64,000 nucleotides of DNA. It comes from Persephonella marina EX-H1. Lineage in GTDB: Bacteria; Aquificota; Aquificia; Aquificales; Hydrogenothermaceae. The notes below the pieces were generated by a model, which searched no databases, was not told the DNA's origin, and was given only the letters and a program-made list of their open reading frames with translations. The translations under genes and the position numbers were made by a program. The stretch's first letter is position 1; every line of letters begins with the position of its first letter. The stretch spans positions 1,442,210 to 1,506,209 of the forward strand of contig NC_012440.1 in assembly GCF_000021565.1 (NCBI RefSeq), given 5' to 3'. Shown piece after piece: positions 1-64,000 of the stretch.

Positions 1-821
1 ACTATAACACAGGCTGTCTCATCAAACTCCTTAACAAGATTTACAGCCGCCTCAACATCAAGAAAGTTGTTGTAAGACATCTCTTTACCGTGTAAAACTT
101 CGCTTTCAGCCACTGAAAGACCTTTGTACTCAACTGGGGATATGTAAACGGCAGCTTCCTGATGGGGATTTTCACCATATCTGAGAGTATCCTTCTTTCT
201 GAATGGTACAGAAAACTCCTCTGGGAATTTCTCATCTATACCGAACTTCTCATTTAAAACGGAAGATATAACACTGTCATAAAATGCTGTATGTCTGAAA
301 GCTTTAAGTGCAAGTTTCCTTCTTGTTTCTAAAGATGTTTCTCCTTTTTCTTTAAGTTCTGATATAACAGAACCGTAATCCTCAGGATCAACTATTATAG
401 TAACAAATTTATGATTTTTGGCTGATGCCCTTACCATGGCAGGACCGCCTATATCAATATTCTCTATGATCTCATCAAGATCAGCCCCTTTCCTAACTGT
501 CTGTTCAAAAGGGTATAGGTTTATAGCAACAATATCTATAGGTTCTATTCCCTGCTCTTCAAGCTGTTTCATATACTCAGGGTTGTCCCTTACAGCAAGA
601 AGACCGCCGTGTATCTTTGGATGAAGGGTTTTTACCCTTCCACCCATTATCTCAGGAAAGCCTGTTATATCTGAAACCTCTGTAACATCTATCCCATTCT
701 CCTTTAAAACCCTTGCTGTTCCTGATGATGATATGATCTGAAATCCGAGTTTCTCAAGTTCTTTCGCAAACTCAACAACCCCTGTCTTGTCAGAAACGGA
801 GATCAAAGCTTTTCTTCCCAT
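1..821 (-). CDS. purH: Bifunctional AICAR transformylase / IMP cyclohydrolase, N-terminal part (cut by window edge)
   Basis: Reverse-strand frame open from the window edge up to an ATG at 819-821, about 273 codons present. The product performs the last two steps of IMP synthesis in the cytosol: formyl transfer to AICAR, then ring closure. The start reads [20 protein letters not shown], the typical PurH opening of the MGS-like IMP cyclohydrolase domain. It is followed by the family segments [14 protein letters not shown] and [10 protein letters not shown], and near the edge by [11 protein letters not shown], where the transformylase domain begins. A GAGG ribosome site lies about 6 bases before the ATG. 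The gene is divergent from the tRNA nucleotidyltransferase gene. The C-terminal half lies outside the window, so intactness cannot be judged. Identity is very secure. Confidence 0.95.
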
Positions 822-834
822 TCTTTACCTCACA

Positions 835-862
835 TTGATTATTTCTGAGTAAAAATTATACT
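835..862 (+). promoter_or_regulatory. Putative sigma-70-type promoter for the tRNA nucleotidyltransferase gene
   Basis: TTGATT at 835-840 and TATACT at 857-862 are separated by 16 bases, about 65 bases before the ATG at 930. On the opposite strand the same AT-rich block contains TATAAT (855-860 reversed), which may serve purH. Seen by eye only. Confidence 0.45.
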
Positions 863-929
863 ACTGTAGAGAGATTCATAAAAATCCTTGTGGTAAAATT
901 CTTTAATACACAGTTTTACGGAGTTGTAT

Positions 930-2539
930 ATGCTTGGGATTGAGAAACTTCTTGAGAAGATACTGCACAGACAGAAGCTCCCTAAGGAAGAGAGGGAAAA
1001 GATCGATATTGATATAAAGACCAAGTATGTTCACGGTCTTCTTTTTTATAACTCTTACTTTGATCATCTATCAAAAGCCCTCTCAAAGGACACAGTATGC
1101 CTTATCGTTGGTGGGTGGATAAGGGACAGACTTCTGAACAGACCTCTATCAAAAAAGATTGATATAGACTTTCTCGTCACAACAGATCCATTTGAGATAG
1201 TAAAAAGATTTAAAAAGATACTGGGAAAAGGTGATATATTCCGTTTTGAAAAGGAAAAGGATGTTGCAACCATAATCTTTTATGAAGGTGATCACAGGTA
1301 CAGATTTGATTTCTCGTACTTTGATATATCTGACATAATGGAAAATCCCGACCTTGATTTTTACGACAAGGAAAGGGAGATAATAAAAAGGATAGAACAG
1401 GATCTTATGACAAGGGATTTTACCATAAATGCGATGGCTGTAGTCTTTGATGATACTATAGGACTCGGAGCTTCACAGACGGTACTTTTTGATCCATCAG
1501 GTGGACTTGAGGATCTTCAGGCGGGAATAGTAAGACCTGTATCCTATGAGAATATAGAGAAAGATCCTGTAAGGATACTTAGAGGTTACAGAATAGCACA
1601 GGAGATAGATTTTGAGATAGACAGTGATTTTGAGAGATGGGTAAAGAAAAATGCTTCCCTTGTAAAGAATGCACCATCTGAGAGATTGAGGGATGAGATA
1701 CTTAAGATATTTGATAAAGAAAGATCAGCTGATACAGTTGACAGACTTATAAAAGCAGGTCTTCTTCAGCAGATCATCCCAGAAATTGAAAGTATGATAA
1801 AAATAAGAAAAACAGGTGATTTCCACAAGTACGATCTTTTAAATCACTCCCTTAAAACAGTTGAGTATATGGAGCAGTTCTTAAAAAAAAAGAGATTTTA
1901 AGATCAACGATAGATAAAAGACTTCTTCAAAATCTTGGGAAAAAAGAGTTTCTGAACGATTTTACAGATATAACCCTTTTAAAACTTACAGCATTCTTCC
2001 ATGATATAGGAAAGGCTTATGTAAAAAAGAAGGACAGAAAATATATAGATCACGATATAAAGGGAGCTGAGATCTTCAAAAGAAGTATATCAGAGGAGCT
2101 TTCACTTGGGAATAAGGCAACAAACTTTGTATCAGAACTTATAAAAAATCACCTCTCAGTTTTCAGACTTTACTACCTCTACAGAAATAGGGATATCACA
2201 GACAGTGATATAAACTTTTTCTGGTACGAAAACAAAGAGAATGCTGTTCATCTTTTTATCCTTACTATATCCGATGCTTACGGAACTTCTGAGGATGATC
2301 ATTTCCTTGAAAAGATAAGGGAGTTTATCATATATCTACAGAGTTACTACTTTGATATCTACCTGAAGAGTATTGTTGAAACTCCCCTTCTATCAGGGAA
2401 AGAGATAATGGAGATACTATCTATAGAACCTTCCCCAAAGGTTGGCTATATAAAAGATAAACTCCTGAAAGCCCAGATAGAAGGGAAGATAAGAACAAAA
2501 CAGCAGGCTGTTGAGTTTATAAAGGAGTTAGCCGGATGA
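930..2539 (+). CDS. cca: CCA / poly(A)-polymerase-family tRNA nucleotidyltransferase with HD domain, split by an apparent -1 frameshift
   Basis: Class II nucleotidyltransferase that adds C, A or CCA to tRNA 3' ends. The head domain shows GGWIRDRLL (residues 61-69) and the catalytic DID at 78-80, followed by the tRNA-binding neck and body (DPVRILRGYR, APSERLRDEILKIF). Starting at ATG 930 (GGAG 6 bases upstream), the frame stops at 1901. Coding continues in the -1 frame to TGA at 2539. An HD domain spans the break: its first histidine (LLNHSLKTVEYM) is upstream, HDIGK is downstream. The two halves therefore belong to one protein of about 536 residues. The break is at nine A (1883-1891). Aquificota are known to split CC- and A-adding between two such enzymes, and I cannot say which this is. 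The local tRNA-Arg lacks encoded CCA, so the activity is needed. It could also be a pseudogene or a sequence error. Confidence 0.85.
1881..1892 (+). other. A9 slippery run at the frame break of the tRNA nucleotidyltransferase
   Basis: Codons TTA AAA AAA AAG are followed by AGA TTT TAA in frame 0. Reading one base back after AAG gives GAG ATT TTA AGA TCA and opens the rest of the HD domain. A tenth A would restore the frame in the same way. Candidates are ribosomal -1 slippage, RNA polymerase slippage, or a missing base in the sequence. Confidence 0.7.
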
Positions 2540-3601
2540 TTAAACTATAATACCACCGCCAAGGAGTATATCACCGTCATAAACGGCTAAAACCTGTCCT
2601 TTTGCGAATCTCTCCTCAGGTTTTTCAAAGTAGGCTGTCAGTCTGTTACCTTCTATACTTACATCCTTTATTTTTACAGCTTTCTGTCTGTATCTTCCCT
2701 GAACAGACAGACCTTCCTTTTTCCATTTTTCCACGGGAACAAGGAAGTTAAAATCTTCTGAGCTTACATGATCTGTTAGAAGTTTTTCCCTTTCACCAAC
2801 AACAACTGTATTTCTTTCAGCATCTTTTTCTATAACATATAAAGGCTCTCTCCATCTAACACCAAGACCTCTTCTCTGTCCTACCGTGTAAAAAGGCAGA
2901 CCTTTATGCTTTCCTACCGTTTTTCCATCAATATGTACAATATCTCCAGACTCAAATGCCAGAAGATTGTTTTCAAGAAGATACTCAGCAGGTGTTTTCC
3001 CGGCTGTAAAGCAGATCTCAAAACTCTCCTTTTTCTGTGAAACAGGTATTTTGTAATCCTCAGCTATCTTCCTTACCTCCTCCTTTGTCAGGTCTGAAAG
3101 TGGGAAGATAAGAAGATCAAGAACATCCCTTTCTAAAAGTGCCATAAAGTAAGACTGATCCTTTTTAATATCTGATCCTCTTTTTATAACCTTACCATAA
3201 ACCGGGTGATCCTCAATTTTTATGTAATGTCCTGTTGCGAACTTATCTGCACCAAGAACGATATTTACAAACTTTGCGAGCCTTCCTGTTTTTACCTCCC
3301 TGTTACATACGGAACAAGGGTTAGGGGTTTTTCCTTTCTTGTACTCCTCAACAAAGTAGTTTATAACCTTCTCTCTGAATATATCCTCCCAGTCTATGAC
3401 GTAATGCTCAATCCCAAGATATGAAGCTACCCTTTTTGCATCTTTTATGTCCTGTGGAGAACAGCATACCTGTATATCATTTGAACAGACTATACTGCTT
3501 AATTTCAGAGTAACACCTATAACATCGTATCCTTTTTCCTTAAGGAGGAGTGCTGCAACAGAGGAGTCCACTCCTCCGCTCATACCGACAGCTACTCTCA
3601 T
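2540..3601 (-). CDS. mnmA: tRNA-specific 2-thiouridylase MnmA
   Basis: Cytosolic enzyme that adenylates and thiolates U34 of tRNA-Lys, -Glu and -Gln, using sulfur passed from a cysteine desulfurase relay. The PP-loop ATP-binding motif SGGVDSS is at residues 8-14. The first catalytic cysteine is in NPCSVCNREVK (Cys96 or Cys99) and the second in FEICFTAGKTP. The C-terminal part has the usual beta-barrel segments (GLPFYTVGQRRGLGV). Length 353 residues is normal for the family. It is the last gene of the pilB-pilT-pilC-mnmA run: its ATG directly abuts the pilC stop with no spacer, so it is probably cotranscribed and translationally coupled. Its stop abuts the stop of the convergent nucleotidyltransferase gene at 2539. 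A separate MnmD-like enzyme acting on the same wobble base is encoded at 30079. Confidence 0.96.
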   Translation of the reverse strand: MRVAVGMSGGVDSSVAALLLKEKGYDVIGVTLKLSSIVCSNDIQVCCSPQDIKDAKRVASYLGIEHYVIDWEDIFREKVINYFVEEYKKGKTPNPCSVCNREVKTGRLAKFVNIVLGADKFATGHYIKIEDHPVYGKVIKRGSDIKKDQSYFMALLERDVLDLLIFPLSDLTKEEVRKIAEDYKIPVSQKKESFEICFTAGKTPAEYLLENNLLAFESGDIVHIDGKTVGKHKGLPFYTVGQRRGLGVRWREPLYVIEKDAERNTVVVGEREKLLTDHVSSEDFNFLVPVEKWKKEGLSVQGRYRQKAVKIKDVSIEGNRLTAYFEKPEERFAKGQVLAVYDGDILLGGGIIV

Positions 3602-4804
3602 TTATTTCATCAACTCCCCAAGCTTGAATATTGGCAGGTAAAGGCCTACAAGTATAACCCCAACAATTCCACCTATGAAAACCATGAGCAGAGGCTCTAT
3701 AGTTGAAAGGAGACCTTCAACAGCCCTGTCAACCTCGTCCTCAAAGAAGTCAGCTATCGTATCAAGCATCTCATCAAGTCTTCCTGTGTTCTCACCGACC
3801 CTTACCATCGCGATAAATATAGGCGGGAATAGTTTTGGATCAAGTGACTGGTATATCTGTTTACCCTTTTCAACCTCATCTTTTGTTTTGTTAATGGACT
3901 TTTCTATAACAACATTCCCTGCAACTGTTGATGCTATCTCAAGGGCTCTTATTATCGGAACACCACCGCTAACAAGTGTTGAGAGTGTCCTTGAGAATTT
4001 TGCAACAGCACCTTTTCTAAATATCTCACCTAAAAGGGGAAGATTTAGGAATACCCTATGCCAGAACTCTTTACCAGCTCTTGTTTTGTATATATACCCG
4101 TTCAGGATGAAAAGACCAAATATTCCTGCAAATATATAAAGGATGTTTGCCTTAACAAAGTTACTTGCATCAATAAGAAACTGTGTGAGAAATGGAAGCT
4201 CAGAACCCATACCCTTATAAAGCTGGGCGAATGTTGGGACAATAAAAGTGAGAATTCCAAGAACTATAACCGTTGCGATAACAACAACCATTGCAGGATA
4301 CCATGAAGCACTTATCAGCTTTCTTTTAATAGCTGCTATCTTCTCATAATATACAGTTGCCCTTTTAAGAATAACATCAAGATTACCTGACTCTTCTGCT
4401 GCTGCTGTCAGATTAACCAGAAATTCTGGAAATGCTTTGGGGTGTTTCTCCATAGCCTTTGCAAGTGACATACCCGCCATAACGTCTTCTTTTACTGATT
4501 TTAAAGCATCTGCGAGGGTTTTGTTTGGAATCTGTTCTGACAGTATCTCCAGAGCCTCCGCAATACCAACACCTGCGGATATCATCGCTCCAAGCTGTCT
4601 TGTAAATATTGCAAGATCTTTCTCTTTAACCTTTGGTTTGAATATATCTATACTGATCTCTTTTTTGGGAGCAAGTTCTATCCTTATTATCTGGTATCCC
4701 TGTTTTGTAAGCTCAGTTTCCGCAGCACCTACATCTGAGGCGTATATGGTATCCTTTTTTAGGACTCCGTATTTATCCCTTGCAGTATAAATAAACTTAG
4801 GCAT
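3602..4804 (-). CDS. pilC: Type IV pilus / type II secretion inner-membrane platform protein
   Basis: Polytopic membrane protein that couples the PilB and PilT ATPases to pilin assembly and removal. It has the typical GspF/PilC layout: a cytoplasmic N-terminus opening MPKFIYTARDKYGVLKK, two homologous GspF domains (about residues 65-190 and 270-390) and three hydrophobic segments (about 165-190, 220-240, 370-390). The first domain contains the segments LAIFTRQLGAMISAGVGI and LTAAAEESGNLD, and the second repeats this pattern in FSRTLSTLVSGGVPIIRAL and VGENTGRLDEML. Length 400 residues is standard. It follows pilT with a 13-base gap on the minus strand. No pilin gene is in the window. A type II secretion role cannot be excluded, but the adjacent PilT favours a pilus. 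Confidence 0.93.
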   Translation of the reverse strand: MPKFIYTARDKYGVLKKDTIYASDVGAAETELTKQGYQIIRIELAPKKEISIDIFKPKVKEKDLAIFTRQLGAMISAGVGIAEALEILSEQIPNKTLADALKSVKEDVMAGMSLAKAMEKHPKAFPEFLVNLTAAAEESGNLDVILKRATVYYEKIAAIKRKLISASWYPAMVVVIATVIVLGILTFIVPTFAQLYKGMGSELPFLTQFLIDASNFVKANILYIFAGIFGLFILNGYIYKTRAGKEFWHRVFLNLPLLGEIFRKGAVAKFSRTLSTLVSGGVPIIRALEIASTVAGNVVIEKSINKTKDEVEKGKQIYQSLDPKLFPPIFIAMVRVGENTGRLDEMLDTIADFFEDEVDRAVEGLLSTIEPLLMVFIGGIVGVILVGLYLPIFKLGELMK

Positions 4805-4817
4805 CTCTTCCCCCTGC

Positions 4818-5897
4818 TTACTTTAGTTTTAGTAATCTTTCAAGCTCCTGAGGTTCAGGTGATATCTTAAGACCGTCTTCAGGTGTAATCAGTCCCTCCC
4901 TTATAGCTCTCATAATAGACTGGTTCATCGTCTGCATACCTGTTCCAACCTGTCCTGACTGCATAAGACCATAGATCTGGTGTATCTTATTTTCTCTTAT
5001 AAGGTTTCTTATACCTGTTGTCGGGATGAGAACCTCATGTATGAGAACCCTTCCGCCACCTATCCTTGGAAGTAATCTCTGTGATATAACCCCCTGAAGA
5101 ACAAAACTGAGCTCTGTTCTTATCTGATCCTGTTCATGTTCAGGGAATACGTTTATTATACGGTTTATAGTCTGTATAGCTGTGTTTGTGTGAAGTGTTG
5201 CAAAAACAAGGTGTCCTGTTTCTGCTGCTGTGAGTGCTGCCTTTATAGTCTCAAGGTCCCTCATCTCACCAACAAGTATAACATCCGGGTCTTCCCTTAA
5301 TGCATACTTCAGTGCTATAGCGAAACCACCTGTATCGTTACCAACCTCCCTCTGTGCAACAAGTGATTTTTTATGAGGGAAAAGATACTCAATGGGATCT
5401 TCAATGGTTATTATGTGGTACTGGAAGTTTGCATTTATATAATCAATCATAGATGCAAGTGTTGTTGTTTTACCAGATCCTGTTGGACCTGTAACAAGAA
5501 CAAGTCCCATACTTTTTCTACAAAGCTCTTTAACAGAAGGTATAAGTCCAAGCTCTTCCATAGGTTTTATCTCGTAAGGAATCCTTCTTAAGGCTGCTGC
5601 AACACTTCCCCTCTGTCTGAAAACGTTAACCCTGAATCTTCCTATACCCTTTATACCTATTGAGAAATCAACCTCATTTTTGTCCTCAAATGTTCTCTTC
5701 TGTTTTTCATTCATTATTGAGTATATAAGTTTCTGTGTGTCCCTCGGGTATAGAACAGGATAGTCTGAAAGGTATGTGATCTTACCGTCTATCCTGAGTG
5801 TTGGAGGTGCTCCAGCTGTAATATGTATATCCGTTGCATCCATCTCAAGTGATTTTCTTGCTATCTCATCAATTGTTAAAGAAAGTTCTCTTTCCAT
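4818..5897 (-). CDS. pilT: Pilus retraction ATPase PilT
   Basis: Hexameric cytoplasmic ATPase that powers type IV pilus retraction and twitching. It has the N-terminal PAS-like fold, Walker A GPTGSGKTTTL near residue 136, the Asp box around ITIEDPIEYLF, Walker B DPDVILVGEMRD and the His box HLVFATLHTNTA. The TGIRNLIRENKIHQI segment corresponds to the AIRNLIRE retraction motif that separates PilT from PilB. Length 359 residues is normal. It is downstream of pilB with a 17-base gap and upstream of pilC, consistent with one operon. There is nothing unusual in the sequence. Confidence 0.96.
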   Translation of the reverse strand: MERELSLTIDEIARKSLEMDATDIHITAGAPPTLRIDGKITYLSDYPVLYPRDTQKLIYSIMNEKQKRTFEDKNEVDFSIGIKGIGRFRVNVFRQRGSVAAALRRIPYEIKPMEELGLIPSVKELCRKSMGLVLVTGPTGSGKTTTLASMIDYINANFQYHIITIEDPIEYLFPHKKSLVAQREVGNDTGGFAIALKYALREDPDVILVGEMRDLETIKAALTAAETGHLVFATLHTNTAIQTINRIINVFPEHEQDQIRTELSFVLQGVISQRLLPRIGGGRVLIHEVLIPTTGIRNLIRENKIHQIYGLMQSGQVGTGMQTMNQSIMRAIREGLITPEDGLKISPEPQELERLLKLK

Positions 5898-5914
5898 GAT
5901 CTCCCTCTATATTT

Positions 5915-7648
5915 TTATTTCATTAAAACCCTTTCCACCTCTGCTATATCTGTAATACCTCTTTTTACTTTCAGCAGGGCATTTTTGTATAGTGTTCTCA
6001 TACCTTTTTTTATAGCAAGCTCTCTTAGCTGTGCCGCATTTGCCCCTGAGAGAATAGCCTTTCTTATCTCATCATCAACCTCAAGTATCTCATGAACAGC
6101 TGTTCTTCCCTTATACCCTGTTCTGTTACATTTTTCACAGCCATTTGGGTTATGTGTGTAAAACTCACCATTTTTTATATCCTCATCTGAGAAACCAAGA
6201 CCTTTCCAGAACTCAGGTGGGTATGTTGCAGGCTTTCTGCAGTGTTTACATAGTTTTCTTATTAATCTCTGGGCAAGTATAAGATTTACAGCTGTCCCAA
6301 CAAGGAAGCTCTCAACACCTATATCAATAAGTCTTGTTATAGATGATGGTGCATCATTTGTGTGAAGTGTTGAAAATACAAGGTGTCCTGTAAGTGCAGC
6401 TTTTATTGATATCTCAGCTGTTTCCCTGTCCCTGATCTCACCAACAAGTATGATATCAGGATCCTGTCTTAAAAATGCCCTGAGAGCTTCAGCAAATGTC
6501 AGACCTATATGTTCTTTTATCTGAACCTGATTTATCCCCGGTATTGATACCTCAACAGGATCTTCAGCTGTTGATATGTTCACATCCTCTGTATTTCTCT
6601 CCATAAGAGCTGTATAAAGTGTTGTTGTTTTACCAGATCCTGTTGGACCTGTAACAAGAACCATTCCCCACGGATTGTATATAGCCCTTCTTATCTTTTC
6701 TAGATCGTCAGGTTCAAAACCTAAATCCTCAAGCTTCAGACCAAGATAGGACTCTGCGTCCTGAATTCTCATAACGACCTTTTCACCGTAAACTGTAGGA
6801 ACGATTGAGACCCTGAGATCTATAGGTTTTTTATCTATCTTTACCCTTATTCTTCCATCCTGGGGAAGCCTTTTTTCAGCTATATCAAGATTGGCCATTA
6901 TCTTGTATCTTGCGACAAGGGCTTCTTTAACGGTTGATGGAAGTTTTTGAACCGTTCTCAGTATTCCGTCAATTCTGTATCTTACCCTTAGCTCTTTCTC
7001 GAAAGGCTCTATATGTATATCTGAAGCACCCTGTCTTACAGCATTCACTATAAAAAGCCTTGATGCCTTAACTATAGGAGCCTCTTCAGCCCCAGCTAAA
7101 ACCTCGGCGACATTTATATCTTCCTCTTTCTGTATCTCCTCCTCCACCTCAGCATCAAGTCCAAAACTGCTTATAAGCTCTTCAGCTGATGTGTCGGGAG
7201 CTATCTGGTTCAGAAGATTGTTTATCTCGGAAAGTGTTGCAACATAAACATCTATATTTTTTATACCCAAGAATTTGAGATACTGGACTATCTCTTTATC
7301 AATAGGGTTGAATGCTGCTATGGAAAGCGTCCCATCCTTGTAAAAAAGGGGGACAAACTTTTTCTTTTTCATATATTTGTAAGATATTGTTTTGACAACA
7401 TCATTATTCTTATCTAAGTAATGCTCTTCAGGATCGTAGGGCTTTAGATTCAGAAACTTAACGAAAAAGTCCTTTATCTTTACCTCATCTGTTATCTTTC
7501 TGTCTACAAGGTAGTCAAGTATTTCCGTAAAATCCTTTCCACTGAGTGCAGGATTGTCTCTTACCTCCTCAGCTGGAACGAGACCATTTTGAACCATTAA
7601 TCTGAGGAAGGTTAATTTCCTGCGGCTTTTGTAGTCTACATTTTCCAT
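5915..7648 (-). CDS. pilB: Pilus extension ATPase PilB (GspE family)
   Basis: Cytoplasmic ATPase that drives pilin polymerisation. The N-terminal MshEN-type region (roughly residues 1-150) precedes the ATPase core. The core has the segment ASDIHIEPFEKELRVRYRIDG, Walker A GPTGSGKTTTLY near residue 334, Walker B DPDIILVGEIRDRET and the His box HLVFSTLHTNDAPS. The tetracysteine zinc site of the PilB/GspE family is present as CKHC and CEKC about 40 residues apart. Length 577 residues fits. It is the first gene of the minus-strand pil run, divergent from the biotin carboxylase gene. GspE of a type II system is the alternative, but the neighbouring pilT makes PilB more likely. Confidence 0.95.
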   Translation of the reverse strand: MENVDYKSRRKLTFLRLMVQNGLVPAEEVRDNPALSGKDFTEILDYLVDRKITDEVKIKDFFVKFLNLKPYDPEEHYLDKNNDVVKTISYKYMKKKKFVPLFYKDGTLSIAAFNPIDKEIVQYLKFLGIKNIDVYVATLSEINNLLNQIAPDTSAEELISSFGLDAEVEEEIQKEEDINVAEVLAGAEEAPIVKASRLFIVNAVRQGASDIHIEPFEKELRVRYRIDGILRTVQKLPSTVKEALVARYKIMANLDIAEKRLPQDGRIRVKIDKKPIDLRVSIVPTVYGEKVVMRIQDAESYLGLKLEDLGFEPDDLEKIRRAIYNPWGMVLVTGPTGSGKTTTLYTALMERNTEDVNISTAEDPVEVSIPGINQVQIKEHIGLTFAEALRAFLRQDPDIILVGEIRDRETAEISIKAALTGHLVFSTLHTNDAPSSITRLIDIGVESFLVGTAVNLILAQRLIRKLCKHCRKPATYPPEFWKGLGFSDEDIKNGEFYTHNPNGCEKCNRTGYKGRTAVHEILEVDDEIRKAILSGANAAQLRELAIKKGMRTLYKNALLKVKRGITDIAEVERVLMK

Positions 7649-7680
7649 TCCGTAACCTTTAGTTATCTTAATCTGAATTT

Positions 7681-7709
7681 ATTATATAATAATAGGAAAA
7701 GTTATCTAA
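7681..7709 (-). promoter_or_regulatory. Putative promoter of the pilB-pilT-pilC-mnmA operon
   Basis: Read on the minus strand, TTAGAT (7704-7709) and a perfect TATAAT (7681-7686) are 17 bases apart, about 33 bases before the pilB ATG. The -35 is weak. The region is AT-rich, so chance matches are possible. Confidence 0.4.
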
Positions 7710-7749
7710 AAGTCTAACTATATTAATTTTCGGGAAAAAGGAGAAAAAT

Positions 7750-9117
7750 TTGACTGAAAACGGTATAAAAAATATAAAAAGGATACTTATAGCAAATAGA
7801 GGAGAGATCGCAATAAGAGCGATTAGGGCTATTAGAGAGTTAGGTGGCGAATCAATAGCAATCTATTCAGAAGCGGATATAAACTCACTTCACAAGGATC
7901 TTGCAGATATCTCGATATGTGTTGGTAAGTCCCCTGCGAATCAGAGTTATCTGAATATACCTTCAATACTCTCTGCTATAGAGGTTTCCTACGCTGATGC
8001 TGTTTATCCAGGATACGGATTTCTTGCAGAAAATCCACATTTTGCATCTATATGTGAGAAAAGTAATATAAAGTTTATAGGTCCAAAGTCTGAGACTATA
8101 AGGCTTACAGGGGATAAAGCTGCAGCAAGAAAGGCAGCTGAAGAGGCTGGAGTTCCGATAATTCCTGGAAGCCCTCCTGTTGAAAATCTGAAGGATGCTT
8201 TAGAGATAGCATCAGATATAGGTTATCCTGTTCTTATAAAGGCTGCAGCAGGTGGTGGCGGCCGTGGAATGAGGGTTGTCCATAACGAACAGGAGCTCAC
8301 AAGGCTTCTTCCTGTTGCCCAGAGGGAAGCTGAGGCTAACTTTGGTGATCCAAGGGTTTATATAGAGAAGTTTATTAAAAATCCAAAACATATAGAGATA
8401 CAGATACTTGCAGATGAGTATGGAAATGTTATTTATCTCGGTGACAGGGAGTGTTCAATCCAGAGGAGACACCAGAAGCTTATTGAGGAATCTCCGTCTC
8501 CTTTCATAAATGATAAAGTCAGAAAAGAGATGGGTGAGGCCGCTGTTAGATTTGCGAAACATGTTGGTTTTACAGGTGCAGGGACTGTTGAGTTTATAGT
8601 TGATGAGGATATGAACTTTTACTTTATTGAGATGAACGGTAGGATACAGGTGGAGCATCCTGTTACAGAGATGGTCACAGGAATTGATATAGTAAGCTGG
8701 CAGATAAGGATAGCTGATGGTCAGGAACTTACCCTGAAACAGGAAGATGTAAAACAGAAAGGGCATGCCATAGAGTTCAGAATTAACGCAGAAGATCCGG
8801 ATACTTTTACACCAAATCCTGGAAAGATAGAGAGGCTTTATCTGCCTGGTGGTTTTGGTGTAAGGGTTGATACACACATATACCAGGGCTACACAATCCC
8901 TCCGTACTACGATTCGCTTATAGCAAAGATAATAGTTTACGGTAAGGACAGAGAAGAGGCTGTGATAAGGGCAAAAAGAGCATTAAACGAGCTTATAGTT
9001 GAAGGTGTTAAAACAACAAAAGATTTCCATCTCAAGATACTTGGTGATCCTGAGTTTCTGTCAGGAAGGTATACAACACAGCTTGTTGACAGGAAATATC
9101 TGGGAATAACAGAATGA
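7750..9117 (+). CDS. accC: Biotin carboxylase subunit (acetyl-CoA carboxylase type)
   Basis: ATP-grasp enzyme that carboxylates biotin on a carrier protein. The order is normal: N-terminal RILIANRGEIA, VYPGYGFLAENPHFA, the glycine-rich AAAGGGGRGM near residue 166, then RECSIQRRHQKLIEESPSP, the active-site region EMNGRIQVEHPVTEM and C-terminal FRINAEDP. Length 455 residues matches AccC. The start is TTG with AGGAG upstream, and no ATG lies near the conserved N-terminus. The usual EMNTRIQVEH is EMNGRIQVEH here. No carrier or carboxyltransferase gene is adjacent, so a pyruvate or 2-oxoglutarate carboxylase subunit (both known in Aquificota) remains possible. AccC is preferred from the sequence style. 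It overlaps the next gene by ATGATAA. Confidence 0.85.
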   Translation: MTENGIKNIKRILIANRGEIAIRAIRAIRELGGESIAIYSEADINSLHKDLADISICVGKSPANQSYLNIPSILSAIEVSYADAVYPGYGFLAENPHFASICEKSNIKFIGPKSETIRLTGDKAAARKAAEEAGVPIIPGSPPVENLKDALEIASDIGYPVLIKAAAGGGGRGMRVVHNEQELTRLLPVAQREAEANFGDPRVYIEKFIKNPKHIEIQILADEYGNVIYLGDRECSIQRRHQKLIEESPSPFINDKVRKEMGEAAVRFAKHVGFTGAGTVEFIVDEDMNFYFIEMNGRIQVEHPVTEMVTGIDIVSWQIRIADGQELTLKQEDVKQKGHAIEFRINAEDPDTFTPNPGKIERLYLPGGFGVRVDTHIYQGYTIPPYYDSLIAKIIVYGKDREEAVIRAKRALNELIVEGVKTTKDFHLKILGDPEFLSGRYTTQLVDRKYLGITE

Positions 9118-9752
9118 TAAAGGTTCTTACAGTAGGCCCATTAGAGGAAAATACCGTTATACTAATTGACAGATCCGGTAAAAAAGCTGTAGTTATTGAT
9201 CCTGGTGCTGAAGGTGAAAGGATACTGAAAGAGCTAAAACCATATGAGACTGTTGCCATTCTCGCGACACACGGACATCTTGATCATGTAGGTCAGGTTG
9301 GCTTTTTAAAGGAGAAACTGAATGCCCCTTTTTATATGAACAGAAAGGACAGCTTTCTTATCTCAAATGATATATTTCCGGGATTTTCCCAGATGATAGG
9401 TGCTTACCCATGCCCGGAACCTGATTTTGATCTTAGAGAAGGTGATATTATAAATTTTGGGGAGAGCAGTCTGGAGGTTATTGAGACACCGGGACATACG
9501 CCAGGTGGAGTATGTTTCTACAACAGGGAAGAAGGATACCTCGTTGCAGGTGATACTATATTTAAAGGATCTGTAGGGAGAACAGATCTTCCTGGAGGTG
9601 ATCCACAGACACTTATGAGATCCCTACAGAAGATAATCTCTCTTCCTGATAATACAGTAATAATATGCGGGCATGGTCCAGAAACAACAGTCGGAGAAGA
9701 GAAAAGATCAAACCCTTATATCACAGGGAGGTTTAATATAGATCTATGGTAA
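9114..9752 (+). CDS. Metallo-beta-lactamase-fold hydrolase (glyoxalase II-like)
   Basis: Single-domain hydrolase of 212 residues. The metal-binding HxHxDH motif is seen as THGHLDHVG, the later ligands as ETPGHTPGG and VAGDTIF, and the C-terminal histidine as CGHGPETTVGEE. The segment GSVGRTDLPGGD is typical of GloB-like and persulfide-dioxygenase-like small proteins, usually acting on thioesters such as hydroxyacylglutathione. The substrate cannot be told from sequence. The start overlaps the biotin carboxylase stop by four bases and the stop overlaps the nfo start by seven, so the three genes look translationally coupled. No signal peptide, so presumably cytosolic. Confidence 0.9.
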   Translation: MIKVLTVGPLEENTVILIDRSGKKAVVIDPGAEGERILKELKPYETVAILATHGHLDHVGQVGFLKEKLNAPFYMNRKDSFLISNDIFPGFSQMIGAYPCPEPDFDLREGDIINFGESSLEVIETPGHTPGGVCFYNREEGYLVAGDTIFKGSVGRTDLPGGDPQTLMRSLQKIISLPDNTVIICGHGPETTVGEEKRSNPYITGRFNIDLW

Positions 9753-10603
9753 AGATCGGTGCCCATGTTTCCTCTTCAAAATCACTTGATCTTGTTTTTG
9801 ACAGGGGCAGGGAGATAGGGGCAGATACTATCCAGTTTTTTCTTAGTTCTCCAAGATCCTGGCACTGGAAGGAAAGATCCGATGAAGAGAAAGAGCTGTT
9901 TATCCAAAAAAGAAGGGAAACAGGAATAAGCCCTGTTATCGCCCACTCATCATACCTGTTTAATCTCGCTTCCTCAGATCCTGTATTGAGAAAAAAATCT
10001 ATAAACGGTGTTATCAGAGAGCTGAAGCTGTGTGAAGAGCTCAAGATAGATTACTACGTTATACATGCAGGTAAATCAAAAGGTCTAAAAGAGTCAGAAG
10101 CTGTAAAAAATATAATAGACAGCGTAAAGGAGATATTCTCCAAAGTTAAACTTAAACATACATTCTTCCTTTATGAGACACTCGCAGGACAGAAAGGTGA
10201 GATAGGAAAGACAACAGATGAGCTTGCACAGCTGATGGAGCCTTTTAAAAAAGAAAATACAGGAGTATGCGTTGATACATGCCACATATACTCTGCAGGG
10301 TATAAGATAAACGATGAAGAGGGTTTTTACAGTTACAGATCTGAGCTCTCAAAAAAGATAGGTCTTGAAAATGTAAAGGTTATACACTGTAACGACTCTA
10401 AAACACCTTTTAACTCAAAGAGAGACAGACATGAACATATAGGAGAAGGATCTATAGGGTATAAAGGGTTTGAATTTTTCCTGAATGATGAATATTTTAG
10501 AAGACTGCCTTTTATACTTGAGACACCAAAAACAGCTGACTGGGATATAAAGAATATGGAGAGATTAAGAAGGTTAATAAGAACTGCGCCCGTAGCTCAG
10601 TAG
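9746..10603 (+). CDS. nfo: Endonuclease IV (AP endonuclease)
   Basis: TIM-barrel zinc enzyme that cuts DNA 5' of abasic sites in base excision repair. It opens VKIGAHVSSSKSLDL and continues with family segments IQFFLSSPRSW, YYVIHAGKS, VCVDTCHIYSAGY, VIHCNDSKTPFNSKRDRHEHIGEG and FILETPK, which carry the usual histidine, aspartate and glutamate ligands. Length 285 residues is typical. The last residues (RTAPVAQ) are encoded by the spacer and the first bases of the downstream tRNA gene, and the TAG stop (10601-10603) lies inside the tRNA D-loop. The gene and the tRNA therefore overlap by 18 bases on the same strand. Confidence 0.96.
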   Translation: MVKIGAHVSSSKSLDLVFDRGREIGADTIQFFLSSPRSWHWKERSDEEKELFIQKRRETGISPVIAHSSYLFNLASSDPVLRKKSINGVIRELKLCEELKIDYYVIHAGKSKGLKESEAVKNIIDSVKEIFSKVKLKHTFFLYETLAGQKGEIGKTTDELAQLMEPFKKENTGVCVDTCHIYSAGYKINDEEGFYSYRSELSKKIGLENVKVIHCNDSKTPFNSKRDRHEHIGEGSIGYKGFEFFLNDEYFRRLPFILETPKTADWDIKNMERLRRLIRTAPVAQ

Positions 10604-10659
10604 GAAAGAGCACCGATTTCCGGGGTCGGGGGTCGCAGGTTCAAATCCTGCCGGGCGCA
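10586..10659 (+). tRNA. tRNA-Arg (anticodon CCG)
   Basis: A complete cloverleaf can be drawn. The acceptor stem GCGCCCG pairs with CGGGCGC (10586-10592 with 10652-10658). The D-stem is GCTC/GAGC. The anticodon stem is CCGAT/GTCGG with loop TTCCGGG, giving anticodon CCG at 10620-10622. The T-arm is GCAGG-TTCAAAT-CCTGC. The discriminator is A10659, as usual for tRNA-Arg, and CCA is not encoded, so the tail must be added. It reads codon CGG. Its 5' 18 bases are also the end of nfo. Confidence 0.96.
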
Positions 10660-10703
10660 TATTGAGATAAAATAATATTGGAATAAAAATTACAGGTGGA
10701 AAG

Positions 10704-11666
10704 ATGAAGATTTTGAGCAGAGAGGTATTAAAAGAGATTGAGGAAAGGCTGTCTAAATACATGGACAGCGAAGTTGAGTTCATACTTAAAATAGGGAATT
10801 ACATACTTGACAGCGGTGGGAAGAGATTAAGACCTGTTCTTGTTCTGACATTTTCAAAGCTTTTAAAGGGAGAGAATGAGGAAAGAGATTATCCTATAGC
10901 TGTTGCTATGGAGTATCTTCACACAGCTTCACTTCTCCATGATGATGTTGTTGATGGAGCAGAAACGAGAAGAGGGAAAGCTGCAGCAAACAGGGTTTTC
11001 GGTAATGACACAACAGTTCTGACAGGGGATTATATGTATGCAAACGCCCTTTACCTTTTCTCTGTTTACGGTGATATAGATATGATAAGAAATGTTTCTG
11101 ATGCTGTTAAGAAGATGTCAGAGGGTCAGCTACTTGAGCTTAAGAAGATAGGTGACATAGATATGAGGGAAGAGGATTACTTCAGGATACTTGAAGGTAA
11201 AACTGCAGTTCTATTCGGAAGCTGTTGTTATGTAGGAACCGCACTCGGTGGAGGATCAGACAAACAGAAGAAAAGTGCATATAACTACGGACTTAGCATA
11301 GGTATAGCCTTCCAGCTTATAGATGATCTTCTTGATTATATAGCAGATGAGAAAAAACTTGGTAAGCCTGTCTGTAACGATCTGAGGGAAGGAAAGATAA
11401 CATATCCTCTTCTTTCCGTTCTTGATAAGCTCTCTGAAGATGAAAAAGAGTTTGTAAAAGGTGTGATAAGAGACCTTAACCCTGATAAAAAACATATTGA
11501 AAGGGTAAAAAATATGGTAAAAGAAAAAGGAGGGTTTGATAAAACTATAGAAAAAGCAAGGGAATATGTTGATACAGCTGTAAGGGAACTTGAAAACTTC
11601 CCCGATAGTGAATATCTTAAAGAGTTGGAAGAGCTTGCAAAATACATAGTTGAGAGGGAATTTTGA
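10704..11666 (+). CDS. ispB: Long-chain polyprenyl diphosphate synthase
   Basis: All-trans prenyltransferase that extends farnesyl or geranylgeranyl diphosphate, probably to make the quinone side chain. The first aspartate-rich motif is [15 protein letters not shown] and the second is QLIDDLLDY. The early GGKRLRP and later KITYPLL are typical. Length 320 residues. The residue pattern does not let me decide chain length, so octaprenyl or heptaprenyl synthase are equally possible. The start ATG follows GGTGGAAAG. Its stop overlaps the panD start (TGATG). Menaquinone-type quinones are supported elsewhere by mqnA at 28713. Confidence 0.9.
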
Positions 11667-12088
11667 TGAGAAGAACGATACTTAAATCAAAGATACACAG
11701 AATAACAATAACTGGTGCTGACCTTCATTATGAGGGCAGTCTCACACTGGATGAGGCTATTATGGAAGCTGCAAACCTCGTCCCTTTTGAGAAGATAGAG
11801 ATTTACAATGTTAACAACGGACACAGATTCTCAACATATGTTATACCGGGACAGAGATACGGTGGAGAGTGTATATTAAACGGTGCAGCTGCAAGATTAG
11901 GTCACGCGGGAGATATAATCATAATAGTTTCCTGGGCAGACCTTGACGAGGAAGAGCTGAAAAACTTTAAGGTTAACCTTGTTTATATGGACGAGGAGAA
12001 CAACATAAAAGAACATAAAGTTACAACTGTATTTTCCGAAGAAGTTAAGGAGATAGCAGAGAGAAATAAAAATCTTGTAAGGGATTAA
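11666..12088 (+). CDS. panD: Aspartate 1-decarboxylase precursor
   Basis: Makes beta-alanine from aspartate for pantothenate and coenzyme A. The enzyme is a self-cleaving, pyruvoyl-dependent proenzyme. With the start at ATG 11666 the sequence begins [12 protein letters not shown] and places Gly24-Ser25 in YEGSLT exactly at the usual cleavage position. Further family segments are [12 protein letters not shown] and [12 protein letters not shown]. An upstream in-frame TTG at 11663 is also possible, but the TGATG overlap with the prenyltransferase stop favours the ATG. The 140-residue length is slightly longer than the common 126, with the excess at the C-terminus. Confidence 0.96.
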
Positions 12089-12090
12089 TC

Positions 12091-13266
12091 ATGGAAAAGA
12101 AAGGCTGGGTGTACTCAATTTTTTTTATAATCCCAGCCTTGCTCATATCTTGCTCATCAAAAAAGGTAGAGCCTGAAGCATACCTTTTAAAAAAAAATGG
12201 TAAACCTGTAATCATCTTAAAACAGGGAAAAAAGAAAAAGATCATACCTGTATCTTCCGTTCATATAAATGAGAAGGACTTTCCACAGTTAGACAAAGAG
12301 GACGAGGCTATACTTTACGAAGAGTCTCTGAAGACAGGTATAAAGATACCTGACAGAAAGGAGATAAGAAAGTTCCTTTACTACTACGGAAAAAAGAACA
12401 GAAAGTTCACACAGGAAGCCTTAAACAGAGCTTCTTATTATCTTCCTATGATAAAAAAGATATTTAAAGAATACGGTCTTCCTGAGGAGCTTGCTTACCT
12501 TCCTATAATAGAGAGCGGTTTTGATCCTTACGCAACATCAAGATCAGGAGCTGCCGGTATCTGGCAGTTTATGAGAATAACAGGAAAAAGGTTCGGCCTT
12601 AAGATAAACAGAAAGATAGATGAGAGAAGAGATCCTTACAAATCAACTATAGCGGCGGCAAAATATCTTAAGTATCTTTACAACTACTTTGGCAGATGGG
12701 ATCTTGCCCTTGCTGCCTATAACTGTGGAGAGGGATGTATCCAGAGGAGTTTAAGCTGGAACTCAAAGGATTTCTGGGATATAAAACATAAACTTCCTGA
12801 CCAGACAAGGGATTATGTCCCAAAATTCTTTGCCGCTGTTCTGATAGCAAAGAAACCTGAGAAGTTCGGTATAAAAATCAGGAAAAGAGAGGAGTACATA
12901 GTAAAAACAAAAAAGGCGAAAACAACATTCAGCCTTAAAAAGTTCAGCAGGATATACGGTATAGATTACTACCTTCTAAAGAGATACAACGCACATCTTG
13001 TAAAAGGTGTTGCATACAAAGGCTACAGCATAAATATACCTGTGAAAAAGGCTGTTGCCTTAAAGAAAAAACCTGAGGTCAAGAAGGTCTCTTACAAAAA
13101 AAGGTATATCATACATATGGTAAAAAAAGGTGAAACTCTTTACAGAATATCAAAAAAATATGATGTTCCGGTTGAAGAAATTATAAAAGCGAATAAAATA
13201 AAGGACGGTAAGATAAAAGCAGGTCAGGTCTTAAGAATACCTGTTAAAGAGGTGACATTAAGGTAG
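12091..13266 (+). CDS. Membrane-bound lytic murein transglycosylase with LysM domain (MltD-like lipoprotein)
   Basis: Cleaves peptidoglycan glycan strands in the periplasm. The N-terminus is a lipoprotein signal (hydrophobic stretch ending LISCSS, lipobox Cys at about residue 21). The SLT catalytic domain lies about residues 120-260 with the catalytic Glu in PIIESGFDP, then SGAAGIWQFM and AAYNCGEG. A C-terminal LysM begins at YIIHMVKKGETLYRISKKY and ends VLRIPV. A second degenerate LysM-like stretch may lie around residues 280-325. Length 391 residues. Only two bases separate it from panD, and the ispG ATG follows its stop directly. The coding sequence contains a run of nine A (12189-12197) that is read straight through. 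Confidence 0.9.
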   Translation: MEKKGWVYSIFFIIPALLISCSSKKVEPEAYLLKKNGKPVIILKQGKKKKIIPVSSVHINEKDFPQLDKEDEAILYEESLKTGIKIPDRKEIRKFLYYYGKKNRKFTQEALNRASYYLPMIKKIFKEYGLPEELAYLPIIESGFDPYATSRSGAAGIWQFMRITGKRFGLKINRKIDERRDPYKSTIAAAKYLKYLYNYFGRWDLALAAYNCGEGCIQRSLSWNSKDFWDIKHKLPDQTRDYVPKFFAAVLIAKKPEKFGIKIRKREEYIVKTKKAKTTFSLKKFSRIYGIDYYLLKRYNAHLVKGVAYKGYSINIPVKKAVALKKKPEVKKVSYKKRYIIHMVKKGETLYRISKKYDVPVEEIIKANKIKDGKIKAGQVLRIPVKEVTLR

Positions 13267-14325
13267 ATGATTAAGAGAAGGAAAACAAGAGAGATAGATG
13301 TTGGTGGTGTAAAGATTGGTGGGGATAATCCCGTTGTAGTCCAGTCAATGACAGACACAAAAACACATAATATTGAGGAGACCCTCTCACAGATAAAAAG
13401 GCTCGCAGATGCAGGCTGTGAGATCATAAGGGTTGCTGTCCCAACTGAAAAAGATGCTGAAGCCCTAAAGGAAATAGTCAAAAGATCACCTATACCTGTT
13501 ATAGCTGATATACATTTCTCACCAAGAATAGCATTCACAGCACTGGAAAGCGGGATACACGGTATAAGACTGAACCCAGGAAACATAAACGATGAAGGAA
13601 AGATAAGGGAGATACTTCAGGAATGTAAGAAAAAGAATATAACAGTCAGATTAGGCGTAAACTCAGGATCACTTGAGATGGGTATACTTGAGAAGTACGG
13701 GTTTCCTTCAGGTGAGGCACTTGCAGAGAGTGCTCTGAACTGGTCTGAATTCTTTGAGAAAGTGGGATTTACAAAATTTAAGGTTTCCATAAAAGGCTCT
13801 GATGTTCTCCAGAATATTGAGGCGAATAAGATCTTTGCAGAAAAAACTGATATACCCCTTCATATAGGAATAACAGAAGCTGGACCTGCAGGGAGAGGAT
13901 CTGTTAAATCTGCTGTGGGTCTTGGGATTCTTCTTTATATGGGGATAGGCGATACGGTAAGGGTATCATTGACAGCCGATCCTGAGGAGGAGGTAAAGGT
14001 CGCCTACCAGATATTACAGTCACTTGGACTGAGAAGAAGAGGAATAGAGATAGTATCCTGTCCAACATGTGGAAGAATTGAGGTTAACCTTCCTGAGGTT
14101 GTTAGAAAGGTTGAGGAAAAGCTTGACGGTAAAAACATTCCTATAAAGGTTGCCATTATGGGCTGTGTTGTTAACGCTATAGGAGAGGCGAGAGAGGCTG
14201 ATATAGGTCTTGCCTGTGGAAATAAATCTGCGATCCTGTTCAAAAAAGGTGAGCCTGTAAAAAGGGTTTCTGAAGATCAGATGATAGATCAGCTTTTAAA
14301 AGAGATAGATAACTTAGAGATATAA
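13267..14325 (+). CDS. ispG: 4-hydroxy-3-methylbut-2-enyl diphosphate synthase
   Basis: Iron-sulfur enzyme of the non-mevalonate isoprenoid pathway that converts MEcPP to HMBPP. The N-terminal TIM barrel opens with VGGVKIGGDNPVVVQSMT and contains ADIHFSPRIA and IRLNPGNI. The C-terminal [4Fe-4S] domain has cysteines in SCPTCGRIE and MGCVVNAIGEA, the usual three-ligand set. Length 352 residues is normal. The ATG abuts the stop of the transglycosylase gene and the stop abuts the next ATG, so translation is probably coupled through this run. With the prenyl synthase at 10704 it gives this block an isoprenoid theme. Confidence 0.97.
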   Translation: MIKRRKTREIDVGGVKIGGDNPVVVQSMTDTKTHNIEETLSQIKRLADAGCEIIRVAVPTEKDAEALKEIVKRSPIPVIADIHFSPRIAFTALESGIHGIRLNPGNINDEGKIREILQECKKKNITVRLGVNSGSLEMGILEKYGFPSGEALAESALNWSEFFEKVGFTKFKVSIKGSDVLQNIEANKIFAEKTDIPLHIGITEAGPAGRGSVKSAVGLGILLYMGIGDTVRVSLTADPEEEVKVAYQILQSLGLRRRGIEIVSCPTCGRIEVNLPEVVRKVEEKLDGKNIPIKVAIMGCVVNAIGEAREADIGLACGNKSAILFKKGEPVKRVSEDQMIDQLLKEIDNLEI

Positions 14326-14769
14326 ATGGAAAAGGAAAGTCTACTTCCATACATCGCAGGAATGGTAGAATCTTCAGGAAGTATCACATTCAGGAAGGAC
14401 AAAAGAACAAAAAACTCTGTCTATCCTGTAATCACAATAAGATCATACGGCAGTGAAAATCTCAAAAGCATAAAAGAGATATTTGGAGGATCAATAATAA
14501 AAAAAGGAAGCAGATGGGAGATAGTCCTATCCCACAGGAAGGCTTACAACCTACTAAAAAATATATACAGCTTTCTAATAATAAAAAAGGAAGAGGCTGA
14601 TCTGGTGTTTGAGCTTTACTCAGACAGATTCACAAAAAAGTACGAACCTGAAAGGAAGAGGAAGATAGTTAAAAAAATGTTAAAATTAAAATCCTTCAGG
14701 CTTAAGAGTATAAAAAATGGAGAAAGCTCCGTTCTGAGATGGCTGGAGGAGATAGATGGAAACCCTTGA
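14326..14769 (+). CDS. LAGLIDADG-fold protein lacking the catalytic acid (possible domesticated homing-endonuclease domain)
   Basis: A 147-residue protein. The segment at residues 8-22, YIAGMVESSGSITF, aligns with the LAGLIDADG helix and following strand (compare AGxxDGEGSI). The C-terminal stretch LLKNIYSFLIIKKEEADLVFEL resembles the 'LL..I.PYL..K..QA.L..E' end of the same fold. The acidic residue that normally closes the motif and binds metal is Ser17 here, so nuclease activity is unlikely. The gene is a neat operon member: its ATG abuts the ispG stop and its stop overlaps the next gene by 14 bases. There is no intron or intein around it. I infer a DNA- or RNA-binding role, by analogy with WhiA-type domestication. 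Function unknown. Confidence 0.65.
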   Translation: MEKESLLPYIAGMVESSGSITFRKDKRTKNSVYPVITIRSYGSENLKSIKEIFGGSIIKKGSRWEIVLSHRKAYNLLKNIYSFLIIKKEEADLVFELYSDRFTKKYEPERKRKIVKKMLKLKSFRLKSIKNGESSVLRWLEEIDGNP

Positions 14770-15079
14770 GATAAAACTTAAAGGCGTTGCTGTTGATGTT
14801 TTCTCCCACGAATGGATTGATGAGGATGTTTTAAACAGATCGCCTGTCGTTCTTGAAAAGATTGAGAAGAGAAAAGGTGGATTTACTCTTTTTATGAGAT
14901 CTGTAACCGGAGCTGTTGAGTGGTACTTCTCAAAAGGACTGACAGTTATTGAGATTAGGGAAAATAAAGGATCTAAATATTTACATATAGAACATGAGGA
15001 CGGTCAGTACTGGGTTGATCTTCCAGCTGACAACAGAGTTATAAATTTTTTAAAAGAGTTTATGGAGGATCAGGGATAG
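14756..15079 (+). CDS. Conserved-looking protein of unknown function, 107 residues
   Basis: I do not recognise the family. The protein is soluble-looking, mixed alpha/beta, with many charged residues and several aromatic ones in the middle (GAVEWYFSKGLTVIEIRE, then HIEHEDGQYWVDLPADNR), and ends in a short helix. No signal peptide, membrane segment or metal motif is visible. The ATG lies inside the end of the LAGLIDADG-fold gene (14-base overlap), and the argB ATG directly follows its stop, so it is expressed with both. Codon style matches the neighbours. The coupling makes it a real gene, but no function can be given. Confidence 0.8.
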   Translation: METLEIKLKGVAVDVFSHEWIDEDVLNRSPVVLEKIEKRKGGFTLFMRSVTGAVEWYFSKGLTVIEIRENKGSKYLHIEHEDGQYWVDLPADNRVINFLKEFMEDQG

Positions 15080-15979
15080 ATGGAAAGGTTAGTTGAGAAA
15101 GCTGAGATCCTTATGGAAGCTCTACCTTTTATCACAAAGTTCAGAGGTAAAACATTCGTTATAAAATACGGCGGAAATGCTATGGCAAAGGCTGATCTAA
15201 AGGTTGCCTTTGCACAGGACATACTCATGCTCAAGTATATCGGTATAAACCCTGTTATAGTTCACGGTGGTGGACCACAGATTGGACAGATGCTGAAGAG
15301 AATGGGACTTGAGAGTAAGTTTGTAGGTGGACTCAGGGTTACAGACAGGGAAACTATGGAAGTTGTTGAGATGGTTCTTGGAGGACTCGTTAACAAGAGT
15401 ATTGTTATGCTTATAAACAGATACGCAGGAGGTCATATAAGGGCTGTAGGTCTTACAGGAAAGGATGGAGGTCTTATAAGAGCTAAAAAGCTGGATGCTC
15501 AGGAGTACTTCAGACAGATGGGAGATTTCAGGCCTACAGAACTTCTTGATCTTGGACATGTAGGTGAGGTTGAGTATATAGACACTCAGATCTTGAAACA
15601 TCTTGAAGAGGACAACTACATACCTGTTATAGCACCTGTAGGTTTTGATACGGAGGGAAACGCTTACAACATTAACGCCGATTTTGTAGCCTCAGCTGTT
15701 GCAGGGGCATTGAAAGCTGAAAAGGTTATATTTTTGACAGATATTGAAGGTCTGAAAGATGAACAGGGGAATACAGTATCATCCATAAACGTTGAAAGGA
15801 TAAACAGGATGATAGAGGAAGGTGTTATAAAAGGAGGGATGATACCTAAGGTAAAGGCATGTATTCAGGCATTATCGCAGGGCGTAAAGAAAGCCCATAT
15901 ACTTGATGGTAGAATCCCTCACTGTGTTTTACTTGAGATATTTACGTCAGAGGGGATAGGAACTGAGATAGTTTCCTGA
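15080..15979 (+). CDS. argB: Acetylglutamate kinase
   Basis: Phosphorylates N-acetylglutamate, the second step of arginine synthesis through acetylated intermediates. It has the amino-acid-kinase fold with KYGGNAM, the glycine-rich [38 protein letters not shown] and [14 protein letters not shown], the last being part of the nucleotide site. Length 299 residues is normal. The N-terminal helix typical of arginine-inhibited hexameric forms is present ([19 protein letters not shown]), so feedback inhibition by arginine is plausible. It is the last gene of the plus-strand run. Its TGA ends directly against the stop of the convergent helicase gene, with no visible terminator between. Confidence 0.97.
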
Positions 15980-17941
15980 TCAGGTAAGTGAGATCTCCTC
16001 AACTGTAACGAATGTTCCTTTTTCTTTTATAAACTTTATAAGTTTTCTGTATGTCTCATTAGAGCTGAGTGTCTTGCTGTCCCCTATAATGATAACCTTT
16101 CTTTTAGCCCTCGTCAGAGCAACATTTAGCCTTCTAAGATCATCAAGAAATCCTATCTCTTCTTCCGGGTTTGATCTTACAAGGGATATAACGATAACCT
16201 CTTTTTCCCTTCCCTGAAAACCGTCAACAGTTTTCACCTCAACATCAGGGATTATCTTTTTGAGATAATCCTCATGATCCTTGTAAGGTGTTATAACACC
16301 TATATCTTCAGTAAGTACGCCTATCTCCTTCAGTTTTTCCACTATAGATTTAACAGCTTTTGCCTCTTCAGGGTTGTACTTTGATCTGCTTCCCTTCTTC
16401 TGCTTCTCTAAAAACTTACCTTCTGTATCAATAAAAACAACAGGGGTATCATCTGTTATTGGGGCATCACCTTCCTTTCCTGTAATATCCGAAAGCTTCC
16501 TGTCCTTTACGCTCTCGTCTGATATAAGCTGACCGTCGTAAAACTCCTCAGATGGAAACTGCTTTATAATATCATTCATCCTGTACTGTATCTTGAGCAT
16601 ATATGTGTTTTCCGGGTATATCTTCATAAATCTTTCAAACATCGTAAATGAAAGATCCTTAGCATCAGGATTTAGAACTGTAGGTGGAAGCTGTTTGTGA
16701 TCTCCAGCCATAACAACCTTAAGTCCTTTTATAACTGGGATAAGACATGAAGGTTCTGTTGACTGTGATGCCTCATCAATAAAGACAACATCAAAAACGT
16801 AATCTGATAAAAACTCACTTCCAGCTGTTGAGTTTGTCGCACATATAACCTCTGCACTGTTTAGTATATCGTTTATGATCCTGTCCTCTATCTTTCTTTT
16901 TCTATCTGAGAGCTTCTTTATCTCCTTCTGGAGTCTTATCCACTCAGCCATACTTTTTAGTGTCTCTATCCTGTGTCCCCTTACCTTTTTTCCAGATTTT
17001 GCGTACTTTAAAATATCACTGTAAGAGAGTCCCCTTCTTCTCTGGGCTGTAGGTTTTTTATAGCTCTCCTGAAGAGATTTTAATTTTTTTATCTTCTTTT
17101 CTATACTCCTCACCTCGTTATAATCTGGATGGCTTTCAGCAACAGCATCAAGTGAAACATCAAGTAGCTCCTTCTTGAGCCTTGCAGGATGACCTATCCT
17201 TACAACATTAACACCTCTCTCAACAAGGCCTTCAACAATGTTATCAACAGCTGTATTACTGTCTGCTGTGGCTAAAACCCTGTCCCCCTTGCTTACATGC
17301 TGGATTATAACCTCTAAGAGTGTTGTTGTCTTACCAGTTCCGGGAGGTCCGTGTATCATGAAAAGCTTATCACTGCATACAGCTTTTTTTACAGCTTCCC
17401 TCTGAAACTGATTGAGGCTCTCGTTGAAGAACTGTATCTCCTCTTCGCAGACTGTATATCCGTTATCTCCTAAGACTGTGTCCTCAGGGAAAAATGAGTA
17501 GCCTTTCTCAAACATATGTAGTGTTCCTGACATTCTCTTGAATGTTATATCATTAACAAAAAGATCTATTCTCCATTTTTTTCCGGAAGGGAGGATCTGT
17601 GAAAACACAACTGTTATAAAATGTTTTCCCTTTTCAAAGACTGTTCCTTCAATACCATCCCTAAGAGGATGCTTTCTGCTGACAAGAACAACATCACCTA
17701 CATTTATCTGGTGGTCAGGCATATCTTCTTTGAAGAATCTGTAAACCTGAAAATCTCCTATGATCTCCCCTATATACCTTCCCTGAAGACCTAAGATAGC
17801 CCTTCCCTTTTTCTGTCTCTCCTTACCTGAAAGGGATAATATCTCGTTAAGATGAAAATCCTTCTCAGCTTCTCTTTCAAGCTCTACAAGGTTTTCCCAG
17901 TATGTTACGTATTCCTGTTTATCCTTAAATCTTAACCTCAA
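15980..17941 (-). CDS. Superfamily 1B DNA/RNA helicase (Upf1/IGHMBP2-like)
   Basis: Nucleic-acid-dependent ATPase of 653 residues. The N-terminus has the LxELExEAE segment and a beta-barrel-rich region typical of IGHMBP2-type enzymes. Motif I is GPPGTGKT (residues 198-205), followed by TADSNTAVDNIVEGL (Ia), FIDEASQSTEPS (II), VMAGDHKQLPPTV (III), IQYRM (IV), TVDGFQGREKEVIVISLVRSN (V) and LNVALTRAKRKVIIIGD (VI). All motifs are intact. The start is TTG with AGGAG five bases upstream, and no nearby ATG keeps the conserved N-terminus. Bacterial members are poorly studied, so DNA or RNA as target cannot be decided. It is downstream of the globin-membrane gene by 9 bases, perhaps in one transcript. 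Confidence 0.9.
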   Translation of the reverse strand: MRLRFKDKQEYVTYWENLVELEREAEKDFHLNEILSLSGKERQKKGRAILGLQGRYIGEIIGDFQVYRFFKEDMPDHQINVGDVVLVSRKHPLRDGIEGTVFEKGKHFITVVFSQILPSGKKWRIDLFVNDITFKRMSGTLHMFEKGYSFFPEDTVLGDNGYTVCEEEIQFFNESLNQFQREAVKKAVCSDKLFMIHGPPGTGKTTTLLEVIIQHVSKGDRVLATADSNTAVDNIVEGLVERGVNVVRIGHPARLKKELLDVSLDAVAESHPDYNEVRSIEKKIKKLKSLQESYKKPTAQRRRGLSYSDILKYAKSGKKVRGHRIETLKSMAEWIRLQKEIKKLSDRKRKIEDRIINDILNSAEVICATNSTAGSEFLSDYVFDVVFIDEASQSTEPSCLIPVIKGLKVVMAGDHKQLPPTVLNPDAKDLSFTMFERFMKIYPENTYMLKIQYRMNDIIKQFPSEEFYDGQLISDESVKDRKLSDITGKEGDAPITDDTPVVFIDTEGKFLEKQKKGSRSKYNPEEAKAVKSIVEKLKEIGVLTEDIGVITPYKDHEDYLKKIIPDVEVKTVDGFQGREKEVIVISLVRSNPEEEIGFLDDLRRLNVALTRAKRKVIIIGDSKTLSSNETYRKLIKFIKEKGTFVTVEEISLT

Positions 17942-17950
17942 ACTTTCTCC

Positions 17951-18844
17951 TTATCTGTTTTTCTTTGCAAGAAGCCAGTAAACGACTCCAAGGGACAACA
18001 CTATAGCTCCATAACTTAAAAGTTCAAGTGCTTTCTCAGCGGAAAGGGATACAATAAGTATCTTCCTTATAACAGCGGCGAGGGCTACACCTATAAAAGC
18101 TCCTATAGCAAAACCGCCACCTTTCAGATGTTTTATCTCTTCCTGCATAAGCTCACTTACAGCCCAGAGGATCAGAAGTGTACCAAGTGTCATAAGTATC
18201 CCTTTTTCTATAGGAACGATCCCCATAACAAGCTGGTAAATATCGTAGATGAACAAACCGAGGACAAAGAATGAGACAAGTATAAGTGCACCTACAAGTG
18301 TAAAATCAAGCATATCTGAGAACTTTTTTGATATAACAAAGAGCGTTTTCTCAAGTTTTGTCATCACCTGGTATCTGCTAAGCTCCTCTTCTCTGTACGC
18401 AGCTGTGAGAATATCAAGATTTATATCAAGAAGCTTTCCTATGGACACAACAAGCTGGTTTCTCTCTTCTGAAAGACCGAACTCCTTATTTATCTTCTCA
18501 ATAAAAAATCTCCTTATAAAGTTAAAGCTTGCGTTAACATAATGTGTTGGAAGACCTATATCAACATGTTTTTCTCCAATCCTGTAAAGTCTCAGAAAGT
18601 ATGCGTAATCGTACTTACCTGAAAGGAGATCATCATACCACTCTCTAAGTTTGTCCTGATGTCTCTTTACGGTAGCATCATCTTTCAGAAAGTTTTTTGT
18701 CTCAGGAAATCTGAATATGAACTGGTAGAACCTCTCTATGAACTCCTCTTTATACTTTTCCATAACAGGTTTAAGGTAGTTTATATTCTTTATATCCCTT
18801 TCAGTAAAATCAAAATCTTTAAGTATCTGTTCAAATCTTTCCAT
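17951..18844 (-). CDS. Globin-coupled membrane protein: protoglobin-type sensor fused to a PsiE-like domain
   Basis: Residues 1-155 match the globin domain of globin-coupled sensors: KRHQDKLREWYDDLLSGKYD, then RIGEKHVDIGLPTHYVNASF with the putative haem-binding proximal His93. A linker helix follows (about 155-175), then four hydrophobic segments (about 177-205, 213-235, 240-265, 270-292). The last three, with SELMQEEIKHL and AAVIRKILI, resemble the PsiE family of small four-helix membrane proteins of unknown function. The start ATG has GAGGGG upstream. I infer an oxygen, CO or NO sensor acting directly on a membrane module instead of a kinase or cyclase. The globin call is fairly firm, the PsiE call moderate. 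Confidence 0.72.
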   Translation of the reverse strand: MERFEQILKDFDFTERDIKNINYLKPVMEKYKEEFIERFYQFIFRFPETKNFLKDDATVKRHQDKLREWYDDLLSGKYDYAYFLRLYRIGEKHVDIGLPTHYVNASFNFIRRFFIEKINKEFGLSEERNQLVVSIGKLLDINLDILTAAYREEELSRYQVMTKLEKTLFVISKKFSDMLDFTLVGALILVSFFVLGLFIYDIYQLVMGIVPIEKGILMTLGTLLILWAVSELMQEEIKHLKGGGFAIGAFIGVALAAVIRKILIVSLSAEKALELLSYGAIVLSLGVVYWLLAKKNR

Positions 18845-18923
18845 CTAACCCCTCTTTGATGTTTTTTATCATTTATTTCTGTTTAAACAGAGATTAATTT
18901 ATAACAAAAAGGATGAGGAGACA

Positions 18924-19109
18924 ATGAATTTAGAAGATCTGAAAAAGACAGAGAAAAAGGAAGAGTGTTTCAAGTGTGGAGTTGTTGCTATCCTGTATGA
19001 AGATCCAAATATTGAAGGACTATACTTCTGTGAGAAATGCTGGCAGGAGAGGATAAAAACAGAAGAAATAGAAGAATGGGGATTTGATGAAGAAATCCCC
19101 TATGAGTGA
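18924..19109 (+). CDS. Small zinc-ribbon protein, 61 residues
   Basis: Short acidic protein with two CxxC pairs (ECFKCGV and FCEKCWQ) 17 residues apart, which should form one structural zinc site. The rest is highly charged with a Glu-rich tail. The ATG has GGAG six bases upstream. It is divergent from the globin gene and ends two bases before the convergent secA stop. No close family comes to mind. A role as a small nucleic-acid-binding or protein-binding adaptor is only a guess. The clear ribosome site and paired cysteines support a real gene. Confidence 0.75.
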   Translation: MNLEDLKKTEKKEECFKCGVVAILYEDPNIEGLYFCEKCWQERIKTEEIEEWGFDEEIPYE

Positions 19110-19111
19110 TC

Positions 19112-21925
19112 TTATTTTTTTCTCTTTCTTCTTTCCATTCTGTTTTTGTATTTAATGACCTTTTTCTTTTTCTTCTTTTTCCTGGCTTCCTGTTCGTCAG
19201 TTGTTGCTGTTGCCTCTTTAAGCAGTCTTTCTGTCTCTTCCTCTTTTCTTCTCTGTTCTTCCTGTATCTCCTCTTCAGAAGCTATCTGGACTTTGAACAG
19301 ATACTCAAGTGTGTTCTGTTTTGTTCTGAAAAGCATATCCTCAAAAAGATTGAAAGCTTCCTTCTTGTACTCAACGAGAGGATCTCTCTGTGCGTAACCT
19401 CTCAGATAAACTGACTCTCTCAGTCTGTCAAGCATATGGAGGTGTTCCTTCCATAAAGAATCAAGAACCTGGAGTGTTATGTATCTCTCAAACTCTCTCA
19501 TAACTTGAGAGCCTGCCTGCTCTTCCTTGTTTTTGTAAAACTGTTCTAACTGCTCAAATATATGATCCTCAAGCTCTTTTCTGTCCCACTCTCTATCCTC
19601 AGGTATCTTTACATCAACACCAAGCCACTCTTTAAATGATTTTTCAAGCTCTTTTAACTCCCATTTTTCTTGATACTCCTCAGCAGGTGCGTACTTGTCT
19701 ATATAGAACAGAGACACATCGTAAAGCCACTGTTTAAGCTCTTCCTGAAGGTTAGCACCTTCAAGTATATCCCTTCTCAGAGAGTATATAACCTGTCTCT
19801 GCTTGTTCATAACATCATCAAACTCAAGAAGTCTCTTTCTTATCTGGAAGTTCTGACCTTCTACCCTTTTCTGTGCATTTTCTATAGCCTTTGATACCAT
19901 CGTACTTTCAATAGGCTCTCCATCAGGTATCTTAAGTCTGTCCATCAATGCTTTGAGTTTATCTCCACCAAATAGTCTTAAAAGATCATCCTCAAGTGAT
20001 AGGTAAAATCTTGAGCTTCCAGGATCCCCCTGTCTTCCAGCTCTACCTCTGAGCTGGTTATCTATCCTTCTACTTTCATGTCTTTCAGTTCCTATAACAG
20101 CAAGTCCACCAAGCTCTATAACCTTTTTCTTCTCTTCCGCTGTTATCTTCTGAGCTTCCTTTAAAGCTTCCTTGTACTGCTCCTCTGTTGCCTTTTCAGG
20201 TGTAAGACCTTTCTTTTTCAGTATCTCCTTTGCTAGAAATTCAGGGTTTCCACCAAGTAGTATATCCGTTCCCCTTCCTGCCATATTTGTAGCTATGGTT
20301 ACAGCTCCTATTCTACCTGCCTGTGCTATTATCTCAGCCTCTTTTTCGTGATGTTTTGCGTTTAATACATGGTGTTTTATACCCTTTTTCTTTAAAAGTG
20401 CTGAGAGATGCTCTGATGTCTCAATTGATGCAGTACCAACAAGTATAGGTCTTCCCTGATTGTGTAGTTCCTCAATCTCTTTTATTGCAGCCTCATACTT
20501 CTCCCTTTTTGTTTTGTAAACAAGATCAGGATAGTCCTTTCTTATAACAGGTTTGTTTGTAGGTATAACCAGAACATCAAGACCGTAAATCTCCTTAAAC
20601 TCCTCAGCCTCTGTCTCAGCTGTACCTGTCATACCTGCAAGCTTGTCGTACATTCTGAAGTAGTTCTGGAATGTTATTGATGCTAACGTCTGGTTCTCAG
20701 CCTCTATTTTAACACCTTCCTTAGCCTCTATAGCCTGGTGTAACCCGTCAGACCATCTTCTTCCCGGCATAAGTCTTCCTGTAAACTCATCAACAATTAT
20801 CACCTCTCCATCTTTAACCACATAATCAACATCCCTGTGGAACAGGGTGTTTGCCCTGAGAGACTGTGTTATGGCGTGGAGTATATCTATATTTCTTGGA
20901 TCGTAAAGGTTTTCAAGATTAAAGTACTTTTCCGCTTTCTCAACACCTTTTTCTGTCAGAACTGCTGTTTTGTTCTTCTCATCTATCTGGAAGTCCTCAT
21001 CCTTTACAAGTGTTTTAACAAAAGCATCAGCCGAGTAGTATATACTCACATCCTCACCTGATGGACCTGAGATTATAAGGGGTGTTCTTGCCTCATCTAT
21101 CAGTATTGAGTCAACCTCGTCAACTATAGCGTAATGATGACCTTTTACCTGAACGATCTGATCCTTAGAAAAGACCATATTATCTCTCAGATAATCAAAT
21201 CCAAACTCATTGTTCGTTCCGTAAGTTATATCGGCCTCATATGCCTGTCTTCTCTCAGCCTCAACAGCCTCAGTAAAGAAGTTCTTTCTCGCCTCTATAT
21301 TGAACAGCTCTGAAGGAAGAAGCTCTCCTTCATAACCTTTGGGCCATACTCTCATATCTTTTTCAATAGCCTCGTTGAACTTATCCTCATCAACCCATTT
21401 AACGATAAATGACTGGTGGTTTGTGTTAATAACACCAACATCAAGACCTAAGAACTTGTATATAGATCCCATCCATACGGCATCCCTTTTTGCAAGGTAA
21501 TCGTTAACAGTAACAAGATGTACACCTTTTCCTGTAAGGGCGTTCAGATATATTGATATGGAGGCAACGAGCGTTTTACCTTCACCTGTTTTCATCTCAG
21601 CAACAGTTCCCTTATGCAGAGCCATAGCACCTATAAGCTGAACATCAAAAGGTCTAAGTCCAAGTGTTCTCTTTGCAGCTTCCTTAACAAGGGCAAATGC
21701 TTCAGGGAGAATATCAACCATCTCTCCCTGTGTTATAGCATCCCTTAACTTCTCATCAGATCTTACTTGCTTGATTAGCTGTAAGCTTTTTTCCCTTATC
21801 TCCTTGTTTGAAAGACTGTCAAACTCTTTTTCAAGCTGATTTATCTTATCAACAAAAGGTTTTAATTTTTTTATCTCCCTTTCATTTTTTGTACCGAATA
21901 TCTTTTTGACAAAGAAGCCTATCAT
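19112..21925 (-). CDS. secA: Preprotein translocase motor ATPase SecA
   Basis: Cytoplasmic ATPase that pushes unfolded preproteins through SecYEG. The N-terminal DEAD-type motor has MKTGEGKT (Walker A), the preprotein-binding domain, and IVDEVDSILIDEARTPLIISG (Walker B region). The second motor domain includes ATNMAGRGTDI and LRGRAGRQGDPGSSRF. Length 937 residues. The C-terminus is a lysine-rich tail ending RKRKK and lacks the CxCGSGKK zinc linker that binds SecB in proteobacteria, consistent with SecB-independent export. The ATG is preceded by a GGAGG-like site. secD and secF are at 57231-59720 and lspA is immediately downstream of the secA promoter side on the same strand. Confidence 0.97.
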   Translation of the reverse strand: MIGFFVKKIFGTKNEREIKKLKPFVDKINQLEKEFDSLSNKEIREKSLQLIKQVRSDEKLRDAITQGEMVDILPEAFALVKEAAKRTLGLRPFDVQLIGAMALHKGTVAEMKTGEGKTLVASISIYLNALTGKGVHLVTVNDYLAKRDAVWMGSIYKFLGLDVGVINTNHQSFIVKWVDEDKFNEAIEKDMRVWPKGYEGELLPSELFNIEARKNFFTEAVEAERRQAYEADITYGTNNEFGFDYLRDNMVFSKDQIVQVKGHHYAIVDEVDSILIDEARTPLIISGPSGEDVSIYYSADAFVKTLVKDEDFQIDEKNKTAVLTEKGVEKAEKYFNLENLYDPRNIDILHAITQSLRANTLFHRDVDYVVKDGEVIIVDEFTGRLMPGRRWSDGLHQAIEAKEGVKIEAENQTLASITFQNYFRMYDKLAGMTGTAETEAEEFKEIYGLDVLVIPTNKPVIRKDYPDLVYKTKREKYEAAIKEIEELHNQGRPILVGTASIETSEHLSALLKKKGIKHHVLNAKHHEKEAEIIAQAGRIGAVTIATNMAGRGTDILLGGNPEFLAKEILKKKGLTPEKATEEQYKEALKEAQKITAEEKKKVIELGGLAVIGTERHESRRIDNQLRGRAGRQGDPGSSRFYLSLEDDLLRLFGGDKLKALMDRLKIPDGEPIESTMVSKAIENAQKRVEGQNFQIRKRLLEFDDVMNKQRQVIYSLRRDILEGANLQEELKQWLYDVSLFYIDKYAPAEEYQEKWELKELEKSFKEWLGVDVKIPEDREWDRKELEDHIFEQLEQFYKNKEEQAGSQVMREFERYITLQVLDSLWKEHLHMLDRLRESVYLRGYAQRDPLVEYKKEAFNLFEDMLFRTKQNTLEYLFKVQIASEEEIQEEQRRKEEETERLLKEATATTDEQEARKKKKKKKVIKYKNRMERRKRKK

Positions 21926-22000
21926 CTGGTATTTCTACCTCCAGAATTTAAAATATAGATGAAATTATAACATTATTAATAAGATATGATTTTTTTATAT

Positions 22001-22498
22001 TTAATCTATCTGGACTTCCTTTTTCCTGTTTTTTAGAAATATCTCATAAAAGATAAACCCTGCTATACCTAAAGATATTGATGCGTCAGCTATATTGAAC
22101 GCAGGCCAGTGGTAATCTTTTATGTAAATATCTATGAAATCCCTTACAGATCCGATAAATATCCTGTCGTAAAGATTTCCGATAGCCCCTCCTGCTATAA
22201 GAGAAAGGGAGTAAAACTCCCAGTTTGAAAGCTGTGATCTTTTTATATAGGCGTAAATCATAGTTAAGATAGCTGCTACTGTGGAGGCAATAATAAGAAT
22301 CAGGATTCTGACAGCTTCAGGAGCTTCTGCAAGAATCCCAAAAGCTGCTCCCCTGTTCCACACCAGTGTAAGATCAAAAAAACCTGGAATAACTGTGATA
22401 CTGCCGTGAAACAGATACTTAACGGCAATATACTTTGTAATCAGATCAGCAGCTATTATAAAAAAAACCGTGGCAAGAAACTTGTAGTATCTTTCCAT
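22001..22498 (-). CDS. lspA: Lipoprotein signal peptidase (signal peptidase II)
   Basis: Inner-membrane aspartyl protease that removes signal peptides from diacylglyceryl-modified prolipoproteins. Four membrane helices are visible. The family motifs are WNRGAAFGIL, IAGGAIGNLYDRI (first catalytic Asp region, after GN) and FNIADASISLG (second catalytic Asp). Length 165 residues is typical. One base separates it from the upstream DksA-like gene, so the two are probably cotranscribed. The MltD-like lipoprotein at 12091 would be a substrate. Confidence 0.96.
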   Translation of the reverse strand: MERYYKFLATVFFIIAADLITKYIAVKYLFHGSITVIPGFFDLTLVWNRGAAFGILAEAPEAVRILILIIASTVAAILTMIYAYIKRSQLSNWEFYSLSLIAGGAIGNLYDRIFIGSVRDFIDIYIKDYHWPAFNIADASISLGIAGFIFYEIFLKNRKKEVQID

Positions 22499-22499
22499 A

Positions 22500-22928
22500 T
22501 TATTCAGGTATATTCTTGTTTTCTTCTTCTTCCTGGAATGTGTCAGGAATTATATGGTAATAGCTGATATCTTCATTTCTACTTGAGAAGGATTTTATTG
22601 TCTCTTCATTCTGACTGCACTCAATACACAGTCTCACCCAGGGAATAGCCTGAAGTCTCTTCTCACCGATTGGAGCTCCGCACTCTTCACAAACGCCGTA
22701 TGTACCGTTTTCTATCTTTTTAAGAGCGATATCTATTAAAAAGAGTGTTTCCCTTTCTGCCTGTGAGAGTTTGTAAAGAGTCTCCCTGCTCAGTTCAGAA
22801 GCAACAATGTCAGCAGCATCATCAACACCTGTTTTCTCGTTAAGGTCTTCACTGTTGTTGTTGGACAGAGACTCAATAATTTCTGATCTTTTCTGTAAAA
22901 GCTCTTCCCTGATCTTTTGTAAATCCAT
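22500..22928 (-). CDS. DksA/TraR-family C4 zinc-finger protein
   Basis: Likely binds the secondary channel of RNA polymerase. The fold is a helical N-terminal region (residues 1-70) with an acidic VDDAADIVASE segment at the coiled-coil tip. The C4 zinc finger CEECGAPIGEKRLQAIPWVRLCIEC follows, then a short acidic tail. I place the start at the ATG 22928 (MDLQKIREELLQKRSE): it has GGAGG ten bases upstream, and translation from further upstream would add a hydrophobic, non-conserved leader and cross the promoter. That gives 142 residues, close to E. coli DksA (151). It could be a DksA, TraR or YocK/YteA-type protein. A clear promoter lies 34 bases upstream. Confidence 0.88.
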   Translation of the reverse strand: MDLQKIREELLQKRSEIIESLSNNNSEDLNEKTGVDDAADIVASELSRETLYKLSQAERETLFLIDIALKKIENGTYGVCEECGAPIGEKRLQAIPWVRLCIECSQNEETIKSFSSRNEDISYYHIIPDTFQEEEENKNIPE

Positions 22929-22961
22929 GATAAAATCCTCCCGAAAAATAAATGAGCATAC

Positions 22962-22990
22962 TAAATATAATTTTTTTTTATATTTGTCAA
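22962..22990 (-). promoter_or_regulatory. Promoter of the dksA-like/lspA pair
   Basis: Read on the minus strand, a consensus TTGACA (22985-22990) and TATTTA (22962-22967) are separated by exactly 17 bases that are almost all A/T. The -10 lies 34 bases before the ATG at 22928, leaving a leader of about 27 bases. Confidence 0.65.
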
Positions 22991-23069
22991 GATGTTTGGT
23001 CAATATTTTTCATTTATTTTTAAAAATGTTAATATATTAATTTCAGTAAACAACTTTTAAGGGGTTGAT

Positions 23070-23351
23070 ATGTTAGCACAGAATATAATTAAATACTGGA
23101 AGTTTTTACTCGCTATAGGGATAATACTTGCTGTTGGTGGGCTTTTCATACCTAACCAGATACTTGGAAAGATCGTTGAGTTTACAGGATTTGCTATTCT
23201 TGCAGTAACCGCCTATGTTCTCGGCTACAAGATGGCAACAGATGAGGCGGAAAAGTATATAAGGTCTGAGATGGAAAAACTCGCAAAAAGGGATATAAGA
23301 TACAAACTTGCAAGTGAGAAGATGATAAAACATCTAAAGGGTAAGATCTAA
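23070..23351 (+). CDS. Small membrane protein of unknown function, 93 residues
   Basis: Two adjacent hydrophobic helices (about residues 10-27 and 38-54), followed by a charged amphipathic helix (ATDEAEKYIRSEMEKLAKRD onwards) that should lie in the cytoplasm. I recognise no family. The ATG is preceded by AAGGGG. The next gene begins one base after its stop, and the transporter gene follows 5 bases later, so the three appear to form one operon. An accessory role for the transporter is a possible but untested idea. Confidence 0.75.
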   Translation: MLAQNIIKYWKFLLAIGIILAVGGLFIPNQILGKIVEFTGFAILAVTAYVLGYKMATDEAEKYIRSEMEKLAKRDIRYKLASEKMIKHLKGKI

Positions 23352-23546
23352 ATGTCTCAGCTGAGCAAAAATAACAAAACTGTAAAGGTCTATCAGCTTA
23401 AAGAGTATCTCAAAGATTATCCTAACAGGGTTGTTGCTGAGATATACTTAGAGGTTTTACAAAATTTTGATGATGATGAACTTGTTCCAGACCTTATTCT
23501 TGAGAATCTACTTCTCTCACCTGAAGACTTTAAAGAGGATGCCTGA
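23352..23546 (+). CDS. Small acidic protein of unknown function, 64 residues
   Basis: Begins MSQLSKNNKTVKVYQLKEYL and continues with an acidic helical region (LQNFDDDELVPDLILENLLL). There are no cysteines, no membrane segment and no recognisable motif. The ATG directly follows the stop of the 93-residue membrane protein, and the MHS transporter starts five bases after its stop. The tight spacing and matching codon use support a translated gene. No function can be assigned. Confidence 0.65.
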   Translation: MSQLSKNNKTVKVYQLKEYLKDYPNRVVAEIYLEVLQNFDDDELVPDLILENLLLSPEDFKEDA

Positions 23547-23551
23547 GAGGA

Positions 23552-24829
23552 ATGGAAGTTCTTAAAGACAACCATTTCAGAAAAACATTATTTGCCGGAA
23601 TGGTAGGTAATGTTCTTGAGTGGTATGATTTCGTTGTCTACGGATTCTTAGCTGCCATTCTTGGAAAACTTTTCTTCCCTTCAGGTGATCCGACTGTTGA
23701 GCTTTTGAAATCGTTTGCCGTATTTGCTGTTGGATTCTTTGCAAGACCTGTAGGAGCACTTCTTTTTGGATATGTTGGCGACAGATTTGGCAGAAAAAGG
23801 TCCCTTATGATATCAATTCTCCTTATGGCTGGATCAACGACAGCCATAGGACTGCTTCCAACCTATGCACAGATAGGAATTTTAGCTCCTACATTACTTG
23901 TTATCTTGAAGATCATGCAGGGTCTTTCTGTTGGTGGTGAGTATACAACATCAGTATCATTTGTTGTTGAGCATGCACCTAAGAATAAAAGGGGATTTTT
24001 TGGAAGTGTTGCTATACTCGGAGCTGTTGTTGGAATCCTGCTTGGGTCTGCCTCAGGGGCTGTGATAACGAAGATTCTGTCGGAGGACGATCTTTACGGC
24101 TGGGGCTGGAGAATTCTATTTTTCACAGGGATATTACTTGGTTTTATAGGATATTACGTAAGAAGGAATATTGAGGAAACTCCCAAATTCAGAGAGCTTG
24201 AGGAGAAAAAAGCTGTTGATAAACACCCTGTCAGAGATCTTTTTAAAGAGGCAAAGTTAAAATTTTTCAAAACATTCTCTCTCAGCACTTTTCAGGCTGT
24301 AGGTTTCTACACAATATTTGTTTATATAGCAAACCATCTGTCTGTTTTTGTTAAATTTCCAAAAGCTACAGCTTTAACTATAAATACGATAAGTATGATC
24401 ATCCTAGCTATCCTTATACCTCTTTTTGGGGTAATATCAGACAGGATAGGCAGAAAGCCTCTTATTCTGTTCTCAACAGGTATGACAGTTTTACTTTCCT
24501 ATCCTCTTTTTGCTCTTCTTTCAAAAGGGGATTTTTATTCTGCTCTCATTTCACAGATTATATTTTCCCTTATAACAGCAGGATTTATGGCTATACTCCC
24601 AACAACACTCGTTGAGATATTCCCAACTAAGATAAGAAATACAGGCTACTCTCTCGGATACAACCTTCCTTTTGCCATATTCGGGGGAACAGCTCCTTTA
24701 ATATCAACATATCTTATTAAAACTACAGGGGATATAAACTCCCCTGCATTTTATCTTATAGCAGCAGCGTTCCTTGCGTTTGTTGTTGGGATCACACTAA
24801 AAGAAACAGCCAAAGAGCCGCTTCAGTAA
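23552..24829 (+). CDS. MFS transporter, metabolite:H+ symporter (MHS/ProP-like) family
   Basis: Twelve-helix inner-membrane symporter of 425 residues. The MHS signature is clear: NVLEWYDFVVYGFLA at the start, FFARPVGALLFGYVGDRFGRKRSL between helices 2 and 3, and LSVGGEYTTSVSFVVEHAP. Members carry proline or betaine, citrate, 2-oxoglutarate or shikimate. The substrate cannot be chosen here, although the neighbouring citrate synthase makes a dicarboxylate or tricarboxylate worth considering. ATG with GAGAGG upstream. Its TAA overlaps the next ATG (TAATG). Confidence 0.9.
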   Translation: MEVLKDNHFRKTLFAGMVGNVLEWYDFVVYGFLAAILGKLFFPSGDPTVELLKSFAVFAVGFFARPVGALLFGYVGDRFGRKRSLMISILLMAGSTTAIGLLPTYAQIGILAPTLLVILKIMQGLSVGGEYTTSVSFVVEHAPKNKRGFFGSVAILGAVVGILLGSASGAVITKILSEDDLYGWGWRILFFTGILLGFIGYYVRRNIEETPKFRELEEKKAVDKHPVRDLFKEAKLKFFKTFSLSTFQAVGFYTIFVYIANHLSVFVKFPKATALTINTISMIILAILIPLFGVISDRIGRKPLILFSTGMTVLLSYPLFALLSKGDFYSALISQIIFSLITAGFMAILPTTLVEIFPTKIRNTGYSLGYNLPFAIFGGTAPLISTYLIKTTGDINSPAFYLIAAAFLAFVVGITLKETAKEPLQ

Positions 24830-25194
24830 TGAACACAAGGGTATTTATAGCAGAGCTTGTTCAGGATATACCATTATGGGTTGTTCTTTTTATGAGCGTT
24901 TACACAGAGTACCAGAATGACAGAATATTCTTTGCATCACTTGTCTTAGGTGTGTTAGCTACAGCTTATATTCTTTATCAGATGAAAAAGGGGAGTTACA
25001 GCTATGAGACCTTATTTGACAAGCCATCAGAAGCGTTGCCCTTTTTAATATACTCATTTTTCCTTCTTATACTCCTTATCATCCTCACATTTCAGGACAG
25101 GCTTTATATGGGAAGTATAATCTGGCTTTATGTTATATTAGGCTCCATTGGTGAGATGTTCTTTATGAGAAAGGACAGATCTGAGAAAAAATAA
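24829..25194 (+). CDS. Four-helix membrane protein of unknown function, 121 residues
   Basis: Four hydrophobic segments can be seen (about residues 14-24, 33-50, 69-87 and 93-110), with charged loops and a Lys/Arg-rich C-terminus (MRKDRSEKK) that should be cytoplasmic. No family is recognised. The start overlaps the transporter stop by one base (TAATG), indicating translational coupling. It probably works with, or is regulated with, the MHS transporter. The citrate synthase gene begins 66 bases later. Confidence 0.75.
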   Translation: MNTRVFIAELVQDIPLWVVLFMSVYTEYQNDRIFFASLVLGVLATAYILYQMKKGSYSYETLFDKPSEALPFLIYSFFLLILLIILTFQDRLYMGSIIWLYVILGSIGEMFFMRKDRSEKK

Positions 25195-25260
25195 CCTTGA
25201 TTAAACTCTAACCCATTATTAGATTAAATCTCAGAAAATAATTTCAAAGGGAAGGTAAGT

Positions 25261-26388
25261 ATGGAAGTATATGCCGGTCTTGCAGGTATTCCTGTAGTTA
25301 AATCATCTATAAGCTATATTGATGGAGAAAAGGGTGTATTAGAGTATCGGGGAATTCCCATTGAAGAGCTTGCAAAAAACTCAAACTTTTTAGAAACATC
25401 ATATCTGCTCGTTTTTGGAAAGCTCCCTTCAAAAGAGGAGTATGAAAAGTTTGTCTCCGATGTAAAGGACAATCTATTTCTAGACAGATCAATAATCCAG
25501 TTTTTAAAAGATATACCTCCAGAAACACATCCTATGAAAGTTCTGCAGTCAATTATTCCTGTTCTTTCGGCTTTTGATGAAAACAAAGAGGTCCTTGATG
25601 AAAAACACCATTACTCAGCACTTGTAAATCTGTTAGGCAAAGTTCCAACTATTCTAGCCACATGGAAAAGAATAAAGGAAGGAAAAGAGATAGTTATGCC
25701 TGATCCTTCCCTTGATTATGGAGAGAACTTTCTTTATATGATATCTGGAAGAAAACCTGATAAATTGGAAGGAAGGATATTTGACAGATGTCTGATTTTA
25801 CACGCCGAGCATACTATAAACGCTTCCACATTTACAGCTATAGTTGTTGTATCAACACTTGCAGATTTTTACTCTGCTGTCTCCTCAGCTGTTGGCTCAC
25901 TCTCCGGAAGACTTCACGGAGGGGCAAACGAAAGGGTCTACTACATGCTTAACGAGCTGAAGCATATTAATGATATAGAAGGTTATGTTGATCAAAAGCT
26001 GAGCAGAAAAGAGAGAATAATGGGTTTTGGTCACAGAGTTTACAAGACATACGATCCAAGGGCAAAGATAATAAAAGAGATGCTTGATCAGATATTAAGC
26101 TTAAAGGGAAATAATGAGCTTGTCAGAATAGCAACAGAGCTTGAGAAGATAGTTCTGGACAGACTGAAAGGTAAAAAGATATATCCCAATATAGATTTTT
26201 ACTCAGGAATACTCTACAGTCTCCTTGGAATTCCTGTTGAGTTTTATACACCTGTTTTCGCCATGGCGAGAATATCAGGATGGATAGCTCACTGTAAGGA
26301 GTATATCAGGGAAAACAAACTTTTCAGGCCTACTCAGATCTACGATGGGGGGCATAACATAAGATACCTTCCTTTAGAAAAGAGATAG
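25261..26388 (+). CDS. gltA: Citrate synthase
   Basis: Condenses acetyl-CoA and oxaloacetate. Catalytic residues are in place: His in LHAEHTINAST, His in MGFGHRVYKTYDPR, and Asp in PNIDFYSG. Length 375 residues fits the shorter, archaeal/Gram-positive-like dimeric type. The ATG follows GGGAAGG. Aquificota fix CO2 by the reductive TCA cycle and normally cleave citrate with ATP citrate lyase or citryl-CoA enzymes. A full citrate synthase therefore either serves oxidative or mixotrophic flux, or could run in reverse as shown for some thermophiles. This is inference; the sequence only establishes the enzyme family (2-methylcitrate synthase is a less likely alternative). Confidence 0.93.
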   Translation: MEVYAGLAGIPVVKSSISYIDGEKGVLEYRGIPIEELAKNSNFLETSYLLVFGKLPSKEEYEKFVSDVKDNLFLDRSIIQFLKDIPPETHPMKVLQSIIPVLSAFDENKEVLDEKHHYSALVNLLGKVPTILATWKRIKEGKEIVMPDPSLDYGENFLYMISGRKPDKLEGRIFDRCLILHAEHTINASTFTAIVVVSTLADFYSAVSSAVGSLSGRLHGGANERVYYMLNELKHINDIEGYVDQKLSRKERIMGFGHRVYKTYDPRAKIIKEMLDQILSLKGNNELVRIATELEKIVLDRLKGKKIYPNIDFYSGILYSLLGIPVEFYTPVFAMARISGWIAHCKEYIRENKLFRPTQIYDGGHNIRYLPLEKR

Positions 26389-26461
26389 AAAGTGTTAGTC
26401 TTGACATAAGAATAAAAGACTGTAATTTAATACTACAAAATATAGTAAAAAGAGGTCTGTT

Positions 26462-26563
26462 ATGGAAGGAATGGGTCATGGAGGTATGTGGATCCTGTGG
26501 ATTCTTGGAGTTCTCTTTTTAGGAGCAGGATTCCTTGCCTTCATTAAGTATCTTTTTAAATAG
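26462..26563 (+). CDS. Tiny Met/His/Gly-rich membrane peptide, 33 residues, upstream of the copper ATPase
   Basis: A 34-codon frame starting ATG with AGAGG seven bases upstream. The N-terminus MEGMGHGGM is rich in Met, His and Gly, a composition common in Cu(I)-binding peptides. One hydrophobic helix (WILWILGVLFLGAGFLAFI) and a short basic end follow. Its TAG overlaps the ribosome site (TAGGAG) of the copper ATPase gene, whose ATG is nine bases on, so the two should be cotranslated. The size is below usual gene-calling limits. The function is inferred from composition and position only. Confidence 0.62.
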   Translation: MEGMGHGGMWILWILGVLFLGAGFLAFIKYLFK

Positions 26564-26572
26564 GAGTTGAAA

Positions 26573-28636
26573 ATGCATGAAAAACATGAGGATCACCACA
26601 AACATACCGGCCATGTTCATAAACATGAGAAACACCACGAACATCCACATAAGCCTGAAGAACACCACCATAAACCGTCTGAGGATCACAAAGGTCATGA
26701 TCACGCAGCTCATATAGAGGAGTTTAAGAAGAGATTTATCGTCTCTGTAATACTTACTGTTCCTGTCCTGCTTCTTTCTGAGATGATCCAGAGATGGTTT
26801 GGTTTCAGTATAACTATCCCATTTCAAAAATGGGTTCTTCTTTTGCTATCTTCTGTTATCTACTTTTACGGTGGATATCCGTTCTTAAAAGGGCTTATAT
26901 CAGAGATAAAAAACAGACAGCCCGGTATGATGACACTTATCGGGACAGCCATATCTGTTGCATTTTTCTACTCAGCTTTCACAGTCTTTGTAGGATTTGG
27001 AAAGGAGTTTTTCTGGGAGCTTGCAACTTTAATAGATGTGATGCTGCTTGGTCATTATATAGAGGCTAAAAGCGTTCTTGGAGCATCAAGGGCTCTTGAG
27101 GAGCTTGTAAAGATAATGCCAACTACAGCACACCTTATTAAAGGTGAAGAGATAGTTGATGTAAAGGTCTCTGATCTTAAAAAAGGTGATGTTGTCCTTG
27201 TAAAGCCAGGGGAAAAAATACCGTCTGACGGGATAGTTATTGAAGGTGAAAGCTACGTGAATGAGGCTCTCTTGACAGGTGAGTCAAAACCTGTTTTGAA
27301 GAAAAGGGGAAGTAAGGTTATTGGTGGATCAATAAATCAGGAAGGGGTCTTAAGGGTTAAGATAGAAAAAACGGGAGAGGAGACATACCTTTCACAGGTT
27401 ATAAAACTTGTTAAACAGGCTCAGGAAAGCAAATCAAGAACCCAGGATCTTGCGAATAAAACAGCGGCAGCACTTTTCTATATCGCAATGGCTGTTGGGA
27501 TAATAACATACACCGTCTGGTTTTTTATAGAGACACCAGATTTTGCACTTGAAAGAGCTGTTACAGTTCTTGTTATAGCATGTCCCCACGCACTTGGTCT
27601 TGCAGTCCCTCTTGTTGTGGCAATATCAACATCCATGACAGCTAAAAACGGGATACTTATAAGAGACAGGAGAGCTTTTGAACAGGCAAAGGATCTAAAT
27701 GCTGTGATATTTGATAAGACGGGAACATTAACGGAAGGTAAGTTTGGTGTAACGGATATAGTATCTTTCATAGATGAAGATGAGCTGTTACAGCTATCAA
27801 TGTCCATAGAGAGAAACTCAGAACATATCATAGCAAAAGCTATAACAAACTATGCGAAGGAAAAAGGGATAAAGCCTTTAGATGTTAAGGATTATAAAAC
27901 TATACCTGGAAAAGGGGCTTTCGGTGTTGTTGACGGTAAACAGGTTTATGTTGGCAGTCCAAATCTTCTGAAGGAGTTTGGGATAGAGATTGAGGACGAA
28001 AGAATAAAGAGACTTCAGGAGGAAGGTAAGACTGTGGTTTTTGTTGTGATTGATGGACAGTTGTCAGGGGCTTTTGCTCTCTCTGACAGGATAAAACCTG
28101 AGAGCTATGAGGCTGTAAAACAGCTTAAAGAGATGGGAGTCAAGGTTTTTATGCTTACTGGAGATGCTGAAGAGGTTGCAAGATCAGTATCTCAGGAGCT
28201 TGGTATAGATGATTATTTTGCCCAGGTTTTACCACATGAGAAAGCCCAGAAGGTTGAGCTTTTAAAAAATCAGGGTTACAAGGTTGGAATGGTAGGAGAT
28301 GGGATAAATGATGCTCCAGCTCTTGTTACAGCTGATGTTGGTATAGCGATAGGAGCAGGGACAGATGTTGCGATAGAAAGTGCAGATGTTATTCTTGTAA
28401 AAAGTAATCCTGCGGATGTTCCTAAGGTCATAAAGATATCAAGGATGACATTCTCAAAAATGGTTCAGAATCTGTGGTGGGCTGCAGGATATAACATTGT
28501 TGCCATTCCACTTGCAGCAGGTGTTCTTTATAACTACGGTATTGTTATACAGCCAGCGGTAGGTGCTATCTTAATGTCAATAAGTACAGTGATCGTATCA
28601 CTGAACAGCCAGACATTAAAGCTTTCAAAGGTTTGA
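26573..28636 (+). CDS. copB: Copper-translocating P1B-type ATPase (CopB-like, CPH motif)
   Basis: Membrane pump for copper, 687 residues from ATG 26573 (GGAG six bases upstream; an earlier TTG is less likely). The N-terminus has 19 histidines in the first 47 residues instead of CxxC metal-binding domains. The ion-binding CPH (Cys337-Pro-His339), actuator TGES, phosphorylation site DKTGT (Asp381), and GDGINDAPAL are intact. CPH with a His-rich N-terminus is the P1B-3/CopB pattern. The nucleotide-domain SEHPL motif reads SEHIIAKA, so the proline is replaced. About eight membrane helices. Transport direction is presumably export, which is usual for the family. A tiny Met/His-rich peptide gene precedes it. 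Confidence 0.93.
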   Translation: MHEKHEDHHKHTGHVHKHEKHHEHPHKPEEHHHKPSEDHKGHDHAAHIEEFKKRFIVSVILTVPVLLLSEMIQRWFGFSITIPFQKWVLLLLSSVIYFYGGYPFLKGLISEIKNRQPGMMTLIGTAISVAFFYSAFTVFVGFGKEFFWELATLIDVMLLGHYIEAKSVLGASRALEELVKIMPTTAHLIKGEEIVDVKVSDLKKGDVVLVKPGEKIPSDGIVIEGESYVNEALLTGESKPVLKKRGSKVIGGSINQEGVLRVKIEKTGEETYLSQVIKLVKQAQESKSRTQDLANKTAAALFYIAMAVGIITYTVWFFIETPDFALERAVTVLVIACPHALGLAVPLVVAISTSMTAKNGILIRDRRAFEQAKDLNAVIFDKTGTLTEGKFGVTDIVSFIDEDELLQLSMSIERNSEHIIAKAITNYAKEKGIKPLDVKDYKTIPGKGAFGVVDGKQVYVGSPNLLKEFGIEIEDERIKRLQEEGKTVVFVVIDGQLSGAFALSDRIKPESYEAVKQLKEMGVKVFMLTGDAEEVARSVSQELGIDDYFAQVLPHEKAQKVELLKNQGYKVGMVGDGINDAPALVTADVGIAIGAGTDVAIESADVILVKSNPADVPKVIKISRMTFSKMVQNLWWAAGYNIVAIPLAAGVLYNYGIVIQPAVGAILMSISTVIVSLNSQTLKLSKV

Positions 28637-28712
28637 TAATTTACTACTGAAAGATTGAAGTTTATCTCTAAGTTATAATATTAATAACGACTTTTAAGGA
28701 GAATATGGAAGT

Positions 28713-29486
28713 TTGAGAATAGGCTGGATTGAGTATCTTAATACGCTCCCTTTTAATTTTGAAAAAACAGGTCTGAAACTGGACTTTCCATATCAGCTTA
28801 TTAAAGGAGTTCCTTCACATATAAACAGATTACTGTCAGAAGGCGGTATTGATGTAGGTTTTATCTCTTCAGCCCATTATATTGAAAACTTCAGGGATTA
28901 TCTTATAATTCCGGATCTTTCCATAAGTGCTCTAAACAGAGTAAAATCTGTGATAATCCTTTCAGATGTACCTATAGAAGAGATTAAAAACATACACCTT
29001 ACAAAGGCATCAAAAACATCAAGATATCTTACAAAAATAATATTTGAGGTGTTTCTGAAAAAAAGTGTTACATACTTTGATCTTGAGGATGGGGATATTC
29101 AGGGAAAAGAGTCTGTTCTTCTTATAGGTGATAATGCTATAAAGTATGCTCACTCAAAACGCTACAGTTACGATCTTTCAAGTATATGGTATAAAAAAAC
29201 AAAACTTCCGTTCGTTTTTGCTCTATGGTGTGTTAGAAAGGATTACTACAAGAAAAATAAAGATAAGGTAAAAGAACTTTACAGAGTGCTTAAGGAATCA
29301 AAAAACAGATTTTTTGAAGATCCTGAAAGGTATGTTAAAGAGGATGATAAAGCTGTTGAATATCTTAAGAATTTAGATTACTGTTTGTCATCTGAACATC
29401 TAAAAAGTCTTGAGCTTTTTTCGGACTATCTTCTTGATATTGGACTTATAATTGAGAGACCTGTTTTTCAGTTTGCTGAGGTGTAG
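28713..29486 (+). CDS. mqnA: Chorismate dehydratase of the futalosine menaquinone pathway
   Basis: Converts chorismate to 3-enolpyruvylbenzoate, the first committed step of the futalosine route. The opening RIGWIEYLNTLPFNF, then GVPSHINRLLSEGGIDVGFISSAHY and the later FVFALWCVRKDYY are typical of MqnA (periplasmic-binding-protein fold). Length 257 residues fits. The start is TTG at 28713, eleven bases after AAGGAG. An ATG at 28705 gives only a four-codon frame (Met-Glu-Val-stop) whose last codons overlap this TTG. It begins a plus-strand run with the FAH-family gene and mnmD. Confidence 0.9.
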   Translation: MRIGWIEYLNTLPFNFEKTGLKLDFPYQLIKGVPSHINRLLSEGGIDVGFISSAHYIENFRDYLIIPDLSISALNRVKSVIILSDVPIEEIKNIHLTKASKTSRYLTKIIFEVFLKKSVTYFDLEDGDIQGKESVLLIGDNAIKYAHSKRYSYDLSSIWYKKTKLPFVFALWCVRKDYYKKNKDKVKELYRVLKESKNRFFEDPERYVKEDDKAVEYLKNLDYCLSSEHLKSLELFSDYLLDIGLIIERPVFQFAEV

Positions 29487-29488
29487 GT

Positions 29489-30094
29489 ATGAAAAGAGTT
29501 GTGTTTGACAGTAAAGAGGTTTTCCCATCAAAGATAATATGTGTAGGAAGGAACTACACAGATCATATAAGAGAGCTTGGTAATAAAAATCCTGAAGAGA
29601 TAGTTCTTTTTATCAAACCAAACAGCAGTATATCTGATATTTTGCTGAAACCGGATGAAAGATGCAGGTATGAAGGGGAGATATCTTTTATATTCAAGGA
29701 TGGACAGATAGCAGGTGTAGGATTAGGTATAGATCTGACACTTATTGATGTCCAGAAAAGACTGAAGGAGAAAGGTCTTCCCTGGGAAAAGTCTAAAGCT
29801 TTTGACAACTCTGCTGTTTTCTCAGATTTTGTGAGGGTTGATAGTATAGATTATATAAGAATGGAGCTCTGGATAAACGGAAAACTCCGTCAGAGCGGAT
29901 CTGTCTCACAGATGATTTACAGTGTAGACCAGATAGTTAATGAGATAAAGAGGTATTTCAGTATCAATGATTACGACATACTGATGTGTGGAACACCTGA
30001 AGGTGTAGGAGAGTTTGAAAAAGGGGATATATTTATAGGGAAGATATTTTCAGGTGATAAACTTTTAACTGAGGGAAGATGGACAGCAGAATAG
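29489..30094 (+). CDS. Fumarylacetoacetate hydrolase-family protein (FAHD1/YcgM-like)
   Basis: Metal-dependent acylpyruvate hydrolase or oxaloacetate decarboxylase-like enzyme, 201 residues. It starts close to the catalytic domain: IICVGRNYTDHIRELG, IVLFIKPNSS, the metal-binding YEGEISFIF, KAFDNSAVFSDFV and DILMCGTPEGVG. The substrate cannot be predicted. Some members decarboxylate oxaloacetate or remove its enol form. Two bases separate it from mqnA, and its last 16 bases overlap the mnmD start. It is probably cotranscribed with both, without an obvious pathway link. Confidence 0.9.
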   Translation: MKRVVFDSKEVFPSKIICVGRNYTDHIRELGNKNPEEIVLFIKPNSSISDILLKPDERCRYEGEISFIFKDGQIAGVGLGIDLTLIDVQKRLKEKGLPWEKSKAFDNSAVFSDFVRVDSIDYIRMELWINGKLRQSGSVSQMIYSVDQIVNEIKRYFSINDYDILMCGTPEGVGEFEKGDIFIGKIFSGDKLLTEGRWTAE

Positions 30095-30924
30095 TTACAG
30101 CTGATGGAACAGAAACATTTATTAACGAGGAGTACAACGAGGCTTACCACAGCACAAAAGCGGGAGCATACACGGAAAGTCTACACAAATTCATAAAACC
30201 TACAAAAATACTGGAAAAAGCTTTAAAAAATAAAGAAATCTATATACTTGATGTAGGTTTTGGTCTTGGTTACAACGTTGCTACAGCTATAAAACATGTA
30301 AGGGATCTATCAAAAGATGTTTCTATACATATAACTTCCGTTGAGAAAGATAAAGATGTTTTTGAAAAGATAAGACAGCTTAATATACCTGACAGCCTGA
30401 AGGATGCTTATGAGATTATCCTTTCTGGGAATATTGAAGGTGATATATACTCTGTTAAAAAGGAATATCTGGATCTTAAGGTTATATTTGGAGAAGGAAG
30501 ACAGATACTTAAGAAGCTGTCAGAAGAAGGTATAAAGTTTGATGCTGTGTTCTATGATCCATTTTCTCCTAAAGTAAATACTGAGATGTGGACTGTTAAT
30601 ATATTCAGGATAGTTAAAAGGCTGATGAAGGATGATGGAATTCTTGCTACATACAGTGCCTCACTTGCTGTCAGAAAAGGTCTTATAGAGGCAGGTTTCA
30701 GGATAGGTCTTGTTGAACCTGTTGGAAGGAAGAGCTACTCCACAGTTGCAACAGTATCAGGTGATATACCACCTTTGACGGAAAAGGAGAAAAAAAGACT
30801 GGAAAGCTCCCCGTATGCTGTTCCTTTTTACGATAATGATGATCTGACACTCAAAAAGGAAGAGATAAAAAGTAGATGGGAATTGAAAATCTCTAAAAAT
30901 TCCAATAACATAAATGAAAAATAG
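30079..30924 (+). CDS. mnmD: Stand-alone tRNA mnm5U34 methyltransferase (MnmD, DUF752)
   Basis: SAM-dependent methyltransferase that completes mnm5(s2)U34 in tRNA wobble positions. It is the counterpart of the C2 half of E. coli MnmC without the FAD oxidase half, as described for the Aquifex aeolicus DUF752 protein. Motifs: FINEEYNEAYHSTKAGAYTES at the start, ILDVGFGLGYNVATA (SAM-binding), DAVFYDPFSPKVNTEMWT, and GRKSYSTVATVSG. Length 281 residues; the C-terminus past about residue 250 is a charged tail. It overlaps the FAH-family gene by 16 bases. It acts on the same nucleotide as MnmA (2540). Confidence 0.92.
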   Translation: MDSRIVTADGTETFINEEYNEAYHSTKAGAYTESLHKFIKPTKILEKALKNKEIYILDVGFGLGYNVATAIKHVRDLSKDVSIHITSVEKDKDVFEKIRQLNIPDSLKDAYEIILSGNIEGDIYSVKKEYLDLKVIFGEGRQILKKLSEEGIKFDAVFYDPFSPKVNTEMWTVNIFRIVKRLMKDDGILATYSASLAVRKGLIEAGFRIGLVEPVGRKSYSTVATVSGDIPPLTEKEKKRLESSPYAVPFYDNDDLTLKKEEIKSRWELKISKNSNNINEK

Positions 30925-30935
30925 GGAGGGAGAGC

Positions 30936-31118
30936 TTGAAAAAGGTACTGTCTATTATTTTTTTAACAGGTTTAATAAATCTTTCGTTTGGAGGACAGGC
31001 AACAGCTGTTATATCTGTCAGTGTTGATGTTGAAAAGTCTAAGAAAGAACAGAAGGCAGAAAAAGCTGTTAAAACTGAGAAGGATAAAAAAGATTCTGAG
31101 AAGGAGTCTGACGAATAG
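30936..31118 (+). CDS. Small secreted Lys/Glu-rich protein, 60 residues
   Basis: TTG start with GGGAGG seven bases upstream. The first 19-20 residues form a Sec signal peptide (MKKVLSIIFLTGLINLSFGG), followed by a short hydrophobic beta-like stretch (TAVISVSVDV), then a tail of almost only Lys, Glu, Asp and Ser. It is probably exported and stays unstructured at the C-terminus. No family is recognised. It begins 11 bases after mnmD and ends eight bases before the stop of the convergent DNA polymerase gene. Confidence 0.65.
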   Translation: MKKVLSIIFLTGLINLSFGGQATAVISVSVDVEKSKKEQKAEKAVKTEKDKKDSEKESDE

Positions 31119-31126
31119 ATATACAC

Positions 31127-33300
31127 CTAAAGCATTTTTTCTACAGTTCTGAAAGGGAAATAGCTTTCCTCAAGTATTTTTATGTATTTCTCAATATCAA
31201 GAGGTTTCGGATATCTCATGTATATCTCAAGTGGGACGCCTTTTATGTAACTGTCCTTAACATAGATAATATTTATCTTTTCACCTGGATTTACCTTTAT
31301 CCCCTCTTTTAGAAGTGTTCCTGCGGTCTCTGATATATCCGTTCTTTTCTGGTATGTGGTGGGATCCTTTGATACCCTTTTCCTTACTGCAAGCTGGAAT
31401 ATACTGAAATCACCTTTCTTTAATCTATCCCTGTATTTTTTCAGTATATCCTCTGTATCCCTAAGCTTCTCGAAGAACTGTTTTCTGTTTTCAGCTTCCT
31501 TTAACTTTTCAAGTATCTCACTCTGGAATATCTTAACAAACTGCGGTGAGTCGGATCTTCTTATTTCTATACCTCTAACCTTTAACTCTCCGTTCCTGAA
31601 CTTTCCATAAAACCTGTTAGGTACGCCTATACCATCTTCCTTTGATGGGAGAAATACAATCCAGTCAAATATACCCTCAAGATTTATCCTGAAATCTATA
31701 AGATTTTTATTTATCCCTTTAAATCTCCTTTTCAGCTTTTCGTTTAAGACAGTCTCAAGCTCTCTGTAATCTTTTTCCGTTGCATCTTTTCTGTAAATCC
31801 ATACAGAATCTGTTAATGCATGTAAAAGTCTGAAACCTCTGCTCTCTGCTATCTCCTTTACAAAGAGTAAAAGCTGTCTTCCTATAGCTGTTGTTGTTTC
31901 GTGGGACTCTATCCTTCCGAAAACAGCATTTTTGTATCCAAGGTATCCAAAGCTTACAACAAGAAGCCATTTTAAACCTTTCTGTCTCCTGTCAAATATC
32001 TCTCTTCTGTCCTGTGATCTTTTCATAAGCTCTTTGTAATGAGTCCTCCTGTTTAAAAGAAATCTGAGGGCTTTTGGGACTATACCTTCCCTCTTTGTGC
32101 ATACCCTGTAACCTGTAGGTAGTTTTGCTGTACATTCTCTGTGAGAGCAGTTTATAGTTTCGTATGAGAGATTGTAGTTTGCTATTATTGAGGGATACAT
32201 TGAGAAAAAATCAAGCTCGGCAACATTTTCAAAAACACCTGTTATCGGTCTGAAGGAAAGACCACCCCTATCAACATCTATAAGCTGGTCTGCTGTTTTT
32301 GGGTCTTCCGGGAGATTTTTTCTGAAAGGGATAAGGTATCCTTCTTCAAAAGCCATTCTGATCTCAATGGATGTTATAGGTGTTCCTATCGTTGTTCTTG
32401 ACAGCTGCTGTAAGGGGATTGAAGATATCCTTCCAAGCTCAATAATACCGTCAAGGCCTATCTCCCTGTAAAAAAATGAGTTTTTTGGGTCTATATGTAT
32501 CCTTCCAAGTAGGTATGTTGAGTCTGCTGTGTAAACTGTCTGTCCGTAAGAGATGAAACTTCTTCCCTTTTTTGTGAAAGGCTGTGTTTTTATCCTGTTC
32601 AGGTTCTGGACGCCTGCTTTTATAAGATTTGGGATTACTATCTCATCCCCGTATTCAACAATCAGGATATCAGGGTCTTTTTTTTTAAAAGCTGTGAGAG
32701 ATACTCTAAATTGCCATCATCTAAAACTATACCTGATTCCCCTTCCATCTCAATGTATAGAGGAGGCAAATGTCTCATAAACTTTGGATTTCCACCTTCT
32801 ATATCCGGCTTTATTCTCATTATCCTCAGATCAAAAATCCTGTAATCTGTTCTCTCCGCACTGTCTATCTTTCTGAACATAACTTTTCCATTCCTCTCAA
32901 CAGGTTCTACAGTGCAGAATGGAAATATCTTTTTTTCATACATAAATATCTGAGCAGGTGTGAGCTGTATGTTGTATATATCAGTATCTTCAATAACTCT
33001 GTTTTTCCTCAAAAGATGTACAGCTTTAAGGTATGTAAAAGGTGTGTTTGTTGTTAGCTTATAAACCTGGAGTTCACCTTTTAGAAGATCTTTTTTTAAT
33101 ACTTTCTCAATCTTTATCTTCTTCCCAAATCTTTTGATCAGAAGCTTTAAAGCATCTTTACTGTTTTTCTCACCGATATAGAAGTAAGGTCTGAACCTTC
33201 TGAAAACGGAAAATCTCTTCCCATCTTCAGATAAAAGCCATATATGTATCCCGAAGGAGTCAGAGTATATATCAAGGATCTGAAGCTTTCTTTTTACCAT
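31127..33300 (-). CDS. Family-B DNA polymerase of the PolB2 type, degenerate exonuclease, split by an apparent -1 frameshift at A9
   Basis: Starts at ATG 33300. Frame 0 stops after 212 codons, and the coding sequence continues in the -1 frame to 31127, about 724 residues in all. Polymerase motif A is DFFSMYPSII. Motif B is KWLLVVSFGYLGYKNAVFG, with the usual Asn-Ser and Tyr replaced. Motif C is HALTDSVW, where the first Asp of DTD is Leu but the second, metal-binding Asp remains. The exonuclease region is eroded: ExoI is YIEMEGE and ExoII is ILIVEYGDEIVIP, without the FD. GRIHIDP and RFYGKFRNGELKVRGIEIRR are characteristic of the archaeal PolB2/Dpo2 branch. It is the last gene of a lexA-led operon and overlaps the upstream gene by 29 bases. 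I infer damage-tolerant, non-proofreading synthesis. It could be a decaying gene. Confidence 0.8.
32677..32690 (-). other. A9 slippery run at the frame break of the PolB gene
   Basis: On the minus strand the codons CTT TTA AAA AAA AAG ACC CTG ATA TCC TGA end frame 0. One base back, GAC CCT GAT ATC CTG restores the PolB sequence DPDILIVEYG. Nine A occupy 32678-32686, in the same TTA-AAA-AAA-AAG-A context as at 1881-1892. Confidence 0.7.
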
Positions 33301-33529
33301 TTTTCAGTTCCTGTATCTCTTTTTCCATCTCTATAAGTATTGAAAATATTATGCTCTCTACAGGATTTATACTTCCTGAACTCCCTACAGCCTGAGAGTG
33401 GAATTTTGCGTATGAGAAAAGTCTGTCAAATATCTTTTTGTCTTCCTTCCTGAGAGCTTTTCTAAAAAGTGAAAGCTCATTTTTACTGAGCTTTATTATC
33501 TGTGTTCCAGAAGGGATAGTTTTCCCCAT
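33272..33529 (-). CDS. Small protein of the lexA-polB cassette, 85 residues, unknown function
   Basis: Mostly helical, basic protein opening MGKTIPSGTQIIKLSKNELS. The centre reads FDRLFSYAKFHSQAVGSSGS, then a helix (VESIIFSILIEMEKEIQEL) and a lysine-rich end. No enzyme motif, cysteine or membrane segment is visible. It starts eight bases after the RecA-like gene and overlaps the polymerase start by 29 bases, so its translation is probably linked to both. I suggest an adaptor or DNA-binding subunit of the polymerase complex, purely from context. Confidence 0.7.
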   Translation of the reverse strand: MGKTIPSGTQIIKLSKNELSLFRKALRKEDKKIFDRLFSYAKFHSQAVGSSGSINPVESIIFSILIEMEKEIQELKNGKKKASDP

Positions 33530-33537
33530 TTCTTACC

Positions 33538-33999
33538 TCAGCTGTTAACGGTTATATTTGTGAACATAAAGCTCTCACCAACGATAAAAACAGGAAGATT
33601 TATACCTTTTATCTTTTCAACTACAGAGGAAAGGGACAGTCTTTTTTCGTCCTCAGATATGCTCTGGTCTTTCAGAACCTCATCTATGTCGGAGATGATT
33701 ATAACATCGGGAGCTGTTTTCAGGCTTTTGTCTATAGCTGTTTTAAGCTGGAAAACGGTAAAAACTCTTACTATCTTTATAAGGTTTAAAAGTTTCTTTG
33801 GATCTAAGTTCTCAAATTTTGCCACATTCGTTATAAGAAATGGGTTAAACCTGTTCCCACAATCTATAAGAGACACATTTTTTGAGCTTTTTGTGAATTT
33901 GTAAAGCATGTAGTGGTAGTGATACTTTCCGTTTGATATCTCTATCTTTTCCCACTGTTTTTCAAGCATACCGATAGGAGAGATCCCATTATAAACCAT
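33538..33999 (-). CDS. RecA/RadA-like ATPase relic without Walker A (ImuA-like position)
   Basis: 153 residues with the strand pattern of a RecA core. NVSLIDCGNRFNPFLITNVA resembles the RadA/Rad51 segment 'YIDTEG-F-P-RI', and a hydrophobic Walker-B-like strand PDVIIISDIDEVL follows. The Walker A loop expected before it is missing (YHYHYMLYKFTKSSKN lies there), so ATP hydrolysis is unlikely. It may resemble SulA/ImuA proteins, which are also RecA-like and may lack ATPase residues. The ATG lies two bases after the lexA stop. Its place between lexA and a specialised polymerase suggests a link between RecA filaments and the polymerase. The RecA-like call is by eye and moderate. Confidence 0.6.
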   Translation of the reverse strand: MVYNGISPIGMLEKQWEKIEISNGKYHYHYMLYKFTKSSKNVSLIDCGNRFNPFLITNVAKFENLDPKKLLNLIKIVRVFTVFQLKTAIDKSLKTAPDVIIISDIDEVLKDQSISEDEKRLSLSSVVEKIKGINLPVFIVGESFMFTNITVNS

Positions 34000-34001
34000 A
34001 A

Positions 34002-34622
34002 CTAAAACCTCCTTTTAAGTCCTCTGTAGGATCTTATTATTCCTTTAACCACACCCTGAACCTGAATCCTGTCAGCTTCGTAATACATAGGCTCAAGCTC
34101 CTCATTTGCAGGAACAAGCTTTACCATCCCGTTATCCAGTAGATAAAACTTCTTCAGTGTTGCCTCTTCTCCATCAATGAGAACAACAGCAACCTCCCCG
34201 TTTAAAACGTCTTTTCTGTTTTCAACGATAATAATATCCCCGTCCATAATATGCTCATCTATCATAGAGTTTCCCTTTACTTTCAGGGCGTAACAGTTAT
34301 CACACTGGATAAGGTCTGTCAGATCAACATACTCAAATATGTCCTGTTCTATCTCTATAGGTCTTCCTGCTGCGATATGACCGTAAAATGGGAATTTTAA
34401 AGGCTCTTCCTCAAAAAGCTTTTCTCTATTAATCCTGATCTTACCTCTACCTGTTCTTATCAGGTAGCCTTCTTTTACGAGTTTTTCTATATGCTCATGG
34501 ATTGTTGAGACTGCAGAAAGACCAAAATAGTCTGCTATCTCCTTGAGTGTTGGACTGTATCCGTACTGGGAATAAAACTGGCCTATAAACTGTAGTATCT
34601 CTTTCTGTCTTTTTGTTAACAA
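34002..34622 (-). CDS. lexA: SOS repressor LexA
   Basis: Represses DNA-damage genes until RecA filaments trigger its self-cleavage. The N-terminal winged helix reads MLTKRQKEILQFIGQFYSQY, then SPTLKEIADYFGLSAVSTIHEHIEKL. The cleavage site Ala85-Gly86 (HIAAGRPIE), nucleophile Ser119 (KGNSMIDEHI) and general base Lys157 (ATLKKF) are all present, so it should be functional. Length 206 residues is normal. The start is TTG with AGGAGG eight bases upstream. It leads the minus-strand cassette with the RecA-like, small and PolB genes, spaced by 2 and 8 bases and an overlap. Aquifex itself is usually described as lacking LexA, so its presence here is notable. Confidence 0.96.
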   Translation of the reverse strand: MLTKRQKEILQFIGQFYSQYGYSPTLKEIADYFGLSAVSTIHEHIEKLVKEGYLIRTGRGKIRINREKLFEEEPLKFPFYGHIAAGRPIEIEQDIFEYVDLTDLIQCDNCYALKVKGNSMIDEHIMDGDIIIVENRKDVLNGEVAVVLIDGEEATLKKFYLLDNGMVKLVPANEELEPMYYEADRIQVQGVVKGIIRSYRGLKRRF

Positions 34623-34643
34623 TATCCTAACCTCCTGTTTTTT

Positions 34644-34672
34644 AATATAACCGAAAAAAAACCGAAAATCAA
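34644..34672 (-). promoter_or_regulatory. lexA promoter with direct-repeat operator candidate
   Basis: On the minus strand, -35 TTGATT (34667-34672) and -10 TATATT (34644-34649) are 17 bases apart. The spacer consists of TTCGGT, five T, TTCGGT: a direct repeat with 11-bp period, one helical turn. This geometry equals the GTTC-N7-GTTC operators of alphaproteobacterial LexA, though the half-site differs. Position and form suggest LexA autoregulation of the whole cassette. The start point would be near 34637, leaving a very short leader. Confidence 0.6.
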
Positions 34673-34740
34673 GTTTTACACCTGTAGGATTTAAGCCGAA
34701 TAAATGTTAAAATATTCATATAAAACAGGGAGGTACACAT

Positions 34741-35835
34741 TTGGAACTTGTAATAGATAAAAATGATCTTCAAAACCTCTTGAAAAAGGCTATATCAGCA
34801 ACAGAAAAAAAATCAGCACTTCCAATACTTTCAAACTTTTTACTTGAAGCAAAGGATGATAAGCTCACAGTTCAGGGTACAGATCTTGAGGTTCATGTTT
34901 CTGTCTCTGTTTTTGCCAAGATTGAGAACGAAGGAACTGCCTGTGTTAATGCTAAAAAATTAACAGATATATCAAGACTTCTCCCGAGCAATGAGGTTTA
35001 TATAAAACTTGAGGACAGCACACTGAAGATAAAATCTGGAAAGACAAAGTACAATCTTCCTGTTGCTCCTTCAGAGGACTTCCCACAGATGTATCCATTT
35101 CCAGAGGATAACGCATTTTTGATCTCAGGAGATAATCTCCAGAAGGCTATAGGAAAAACAGCCTACGCCTCATCTAAAGAGGAAAGCAGATACGCACTTC
35201 AGGGCGTTCTTTTCAGATCGCTTAACGGGAATATAGATGTTGTTGCAACAGACGGACACAGACTCGCACTTTACACTATAGAGAGAACAGGTAAAGGTGA
35301 TATAAACATAATAGTTCCACAGAAGGCTTTAAATGAGCTTAAAAAGCTCCTGACAGGTCTTGAGGATGTTGAGGTTGCAGCTACAGACCAGTACGCATTT
35401 TTCAGAACTAAAGAATGGATACTTATGACAAGACTTTTAGAGGGAGTTTTCCCTGATTATACACAGGTCATCCCTTCAGAGTTCTCAAGGGAGATAAAGA
35501 TAGATAAAAAGGAGTTTCTTGAGTCTATAAAAAGGGTCTCAGCTGTTATAGAAGGAGACACAAAGCCTATAAAGCTCACCTTAAAGCCTGAGATACTTGA
35601 GCTGAAAAGCGTTTCTGTTGAGTATGGAGAGGCTGTTGATGAGCTGAGTGTTGATTATGAAGGTGAGGAGTATTCTATAGGATTCAATGCAAAGTATCTT
35701 ATTGAGGCTGTTGAGGTTATAGATGGGGATGAGGTTGTGATAAAGTTTACAAATCCGAATGCACAGACATTAATAATACCTGCAGATCAGGAAGACAGGT
35801 ATAAAGCCATTGTTATGCCTATGGAAATTTCCTGA
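34741..35835 (+). CDS. dnaN: DNA polymerase III beta sliding clamp
   Basis: Ring-shaped processivity factor for replication and repair polymerases. Three homologous domains are visible, with family segments KSALPILSNFLLEA, YKLPVAPSEDFP-type NLPVAPSEDFPQMY, GVLFRSLNGNIDVVATDGHRLAL, and the C-terminal VMPMEIS, close to the usual VMPMRL clamp end. Length 364 residues is standard. TTG start with GGGAGG ten bases upstream. It is divergent from lexA across a 118-base region and upstream of gyrB by 48 bases, keeping the common dnaN-gyrB proximity although dnaA is absent here. Confidence 0.97.
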   Translation: MELVIDKNDLQNLLKKAISATEKKSALPILSNFLLEAKDDKLTVQGTDLEVHVSVSVFAKIENEGTACVNAKKLTDISRLLPSNEVYIKLEDSTLKIKSGKTKYNLPVAPSEDFPQMYPFPEDNAFLISGDNLQKAIGKTAYASSKEESRYALQGVLFRSLNGNIDVVATDGHRLALYTIERTGKGDINIIVPQKALNELKKLLTGLEDVEVAATDQYAFFRTKEWILMTRLLEGVFPDYTQVIPSEFSREIKIDKKEFLESIKRVSAVIEGDTKPIKLTLKPEILELKSVSVEYGEAVDELSVDYEGEEYSIGFNAKYLIEAVEVIDGDEVVIKFTNPNAQTLIIPADQEDRYKAIVMPMEIS

Positions 35836-35859
35836 TAAATATATATCTTATCCTGCTGA

Positions 35860-38313
<2,454 letters not shown>

Positions 38314-38327
<14 letters not shown>

Positions 38328-38670
38328 CCTCCGGTGGAGGAACTGAAACAATCCAGTCAACTATTATCTCAAGCTCCTCAGGCTGTATCTGTGGATGTGA
38401 AGGCATCTTCATATCAAGGAATTTAAACCATTTACCTGAACTTCCTTTTCTTATAGTTTCCCTCAGATACTGCTTTGTAGCCTCAATATCATTGTTAAAC
38501 TCTTTAAGATATTTTGATTTAACCATATAAAAACTTGGTCCTGCCACAATCCCGTAGTCTGCGTGACAGCCTTCACATCCGTACTTTTTAAAAAGTGCAT
38601 AAGCTTTTTCTTTGTCAGCAGCAAAAGCTAAATTTGATATAAGCAAAAGGGATATTATGAAAACTCTCAT
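38314..38670 (-). CDS. Small periplasmic monohaem cytochrome c
   Basis: 118 residues with a cleavable signal peptide (MRVFIISLLLISNLAFAAD). One haem-binding site CEGCH lies near residue 32, and a probable axial methionine is in DMKMPSHP. This is the class I cytochrome c pattern. The mature protein of about 100 residues should shuttle electrons in the periplasm. The start is ATG 38670, with GGAGG eight bases upstream; the longer upstream extension in the same frame has no conserved character. The C-terminus is proline-rich and lysine-rich (VPPPEEKKK). The partner is unknown. It is convergent with gyrB. Confidence 0.88.
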
Positions 38671-38833
38671 TTTTAACCTCCGTATAACTATACACAGTAT
38701 TATATTTAGTATATCAGAAATTAAAACCAAGGCTTTACAATATTACGAACAGAGGCTAAATTAATAATTCAAACATCTGTGTAATCAGAGTTAATAAGAG
38801 ACTCTTGGAATAATTAAACGGGAGAACCTCTAT

Positions 38834-41350
38834 ATGAACGGTTCTTATATAGGGTATTTAGATATAACGGACATATTCAAGAATCCTCTCTTTAAGGGGG
38901 GAGAGGTTGTATTCTTTCTTTTAGATAAAGATCTGAACTTTAAAAATGTAAGCGAAAATATCAAAACTGTTCTTGGCTATTCATCCGATCAGCTGGTAAA
39001 TAACAGGGTGAATTTTCTGGATATTGTTCACAGTGACGATATTAATAAGGTTAAAGACATTCCTAAAAAGATTTTAGACAGAAAAGGTCTGTTTCAGATA
39101 GATAACCTAAAGCTTAGATCAAAAGATGGAAAGGAGGTTTATGTATCCTGCAGAAAGATATATATAAAAGGAAAAGATTCAGATTATTTTATAGGTTACA
39201 TACTTGATAAAACAAAAGAGGTTGAGGAACGATCGCTCTTTGAGACTATATCAAAGGTTGCCCCTATAGGTATTTTTCTCCAGAGGAAAGGGAGGCTTGT
39301 TTTTGTAAATAAAAAAGTGGAAGAGATAACTGAGTACAGTGAGAAAGAGCTTCTGGATATGGATGATATCCTGCTTATAGTACATCCTGAAGACAGGAAA
39401 AAGGTAAAAGAAGTTATTGAATTAAGAAATAAAGGGATAAAAAAGTTTGCAAACTACAGGATAAAGATTATAACAAAAAGCAACAGGATTAAATGGATTC
39501 ATATAAATTCTGAAACTGTTTCCTATCACGGTGAGTACTCAGGAATTGGGACGATAGAGGATATAACAAAGGAGGTTCATCTTGAAAAGGCAAAGGAACT
39601 TCTGTTCAGGATAAACAGACTGATAATGAAGATAAGCGAGATAGACGTTCTTTTAAAGGCTGTAGTTGATACACTTATCAGTGTTGATGACTTTTCTGAT
39701 GTTTTCATTGCAGAGGTTGATGAGAACGGACAGATAGTTCCCAAGTACTTTGATAAAGGGAGTGTTATAACAAACCTTTTCAACAGACTTGAGAGTCTTC
39801 CAGAAAGAGAGGTTCTTAACAAGATGGACTATTTTTATATAAGGGATGTTGAGGAAGTTGAGGATTTTGAAAACTGGAAAGAGTATGTAAAAACTGCAGG
39901 GGCTGGATCGGTCCTTCTTATACCTATATTTATCCACGACAGTATTAAGTATGTGATCGTCATATACGCAAGGGAGAAAGACTACTTTTTTGATGAGGAG
40001 ATATCCATATACAGAGAGATATCGGATGATGTTGGGTTTGGTATAAGGTATATACAGCAGCAGAAAGATCTCTTCCACAAGGAGTTTTTTGATACGCTGA
40101 CAGATCTTGGAAACAGAAAGTTACTTCTATCTGAACTTAAAGAGCTTGTAAGAGAGGAGGAGGAGTTCTATCTGGTTTTTTTAGATATATACAACTTCAG
40201 ATTTATAAATGAAATATACGGCGAGAAGGTGGGGGACTTACTTCTAAGGGAGATCGCAGATACACTTAAAGAGTTTTTAGACGGTTACAAGATATTCAGG
40301 TCAGGATCGGACACATTCACAGTTGTTGTGAGGGATAAGGATATAATGTCCGTTCTTGAAAAAATAAGGCTTGCCTTTACAATACCATTTTCTATAGAGG
40401 ATCATATTATCCATCTTGATTTTAATGTTTCTGTTGTTAAGTATCCTGAAGATGGTAAGTCAGAGACAGATATATACATAAAAGGTGAAAGAACGCTGGA
40501 ACTCTCAAAAAGTAAGGGAAAAAATCATATACTTTTCTATAACGAAAAGGATTACCAGAAGGTTAAAACTATAAAGGAGATAGAAGAAAAGATAGAAACA
40601 GCTCTTATAGAAAACCAGTTCACATTCAATCTTCAGCCTGTTGTTGATTTTAAAACTGATAGTGTGATCGCCGCTGAAGCTCTGATAAGATGGAAAACGC
40701 CTGAAGGAGAGTACATACCACCATCTGAGTTTATACCTATAGCTGAAAAAACAGGACAGATAAAGGATATTGATAATCTTATGCTTGTTAAGGTCAACGA
40801 TATTATAAACAGATGGAAGAGGGAAGGTTTAAACCCTGTAAAGATATCAGTGAATGTAACTCCCCAGAATATAGAAGAGATCATATACAAGATAAAATCA
40901 ACAAATAAGATGGTATTTTTCAAGGTTCCTGAAGGGGAGCTTCTTTTAAACAGTAAGTACATAATAATGGAGATAACTGAAAGGGATCTTCTTGATCTTT
41001 ACAGACAGAAAAAGGATATAGACAATCTGAGAAAGATGGGATTTGAGATATCTATAGATGATTTTGGTACAGGTTTTTCAACATTAAAATATCTGGCTAA
41101 TATAAATGTTGATTCTATAAAGATTGATATGTCCTTTATAAAGGATATGCTTATTGATGAGAATGTTCATAAACTGGTCCAGTCTATAATTAACATAGCA
41201 AAGATATTCAATATAAAAACAATAGCTGAAGGTGTTGAGACTGAAGAGCAGTATATTGAGCTTAAAAAGTTAGGCTGTGACAGGTATCAGGGTTATTACT
41301 TCTCTCCACCACTTGAGCCTGAAGAGTTTGTAAAATTCCTTAAGAAGTAG
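38834..41350 (+). CDS. Cyclic-di-GMP signalling protein: PAS-PAS-GAF-GGDEF(degenerate)-EAL
   Basis: 838-residue cytoplasmic protein. Two PAS domains (about 20-135 and 140-260) precede a GAF-like region (about 265-410), a GGDEF domain (about 415-580) and an EAL domain (about 590-838). The GGDEF signature is GSDTF, so cyclase activity is probably lost, although it may bind GTP. The EAL domain keeps EALIRW (Glu615), EITERD, DDFGTGFSTLKYL, IKIDMSFIKD and EGVETEEQ, so phosphodiesterase activity is expected. I infer a c-di-GMP hydrolase tuned by a small ligand or redox cofactor through the PAS/GAF sensors. The last 55 bases overlap the end of the convergent RND pump gene. Confidence 0.92.
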   Translation: MNGSYIGYLDITDIFKNPLFKGGEVVFFLLDKDLNFKNVSENIKTVLGYSSDQLVNNRVNFLDIVHSDDINKVKDIPKKILDRKGLFQIDNLKLRSKDGKEVYVSCRKIYIKGKDSDYFIGYILDKTKEVEERSLFETISKVAPIGIFLQRKGRLVFVNKKVEEITEYSEKELLDMDDILLIVHPEDRKKVKEVIELRNKGIKKFANYRIKIITKSNRIKWIHINSETVSYHGEYSGIGTIEDITKEVHLEKAKELLFRINRLIMKISEIDVLLKAVVDTLISVDDFSDVFIAEVDENGQIVPKYFDKGSVITNLFNRLESLPEREVLNKMDYFYIRDVEEVEDFENWKEYVKTAGAGSVLLIPIFIHDSIKYVIVIYAREKDYFFDEEISIYREISDDVGFGIRYIQQQKDLFHKEFFDTLTDLGNRKLLLSELKELVREEEEFYLVFLDIYNFRFINEIYGEKVGDLLLREIADTLKEFLDGYKIFRSGSDTFTVVVRDKDIMSVLEKIRLAFTIPFSIEDHIIHLDFNVSVVKYPEDGKSETDIYIKGERTLELSKSKGKNHILFYNEKDYQKVKTIKEIEEKIETALIENQFTFNLQPVVDFKTDSVIAAEALIRWKTPEGEYIPPSEFIPIAEKTGQIKDIDNLMLVKVNDIINRWKREGLNPVKISVNVTPQNIEEIIYKIKSTNKMVFFKVPEGELLLNSKYIIMEITERDLLDLYRQKKDIDNLRKMGFEISIDDFGTGFSTLKYLANINVDSIKIDMSFIKDMLIDENVHKLVQSIINIAKIFNIKTIAEGVETEEQYIELKKLGCDRYQGYYFSPPLEPEEFVKFLKK

Positions 41351-44300
41351 TAAACAAGAGGAACGAATATCAGTGTGAGGAATGTTCCCACAATGAGTCC
41401 ACCTATTGCCACAACGGCAAGAGGGGCAAGTCTTTCAAGCCCTAAAGCCCATGCAAAAGCGATAGGTACCATACCTGCAGATGTTGCAAAGGCTGTCATA
41501 AGTACAGGTCTGGTCCTTATATTTATACTCTCTAATACAGCTTTTTTTAGATCTCTGTTTTTTTCATAATGCATGGTTATAAAATCTATCAACAGAATGG
41601 AGTTCTTTACTATTATTCCTGACAGCAGTATAAGCCCCATCATAGCTGGTAGCGATCTATGGTAATCGGCCAGTAGTAAAGCCCATATTCCACCTATAAC
41701 AGCAAGTGGGATTGCTGATATTATTGATGTTGGTGCTGAGAATGATCTGAATGTAGGAACCATAGAGAAAAAGAGCAGAACTATACCGAACCCGACAGCT
41801 TTAAACATCCTTCCGAGTGAATCAGACAGCTGTTTTACCTCGCCCTGATCGCTTATCTCATAACCGTGAGGAATTTTAAGATCATCTAACGCTTTTTCTG
41901 TTCTTCCTGCAATGTGTGTTACAGCTCCCTTTTCTCTGAAGCCGATAATATCTATCGTATATCTCAGATCCTGTCTTGTGATTATCGTCGGTTCAACAAT
42001 CTTTTCTAACTTTGCGAATACAGAGAAAGGAACTTTCCCTTTAGGTGTGTCTATATAATACTCATTGAGTTGATCTATGTAGGATCTCTTAGCTTCCGGA
42101 AGGATTAATTTTATACCGACGGGGTTCTCATTCTGTATGTTCATAAGTGATACATTTGCTCCTTTTACAAAGGCTGATATCTGGGAGATAAAACTGTATG
42201 GTGTGAGTCCAAACTGTTCAAGCCTTTCACTGTTCAGAACAATCCTGTAAGATACCTTGTCCATATCCCAGTTTTTGTATACAGATTTCAGCCCTGTTAC
42301 ATTTTCCATCCTTCTCAGTATCTCATTTCCGATAGAATCAAGTCTGGATAGGTCATCACCAGATACCATGATATCAACGGTACCTTTTATATTTGACATT
42401 GGTGTGGCACCGTACTCAAATACAGAGACATACTTTATATCTGGTAACTGTGATATCTTTTTATAAAGATCCCTCTGTATCTTCCATATATCCTTTTCCC
42501 TGTCAAATCTCGTGTTGTATGTAACTGTTATCGTTACAGACTGTGGGGAGTTTGATCCGATTGATAGTACACCGGGTTCTGATCCTACAGCTGTGGATAT
42601 CTTTTCTACGTTTTTATCTGAGGATATAATCCTGTTTATTCTTTCTGTTATCTTTTCAACCTTTTCTGGAGATATGTTTGAGTTCAGAATCACATTCAAT
42701 TTTACTATCCCCGTATCCATAGGAGGCATCATCTCATTTCCAAGAACCGGTATAACAAATCTGACACTTAAGATAAGAACAGCTATTAACGGTATAAAGT
42801 ACACCAGTGGATGAACCTTTCCATAAACAGCTCTTTTTACAGCACCTGTATAAAAATTTTTTAAAGGCTCGAGTAATACTGATACAACCTGGTAAACCTT
42901 TTTCTCAAATATGTTTTTTCCTTCAGTTTTTTTGAGTATATACGGGGATATAAGGGGGATAAATGTTATAGAAACAAAGTAAGAGACCCACAGAGCTATA
43001 AGCAATGTCTCCGATAGAGGTCTGAATATCTTTTCCGGATAATCTCCAACAAACAGAAGGGGAACAAGAACAGAAGATGTGGCAACAGTTCCTCCTAAGA
43101 TAGCAAGCATGACCTCTTCAGTTCCTTTCAGAACTGCTGTTTTTACATCCTCACCTAGCTGGTGGAGATGCCTCTCTATATTTTCAAGGACGACAACAGC
43201 ATCATCTATGAGCATTCCAAGGGCGAGAATAACAGCTGTCAGGGTTACTATATTGAACTGGATATCAAAAAGCCACATAAAACCTATCGTTATACTGTAA
43301 ACGAAAGGTATTGATAAAGCAGCAACGATCATCTGGCGTATATTTGCAAGGAAAAGAAAGATTACGATTGAGACAAAGATTATCGCATCCCTTAAAGCCT
43401 CAAACATATTTGATATGCTGAGGGATATGATCCTTTCCTGTGTGTCAGCTATCTCAAATTTTAGAGATGGGTATAACTTCTCAAGCTCCTTTACTTTTTC
43501 TTTTACATTATGGATAGTATCAAGGGCTGAAGCATCTATACTTCTCTGAACGGCGATAGCTACTGCCTTTTTCCCGTTTCCAAAATATAAGGAGAAGTTG
43601 TCCGGATAGCCGTACCGTACAGATGCTATATCACCAAGTCTGACATTATCCCTTATTACCAGATCTTTGATTCTATTTATATCTCTGAACTTACCGTCGT
43701 ACTTTATAAGGAAATAACCTTCATCATTTATGATAAATCCTGCAGGGTATGTTATGTTCGACTCCCTTATCTTTCTTATTACAAGATCAACCGGGATGTT
43801 AAGTCTGTTCAGCTTTTCACTGTTCAGCTCTATGTATAGCTCCTTTCTGTATCCGCCAAAAATATCAACATTCTCAACACCTTCAACCTTTAAAAGCTGA
43901 TCTTTTATCTGGTTTTCCGCTAACTGTCTTACATCCGCAAGTGAGATTGATCTGTCTTTGGGATATACAGCATAAACTAAAACAGGCTGTGTGTTTGAGA
44001 ATATCCTGTATATAGCGGGATCTTTTATATTTTCTGGAAGTTTTCCCTTTACTTTTGATAGTGCATTTGAGACATCCGTTACCGCCTCTGAGAAATCCTT
44101 TCCATACTCAAACTCAGCCGTTATAACAGCCATCCCGTCAGTAATTGATGATCTTACGGTTCTCAGTCTGTCTATGGTGTAAAGCTGCTTTTCAATGGGG
44201 ATAACAATGTTCTCAGATATATCCTTGGCAGAGGAGCCTTCCTGTGTTATAACTACAGCCACCTGAGGTCTGTCTGCATCAGGAAAAAGATTTCTGTCCT

Positions 44301-44397
44301 GATGAAAGTATCCATATATACCTATAATCGAGAATATTATTATCAGTGATAATGTCGTATGATGATTTTTCAGAATAAAATGTGTAAACTTTTCCAT
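41296..44397 (-). CDS. RND-family efflux pump, inner-membrane subunit (AcrB/MdtC type)
   Basis: Proton-driven trimeric pump of 1033 residues with 12 membrane helices and two large periplasmic loops. The N-terminus has the amphipathic start followed by FPDADRPQVAVVITQEGSSAKDI. The TM4 proton-relay aspartates are in ILALGMLIDDAVVVLENIERHL, and the second-half equivalent is LLSGIIVKNSILLIDFI. The hydrophobe/amphiphile type is more likely than the heavy-metal type, but the substrate is unknown. It starts one base after the adaptor gene and is the last of the tolC-adaptor-pump operon. Its final 18 codons overlap the EAL gene on the other strand. Confidence 0.93.
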   Translation of the reverse strand: MEKFTHFILKNHHTTLSLIIIFSIIGIYGYFHQDRNLFPDADRPQVAVVITQEGSSAKDISENIVIPIEKQLYTIDRLRTVRSSITDGMAVITAEFEYGKDFSEAVTDVSNALSKVKGKLPENIKDPAIYRIFSNTQPVLVYAVYPKDRSISLADVRQLAENQIKDQLLKVEGVENVDIFGGYRKELYIELNSEKLNRLNIPVDLVIRKIRESNITYPAGFIINDEGYFLIKYDGKFRDINRIKDLVIRDNVRLGDIASVRYGYPDNFSLYFGNGKKAVAIAVQRSIDASALDTIHNVKEKVKELEKLYPSLKFEIADTQERIISLSISNMFEALRDAIIFVSIVIFLFLANIRQMIVAALSIPFVYSITIGFMWLFDIQFNIVTLTAVILALGMLIDDAVVVLENIERHLHQLGEDVKTAVLKGTEEVMLAILGGTVATSSVLVPLLFVGDYPEKIFRPLSETLLIALWVSYFVSITFIPLISPYILKKTEGKNIFEKKVYQVVSVLLEPLKNFYTGAVKRAVYGKVHPLVYFIPLIAVLILSVRFVIPVLGNEMMPPMDTGIVKLNVILNSNISPEKVEKITERINRIISSDKNVEKISTAVGSEPGVLSIGSNSPQSVTITVTYNTRFDREKDIWKIQRDLYKKISQLPDIKYVSVFEYGATPMSNIKGTVDIMVSGDDLSRLDSIGNEILRRMENVTGLKSVYKNWDMDKVSYRIVLNSERLEQFGLTPYSFISQISAFVKGANVSLMNIQNENPVGIKLILPEAKRSYIDQLNEYYIDTPKGKVPFSVFAKLEKIVEPTIITRQDLRYTIDIIGFREKGAVTHIAGRTEKALDDLKIPHGYEISDQGEVKQLSDSLGRMFKAVGFGIVLLFFSMVPTFRSFSAPTSIISAIPLAVIGGIWALLLADYHRSLPAMMGLILLSGIIVKNSILLIDFITMHYEKNRDLKKAVLESINIRTRPVLMTAFATSAGMVPIAFAWALGLERLAPLAVVAIGGLIVGTFLTLIFVPLVYYFLRNFTNSSGSSGGEK

Positions 44398-44398
44398 C

Positions 44399-45565
44399 CT
44401 AATCCTTACCTTCTGTAACTATTTTTCCTTTTCCCATGAATAAGGCTCTTCTCAGTGTTGGGTCTGACCCCACGGCAACAACCATTCCTTCAGTTAGATC
44501 ACCTTTAACAACAGCTTTATCCCTGTATACCCCTTTTAGCTCTACAGGTATTTTTATAAATTTTCCTTTTTTCTCTGTTATAACGTATCTTTTTCCGGTC
44601 AGATCAAGTATTGAGTTGACAGGTACTATAAAACCGTCATCCGTTTCTAAATAGATCTTCACAGGGATGTTAACTCCAACAGGAATATTTCCCAGACTGT
44701 CTGACTTTATCTCAATCTGGGGCAGTTTTATCTCTGATGTTACATATTTCTTAGATATATATCCTTTTATATCTCTCCCGTTAAATGCTATCTTTACAGG
44801 ATATCCTTCATCAATTCTGTTGTATATATCTGGAGGGATGTTTACCAGAATCTTTCTGCCTGTGTAAACCTCCAAAACAGGTTTTCCTGCAACAGCGAAG
44901 CTACCTTCATAAAGGAATATCCTTCCGATCTGACCATTAACAGGAGATCTGACAGTTCCGTATTCTGCAAATATCTCAAGTGATTTTATCTTACTCAGAA
45001 GAGATTCTATCTTTTTGTTCAGCGCATCTATACTTTTCTGGATTACTTTCAGGTCTGTTTCTGCTTTTACAAGTTTCAGGTGTGAAAGTTCTAATGCTTC
45101 CTCTGGTATTGCCTTATTTTCAAAAAGTATCCTGTCCCTTTCGTATATATTTTTTGTGTATTTGTAGTTTGCTTTAGCTGTTTTCAGTTTTTCCCTGTTA
45201 ATCTCAATCTGATCACGGAGATACTCAACCTCTTTTTTCAATGATTTTATATCTTCCTCTATCTGTCTTGTGTCTATGACGGCTATAGTCTGACCTTTTT
45301 TAACTGTATCTCCCTCTTTTACATTCAGTTTCAGGATATTCCCCGTTATTTTTGATGAGAGCTTTACAGTCTTCTCGGGAAAGACGGAGCCTGTAAAATC
45401 TCTGTAAATCTCAAGTTTTCCCCTTTTCACAGCCTTTCCCTCAAGAATAACAGAAACAGGTTCTGGTTTTATATCATTTTCAAGGGCTTTTCTTTTTTCC
45501 CTGAGGATCTTTATTCCTCCTGCTATTAAAAGGAAGACAATAAAGAACGCTATATATTTCCTCAT
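44399..45565 (-). CDS. RND efflux periplasmic adaptor (membrane fusion protein)
   Basis: Links the RND pump to the TolC channel. There is an N-terminal membrane anchor (YIAFFIVFLLIAGGIKIL), then a biotinyl-lipoyl-like half (GNILKLNVKEGDTVKKGQTIAVID), a long alpha-helical hairpin (about residues 90-190), the second lipoyl half (GTVRSPVNGQIGRIFLYEGSF) and a beta-barrel region. The start is ATG 45565, with GAGG six bases upstream, one base after the tolC stop. An upstream in-frame GTG at 45577 is less likely. Length 388 residues. The spacing on both sides shows a single operon. Confidence 0.92.
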   Translation of the reverse strand: MRKYIAFFIVFLLIAGGIKILREKRKALENDIKPEPVSVILEGKAVKRGKLEIYRDFTGSVFPEKTVKLSSKITGNILKLNVKEGDTVKKGQTIAVIDTRQIEEDIKSLKKEVEYLRDQIEINREKLKTAKANYKYTKNIYERDRILFENKAIPEEALELSHLKLVKAETDLKVIQKSIDALNKKIESLLSKIKSLEIFAEYGTVRSPVNGQIGRIFLYEGSFAVAGKPVLEVYTGRKILVNIPPDIYNRIDEGYPVKIAFNGRDIKGYISKKYVTSEIKLPQIEIKSDSLGNIPVGVNIPVKIYLETDDGFIVPVNSILDLTGKRYVITEKKGKFIKIPVELKGVYRDKAVVKGDLTEGMVVAVGSDPTLRRALFMGKGKIVTEGKD

Positions 45566-45566
45566 A

Positions 45567-46814
45567 TCATTCCTCACTGATTAAGTAGTTAAGGTATGCA
45601 ATCTCTGCTTCCCTTTTATAAAAGGCTTCGTAGTATCTTGTCTCTGCTGATATTCTGTCTGATTTTGCTTTCAGCAGGTCAAATATATCAGATACACCGT
45701 TTTCATACTTTATCTTTTCTATCCTTTCTATCTCTTTTGCAAACTCTATCCTTTTTTTGGCTGATACTATCTCCTCTTCATAGATCCTTATTCTGTTTAA
45801 TACCGTATTTATCTCCTTTTTCAGATTTAAAAAAGCAGATCTCTCCCTCTCACTGTAAAAAAGATACTCTTTCCTCCCTTCAGAAACAGCAGAAGCTCTC
45901 CTGCCAAAATCAAACAGGGTATACCTTATATTTAAACTGATCTTATAGAAATCAAAACTTTCTCCAAGTGCATACTTTTTTGAGTATGCTAGATCAAGAT
46001 CAACCCGTGGATAGTATGCAGATTTCTGCCTCTTTATGAGATTTTTAGCTTTTATTTTATTTAGCTGTTCTTTCTTTATATAAAGTAGATCTTCATACCC
46101 TTTTATCTCCGGAACAGGACTGCTTTTATTTATATCGCTCAGTCTATCAAGTTCTATGTCTTCCCTGCCTACAAGGGTCTTTATTGTGTATTTCAGATCT
46201 TCTATTTTGAGTGTTATCTTTTTCAGCTCCGTTTCGGCCTCTTTTAGCTGGTAATCTACTTTCAGCAGATCAACCTCAGCTTTCTTTCCGGCTTTTACAG
46301 ATACGATCACGTTTTCTTTCAGCTTTTTAAGGGAACTGATATAACTTTCCACAGCCTTTTTCTGCTTTTCAAAGGAAAGTATCTGAAGGTAAGATGATTT
46401 TATACGGTATACAAGCTGATTTTTTGTGAGTCTTTCCTCAGTATCTGCTATCTTACCGCCTATACGTGATATTTTCAGATCTGTCTCAGTTCTGAAGCCT
46501 GTAAATAAAGGGACGCTGTAGCCTATACCAAAACTGTAAAAGTTGTTGGCAAAAGTCATTCCTGATATTCCTTTTTTCGGGTCTAAAAAACCGAGGTTTG
46601 TTTTCTCGCTGAAGTGATCAAAACCTCCATAAATGTATAACTTTCCGTATCTTGAGGATCTTATCTGTTTTTCTTTCTCCAGGTATATCTCTTTTTTTAT
46701 CCTTTTTTGCTTTAAATAGGGGCTGCTGATTAGAGCCTGCTGTATAAGCTGGTCTAAGGTCACCCCAAAGGATGAGAAACTTATAATAAGCAGTAAGGCG
46801 ATTACTCTTTTCAT
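45567..46814 (-). CDS. TolC-family outer-membrane efflux protein
   Basis: Forms the outer-membrane duct of the tripartite pump. It has a signal peptide (MKRVIALLLIISFSSFG, mature start near 18-19) and two OEP repeats (about residues 25-205 and 215-410). Long coiled-coil helices rich in Lys/Glu carry the typical segments LKKLKENVIVSVKAGKKAEVDLL and ERIEKIKYENGVSDIFDLLKAKSD. Length 415 residues is normal. It is the first gene of the operon and has a near-consensus promoter with a palindrome over the start point. The ribosome site is weak (GATGGG), and the leader is about 20 bases. Confidence 0.92.
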   Translation of the reverse strand: MKRVIALLLIISFSSFGVTLDQLIQQALISSPYLKQKRIKKEIYLEKEKQIRSSRYGKLYIYGGFDHFSEKTNLGFLDPKKGISGMTFANNFYSFGIGYSVPLFTGFRTETDLKISRIGGKIADTEERLTKNQLVYRIKSSYLQILSFEKQKKAVESYISSLKKLKENVIVSVKAGKKAEVDLLKVDYQLKEAETELKKITLKIEDLKYTIKTLVGREDIELDRLSDINKSSPVPEIKGYEDLLYIKKEQLNKIKAKNLIKRQKSAYYPRVDLDLAYSKKYALGESFDFYKISLNIRYTLFDFGRRASAVSEGRKEYLFYSERERSAFLNLKKEINTVLNRIRIYEEEIVSAKKRIEFAKEIERIEKIKYENGVSDIFDLLKAKSDRISAETRYYEAFYKREAEIAYLNYLISEE

Positions 46815-46820
46815 CCCATC

Positions 46821-46870
46821 TAAGTTATATAATTATAACTTAATATATTCTCAAAACTTCTTGATGTCAA
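46821..46870 (-). promoter_or_regulatory. Promoter and palindromic operator of the RND efflux operon
   Basis: Minus strand: consensus TTGACA (46865-46870), 17-base spacer, TATATT (46842-46847). A 22-bp inverted repeat (46821-46842) with 9-bp perfect arms TAAGTTATA/TATAACTTA around a 4-base centre covers the expected start point and ends at the -10. This is where a MarR- or TetR-type repressor would bind. No regulator gene is adjacent. Confidence 0.72.
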
Positions 46871-46902
46871 CCCATTTTGAAATTTTTGGGAAAGTACTTA
46901 TA

Positions 46903-46960
46903 TTGACAGAGCCGGATAAAAAGATTATTATTTATCAATAATAGTAATAATTACTGATAA
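46903..46960 (+). promoter_or_regulatory. Divergent promoter with palindrome, driving a 29-residue peptide
   Basis: Plus strand: TTGACA (46903-46908), 17-base spacer, TATTAT (46926-46931). Immediately downstream lies a 29-bp imperfect inverted repeat (46932-46960) with outer arms TTATCA/TGATAA and inner arms TAAT/ATTA, covering the start point. Its sequence differs from the palindrome of the efflux promoter. The peptide ATG follows three bases after the repeat. Confidence 0.65.
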
Positions 46961-46963
46961 AAG

Positions 46964-47053
46964 ATGGATCAAAAACTAAAAGACAGTCTTATTATATCGC
47001 TTTCCTTTCTTTTAGGACTTTTTATAATCCTGTTTATATTTCTATTTATCTGA
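46964..47053 (+). CDS. Candidate 29-residue single-helix membrane peptide
   Basis: ATG frame of 30 codons: a short polar start (MDQKLKDS) and one strongly hydrophobic helix running to the end (LIISLSFLLGLFIILFIFLFI). The upstream ribosome site is weak (GATAAAAG), but a consensus-like promoter and palindrome end just before it. The last eight bases overlap the convergent pabB end. The size and topology recall small proteins that bind RND pumps (AcrZ is the known example), and it is divergent from an RND operon. That relation is speculation, and the frame could be chance in AT-rich DNA. Confidence 0.45.
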   Translation: MDQKLKDSLIISLSFLLGLFIILFIFLFI

Positions 47054-48200
47054 GAGACTCTATATTTGCTTTCAGTTTTATGATTGTCTCTTCATACTCC
47101 ATCTCAGGGTCTGAGTCAGCAACAATTCCACTTCCAACATATATACTGCATCTTTTGCCCTTAAAAATAGACTGTCTTATCGCCACACTCATAACAAAAT
47201 CCAGATCAGGTTTTATAAGGAATGTGGCACCACAGTATACAGATCTGCTCAGATCCTCAAGCTGTGATATTATCTCCATAGCTCTTATCTTTGGAGCTCC
47301 TGTTACCGATCCCGGTGGGAATGTGTTGTCTATTATCTCCTGAAGTGAGATGGATTTTTTTAGCTGAGAACTTACAGTTGATACCATCTGAAAGACGGAT
47401 CTGTATTTCTCTATCCCGAAAAGCTTTTCAACCTTTACAGATCCCTTTTCTGATATTCTTCCAAGATCATTCCTCATAAGATCTGTGATCATGAGATTCT
47501 CAGCCCTCTCCTTTTCTGAACTTTCAAGCTCAGATCTGAGCTTCTCATCCTCTTCAGGGGATCTTCCCCTTTTCCTTGTTCCCTTTATAGGTTTTGTTGT
47601 GATCCTTCTCCCTTCCTTCCTTAGAAAGAGCTCCATAGAAGCCGACACAACAGAAAAATGTATATCCTTTATAAGCATGAGATATGGGGCAGGCTGGTAG
47701 TTTATCAGATTGAAAAATACGGTCTCAGGATGAAAAAAACCTTTTATATCAACTCTATGGGCTATATTGACCTGGTATATCTCTCCTCTTGATATAAAAT
47801 CTTTTGCTTTAAGGACTTTTTCTATATATCTTTTCCTGTCTGTTCTGTATATTACATCCTCAATCTTATTTTTTAAATGTAGTTCAGGAATACTTATTTT
47901 TTTATAATTTTTAAAGAATATCCCGTAAATATCAGGAATTTTTATATCGTCCTGCTGAGGTATTCTTTTTTTTAAAGCTATCTTTTTACCATAGTTGTAA
48001 GATATAAAACCAGCACAGTAGTATCCTTTTTCCTTTATTAATTTTTCTATAAATAAAAAAGGTTTTTCCGTTTTAATCTTTCTGTCTTCTATGTACAGTA
48101 TTCCATTTTTATAAACAAGTTTTATTATCGGTTTATCAAACAGATATACTCCCTTATCTTTAAACCATCCATCCCTTTCAGAGTACAAATACACTTTCAT
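47046..48200 (-). CDS. pabB: Aminodeoxychorismate synthase component I
   Basis: Chorismate-binding enzyme that makes 4-amino-4-deoxychorismate for folate. The C-terminal catalytic half is well conserved: FFNLINYQPAPYLMLI, TKPIKGTRKRG, ENLMITDLMRNDLGRI, FPPGSVTGAPKIRAMEII, YCGATFLI and GSGIVADSDPEMEYEETI. The N-terminal region is short and divergent, as in small PabB proteins, and 384 residues fits PabB better than TrpE. The start is ATG 48200 with AAGGAAG; the frame extends seven codons upstream to a TTG that I consider unlikely. No pabA or pabC is adjacent. Confidence 0.9.
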   Translation of the reverse strand: MKVYLYSERDGWFKDKGVYLFDKPIIKLVYKNGILYIEDRKIKTEKPFLFIEKLIKEKGYYCAGFISYNYGKKIALKKRIPQQDDIKIPDIYGIFFKNYKKISIPELHLKNKIEDVIYRTDRKRYIEKVLKAKDFISRGEIYQVNIAHRVDIKGFFHPETVFFNLINYQPAPYLMLIKDIHFSVVSASMELFLRKEGRRITTKPIKGTRKRGRSPEEDEKLRSELESSEKERAENLMITDLMRNDLGRISEKGSVKVEKLFGIEKYRSVFQMVSTVSSQLKKSISLQEIIDNTFPPGSVTGAPKIRAMEIISQLEDLSRSVYCGATFLIKPDLDFVMSVAIRQSIFKGKRCSIYVGSGIVADSDPEMEYEETIIKLKANIESLR

Positions 48201-48266
48201 TAAAACTTCCTTCTGTAACAAAAAATGTTTATAATTATAATTAAGGATTACTCTAAGAGAGAAATA

Positions 48267-49037
48267 ATGAGAAAGCTTATACCTAAAGAAGAGCTTGATG
48301 CACTTTTTAAAGAAATATACAACACGGAAACAACAGAGATAGATTATACTACAGATAGAAAAGAATTAAAACTATTAGATGCAAGATACAGATTTTTAAT
48401 GTACAGGTATAAAACGGCACTGAAGAAGATATTTGTCTCAAATATACCCATTAAGGTCAGTATAAAAGAGACATCTGTAACAAAGAACAGGGAAGTTGAG
48501 GATAAAAATAACTTTCTCTACTCGTACGATGTGGAGGGAAAGTTCAGATTTTTCATAGGGATCTCTGAGAGTATTGCAACAGTTGAAAGAAAGATATATG
48601 AAGAGAACATTTACTCCCTTTTTAAAAATGAGAATAACCTCCACAGTATAATGGAAAATATATCACTTTCCATTGTAAAAACTGTGCAGAATGACTTTCC
48701 TTTTAAATTCAAAAAGATAAACAGCTCGGCAGTCCAGTTTTACAACGATGATTTTATAACGTTTGATTATAATCTGGAATTAGAAGGAGACAGTATCACA
48801 GTATCTCTTTTCTTTGAGGAACTGATGCTGGAGGCTGTTGAGACAGATGTGTTTATATTCTCTCCTCCAACATCCTATGGTAGAAAGTTACTGGAAAAGC
48901 TTAAAAGAAAGATTATCCTTAAACTATCTGTTGATAGCGAGCCTGTAGATATTGATCTTAGCAAGCTCAGAAAAGGTAGTGTTATAGACCTTGATAAGAT
49001 AAAATTTATGAACAGTGTAAAGGGAGAAGAAAGATAG
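48267..49037 (+). CDS. FliM-like flagellar switch protein, apparently truncated by a frame break
   Basis: Residues 1-16 (MRKLIPKEELDALFKE) match the CheY-binding EIDALL-type motif of FliM/FliY. A divergent FliM middle region follows (LKLLDARYRFLMYRYKTALKKIF onwards). The last part, KLSVDSEPVDIDLSKLRKGSVIDLDK, looks like the first half of a SpoA (FliN-like) domain, but the frame then ends in NSVKGEER. ATG 48267 is chosen because the motif starts there; the ribosome site is weak (AAGAGAGA). A FliN-like sequence continues in the -1 frame with no start codon. It may therefore be the first half of one 444-residue FliM/FliY-like protein. It is divergent from pabB. Confidence 0.65.
   Translation: MRKLIPKEELDALFKEIYNTETTEIDYTTDRKELKLLDARYRFLMYRYKTALKKIFVSNIPIKVSIKETSVTKNREVEDKNNFLYSYDVEGKFRFFIGISESIATVERKIYEENIYSLFKNENNLHSIMENISLSIVKTVQNDFPFKFKKINSSAVQFYNDDFITFDYNLELEGDSITVSLFFEELMLEAVETDVFIFSPPTSYGRKLLEKLKRKIILKLSVDSEPVDIDLSKLRKGSVIDLDKIKFMNSVKGEER
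49019..49025 (+). other. Canonical -1 slippery heptamer A AAG GGA between FliM-like and FliN-like frames
   Basis: Frame 0 reads GTA AAG GGA GAA GAA AGA TAG. A-AAG-GGA has the X-XXY-YYZ form in register. The -1 frame is open from 48998 to 49600 and has no ATG, GTG or TTG until 49280, so slippage inside 48998-49034 would join the two frames. The following GGAGAAG resembles an internal ribosome site. A missing base in the sequence is the plain alternative. Confidence 0.45.
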
Positions 49038-49600
49038 ATAGGTTAATATCGGATTTTTTAAAGGACAGGGTTGAGGATTTTAAAATAAAAGATGGATATT
49101 CTGGAGAGGTTGAAGGGGGATACTACTGCATATCTTCAAAAAAGGGAAATCTTTATATAAAGAATGATCTTTTTGTTTTCTTTGTTTTTCAGGAAGGGTC
49201 TGGCTGGGGAGAAAGTCTGTTTGAGAAGATATTTGAGGATAAGGATTACAGATCGGAGATTATTGAAAGTTCAAGGAAGGTGAATGGGACGGTAAGTGTT
49301 GATATAGTTGCAGATGGTAACCTTTATGAGAATGGGATTATTATAGAGCCTTTCATTGAAGAGGAAAAGGAGGAGGTTCCCTGTCAGAAGAATATACCAC
49401 TTCCTGTTGTTATTAGACTGATGAGCAGGGATATTCCTGTTTCAGATATTGATAGAATAGGAGAAACAACGGAGATCCTCGTTTCAGAAAAGGAAGAAAA
49501 GGATGTTGAGCTTCTCGTGAATGGAGAGATAATAGGAAAGGGTGTGGTTTTTAAAGATAGCGGTTCTTTAAAACTAAAAATAACTGATCTGTATCTTTAA
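49037..49600 (+). CDS. FliN-like (SpoA-domain) reading frame without its own start codon
   Basis: 188 codons open after the FliM-like stop. The C-terminal 75 residues read PVVIRLMSRDIPVSDIDRIG, then TEILVSEKEEKDVELLVNGEIIGKG and LKLKITDLYL. This is the pattern of the FliN/SpoA domain of the flagellar C-ring. The preceding 110 residues (KDGYSGEVEGGYYCISSKKG onwards) show normal codon use but no family I know. The first standard start is GTG at 49280, inside the coding region and with poor ribosome-site spacing. I prefer translation by frameshift from the FliM-like gene, or a sequence error. An AUA start overlapping the TAG cannot be excluded. Confidence 0.6.
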   Translation, partial: DRLISDFLKDRVEDFKIKDGYSGEVEGGYYCISSKKGNLYIKNDLFVFFVFQEGSGWGESLFEKIFEDKDYRSEIIESSRKVNGTVSVDIVADGNLYENGIIIEPFIEEEKEEVPCQKNIPLPVVIRLMSRDIPVSDIDRIGETTEILVSEKEEKDVELLVNGEIIGKGVVFKDSGSLKLKITDLYL

Positions 49601-49602
49601 GT

Positions 49603-51639
49603 ATGGAAGCTTTATTTTTTTCCTGGATAATACTTCTTATAGCTGTTTACTTTTTAAACAGAGGGATAGAGAAGCATATATTCCTCTATCTGTCCATAGT
49701 TCCCCTTTTTCTGTCCTCTATATCGGAAAATTTCTACATGACAGCGGAGTTTAAAGACTTTTTTTATATACTGTTCATTCTGTTTGTTTTTCTCTTTCTT
49801 AACAACGATAAACCTTTAAAATTTAAGATACCTTTTGTTGTATGGTTCCTCGTCCTTGGGATGGTATCTCTTGCAGGATCTGTTTACAGTAAAGATTATC
49901 TTACATTTACGGTTCCCCTTGCTTTCATAACACTGATGTTCAGAAATTACAGAAACCGACTTGATTTCCTTATATGGACCTTGATAGTTTTCTTTAATGC
50001 TGTCCTTTTCCTTGCATTAAACAGTTTCTTTTACTACGGAAACCTTCTTCTTCCTGTATACATTCTGATAAACAGTATATCCGAGTATACTGAGACAGCA
50101 GAACAGGAGAAAAAGGATTACAGAGAGCTTGTTGATAGAGCTATACAGAGTGAGATACAGAAACAGTACTCTGAACTTGATGATGAACTTAAGATAACAT
50201 ACAAGAAGCTAAAAGAGATATTCAAGCTGAGTAACTACACAATACTTCCTATAAAGCTTGAGGATATTGCCGAGAGGGTTGTTGAGGGATTACACAATCT
50301 TGGTTACTCAGGTGTTATTATATACATTGAGGATAATGATAAGGAGATATTCAAAAAAAGCGGGTTCTTTCCTAATATTAAAAGATTCCGTGAGAGCAGG
50401 TTTGAGGAGATAGATAAGATACATATATCCGAGGATGAAAAATCAATATTTCTTCCAATGTACAGTGATAAAGGTAAGATAGGGATATTAGGTGTTTACA
50501 AAAAGGAGAGAATATTTCCCAAAGAGATAGAGTATCTCTCAACATACGCAAACTCCGTTGCAACATCTATAGCGAAAACACTCTACTTTGATAAGATAAA
50601 CAAACTTCAGGAGCTTTTTGGAAAAACGTTTGAGTCTGTTGATATTGGTATAGCTATCGTTGGTAAAGATTTTCAGGTTGAGACTGTAAACTCTGCGCTT
50701 GAGAAGATAGTTGGACATAAGATAACAGGTGATCTGTTTGAGAACATACCTGAACTTCTTCCTTTAAAATCGGAGATAGAAGAAGTTATAAGTAAAAAAC
50801 AGCCTCTTGATACAGTTTTCTCATCAGTAAGCAAGAAAGGTTTTATATACAGGGTTAAGGTTCTTCCCCTCGCATCAACACCTGAGGAGAAGGAGCATAT
50901 AGAGAAGCTTGTTATCATTATTGAGGATATAACGGAGAAAGAAAAGTTAGAGGCACAGCTTTTACAGACAGAAAAACATGCTGTTATAGGAAAACTTGCG
51001 GCGGGACTGTCCCACGATATAAAAAATCCTCTTACAGCTATCTCCGCTTATGCATTTACAGTTAAGAAAAGGGGAGAAAAGCTAAAAGATAAAACACTTA
51101 TAAATCTCGGAGAAAAAATAGAAAATAACAGCAGAAGGGCCGAGGATATAATAAACAAACTTTTAAATTATGCCAAACCTTCATACTACAAGGAGAAAAA
51201 GGTTGATCTCAGAGAGGTTTTAAATACATCTATAGATTTCTCAATCCCGGCATCAAAGAGAAAAAATATTAAAATAAATAAGAGGCTTGAGAAAGGTGTT
51301 TTTGTTTATGGGGATCCTGGATCTCTACAGCAGGTCTTCATAAACCTTATAATAAACGCTGCTGAGGCTATGAATTATTCAGGAAATATATGGATATCGC
51401 TGAGAAAAAATGGAAACAGAGCTGTTATAAAGATAAGAGACAGCGGAGAAGGGATACCTGATAGTATTAAGGATGAGATATTTGATCCGTTTTTTACAAC
51501 GAAGGAAAAGGGAACGGGTCTCGGTCTTTCAGTCGTCAAAAGGATCGTAAATGACCACAGAGGTGAGATAGATTTTGAAAGTAAAGAGGGAGAAGGAACA
51601 GAGTTTATAATAAAACTACCTCTTGCAGAGGACGAGTGA
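49603..51639 (+). CDS. Membrane sensor histidine kinase (7TM-GAF-PAS-HisKA-HATPase)
   Basis: 678 residues. About six or seven hydrophobic helices fill residues 5-165. A coiled linker (EYTETAEQEKKDYRELVDRA) follows, then a GAF-like domain (about 215-330), a PAS domain (about 340-445), HisKA with the phospho-acceptor His471 in LSHDIKNPL, and HATPase_c with N box FINLIINAAEAM, G1 IRDSGEGIP, F box FDPFFTTKEKGTGLGLS. All catalytic boxes are intact. Its layout resembles PrsK- and NtrB-like kinases paired with sigma-54 activators. The following regulator gene starts at its stop (TGATG), so they form a pair. Three bases separate it from the FliN-like frame, suggesting flagellar control. Confidence 0.9.
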   Translation: MEALFFSWIILLIAVYFLNRGIEKHIFLYLSIVPLFLSSISENFYMTAEFKDFFYILFILFVFLFLNNDKPLKFKIPFVVWFLVLGMVSLAGSVYSKDYLTFTVPLAFITLMFRNYRNRLDFLIWTLIVFFNAVLFLALNSFFYYGNLLLPVYILINSISEYTETAEQEKKDYRELVDRAIQSEIQKQYSELDDELKITYKKLKEIFKLSNYTILPIKLEDIAERVVEGLHNLGYSGVIIYIEDNDKEIFKKSGFFPNIKRFRESRFEEIDKIHISEDEKSIFLPMYSDKGKIGILGVYKKERIFPKEIEYLSTYANSVATSIAKTLYFDKINKLQELFGKTFESVDIGIAIVGKDFQVETVNSALEKIVGHKITGDLFENIPELLPLKSEIEEVISKKQPLDTVFSSVSKKGFIYRVKVLPLASTPEEKEHIEKLVIIIEDITEKEKLEAQLLQTEKHAVIGKLAAGLSHDIKNPLTAISAYAFTVKKRGEKLKDKTLINLGEKIENNSRRAEDIINKLLNYAKPSYYKEKKVDLREVLNTSIDFSIPASKRKNIKINKRLEKGVFVYGDPGSLQQVFINLIINAAEAMNYSGNIWISLRKNGNRAVIKIRDSGEGIPDSIKDEIFDPFFTTKEKGTGLGLSVVKRIVNDHRGEIDFESKEGEGTEFIIKLPLAEDE

Positions 51640-53033
51640 TGGAAAAGGGAAGGATACTTATAGTTGATGATGAGGTGGATATCCTCCAGTCTTTCCAGAT
51701 AATCCTTGAGGAAGAAGGTTACTATGTGGAAACGACAGATAATCCAAGAGAAGCTCTGGAGAGACTGAAGGAAAAGAGTTTTGACCTTGTTATGTCAGAT
51801 ATGAGAATGCCAAACATGACAGGTGAGGAATTTCTTATAGAGCTGAGAAAGTTCAATAAGGTTACAAGCTTTATCGTTATGACAGCTTACGGAACGATTG
51901 AGAATGCTGTCAGATGTATGAAGGAAGGGGCTTTCCACTATATATCAAAACCTATAGATTTTAACGACCCAGGAGTCTGGAAACTGATACAGGAAGCTGT
52001 GGAAAAATCTCAGATACTTCAGGAAAATATAAGACTAAAGACAGAGCTTGAGAGTTTAAGATCTGACAAAAACCCGATACTAACAAAAAATCCACAGATG
52101 CTTCAGATTATAGAGTATATAAAAAAGGTTGCACCCCTTGATCTTACGGTACTCATATATGGAGAAAGTGGAGTTGGTAAAGAGCTTGTGGCTAAGGCCA
52201 TTCACAATCTCAGTACGAGAAGTGATAAGCCTTTCATACCAATAAACTGTGCAAATATATCACCTGATATTATGGAAGCTGAGTTTTTTGGTTATAAAAA
52301 AGGATCTTTCACAGGTGCAACAGAGGACAGGAAAGGGATAATAGAAAGGGCCAACGGAGGGACGATATTTTTAGATGAGATAGGAGAACTCCCGTTAGAT
52401 ATACAGGGGAAGCTTTTAAGATTTCTTCAGGAAAAAGAGATAAGAAGGATAGGGGACGACAGGGCTATATATGTTGATGTCAGAGTTATAGCGGCAACAA
52501 ACAGAGATCTACAGAAGCTTGTTTCTGAAGGTAAGTTCAGGGAGGATCTTTTTTACAGGATAGAAGGGCTGAAGATTTATATACCACCTTTAAGGGAGAG
52601 AAAGGAGGATATACCGGTTCTTGTTAAGAATTTTATTGATATTTTTAATGAAAAATACGGAGGAAATATAAAAGGGATCACATCAAAGGCTATGGAGATA
52701 CTCCTGAACTATGACTGGCCGGGGAATATAAGACAGCTTGAGAATGTTGTAAATAAAGCGTGTGTCCTTGCATCGGACAGTGAGTACATAAATGAGAATC
52801 ATATAGATCCATCCATAAAGTTCAGTATAAAACAGGAGTTTCCACTTGAGTACTCACAGGCAAAAAAGATGCATATGGACAGATTTATGAAAACATACCT
52901 TAAGGTTCTCCTTACAATGACTGAAGGAAATATCACACAGGCGGCCAAACTTGCCAATATTGAGAGACAGTCACTCCAGAAACTTCTGAAGAAGTACAAT
53001 GTTAACCCTTCAGAGTTCAGGAAGATCCCTTGA
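51639..53033 (+). CDS. Sigma-54-dependent response regulator (NtrC/FlgR family)
   Basis: 464 residues. The receiver domain has ILIVDDEVDIL and phospho-acceptor Asp54 in MSDMRMPNMTG. The AAA+ sigma-54 domain has Walker A GESGVGKE, the sigma-54-contacting KGSFTGA (usual form GAFTGA, with Ala to Ser), Walker B GGTIFLDEIGELP and the R-finger region LFYRIEGLKIYIPPLRERKEDIP. The C-terminal Fis-type HTH reads GNITQAAKLANIERQSLQKLLKKY. Start ATG 51639 overlaps the kinase TGA by one base. The ser variant of GAFTGA is common. Targets are unknown; flagellar genes are plausible from the FliM/FliN-like neighbours. Confidence 0.94.
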   Translation: MEKGRILIVDDEVDILQSFQIILEEEGYYVETTDNPREALERLKEKSFDLVMSDMRMPNMTGEEFLIELRKFNKVTSFIVMTAYGTIENAVRCMKEGAFHYISKPIDFNDPGVWKLIQEAVEKSQILQENIRLKTELESLRSDKNPILTKNPQMLQIIEYIKKVAPLDLTVLIYGESGVGKELVAKAIHNLSTRSDKPFIPINCANISPDIMEAEFFGYKKGSFTGATEDRKGIIERANGGTIFLDEIGELPLDIQGKLLRFLQEKEIRRIGDDRAIYVDVRVIAATNRDLQKLVSEGKFREDLFYRIEGLKIYIPPLRERKEDIPVLVKNFIDIFNEKYGGNIKGITSKAMEILLNYDWPGNIRQLENVVNKACVLASDSEYINENHIDPSIKFSIKQEFPLEYSQAKKMHMDRFMKTYLKVLLTMTEGNITQAAKLANIERQSLQKLLKKYNVNPSEFRKIP

Positions 53034-53081
53034 AAATTACCGTTATATGTATAACTTTTGTGCAAAAACAGGAGGACAGGT

Positions 53082-55415
53082 TTGCTTAGAGAGATGGTAA
53101 AGATAAGGGAGAAAGATATAAATCTTGTTGAGTATGACAGATTTCTGGAAAAACTGTCTGAACTTACTGTAAATGAGAAAACAAAGGAAAAGATAAAAAA
53201 ACTCAGACCTTTAACGGAGAAAAATGATGTTTTAAAAGCTGTTTCGGTTACAGATGATTTTATAGATATTGTAAATAAGGAGGGATACTTCCCATTAACG
53301 GAGTATCCTGATATTGAAGAGGCTATAGGTCTTCTATCAATAGAGGAAAGTATTCTTTCACCAAAGGAGATCCTTGATATAGGGAAGATACTTAAGATAT
53401 CAAGGGATATTAAGAAAGTTCTCTCACCTTATATAAAGGAAAGGGAAAATATACAGCCATTGTACAGGGATCTTTTCTCCTCAAGGGAGATAGAGAGGAT
53501 AATAGAGGACAGTATTGATCCTTCAGGTATGGTTAAGGATTCTGCTAGCAGGGATCTTTTACAGATAAGAAAAAGTATAAAAGAGGTTGAGAAAACGCTT
53601 ATATCAATACTTGAGAACATTATAAACAGCCATAAGTATCAGGATGTAATACAGGAGAGAATAATAACTGTAAGAAAGGACAGGTATGTCATCCCTGTAA
53701 AACAGAACTTCTCATCAAAGATAAAAGGTATCATACACGACAGATCATCATCAGGACAGACAGTTTATATTGAACCTGTAAATGTTGTTGAGCTTAACAA
53801 CAGGCTCTCAGACCTTAAGATAAGAGAGCATATAGAGATTAGAAAGATACTTAAATTTCTGACCGATATTCTGAGAAACAGGCTTACAGATATAAGAAAA
53901 ACATTTGATGCTGTAATCAACTTTGACTATCTTTACACTGTATACAAATTTTCCTCAGAGTATAAAGGTGTTTTTCCGGGAGTTTCAGATCAGCTTAACC
54001 TGATAGAAGCAAGACATCCACTCTTTCTGATGAACTCAAAGGATTTTGTACCTGTAGATATAAAGATAGAAAAATCAAAAAAGGGTCTCGTGATAACAGG
54101 TCCAAACACAGGTGGAAAAACTGTTACACTTAAGACAGCGGGACTTTTATCCATGATATTCCAGACGGGGATACCTATTCCCGTATCAGAGGGAAGTGAG
54201 ATACCTGTTTTTGACTGGGTATACGCAGATATAGGAGATATGCAGAGCATAGAGCAGAACCTCTCCACATACTCTGCACATATAAAGAATATTCAGGAGA
54301 TACTTGAGAGAATAACGGAAAGATCACTTGTTCTACTAGATGAGCTTATTCCAGGAACAGATCCTGATGAGGGATCTGCTATAGGTATAGGTATCATGGA
54401 AAAGATAAAGGAGAAGAACGCCTACTGTATGATAACCACTCATTTCAAACAGATAAAGATGTTTGCCCTTTCTGATGACTATTTTGAGGTTGCTTCTGTA
54501 GGTTTTGACAGGGAAAACCTGACCCCAACATACAGTATTCATTACAGATCAGTAGGTCAGAGTATGGCTTTTTACATAGCTGAGAGACTTGGATTTGATG
54601 CAGATATTCTCCACAGGGCAAGAAGATATCTGTCTGAAAGCTCACTTAAGCTCTCAGAGGCTATTGAAAAACTTGAGAGATATAAAGAAGCCTATGAGAA
54701 GGAGCACTCAGAACTTGTCAGACTGAAAAAACAGCTGAAAATGGATCAGGAGAGATACTCAAAACTTGTGAAGGAGCTTGAAGAGGAAAAGAAGAAAAGA
54801 TGGAGGTCAGCAACTAAGGAGGTTGAAGAGTATATTGAAAATCTGAGAAAAGAGGGTTACAGGATACTGGATGAGATAAAGAAAAAGCCGACTGGAAAAG
54901 AGCTTGAGAGATTTATCATACAGAAGAAGAGAGATATAGAGGGCATCATCCCTGAAGAAGATCAGTCAGCTGAATCTATAGATATTGGGGATAATGTAAA
55001 GATAAAAGGTAAAAGTACTGTAGGAGAGGTTATATCTGTAAGGGAAGACAGGGCAAATGTGAACTTTAATGGTATCAAGATATGGGTTAAGCTCTCAGAG
55101 CTTGAGAAGGTGGAGAAAGAAAAGAAAGATAAGGAGAAGAGATTTAAGATCAGAAAATCTGTAACTCCAGTAGGAAAGCCTGAGATAAAGCTTATAGGAA
55201 AAACAAAGGAAGAGGCATTAAGGGAGCTTTCTGACTTTATAGATAAAGCTGTTGTTGAGGGATTTACAACCTTAAGGATAATCCATGGTTATGGATCGGG
55301 AATACTGAGAAAAGCTGTCAGGGAATATTTAGACAGACTGCCTTATAATATTAGCTACGAGGATGCACCTTACCATGAGGGAGGTATGGGTGTTACAGTT
55401 GTTCACATAAAATAA
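53082..55415 (+). CDS. mutS2: MutS2 family protein (anti-recombination / ribosome-rescue nuclease)
   Basis: 777 residues. It has the MutS core and clamp domains (about 1-310) without the mismatch-binding domain I of MutS. The ATPase has Walker A GPNTGGKT starting at Gly340, then ADIGDMQSIEQNLSTYSAH and LLDELIPGTDPDEGSAIG. A long coiled coil lies around residues 510-610, a KOW-like patch (GDNVKIKGKSTVGEV) around 630-680, and a C-terminal Smr domain has the HGYGSGILRKAV motif. TTG start at 53082 with GGAGG six bases upstream; longer in-frame starts lack a ribosome site. MutS2 suppresses homologous recombination in some bacteria and splits collided ribosomes in others. Either role is possible here. 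Confidence 0.95.
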   Translation: MLREMVKIREKDINLVEYDRFLEKLSELTVNEKTKEKIKKLRPLTEKNDVLKAVSVTDDFIDIVNKEGYFPLTEYPDIEEAIGLLSIEESILSPKEILDIGKILKISRDIKKVLSPYIKERENIQPLYRDLFSSREIERIIEDSIDPSGMVKDSASRDLLQIRKSIKEVEKTLISILENIINSHKYQDVIQERIITVRKDRYVIPVKQNFSSKIKGIIHDRSSSGQTVYIEPVNVVELNNRLSDLKIREHIEIRKILKFLTDILRNRLTDIRKTFDAVINFDYLYTVYKFSSEYKGVFPGVSDQLNLIEARHPLFLMNSKDFVPVDIKIEKSKKGLVITGPNTGGKTVTLKTAGLLSMIFQTGIPIPVSEGSEIPVFDWVYADIGDMQSIEQNLSTYSAHIKNIQEILERITERSLVLLDELIPGTDPDEGSAIGIGIMEKIKEKNAYCMITTHFKQIKMFALSDDYFEVASVGFDRENLTPTYSIHYRSVGQSMAFYIAERLGFDADILHRARRYLSESSLKLSEAIEKLERYKEAYEKEHSELVRLKKQLKMDQERYSKLVKELEEEKKKRWRSATKEVEEYIENLRKEGYRILDEIKKKPTGKELERFIIQKKRDIEGIIPEEDQSAESIDIGDNVKIKGKSTVGEVISVREDRANVNFNGIKIWVKLSELEKVEKEKKDKEKRFKIRKSVTPVGKPEIKLIGKTKEEALRELSDFIDKAVVEGFTTLRIIHGYGSGILRKAVREYLDRLPYNISYEDAPYHEGGMGVTVVHIK

Positions 55416-55425
55416 GGAGGGCATT

Positions 55426-55935
55426 ATGAAAAAGATAGCTATTCTTCTTGAGGATCTTGTTGAGGATGTTGAGTTTATATACCCACTTTACAGATTTATG
55501 GAAGAGGGTTATGTAGTTGATGTTTTAGCTCCGAGGGTTGGAGAGTTTTCAGGAAAGAAAGGTATGATCTTCCACGCATCTAAGAGGGTTGATCCTGATA
55601 TGGCAGACTACTATGATGCGGTTTTTGTTCCGGGAGGATACGCACCCGACAGATTCAGAAGGGACAAGGAAACGATTGAGTTTATAAGGAATATGTATAA
55701 AAAAGGAAAGATTGTAGCGGCTATATGCCATGGACCCTGGGCGTTAATATCTGCAAAGATAGTAAAAGGAAAGAGGATAACAGCATTTTTCTCAATAAGG
55801 GATGATATAGAAAATGCAGGTGCTATTTATACCGGAAAGCCTGTTGAGGTTGATGGTAATATTGTGACAGCAACAGACCCTAAAGCCATGCCTGAGATGA
55901 TGAAGATACTGACAGCAATGCTGAGAGAGAGATGA
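55426..55935 (+). CDS. DJ-1/PfpI-family protein
   Basis: 169-residue cytosolic protein of the class I glutamine-amidotransferase-like fold. The nucleophile-elbow cysteine is in AAICHGPWALISA, the preceding strand is DAVFVPGGYAPDRFRRD, and the glutamate of the site is in EDLVEDVEF near residue 12. Family members include proteases, deglycases and stress chaperones; the C-H-G-P form is the PfpI/YhbO type. The substrate cannot be told. ATG has AAGGAGG upstream. It lies 10 bases after mutS2, and its TGA overlaps the ROK-kinase start. Confidence 0.92.
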   Translation: MKKIAILLEDLVEDVEFIYPLYRFMEEGYVVDVLAPRVGEFSGKKGMIFHASKRVDPDMADYYDAVFVPGGYAPDRFRRDKETIEFIRNMYKKGKIVAAICHGPWALISAKIVKGKRITAFFSIRDDIENAGAIYTGKPVEVDGNIVTATDPKAMPEMMKILTAMLRER

Positions 55936-56828
55936 TGAGAAGATATCTTGGGATTGATATAGGCGGAACTTTTATAAAGTTCGTATACAAAAAAGGTGAT
56001 GATATAGAGAAAGGGAAGGTTTACATAAGAGAGATAATCTCAAAAAACAGACCTGATCTTATAGTAGATGAGATAAGGAAGATAGTAAAAAAATACAGAC
56101 CTGATATTTTAGGAGTTGCTGTAGCAGGTCTTATAGACAAAAAGACAGGAGTTTTAACAGCATCGCCCAATATAAAGCCTTTGGAGAACTTCCCATTTAA
56201 AGATGAGCTTGAAAACTCTTTAAAGATACCTGTTTATATTGAGAATGACGCATCTCTCGCTGCATACGGGGAGTATCTTTACGGAGCAGGGAAGGGGTCT
56301 GAGATACTTATATGCCTTACACTTGGAACGGGTCTTGGTGGAGGAGCTGTCATAAATGGAAAACTTCTTACGGGTGTATCAGGCTCAGCTATGGAGATAG
56401 GTCATACAACCATTGAGATGGACGGTCTCCCATGCCACTGCGGGAGAAAAGGATGTCTTGAGTCCTATGTATCGTCGTACGGGCTTGAGAGGATATACTA
56501 CCTTTACACAGATCAGAAGATAAGCTCATCGCAGATAATAACACTTGCAAACGAAGGTGATCTTACAGCTATGAGATCTATGGAAAGATTTTCCGAGTAT
56601 CTTTCAGTAGGATTGATGAATATCGTTCATATATTTAACCCTGACAGGATTGTTCTTGCTGGAGGTATAACGGAGAACTATCCTGCTGTTGTAGATATGG
56701 CTGTATCAAATCTCAAAAATATAGCCTTTCACCTTCCGTTCAGGGATCTTACTGTTAAAAGGGCGGAATTAAAAGAGTTCAGCGGTGCTTATGGGGCTCT
56801 TGGGTATGCGGAAAATGAAAGTAGGTAA
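55932..56828 (+). CDS. ROK-family sugar kinase (glucokinase-like)
   Basis: Actin-fold kinase of 298 residues that probably phosphorylates glucose or an N-acetylhexosamine. Motifs: DIGGTFIKF (phosphate 1), VENDASLAAYGEYLYGAGKG, LTLGTGLGGGAVINGKLLTG, and EIGHTTIEMDGLPCHCGRKGCLESYVS. The last is the ROK zinc signature with the HxxCxCGxxGCxE spacing. No DNA-binding domain, so a kinase and not a repressor. Two ATGs in a row (55932 and 55935) overlap the stop of the PfpI-family gene; either may be used. With pgi at 62284 it fits sugar-phosphate metabolism. Confidence 0.92.
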   Translation: MMRRYLGIDIGGTFIKFVYKKGDDIEKGKVYIREIISKNRPDLIVDEIRKIVKKYRPDILGVAVAGLIDKKTGVLTASPNIKPLENFPFKDELENSLKIPVYIENDASLAAYGEYLYGAGKGSEILICLTLGTGLGGGAVINGKLLTGVSGSAMEIGHTTIEMDGLPCHCGRKGCLESYVSSYGLERIYYLYTDQKISSSQIITLANEGDLTAMRSMERFSEYLSVGLMNIVHIFNPDRIVLAGGITENYPAVVDMAVSNLKNIAFHLPFRDLTVKRAELKEFSGAYGALGYAENESR

Positions 56829-57240
56829 TCTTATATATAACGCACTTGGAAACTCATTCTCCGTTATACTCACATCTGAAAAATCAGCTGTCCAGCTTTC
56901 AGATCAGATCAGTTTCATTTTTAAAGGGAAAGATGTACAGCTTTTATCTGTATGTACTGAAGACCAGCTAAGGTTAAGACTTGGTATAGATGAAAGGATA
57001 CTTGATATAACTGTTGATGAGTATCTGAAGATAAGGTCTGATGAGTTTGAGGATATCTTCTTTTTAGATGGAGATTCTTATTCTTTAGAGATAAAAGATC
57101 CGGATCTTCTTTTTAAAGCAGGGATGGTAAGGACTGAGTATATCCGTCTATCCAGTAAAGAAGGAAAAGTTTATATAGACGGGGAGAACTTCCTCAGATC
57201 TATCTGTGAGTATGTATTGATCTTTAAAGATCAGACCTGA
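56815..57240 (+). CDS. Protein of unknown function, about 141 residues
   Basis: No family recognised. The sequence looks like a soluble alpha/beta protein: an N-terminal helical stretch (NLIYNALGNSFSVILTSEKS), several short strands (DVQLLSVCTEDQLRLRLG) and an acidic centre (RSDEFEDIFFLDGDSYSLEI). No signal, membrane segment or metal site. ATG codons at 56806 and 56815 are both possible, each overlapping the end of the ROK kinase gene. Its last 10 bases overlap the convergent secF stop. Being coupled to the kinase gene suggests expression with it. Confidence 0.7.
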   Translation: MKVGNLIYNALGNSFSVILTSEKSAVQLSDQISFIFKGKDVQLLSVCTEDQLRLRLGIDERILDITVDEYLKIRSDEFEDIFFLDGDSYSLEIKDPDLLFKAGMVRTEYIRLSSKEGKVYIDGENFLRSICEYVLIFKDQT

Positions 57241-58172
57241 GGAGCTTTCTCTTTCTCGGCTTTTGATCCTGATGTTTTTTTCCTTAAGAATCTTTCAAGA
57301 TCAACAATTATCGGTGATGCAACATATATAGATGAGTATGTTCCAAATACTATACCTATTAAAAGTGCTAAAGCAAATCCTTTTAAAGACTCACCACCGA
57401 AAAGGTATAGAGCTAAAACGGAGAAAAGTGTTGTTCCTGAAGTTATTATTGTTCTTGCAAGGTTCTCATTTATACTCTGATTCACAAGAAGCTGTAGATT
57501 TTTCTTACCTCTTATCTTTATATTCTCCCTTATCCTGTCAAATATTATTATTGTGTCGTTAAGAGAGTATCCCAGAACTGTAAGTATAGCCGCTATAACA
57601 GCAAGATTAACCTCTATCCCGAAAAGGGCAAAGATACCAAGTGTGATAATAGCATCATGGAAAAGGGGGATAACAGCTCCAAGTGAGAAAACAGGCTCAA
57701 ACCTGTAGCTGACGTATATCAGTATAGCCACAAGAACGGCAACTATGGAGTAAACGCTTGCCTTTCTCAGCTCCTCACCAACAACAGCTCCTATATAGTC
57801 CATCTTTCTGATCTCATACTTATCCTTAAATTTCTCATCAAGAGCTTTTTTAACCTTTGCGTATATTTCAGCAGACTTTCCCTTTTTCAGAGAGACCCTT
57901 ATCTCATACTCCCTTTTGTCAGTTCCTATCTCCTGGATCACAGAGTCCTGAAGATTCACTATCCTTAAGGCGTTCCTCACATCTCCTGTATTAACAGGCT
58001 CAGAAAATCTAACCTGTATAGATGTCCCACCTGTAAAATCAAGACCGAAATTAAAACCCTTTGTGAAAATAACACCGAGACTCAGAAGTACAAGAAGTAT
58101 GGAGAATATGTACCCCTGTTTTTTTATCTTTAAAAAATCTATATTTGGAGGCTCGTTCAGAAAATTTCTCAT
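57231..58172 (-). CDS. secF: Protein-export membrane protein SecF
   Basis: Partner of SecD in the proton-driven late step of Sec export. Six membrane helices, with the first periplasmic loop after GFNFGLDFTGGTSIQVRF (the conserved DFTGGT). Then VGEELRKASVYSIVAVLVAI, YSLNDTIIIFDRIREN and LARTIITSGTTLFSVLALYLFGG are the typical SecF helical motifs. Length 313 residues is normal; the C-terminal tail (TSGSKAEKEKAPQV) is short and charged. It is downstream of secD by nine bases on the minus strand. Confidence 0.97.
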   Translation of the reverse strand: MRNFLNEPPNIDFLKIKKQGYIFSILLVLLSLGVIFTKGFNFGLDFTGGTSIQVRFSEPVNTGDVRNALRIVNLQDSVIQEIGTDKREYEIRVSLKKGKSAEIYAKVKKALDEKFKDKYEIRKMDYIGAVVGEELRKASVYSIVAVLVAILIYVSYRFEPVFSLGAVIPLFHDAIITLGIFALFGIEVNLAVIAAILTVLGYSLNDTIIIFDRIRENIKIRGKKNLQLLVNQSINENLARTIITSGTTLFSVLALYLFGGESLKGFALALLIGIVFGTYSSIYVASPIIVDLERFLRKKTSGSKAEKEKAPQV

Positions 58173-58181
58173 CTTCTCCCT

Positions 58182-59720
58182 CTAAAATGCGTATTTAAGT
58201 GATTTTCTACCGCCAAGAACTATATCAAGGAAAAGTTTTGTAACAAAAAGTGCGGTAAATATTGATGTTATAGTTCCTATTGATAGGGTTGCAGCAAAAC
58301 CTTTTAAAGGACCAGTTCCAAACTGGAAAAGGACAAATGCAGCTATGAGTGTTGTTATCTGGGCATCAAGTATGGCATCCCATGCTCTTTTAAATCCTTC
58401 TTCAACAGCAACCCTTAATGTTCTTCCCCTTTTCATCTCCTCTTTTATCCTTTCAAATATGATAACGTTAGCATCAACAGCCATACCTATATTCAGGATT
58501 ATACCTGCTATACCAGGAAGTGTAAGTGTAACATCAAGGAATACCATAACAGCCCAAAGAAGTATACCGTTAAATATAAGTGCCACAATTGATATAAATC
58601 CTGATACGGCGTATCTCCAGAGCATAAAAAGTCCGACAAGAACAAGAGCAGCTATACCTGCATTAACAGTTTTTTCTATTGAGTCCTTACCAAGTGTTGG
58701 ACCTATAACCCTCTCTTCAAGTATGTGAACAGGTGCAGGTAAAGCCCCCGCCCTTAAAACTATAGCAAGATCGGCAGCTTCCTCAGGTGTGAAATTACCT
58801 GTTATCTGACCTGCTGATGATATCCTTGATCTTACAACTGGAGCGGATATAACCTTGTTATCAAGGACTATTGCAAGTCTTTTTCCGATCATCTTTGCTG
58901 TTGCTTCACCGAATATCTCCGCTCCTTCAGAGGTTAACTCAAAATTAACAGCGGGCTTTCCGGATTGATCTATCGTTGTTCTTGCATCTTTAAGCATTGA
59001 ACCTGTTACTATAGGTGTGTCCTTTACAAGAAACCACTCTTTCACTGTCTGTCCGTTTATATGTTCCTCAGGACCTTCAAGTATCTTCGTTCCTTCAGGA
59101 AGACCATCAGGGTATTTTTTAAGAAGCTCCTCTTTACTGAATGCTGTGTCTACAACCTCTAAAAGCTCAAGCTGTGCCGTTTTACCTATGATTGATTTTG
59201 CCCTTTCAGGATCAACAACACCTGGGAGTTCAACAAGTATTCTCCTCTCTCCCATCTTTGCAATATTGGGGTTTAATGTGCCAAACTCATCAATTCTGTT
59301 TCTCAGAGTCTCAACAGCCTGCTGGACTGTCATCTTCTTTATCCTGTCAAGCTCCCAGGGCAGTAGCTGAACTACAAGATTTCCGTTCTCCGTCTCCACC
59401 TTTACCTGTGGAAACTCATCTTTTATTATCTTTAAAGCTCTGTTTACAGTTGTTGGATCAAGAAGTGATACAACAGCTTTACCGTTTACAACCTTGCCGC
59501 TTAGAACCTCTATTCCGTTATCCTTCAGCTTTTTCTCTATATCCCTTACGAGCTGTTTGTACTGTGTGTTTATAACGTGATCAACATCAACCTCAAGGAC
59601 TATACTCATCCCTCCCTGAAGGTCAAGTCCAAGCTTGATAGGTTTTGTGAATATAAAGTAAAGTGAGGCTACAAGGATTGCGAATACAACCACTAACTTC
59701 AGTTTTATATCCTCTTTCAA
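58182..59720 (-). CDS. secD: Protein-export membrane protein SecD
   Basis: Six-helix membrane protein with a large periplasmic P1 domain. Motifs: LGLDLQGGMSIVLEVDVDHV at the first helix end, ETLRNRIDEFGTLNPNIAKMGERRILVELPGV, and AGALPAPVHILEERVIGPTLGKDSIEK. The C-terminal RND-like helices carry GMAVDANVIIFERIKEEMKRGRTLRVAVEEGFKRA and DAQITTLIAAFVLFQFGTGPLKGFA. Length 512 residues is typical. TTG start with GGGGTG upstream. It heads the secD-secF pair and is divergent from the heptahaem cytochrome gene. Confidence 0.97.
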   Translation of the reverse strand: MKEDIKLKLVVVFAILVASLYFIFTKPIKLGLDLQGGMSIVLEVDVDHVINTQYKQLVRDIEKKLKDNGIEVLSGKVVNGKAVVSLLDPTTVNRALKIIKDEFPQVKVETENGNLVVQLLPWELDRIKKMTVQQAVETLRNRIDEFGTLNPNIAKMGERRILVELPGVVDPERAKSIIGKTAQLELLEVVDTAFSKEELLKKYPDGLPEGTKILEGPEEHINGQTVKEWFLVKDTPIVTGSMLKDARTTIDQSGKPAVNFELTSEGAEIFGEATAKMIGKRLAIVLDNKVISAPVVRSRISSAGQITGNFTPEEAADLAIVLRAGALPAPVHILEERVIGPTLGKDSIEKTVNAGIAALVLVGLFMLWRYAVSGFISIVALIFNGILLWAVMVFLDVTLTLPGIAGIILNIGMAVDANVIIFERIKEEMKRGRTLRVAVEEGFKRAWDAILDAQITTLIAAFVLFQFGTGPLKGFAATLSIGTITSIFTALFVTKLFLDIVLGGRKSLKYAF

Positions 59721-59792
59721 ATTTCACCCCTTATTAATCTTTTTACAAAAGCTTATTATACATCATCTGTCTGATTATTACATACCGGATTA

Positions 59793-59821
59793 TTGAAACA
59801 TAACAGAAATATATTTAATAT
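59793..59821 (+). promoter_or_regulatory. Promoter of the heptahaem cytochrome gene
   Basis: TTGAAA (59793-59798) and TAATAT (59816-59821) are 17 bases apart. The -10 ends 32 bases before the ATG at 59854. GGAG lies 8 bases before the ATG. Confidence 0.6.
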
Positions 59822-59853
59822 ATATTAGGTAATAAATCTATCTGGAGTGGGCG

Positions 59854-62238
59854 ATGAGAGGAAAATTTATACTTACAGCTGCAGTTGCTGCAGGATTAAT
59901 ATTCTATCCTTCTTCTGGAAAGGATTACAGTAAGGATCCACCGTTTGGATTTGATCTTCTGAATCCTGTTAAGGTGACGGTAAAAGATAAAGTTATAAAC
60001 GCGTTCAATCCAAAAAATCCTTACAACATCTTTATAAACTATGAGCTTGGTATGCACTGTGTTGGATTTGATATGTCTTACTGCTGTGTGATCCCTCCTT
60101 ACAACAGTATTCAGGCACAGGCTTTTAAATCAGGAATGGATGGAAAGCTTCCACAGATGCTAACACCTGATGACAAGGTAAAGCTTTACTACTACGTGAG
60201 GGACAACAGCTACAGTGAAGGAAACAAGATGAGATACTGGCAGGTACCAAAGGATGTTAATGGTGATGGGGATATGAATGATCCTGGAGACAATCTCGCA
60301 AACTATGTCTGGACTCATCTCTTTATATATCAGGATCTTGAGGGAACTATACCGAAGAAATGGTCAATAAAGAAAAGATTGAGAATAGGAAATGAGATAC
60401 AGATACCTATAGATGCAGGTCCGAGCGGTAAGCCTCTATCAGGTGGATATATGGATTTTGCAGGTGCTAAAGGTAGTAATATCGTTTTTACAGACAGTAT
60501 GGTTCCAGAGGTAAAAAATGTTCCTCTTGTTCTTACAGCCTCATTTATATGGGATGCTCTTGGACTTCCTCTTACAGCATTTAATGACAGTAGAAGAAAG
60601 GGAACAATAAGAACTATAACGAACAAAGATTTCCAGCCTTACCAGTATTCAGTTGTTGAGCTTCACAGGGAGGATGGGAGACCTGTAACGATAAATGGTA
60701 AGGTTGTGTCTTTCTTTGGAACAAACCCTGTTGATATACCGAACTGTTATACCTGCCACTCAGGAGAGGGTCTTGCGGCAAGAATGGCAAGACAGGCAGG
60801 TCTTACAAAGTTTGATCAGGAGTATGAATACTGGAAGAAGCATTACCCTGACATATCTGAGTTTATGGCAAGACAGTCACAGGCGTCTATAAATATTCTT
60901 GAACTTCATGATAAAAGACATGGGACAGAGTTTTTAAAGGAGTATAACCCTGAGGCACCTACGAACAGACTTGGTTCTGTGGGTGTTGTTTACTGTGCAG
61001 ACTGTCATGGGGACAACATATCAGGTAACCTACAGTCTCCAAGACCTACAGCTACAGGTTATAAACTTAAAAAGGCAAAACCTCTAACAGAGGCGATACA
61101 TGCGAAGCATGCTGTTGCCATACCTATGCCTGATAAGGGAGGCAGAACCCAGAACTGTCAGGCATGTCATCCTACACACTGGCAGGCTGAGGAGATGAAC
61201 GATTTTGCAACAAATCCTTTCCAGATTGTTGATGATAATGGAAATCCAAGATTCTCAGACTCAGATCACAGGGTTGCAGGAGGTGGCTGTTATCTCAGAA
61301 GGGATGCCCACTCAAATCCTGATGTGAAACCTCCTTTCTTCCTAAATGAGCTTGGTAAATGGTATCTGAGAAATGTGAGTAAGGTTGATGAGAACGGAAA
61401 TCCTATAGATGAGATAAGAGGCCTTACCTGTACTAACTGCCACAACAGACTTAATATAGAGCTTTACAGGTATGATAACCTTGAAGATGTTGTTTTACAG
61501 AAAGGTAAAACATTAAGGAATAAATCTATTGAAGAGATAATAAAAGTTATAGCAGGAGGTGATTATAAAAAGTTCAGAGATTACTATGCTGATCCTAAGA
61601 TAACGAAGGAACAGAATCCTGTATACGATCTTTATGCTAAACATAAAGGGGCAACACTCGTAAAGGCAACAAAGGATAAAGAAGGAAAACTCAAGCTCCT
61701 CCCATGGAATGCAAAAGAGGGAGATCCTGTCCCTTACGATGCTGCATCTGCAGGCAAGGACTGGTGGCTTGCTCCAGCTGAACCTCACTGTGCAAACTGT
61801 CATATAGCTCCTTTTGTTGAAAGTGAAGGTGGGAAGTACTTCCCAATAGATCAGCCCAATAAATACTCTCTTTACAGATACTCTAAAGCTCATGGTTCAA
61901 TAGCGTGTCAGTCATGTCATGAGTCCATACATGGCCTTTACCCTGTAAGGTATGAAGGGCCTGAGAGAACTGTTGATCTAACAACACACCAGCAGGCTTT
62001 ACAGTTTTCACCTGATGGAAAGTATGCAGGACCTGTAACATGTGCTGCCTGCCATACGGTCAATAAAAAAGGTGTTCCTGTCCAGCTTGCTGGAACAAAG
62101 TATGAGAATGATTACTGGGCTTCTGTTGTTTTGATACATTTTATGAGGGAAGGAGATCAGAAGCTTTCAGTTGAGGAGCTTGTTAAAAAGTATCCATATG
62201 AGAGATCTTCAAAGATAGTTAAGGAAGGATGGATGTAA
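59854..62238 (+). CDS. Secreted heptahaem c-type cytochrome of unknown function
   Basis: 794 residues with a signal peptide (MRGKFILTAAVAAGLIFYPSSG). There are seven CxxCH haem sites, with first cysteines at 298 (CYTCH), 381 (CADCH), 435 (CQACH), 526 (CTNCH), 646 (CANCH), 685 (CQSCH) and 730 (CAACH). The first 290 residues have no haem and look like a separate domain, containing NYELGMHCVGFDMSYCCVIPPYN. Extra histidines near the sites could act as distal ligands. No membrane anchor at the C-terminus. I cannot match it to octahaem nitrite/tetrathionate reductases or hydroxylamine oxidoreductase by eye. It stands alone with its own promoter and terminator. I infer a periplasmic redox enzyme, possibly acting on sulfur or nitrogen compounds; the substrate is unknown. 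Confidence 0.88.
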   Translation: MRGKFILTAAVAAGLIFYPSSGKDYSKDPPFGFDLLNPVKVTVKDKVINAFNPKNPYNIFINYELGMHCVGFDMSYCCVIPPYNSIQAQAFKSGMDGKLPQMLTPDDKVKLYYYVRDNSYSEGNKMRYWQVPKDVNGDGDMNDPGDNLANYVWTHLFIYQDLEGTIPKKWSIKKRLRIGNEIQIPIDAGPSGKPLSGGYMDFAGAKGSNIVFTDSMVPEVKNVPLVLTASFIWDALGLPLTAFNDSRRKGTIRTITNKDFQPYQYSVVELHREDGRPVTINGKVVSFFGTNPVDIPNCYTCHSGEGLAARMARQAGLTKFDQEYEYWKKHYPDISEFMARQSQASINILELHDKRHGTEFLKEYNPEAPTNRLGSVGVVYCADCHGDNISGNLQSPRPTATGYKLKKAKPLTEAIHAKHAVAIPMPDKGGRTQNCQACHPTHWQAEEMNDFATNPFQIVDDNGNPRFSDSDHRVAGGGCYLRRDAHSNPDVKPPFFLNELGKWYLRNVSKVDENGNPIDEIRGLTCTNCHNRLNIELYRYDNLEDVVLQKGKTLRNKSIEEIIKVIAGGDYKKFRDYYADPKITKEQNPVYDLYAKHKGATLVKATKDKEGKLKLLPWNAKEGDPVPYDAASAGKDWWLAPAEPHCANCHIAPFVESEGGKYFPIDQPNKYSLYRYSKAHGSIACQSCHESIHGLYPVRYEGPERTVDLTTHQQALQFSPDGKYAGPVTCAACHTVNKKGVPVQLAGTKYENDYWASVVLIHFMREGDQKLSVEELVKKYPYERSSKIVKEGWM

Positions 62239-62259
62239 ATCCTGCCTCAATTTTTCTTT

Positions 62260-62285
62260 CCCCCTCTTATAGAGGGGGCTTTTTT
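62260..62285 (+). terminator. Rho-independent terminator of the heptahaem cytochrome gene
   Basis: Eight-bp stem CCCCCTCT (62260-62267) with AGAGGGGG (62271-62278), loop TAT, then C and six T. It directly follows the cytochrome gene. The T-run overlaps the stop codon of the convergent pgi gene. On the other strand no U-run follows the hairpin. Confidence 0.9.
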
Positions 62286-63633
62286 ACTGTATCTCTATCT
62301 TGTATTTTTCCTTGTACAGCTCCTCAAACTCTTCAAGTTTCTGGCTGTAACCTTCTCTTCCCATAAGAGCGTAAGTGAAATTTTTACCTTCCTCAACAGC
62401 CGGCTGATCAAAAGGATTTATCTTGTACAGATAACCTGAGAATCCTGTTGCCATCTCGTAAAGGTATATGAGCATCCCTATATTGTATGGTGAGATTTTA
62501 TCCATAGATATGGTTATATTTGGAACCTTGCTTTTTATAAGAGCCGCTTTTGTTCCAAGGAGTTCTTTGTTAAGTATCTCGTGTAATGTATGTCCGGATA
62601 GGTAATGTATATCCTCCGGGATCTCATCCGGGATCTTAAAATCCTCTGCCCTTCTCTCAACCTGGATGAATGTTATTATCTTGTCTCTCAGACCGTCTCT
62701 GTACAGCTGTATCTGTGAATGCTGATCTACAGTTCCAAGAGCCTTTACTGGTGTCTGTCCAAGTCCATCCTTTCCTAAACTCTCAGCCCAGAGCTGTCTG
62801 TACCAGTCAACAAATGATGAGAGTTTCTCACTGTATGGCATCATAACTGATATTGTTTTTCCCCTTCTCATATTTGCTATGTAATGTGTTATTGCTATAA
62901 GATAGGCAGGATTATGTTCAACATGCTCCTCAATTGAGCATACAAGATCCATCTTTTTAGCACCTTCAAGGAGCTGATCTATATCTATCCCAAGAACAGC
63001 TGCAGGAAATATTCCTACAGGAGATAAAACTGAAAACCTACCTCCAACCTTTGGTGGAACGTGAAGTATCTTTATATTGTTTTCTTCACCAAATCTCTTT
63101 AAAAAACCCTTTTCAGGGTCTGTTGTGAAAACGAGATGCTCATTCCATCTTTCACCTAATCTCTTTTTCAGAATATCAAGAACTATGGCGAAGTTTGCTA
63201 TAGTCTCAACAGTTGAACCTGATTTTGAGACAACATTAAAACATGTTTTCTCAATATCTATAATTTCCAGAATTGAGCTGAACTTGTCTGGATCTACATT
63301 ATCCATTATGAAAAATTTAGGCCTGTCATAGATATTATGATTTATGCTTTTTAAACTCTCAAAAAGCATCTGGGCTCCAAGTGAAGACCCACCAATACCT
63401 ATGAGAACAAAGTAATCAAATCTTTCAGATATCTCTTTTGCGAACTCTTTTATCTCCTGTGTGTCCTGGTATGGAAGCTTTGCGAAGTAAAACTTTCTCT
63501 CCTTTTCCTTCTGTATTCTTGCGTGTGTTTCTATAACAAAATGTCTGAATGACAGTAGCTCCTCCCTTAGTATACCGTCCCTCTCGCCTATAGTTTCAGC
63601 CATAACATTTGTGTAATCTATCCTTATCACCAC
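62284..63633 (-). CDS. pgi: Glucose-6-phosphate isomerase
   Basis: Interconverts glucose 6-phosphate and fructose 6-phosphate. Length 449 residues is the short bacterial type (as in Bacillus). Motifs: LIGIGGSSLGAQML, NVVSKSGSTVETIANF, GGRFSVLSPVGIFPAAVLGID, ESLGKDG, and ALGTVDQHSQIQLYRDG with the catalytic-region histidine. GTG start at 63633, eight bases downstream of the serS stop, with GGGGG between. It follows serS on the minus strand and is probably cotranscribed with it. In an autotroph it serves gluconeogenesis and cell-wall sugar supply. Confidence 0.96.
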   Translation of the reverse strand: MVIRIDYTNVMAETIGERDGILREELLSFRHFVIETHARIQKEKERKFYFAKLPYQDTQEIKEFAKEISERFDYFVLIGIGGSSLGAQMLFESLKSINHNIYDRPKFFIMDNVDPDKFSSILEIIDIEKTCFNVVSKSGSTVETIANFAIVLDILKKRLGERWNEHLVFTTDPEKGFLKRFGEENNIKILHVPPKVGGRFSVLSPVGIFPAAVLGIDIDQLLEGAKKMDLVCSIEEHVEHNPAYLIAITHYIANMRRGKTISVMMPYSEKLSSFVDWYRQLWAESLGKDGLGQTPVKALGTVDQHSQIQLYRDGLRDKIITFIQVERRAEDFKIPDEIPEDIHYLSGHTLHEILNKELLGTKAALIKSKVPNITISMDKISPYNIGMLIYLYEMATGFSGYLYKINPFDQPAVEEGKNFTYALMGREGYSQKLEEFEELYKEKYKIEIQ

Positions 63634-63641
63634 CTGCCCCC

Positions 63642-64000
<359 letters not shown>

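Follow-up and report, generated by a model that had tools for sequence, protein, structure and literature searches.

A four-gene cassette in an Aquificota genome belongs to the known family of bacterial PolB2 mutasomes and is probably a self-contained operon regulated by its own LexA, in which full-length PolB2 would require transcriptional slippage or a -1 ribosomal shift and whose regulator would have been gained or lost together with the module as a private, one-operon SOS response. A probability of about 0.77 is attached to this explanation as a whole. The cassette lies in a window of 64 kb (the whole stretch of DNA that was analysed) from a genome, G000, of 1.98 Mb in two contigs of 1,930,284 and 53,682 bases. 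Its genes follow one another on the minus strand in the order lexA, iRadA, PPB2 and polB2 (Table 1), with gaps of 2 bases (lexA/iRadA) and 8 bases (iRadA/PPB2) and an overlap of 29 bases (PPB2/polB2), as an initial annotation of the same DNA had read them.

Table 1. Features of the lexA-iRadA-PPB2-polB2 cassette, in window coordinates
Feature	Position	Strand	Basis
-35 element TTGATT, lexA operon promoter	34667..34672	-	sequence, 17-bp spacer to -10; block kept in relatives
Probable LexA operator, direct repeat TTCGGTTTTTTTTCGGTT	34649..34666	-	sole exact copy in the genome; before lexA in relatives and Muiribacterium
-10 element TATATT	34644..34649	-	sequence
Shine-Dalgarno AGGAGG of lexA	34631..34636	-	sequence
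lexA, 206 aa, TTG start, predicted self-cleaving repressor	34002..34622	-	TIGR00498; AAGR site, Ser119, Lys
iRadA, 153 aa, RadA/Rad51 fold without Walker A	33538..33999	-	AF2, Foldseek
PPB2, 85 aa, arCOG07300-like, MGKT N-terminus	33272..33529	-	alignment with relatives; PMC11791011
polB2 N-terminal frame, 212 codons, then stop if not recoded	32662..33300	-	ORFs; weak match to N-terminus of PolB2 model
A9 run, frame change -1, putative recoding site	32678..32686 (T9 on + strand)	-	common to G086 and G089; A10 in G083
polB2 polymerase frame, open 32716-31127; joined CDS runs past A9 to 31127	31127..32716	-	PF00136, motifs, dN/dS

The cassette and its relatives

Comparison of gene neighbourhoods, the check proposed with the initial annotation, revealed that the cassette order recurs widely: iRadA-PPB2-PolB2 is kept in most of 80 GTDB loci, and it is immediately preceded by lexA in Persephonella, Aquificaceae, Muiribacterium and WOR-3. 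None of the genes that flank the cassette in the window was found near it in relatives, and the module therefore has no one fixed genomic place. A functional link to the adjoining dnaN was rejected on the same grounds, as the flanks differ in relatives; this beta clamp gene, which had been put forward as a partner, is not conserved beside the cassette and is a neighbour by chance. A viral origin was also rejected, a scan of viral contigs with the polymerase part having given no relative.

The polymerase part matches PF00136 (1.8e-36) and, as its best NCBIfam model, PRK05761.1-2 (6e-112, yet below the model's own cut-off), and the N-terminal part matches the PolB2 model only weakly. The aspartate of motif A (ELDFFSMYPSII) is kept, motif C reads LTDS, that is xxD in place of DxD as in PolB2s, and a D(K/R) motif is present; the PolB2 group is marked by such a kept aspartate, loss of the first Asp of DxD and a degenerate exonuclease. 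In a tree the polymerase part falls among bacterial PolB2, and the four Persephonella-type sequences form one clade (support 96 in a quick tree). The model match, motif C and the tree bear out the earlier identification of a PolB2-type B-family polymerase. The RecA/RadA-like protein without Walker A that had been noticed in front of it truly has a RadA fold: the AF2 model of iRadA (pLDDT 93) finds its best PDB matches among RadA/Rad51 ATPase domains (RadA, E 6e-6, Foldseek), and such a fold without ATPase motifs is that of iRadA in bacterial PolB2 mutasomes. The N-terminus of PPB2, MGKT, is kept in aligned relatives and is of the MGRT-like kind expected of PPB2, which in the mutasome family is a small helical protein; an MG(K/R)T-type N-terminal arm is the signature of the PPB2 family (PMC11791011).

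This kind of cassette is not novel, although the initial annotation had presented it as such. A lexA-iRadA-arCOG07300(PPB2)-PolB2 operon was described from Leptospirillum in 2014 (Makarova, PMC4104785), and the iRadA-PPB2-PolB2 operons of bacteria, which lexA often heads, were modelled in 2025 as a translesion "PolB2 mutasome", a heteropentameric complex in relatives (Timinskas, PMC11791011). In these two papers, Leptospirillum ferriphilum LFML04_0990-0993 has the four genes of the present cassette, likewise ordered and with lexA in front, and the mutasome of this type shares with the present cassette an inactive RadA fold, an MG(K/R)T PPB2, a degenerate DxD and the D(K/R) motif. In contrast to what is described there, polB2 is here cut by a conserved run of nine As (A9), a single direct-repeat operator is present and, within the phylum, lexA above cut-off occurs only with PolB2. 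Archaeal Dpo2/PolB2 of Sulfolobus belongs to a homologous polymerase group and likewise has partner genes, but in archaea the neighbouring and regulating genes are of the orc1/cdc6 type (PMC11791011), whereas here there is a bacterial LexA. Sulfolobus PolB2 is induced by DNA damage and required for targeted mutagenesis (PMC7390963 and PMC8764526, as cited in PMC11791011).

The operon may be regarded as analogous to LexA-ImuA-ImuB-DnaE2 and to UmuDC/Pol V, in which the mutagenesis genes under LexA likewise include an error-prone polymerase and a RecA-like partner for it. It is not a member of ImuABC or UmuDC: those of the ImuABC/DnaE2 kind have a Y-family ImuB and a C-family DnaE2, whereas the polymerase here is B-family, iRadA is of the RadA/Rad51 type, there is no UmuD and no Y-family polymerase match was found in the G000 genome. 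The placing of the RecA-like relic in the position of ImuA is an analogy only, but the broader proposal of a LexA-controlled B-family module for translesion synthesis or mutagenesis gains support from Sulfolobus PolB2, the RadA fold, the operator and the lack of a Y-family match.

LexA, its probable operator and its regulon

The product of the first gene scores above the curated cut-off for LexA (TIGR00498, 4.8e-46) and carries an AAGR cleavage site (A85-G86) and a Ser119/Lys dyad; judged by these residues it would be self-cleavable, with a putative operator in the promoter of its own operon. The spacer between the -35 and -10 elements encloses a direct repeat with a period of 11 bp, TTCGGTT-N4-TTCGGTT, which is probably the LexA operator. 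The block lies just upstream of lexA in G000, G022, G083, G086, G089, G101, G102 and Candidatus Muiribacterium; in G099 a TnpB-like insertion stands between operator and lexA, and the Aquificota-type operator was not seen before lexA of WOR-3.

LexA regulons in most bacteria include recA, uvr genes and others. When the G000 genome was searched with only the motif found upstream of lexA, which weaker sites would escape, the exact operator occurred once, a single site had one mismatch or fewer, and matches with two mismatches were no commoner than in a reversed control. The search took in seven other Aquificota with PolB2, six of which hold one copy with at most one mismatch, and G099 has a second, one-mismatch match elsewhere. 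There was no operator site at recA, and none with up to one mismatch in G080, G082 and G097, which lack PolB2. Of 136 Aquificota genomes, 8 have a LexA above the cut-off, each together with PolB2; PolB2 itself occurs in 10, the two without LexA being C-terminal fragments in incomplete genomes (Fisher p 2e-11 for co-occurrence over the 136 genomes, with shared descent ignored). With one operator per genome and none at recA, the cassette LexA appears to control this operon alone, and this restriction, together with the confinement of LexA to genomes with PolB2, argues for a portable SOS module of one operon. Decay has set in here and there, because the insertion has cut lexA of G099 off from its adjacent promoter and a further frame break is present in G101.

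The frame break in polB2

The initial annotation treated the polymerase gene as one open reading frame; the -1 frame break at the A9 run was missed there, as was the single-operon regulation, both of them unusual features. The first 212 codons of polB2 end in a stop and the polymerase part continues in the -1 frame, the switch falling at CTTTTAAAAAAAAAGACCC. The same -1 break occurs in two other Persephonella-type genomes, G086 and G089, with TTTATAAAAAAAAAGA, and polB2 of G083 has A10, the only such run listed for that genome, and is in frame. In more distant Aquificota polB2 has no such run and is in frame, with the exception of G101, where a different break lies in the N-terminal part (A8, compared with A7 in G099). 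In the 80 GTDB loci a genuine split of PolB2 is confined to Persephonella; the apparent break of an Omnitrophota PolB2 (L177) coincides with a stretch of Ns and was dismissed as an assembly gap.

Between G086 and G089 dN/dS is 0.15 before the A9 run and 0.12 over the 405 codons after it, and between G000 and G086 the values are 0.27 and 0.19; polB2 in this way shows a conserved run of about nine As with both frames under selection, the pattern of a programmed slippage gene of the dnaX/mxiE type. Independent translation of the polymerase half is unlikely because the first ATG, GTG or TTG in frame is some 100 codons past the break, and an internal start was accordingly rejected. E. coli-type -1 frameshift stimulators were not seen at polB2, where the A9 site has neither a Shine-Dalgarno-like stimulator nor a significant hairpin after it (z -1.4 to -1.7, and about 0 at other break sites). 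Peptides of a full-length PolB2 would span LLKKKDPDILIVEYG at this site.

A9 runs number 21 in the G000 genome, where A10 is absent. A gene is broken at five of them, each time in the -1 sense: polB2, YlxR, a CopA-type ATPase (just past the metal-binding domain), an usher-like protein and a tRNA nucleotidyltransferase of the poly(A)-polymerase/CCA type (window positions 924-2536, run at 1883-1891). YlxR is broken at A9 family-wide, in 25 orthologs from 25 genomes, with one ortholog in frame with A10, and that of G077, also with A10, needs the opposite correction; the tRNA nucleotidyltransferase is out of frame with A9 in 18 cases, in frame with A10 in three and in frame without a run in three. 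Genome-wide tests, made on the surroundings of A9 sites in three genomes, found a -1 break at 9 of 24 coding A9 runs and at none of 31 A8 runs (p 0.0002), the classes being set by open-frame length thresholds and gene overlaps being able to mimic breaks at shorter runs. Each of the three codon phases of the run is represented among the breaks, and nearly all are in the -1 sense, which would equally result if A10 had contracted, if A10 were systematically undercalled as A9 or if ribosomes shifted by -1. In many genomes selection against slippage sets in at a run length of nine (Baranov 2005, PMC1088944). In Thermus thermophilus dnaX (transcriptional slippage at A9) and Shigella mxiE a homopolymer of nine As or Ts likewise shifts the coding frame, and the long product of mxiE, like that of polB2, depends on insertion of a base (PMC1088944); here, by contrast, a translesion polymerase and several unrelated genes of one bacterial family are concerned.

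Alternative explanations

The shared A9 break, purifying selection past it and the family-wide A9 breaks argue for recoding rather than for a pseudogene or a sequencing error. Were the A10 of a true gene simply read as A9, it would be expected that all five breaks in G000 have one sense and that A10 is nowhere to be found in the genome, as is the case. However, the same break is present in the independently assembled G086 and G089, A9 was read for YlxR and the nucleotidyltransferase in dozens of separate assemblies, and A10 is rare in all relatives checked; the assemblies are able to show A10, because it was read at the polB2, YlxR and nucleotidyltransferase sites in G083, G088, G087, G071 and G066. 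Such an error is thus very improbable. Hardly more probable is decay in this strain, by which a deletion in the run would have killed the polymerase and left only LexA, iRadA and PPB2 to be made. It would account for the in-frame product that stops after 212 codons, for the want of a start codon near the break for the remainder and for the other damage to the module in G101 and G099, but not for the same break in two further species, dN/dS of 0.12 and 0.19 past it, intact catalytic and partner-binding motifs, or like breaks in the conserved YlxR and tRNA nucleotidyltransferase across the family.

Given recoding, it is probably transcriptional slippage. Programmed -1 ribosomal frameshifting on A_AAA_AAG is the most serious competitor, a possibility to be kept in mind though clearly the less probable route: the heptamer is in phase at the polB2 and nucleotidyltransferase sites and a -1 shift is what nearly all breaks need. 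Slippage is favoured because the breaks fall in all three codon phases, stimulators are lacking at polB2 and YlxR of G077 needs an opposite correction that -1 frameshifting cannot supply; the restriction of breaks to run length nine also speaks against the ribosomal route. As to regulation, it might be supposed that LexA heads an ordinary multi-gene SOS regulon and stands beside polB2 by chance, in keeping with its usual bacterial targets and with an operator search confined to one motif. This is unlikely, though less so than either pseudogene or error, in view of the solitary site in G000, two-mismatch matches at the level of the control, the absence of a site at recA and the lack of LexA above cut-off in Aquificota without PolB2.

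Proposed mechanism and implications

In the favoured reading, a slippage-dependent mutasome operon with a regulon of one, LexA made from the first gene would bind the direct repeat between the -35 and -10 elements and silence its own operon until DNA damage gave rise to RecA filaments and, as the cleavage site and dyad suggest, to self-cleavage of LexA. One mRNA would then yield iRadA, PPB2 and PolB2, which, as published for the family, would form a translesion polymerase without proofreading. Full-length PolB2 would need one A to be gained at A9 in some messages, or ribosomes to shift by -1; otherwise the product would be an N-terminal stub of 212 aa. Damage induction, operator binding and slippage are all predicted here from sequence. 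No literature on a single-operon LexA circuit or on A9 recoding in Aquificota was found in open-access full text, and both appear to be new.

It is suggested, tentatively and with the balance somewhat against it, that the A9 run acts as a further brake, kept by selection, that rations the error-prone polymerase obtained from each induced message, LexA control and stochastic recoding being combined in one operon, and that slippage at A9 is a regular part of gene expression in Hydrogenothermaceae for several conserved genes (YlxR, tRNA nucleotidyltransferase, CopA-type ATPase and PolB2). If the reading is correct, the A9 break would be an added recoding step on a mutagenic polymerase, and standard annotation of these genomes would be labelling working A9-broken genes as fragments or pseudogenes. 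An SOS response could then consist of one portable operon, in which a minimal LexA circuit moves along with a mutator polymerase of its own within a phylum otherwise without LexA, and the start or shrinkage of SOS regulons would become testable.

Frame breaks in other genes of the family

The -1 split of the tRNA nucleotidyltransferase gene at its A9 run (nine A) is, from comparison across the Hydrogenothermaceae, common to 18 members; in three others, which carry A10 in its place, and in three more, which are without the run, the gene is in frame. The YlxR/DUF448-L7Ae-like gene is split in 25 genomes of the family, and that of one relative, G077, has A10 and would need a correction opposite in sense to that of the split genes.

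Genes with split frames in P. marina and its family
Gene	Location	Split
Poly(A)-polymerase/CCA-type tRNA nucleotidyltransferase	window 924-2536	-1, A9 run at 1883-1891
YlxR/DUF448-L7Ae-like	L027 (G000:C2:208560), L084-L110	TGTAAAAAAAAA

Elsewhere in the P. marina genome, A9 runs split an usher-like outer membrane protein about 50 codons in (L030, G000:C2:395772) and a CopA-type P-type ATPase directly 3' of its heavy-metal-binding domain (L028, G000:C2:309565). A frameshift in E. coli copA yields a chaperone, and the ATPase split is reminiscent of it.

The cassette in relatives

In G099 a TnpB-like insertion (L020, about 2711-4524) separates lexA from the putative LexA operator, and the adjacent promoter is lost. 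The N-terminal part of PolB2 in its sister G101 (L012) carries a second frame break, different from that of the Persephonella genes, at A8, where G099 has A7. Upstream of the WOR-3 lexA-PolB2 cassette (L130) the sequence (2980-3160) differs and is palindrome-like, CTATACATTTGTATAG, perhaps an operator proper to that cassette.
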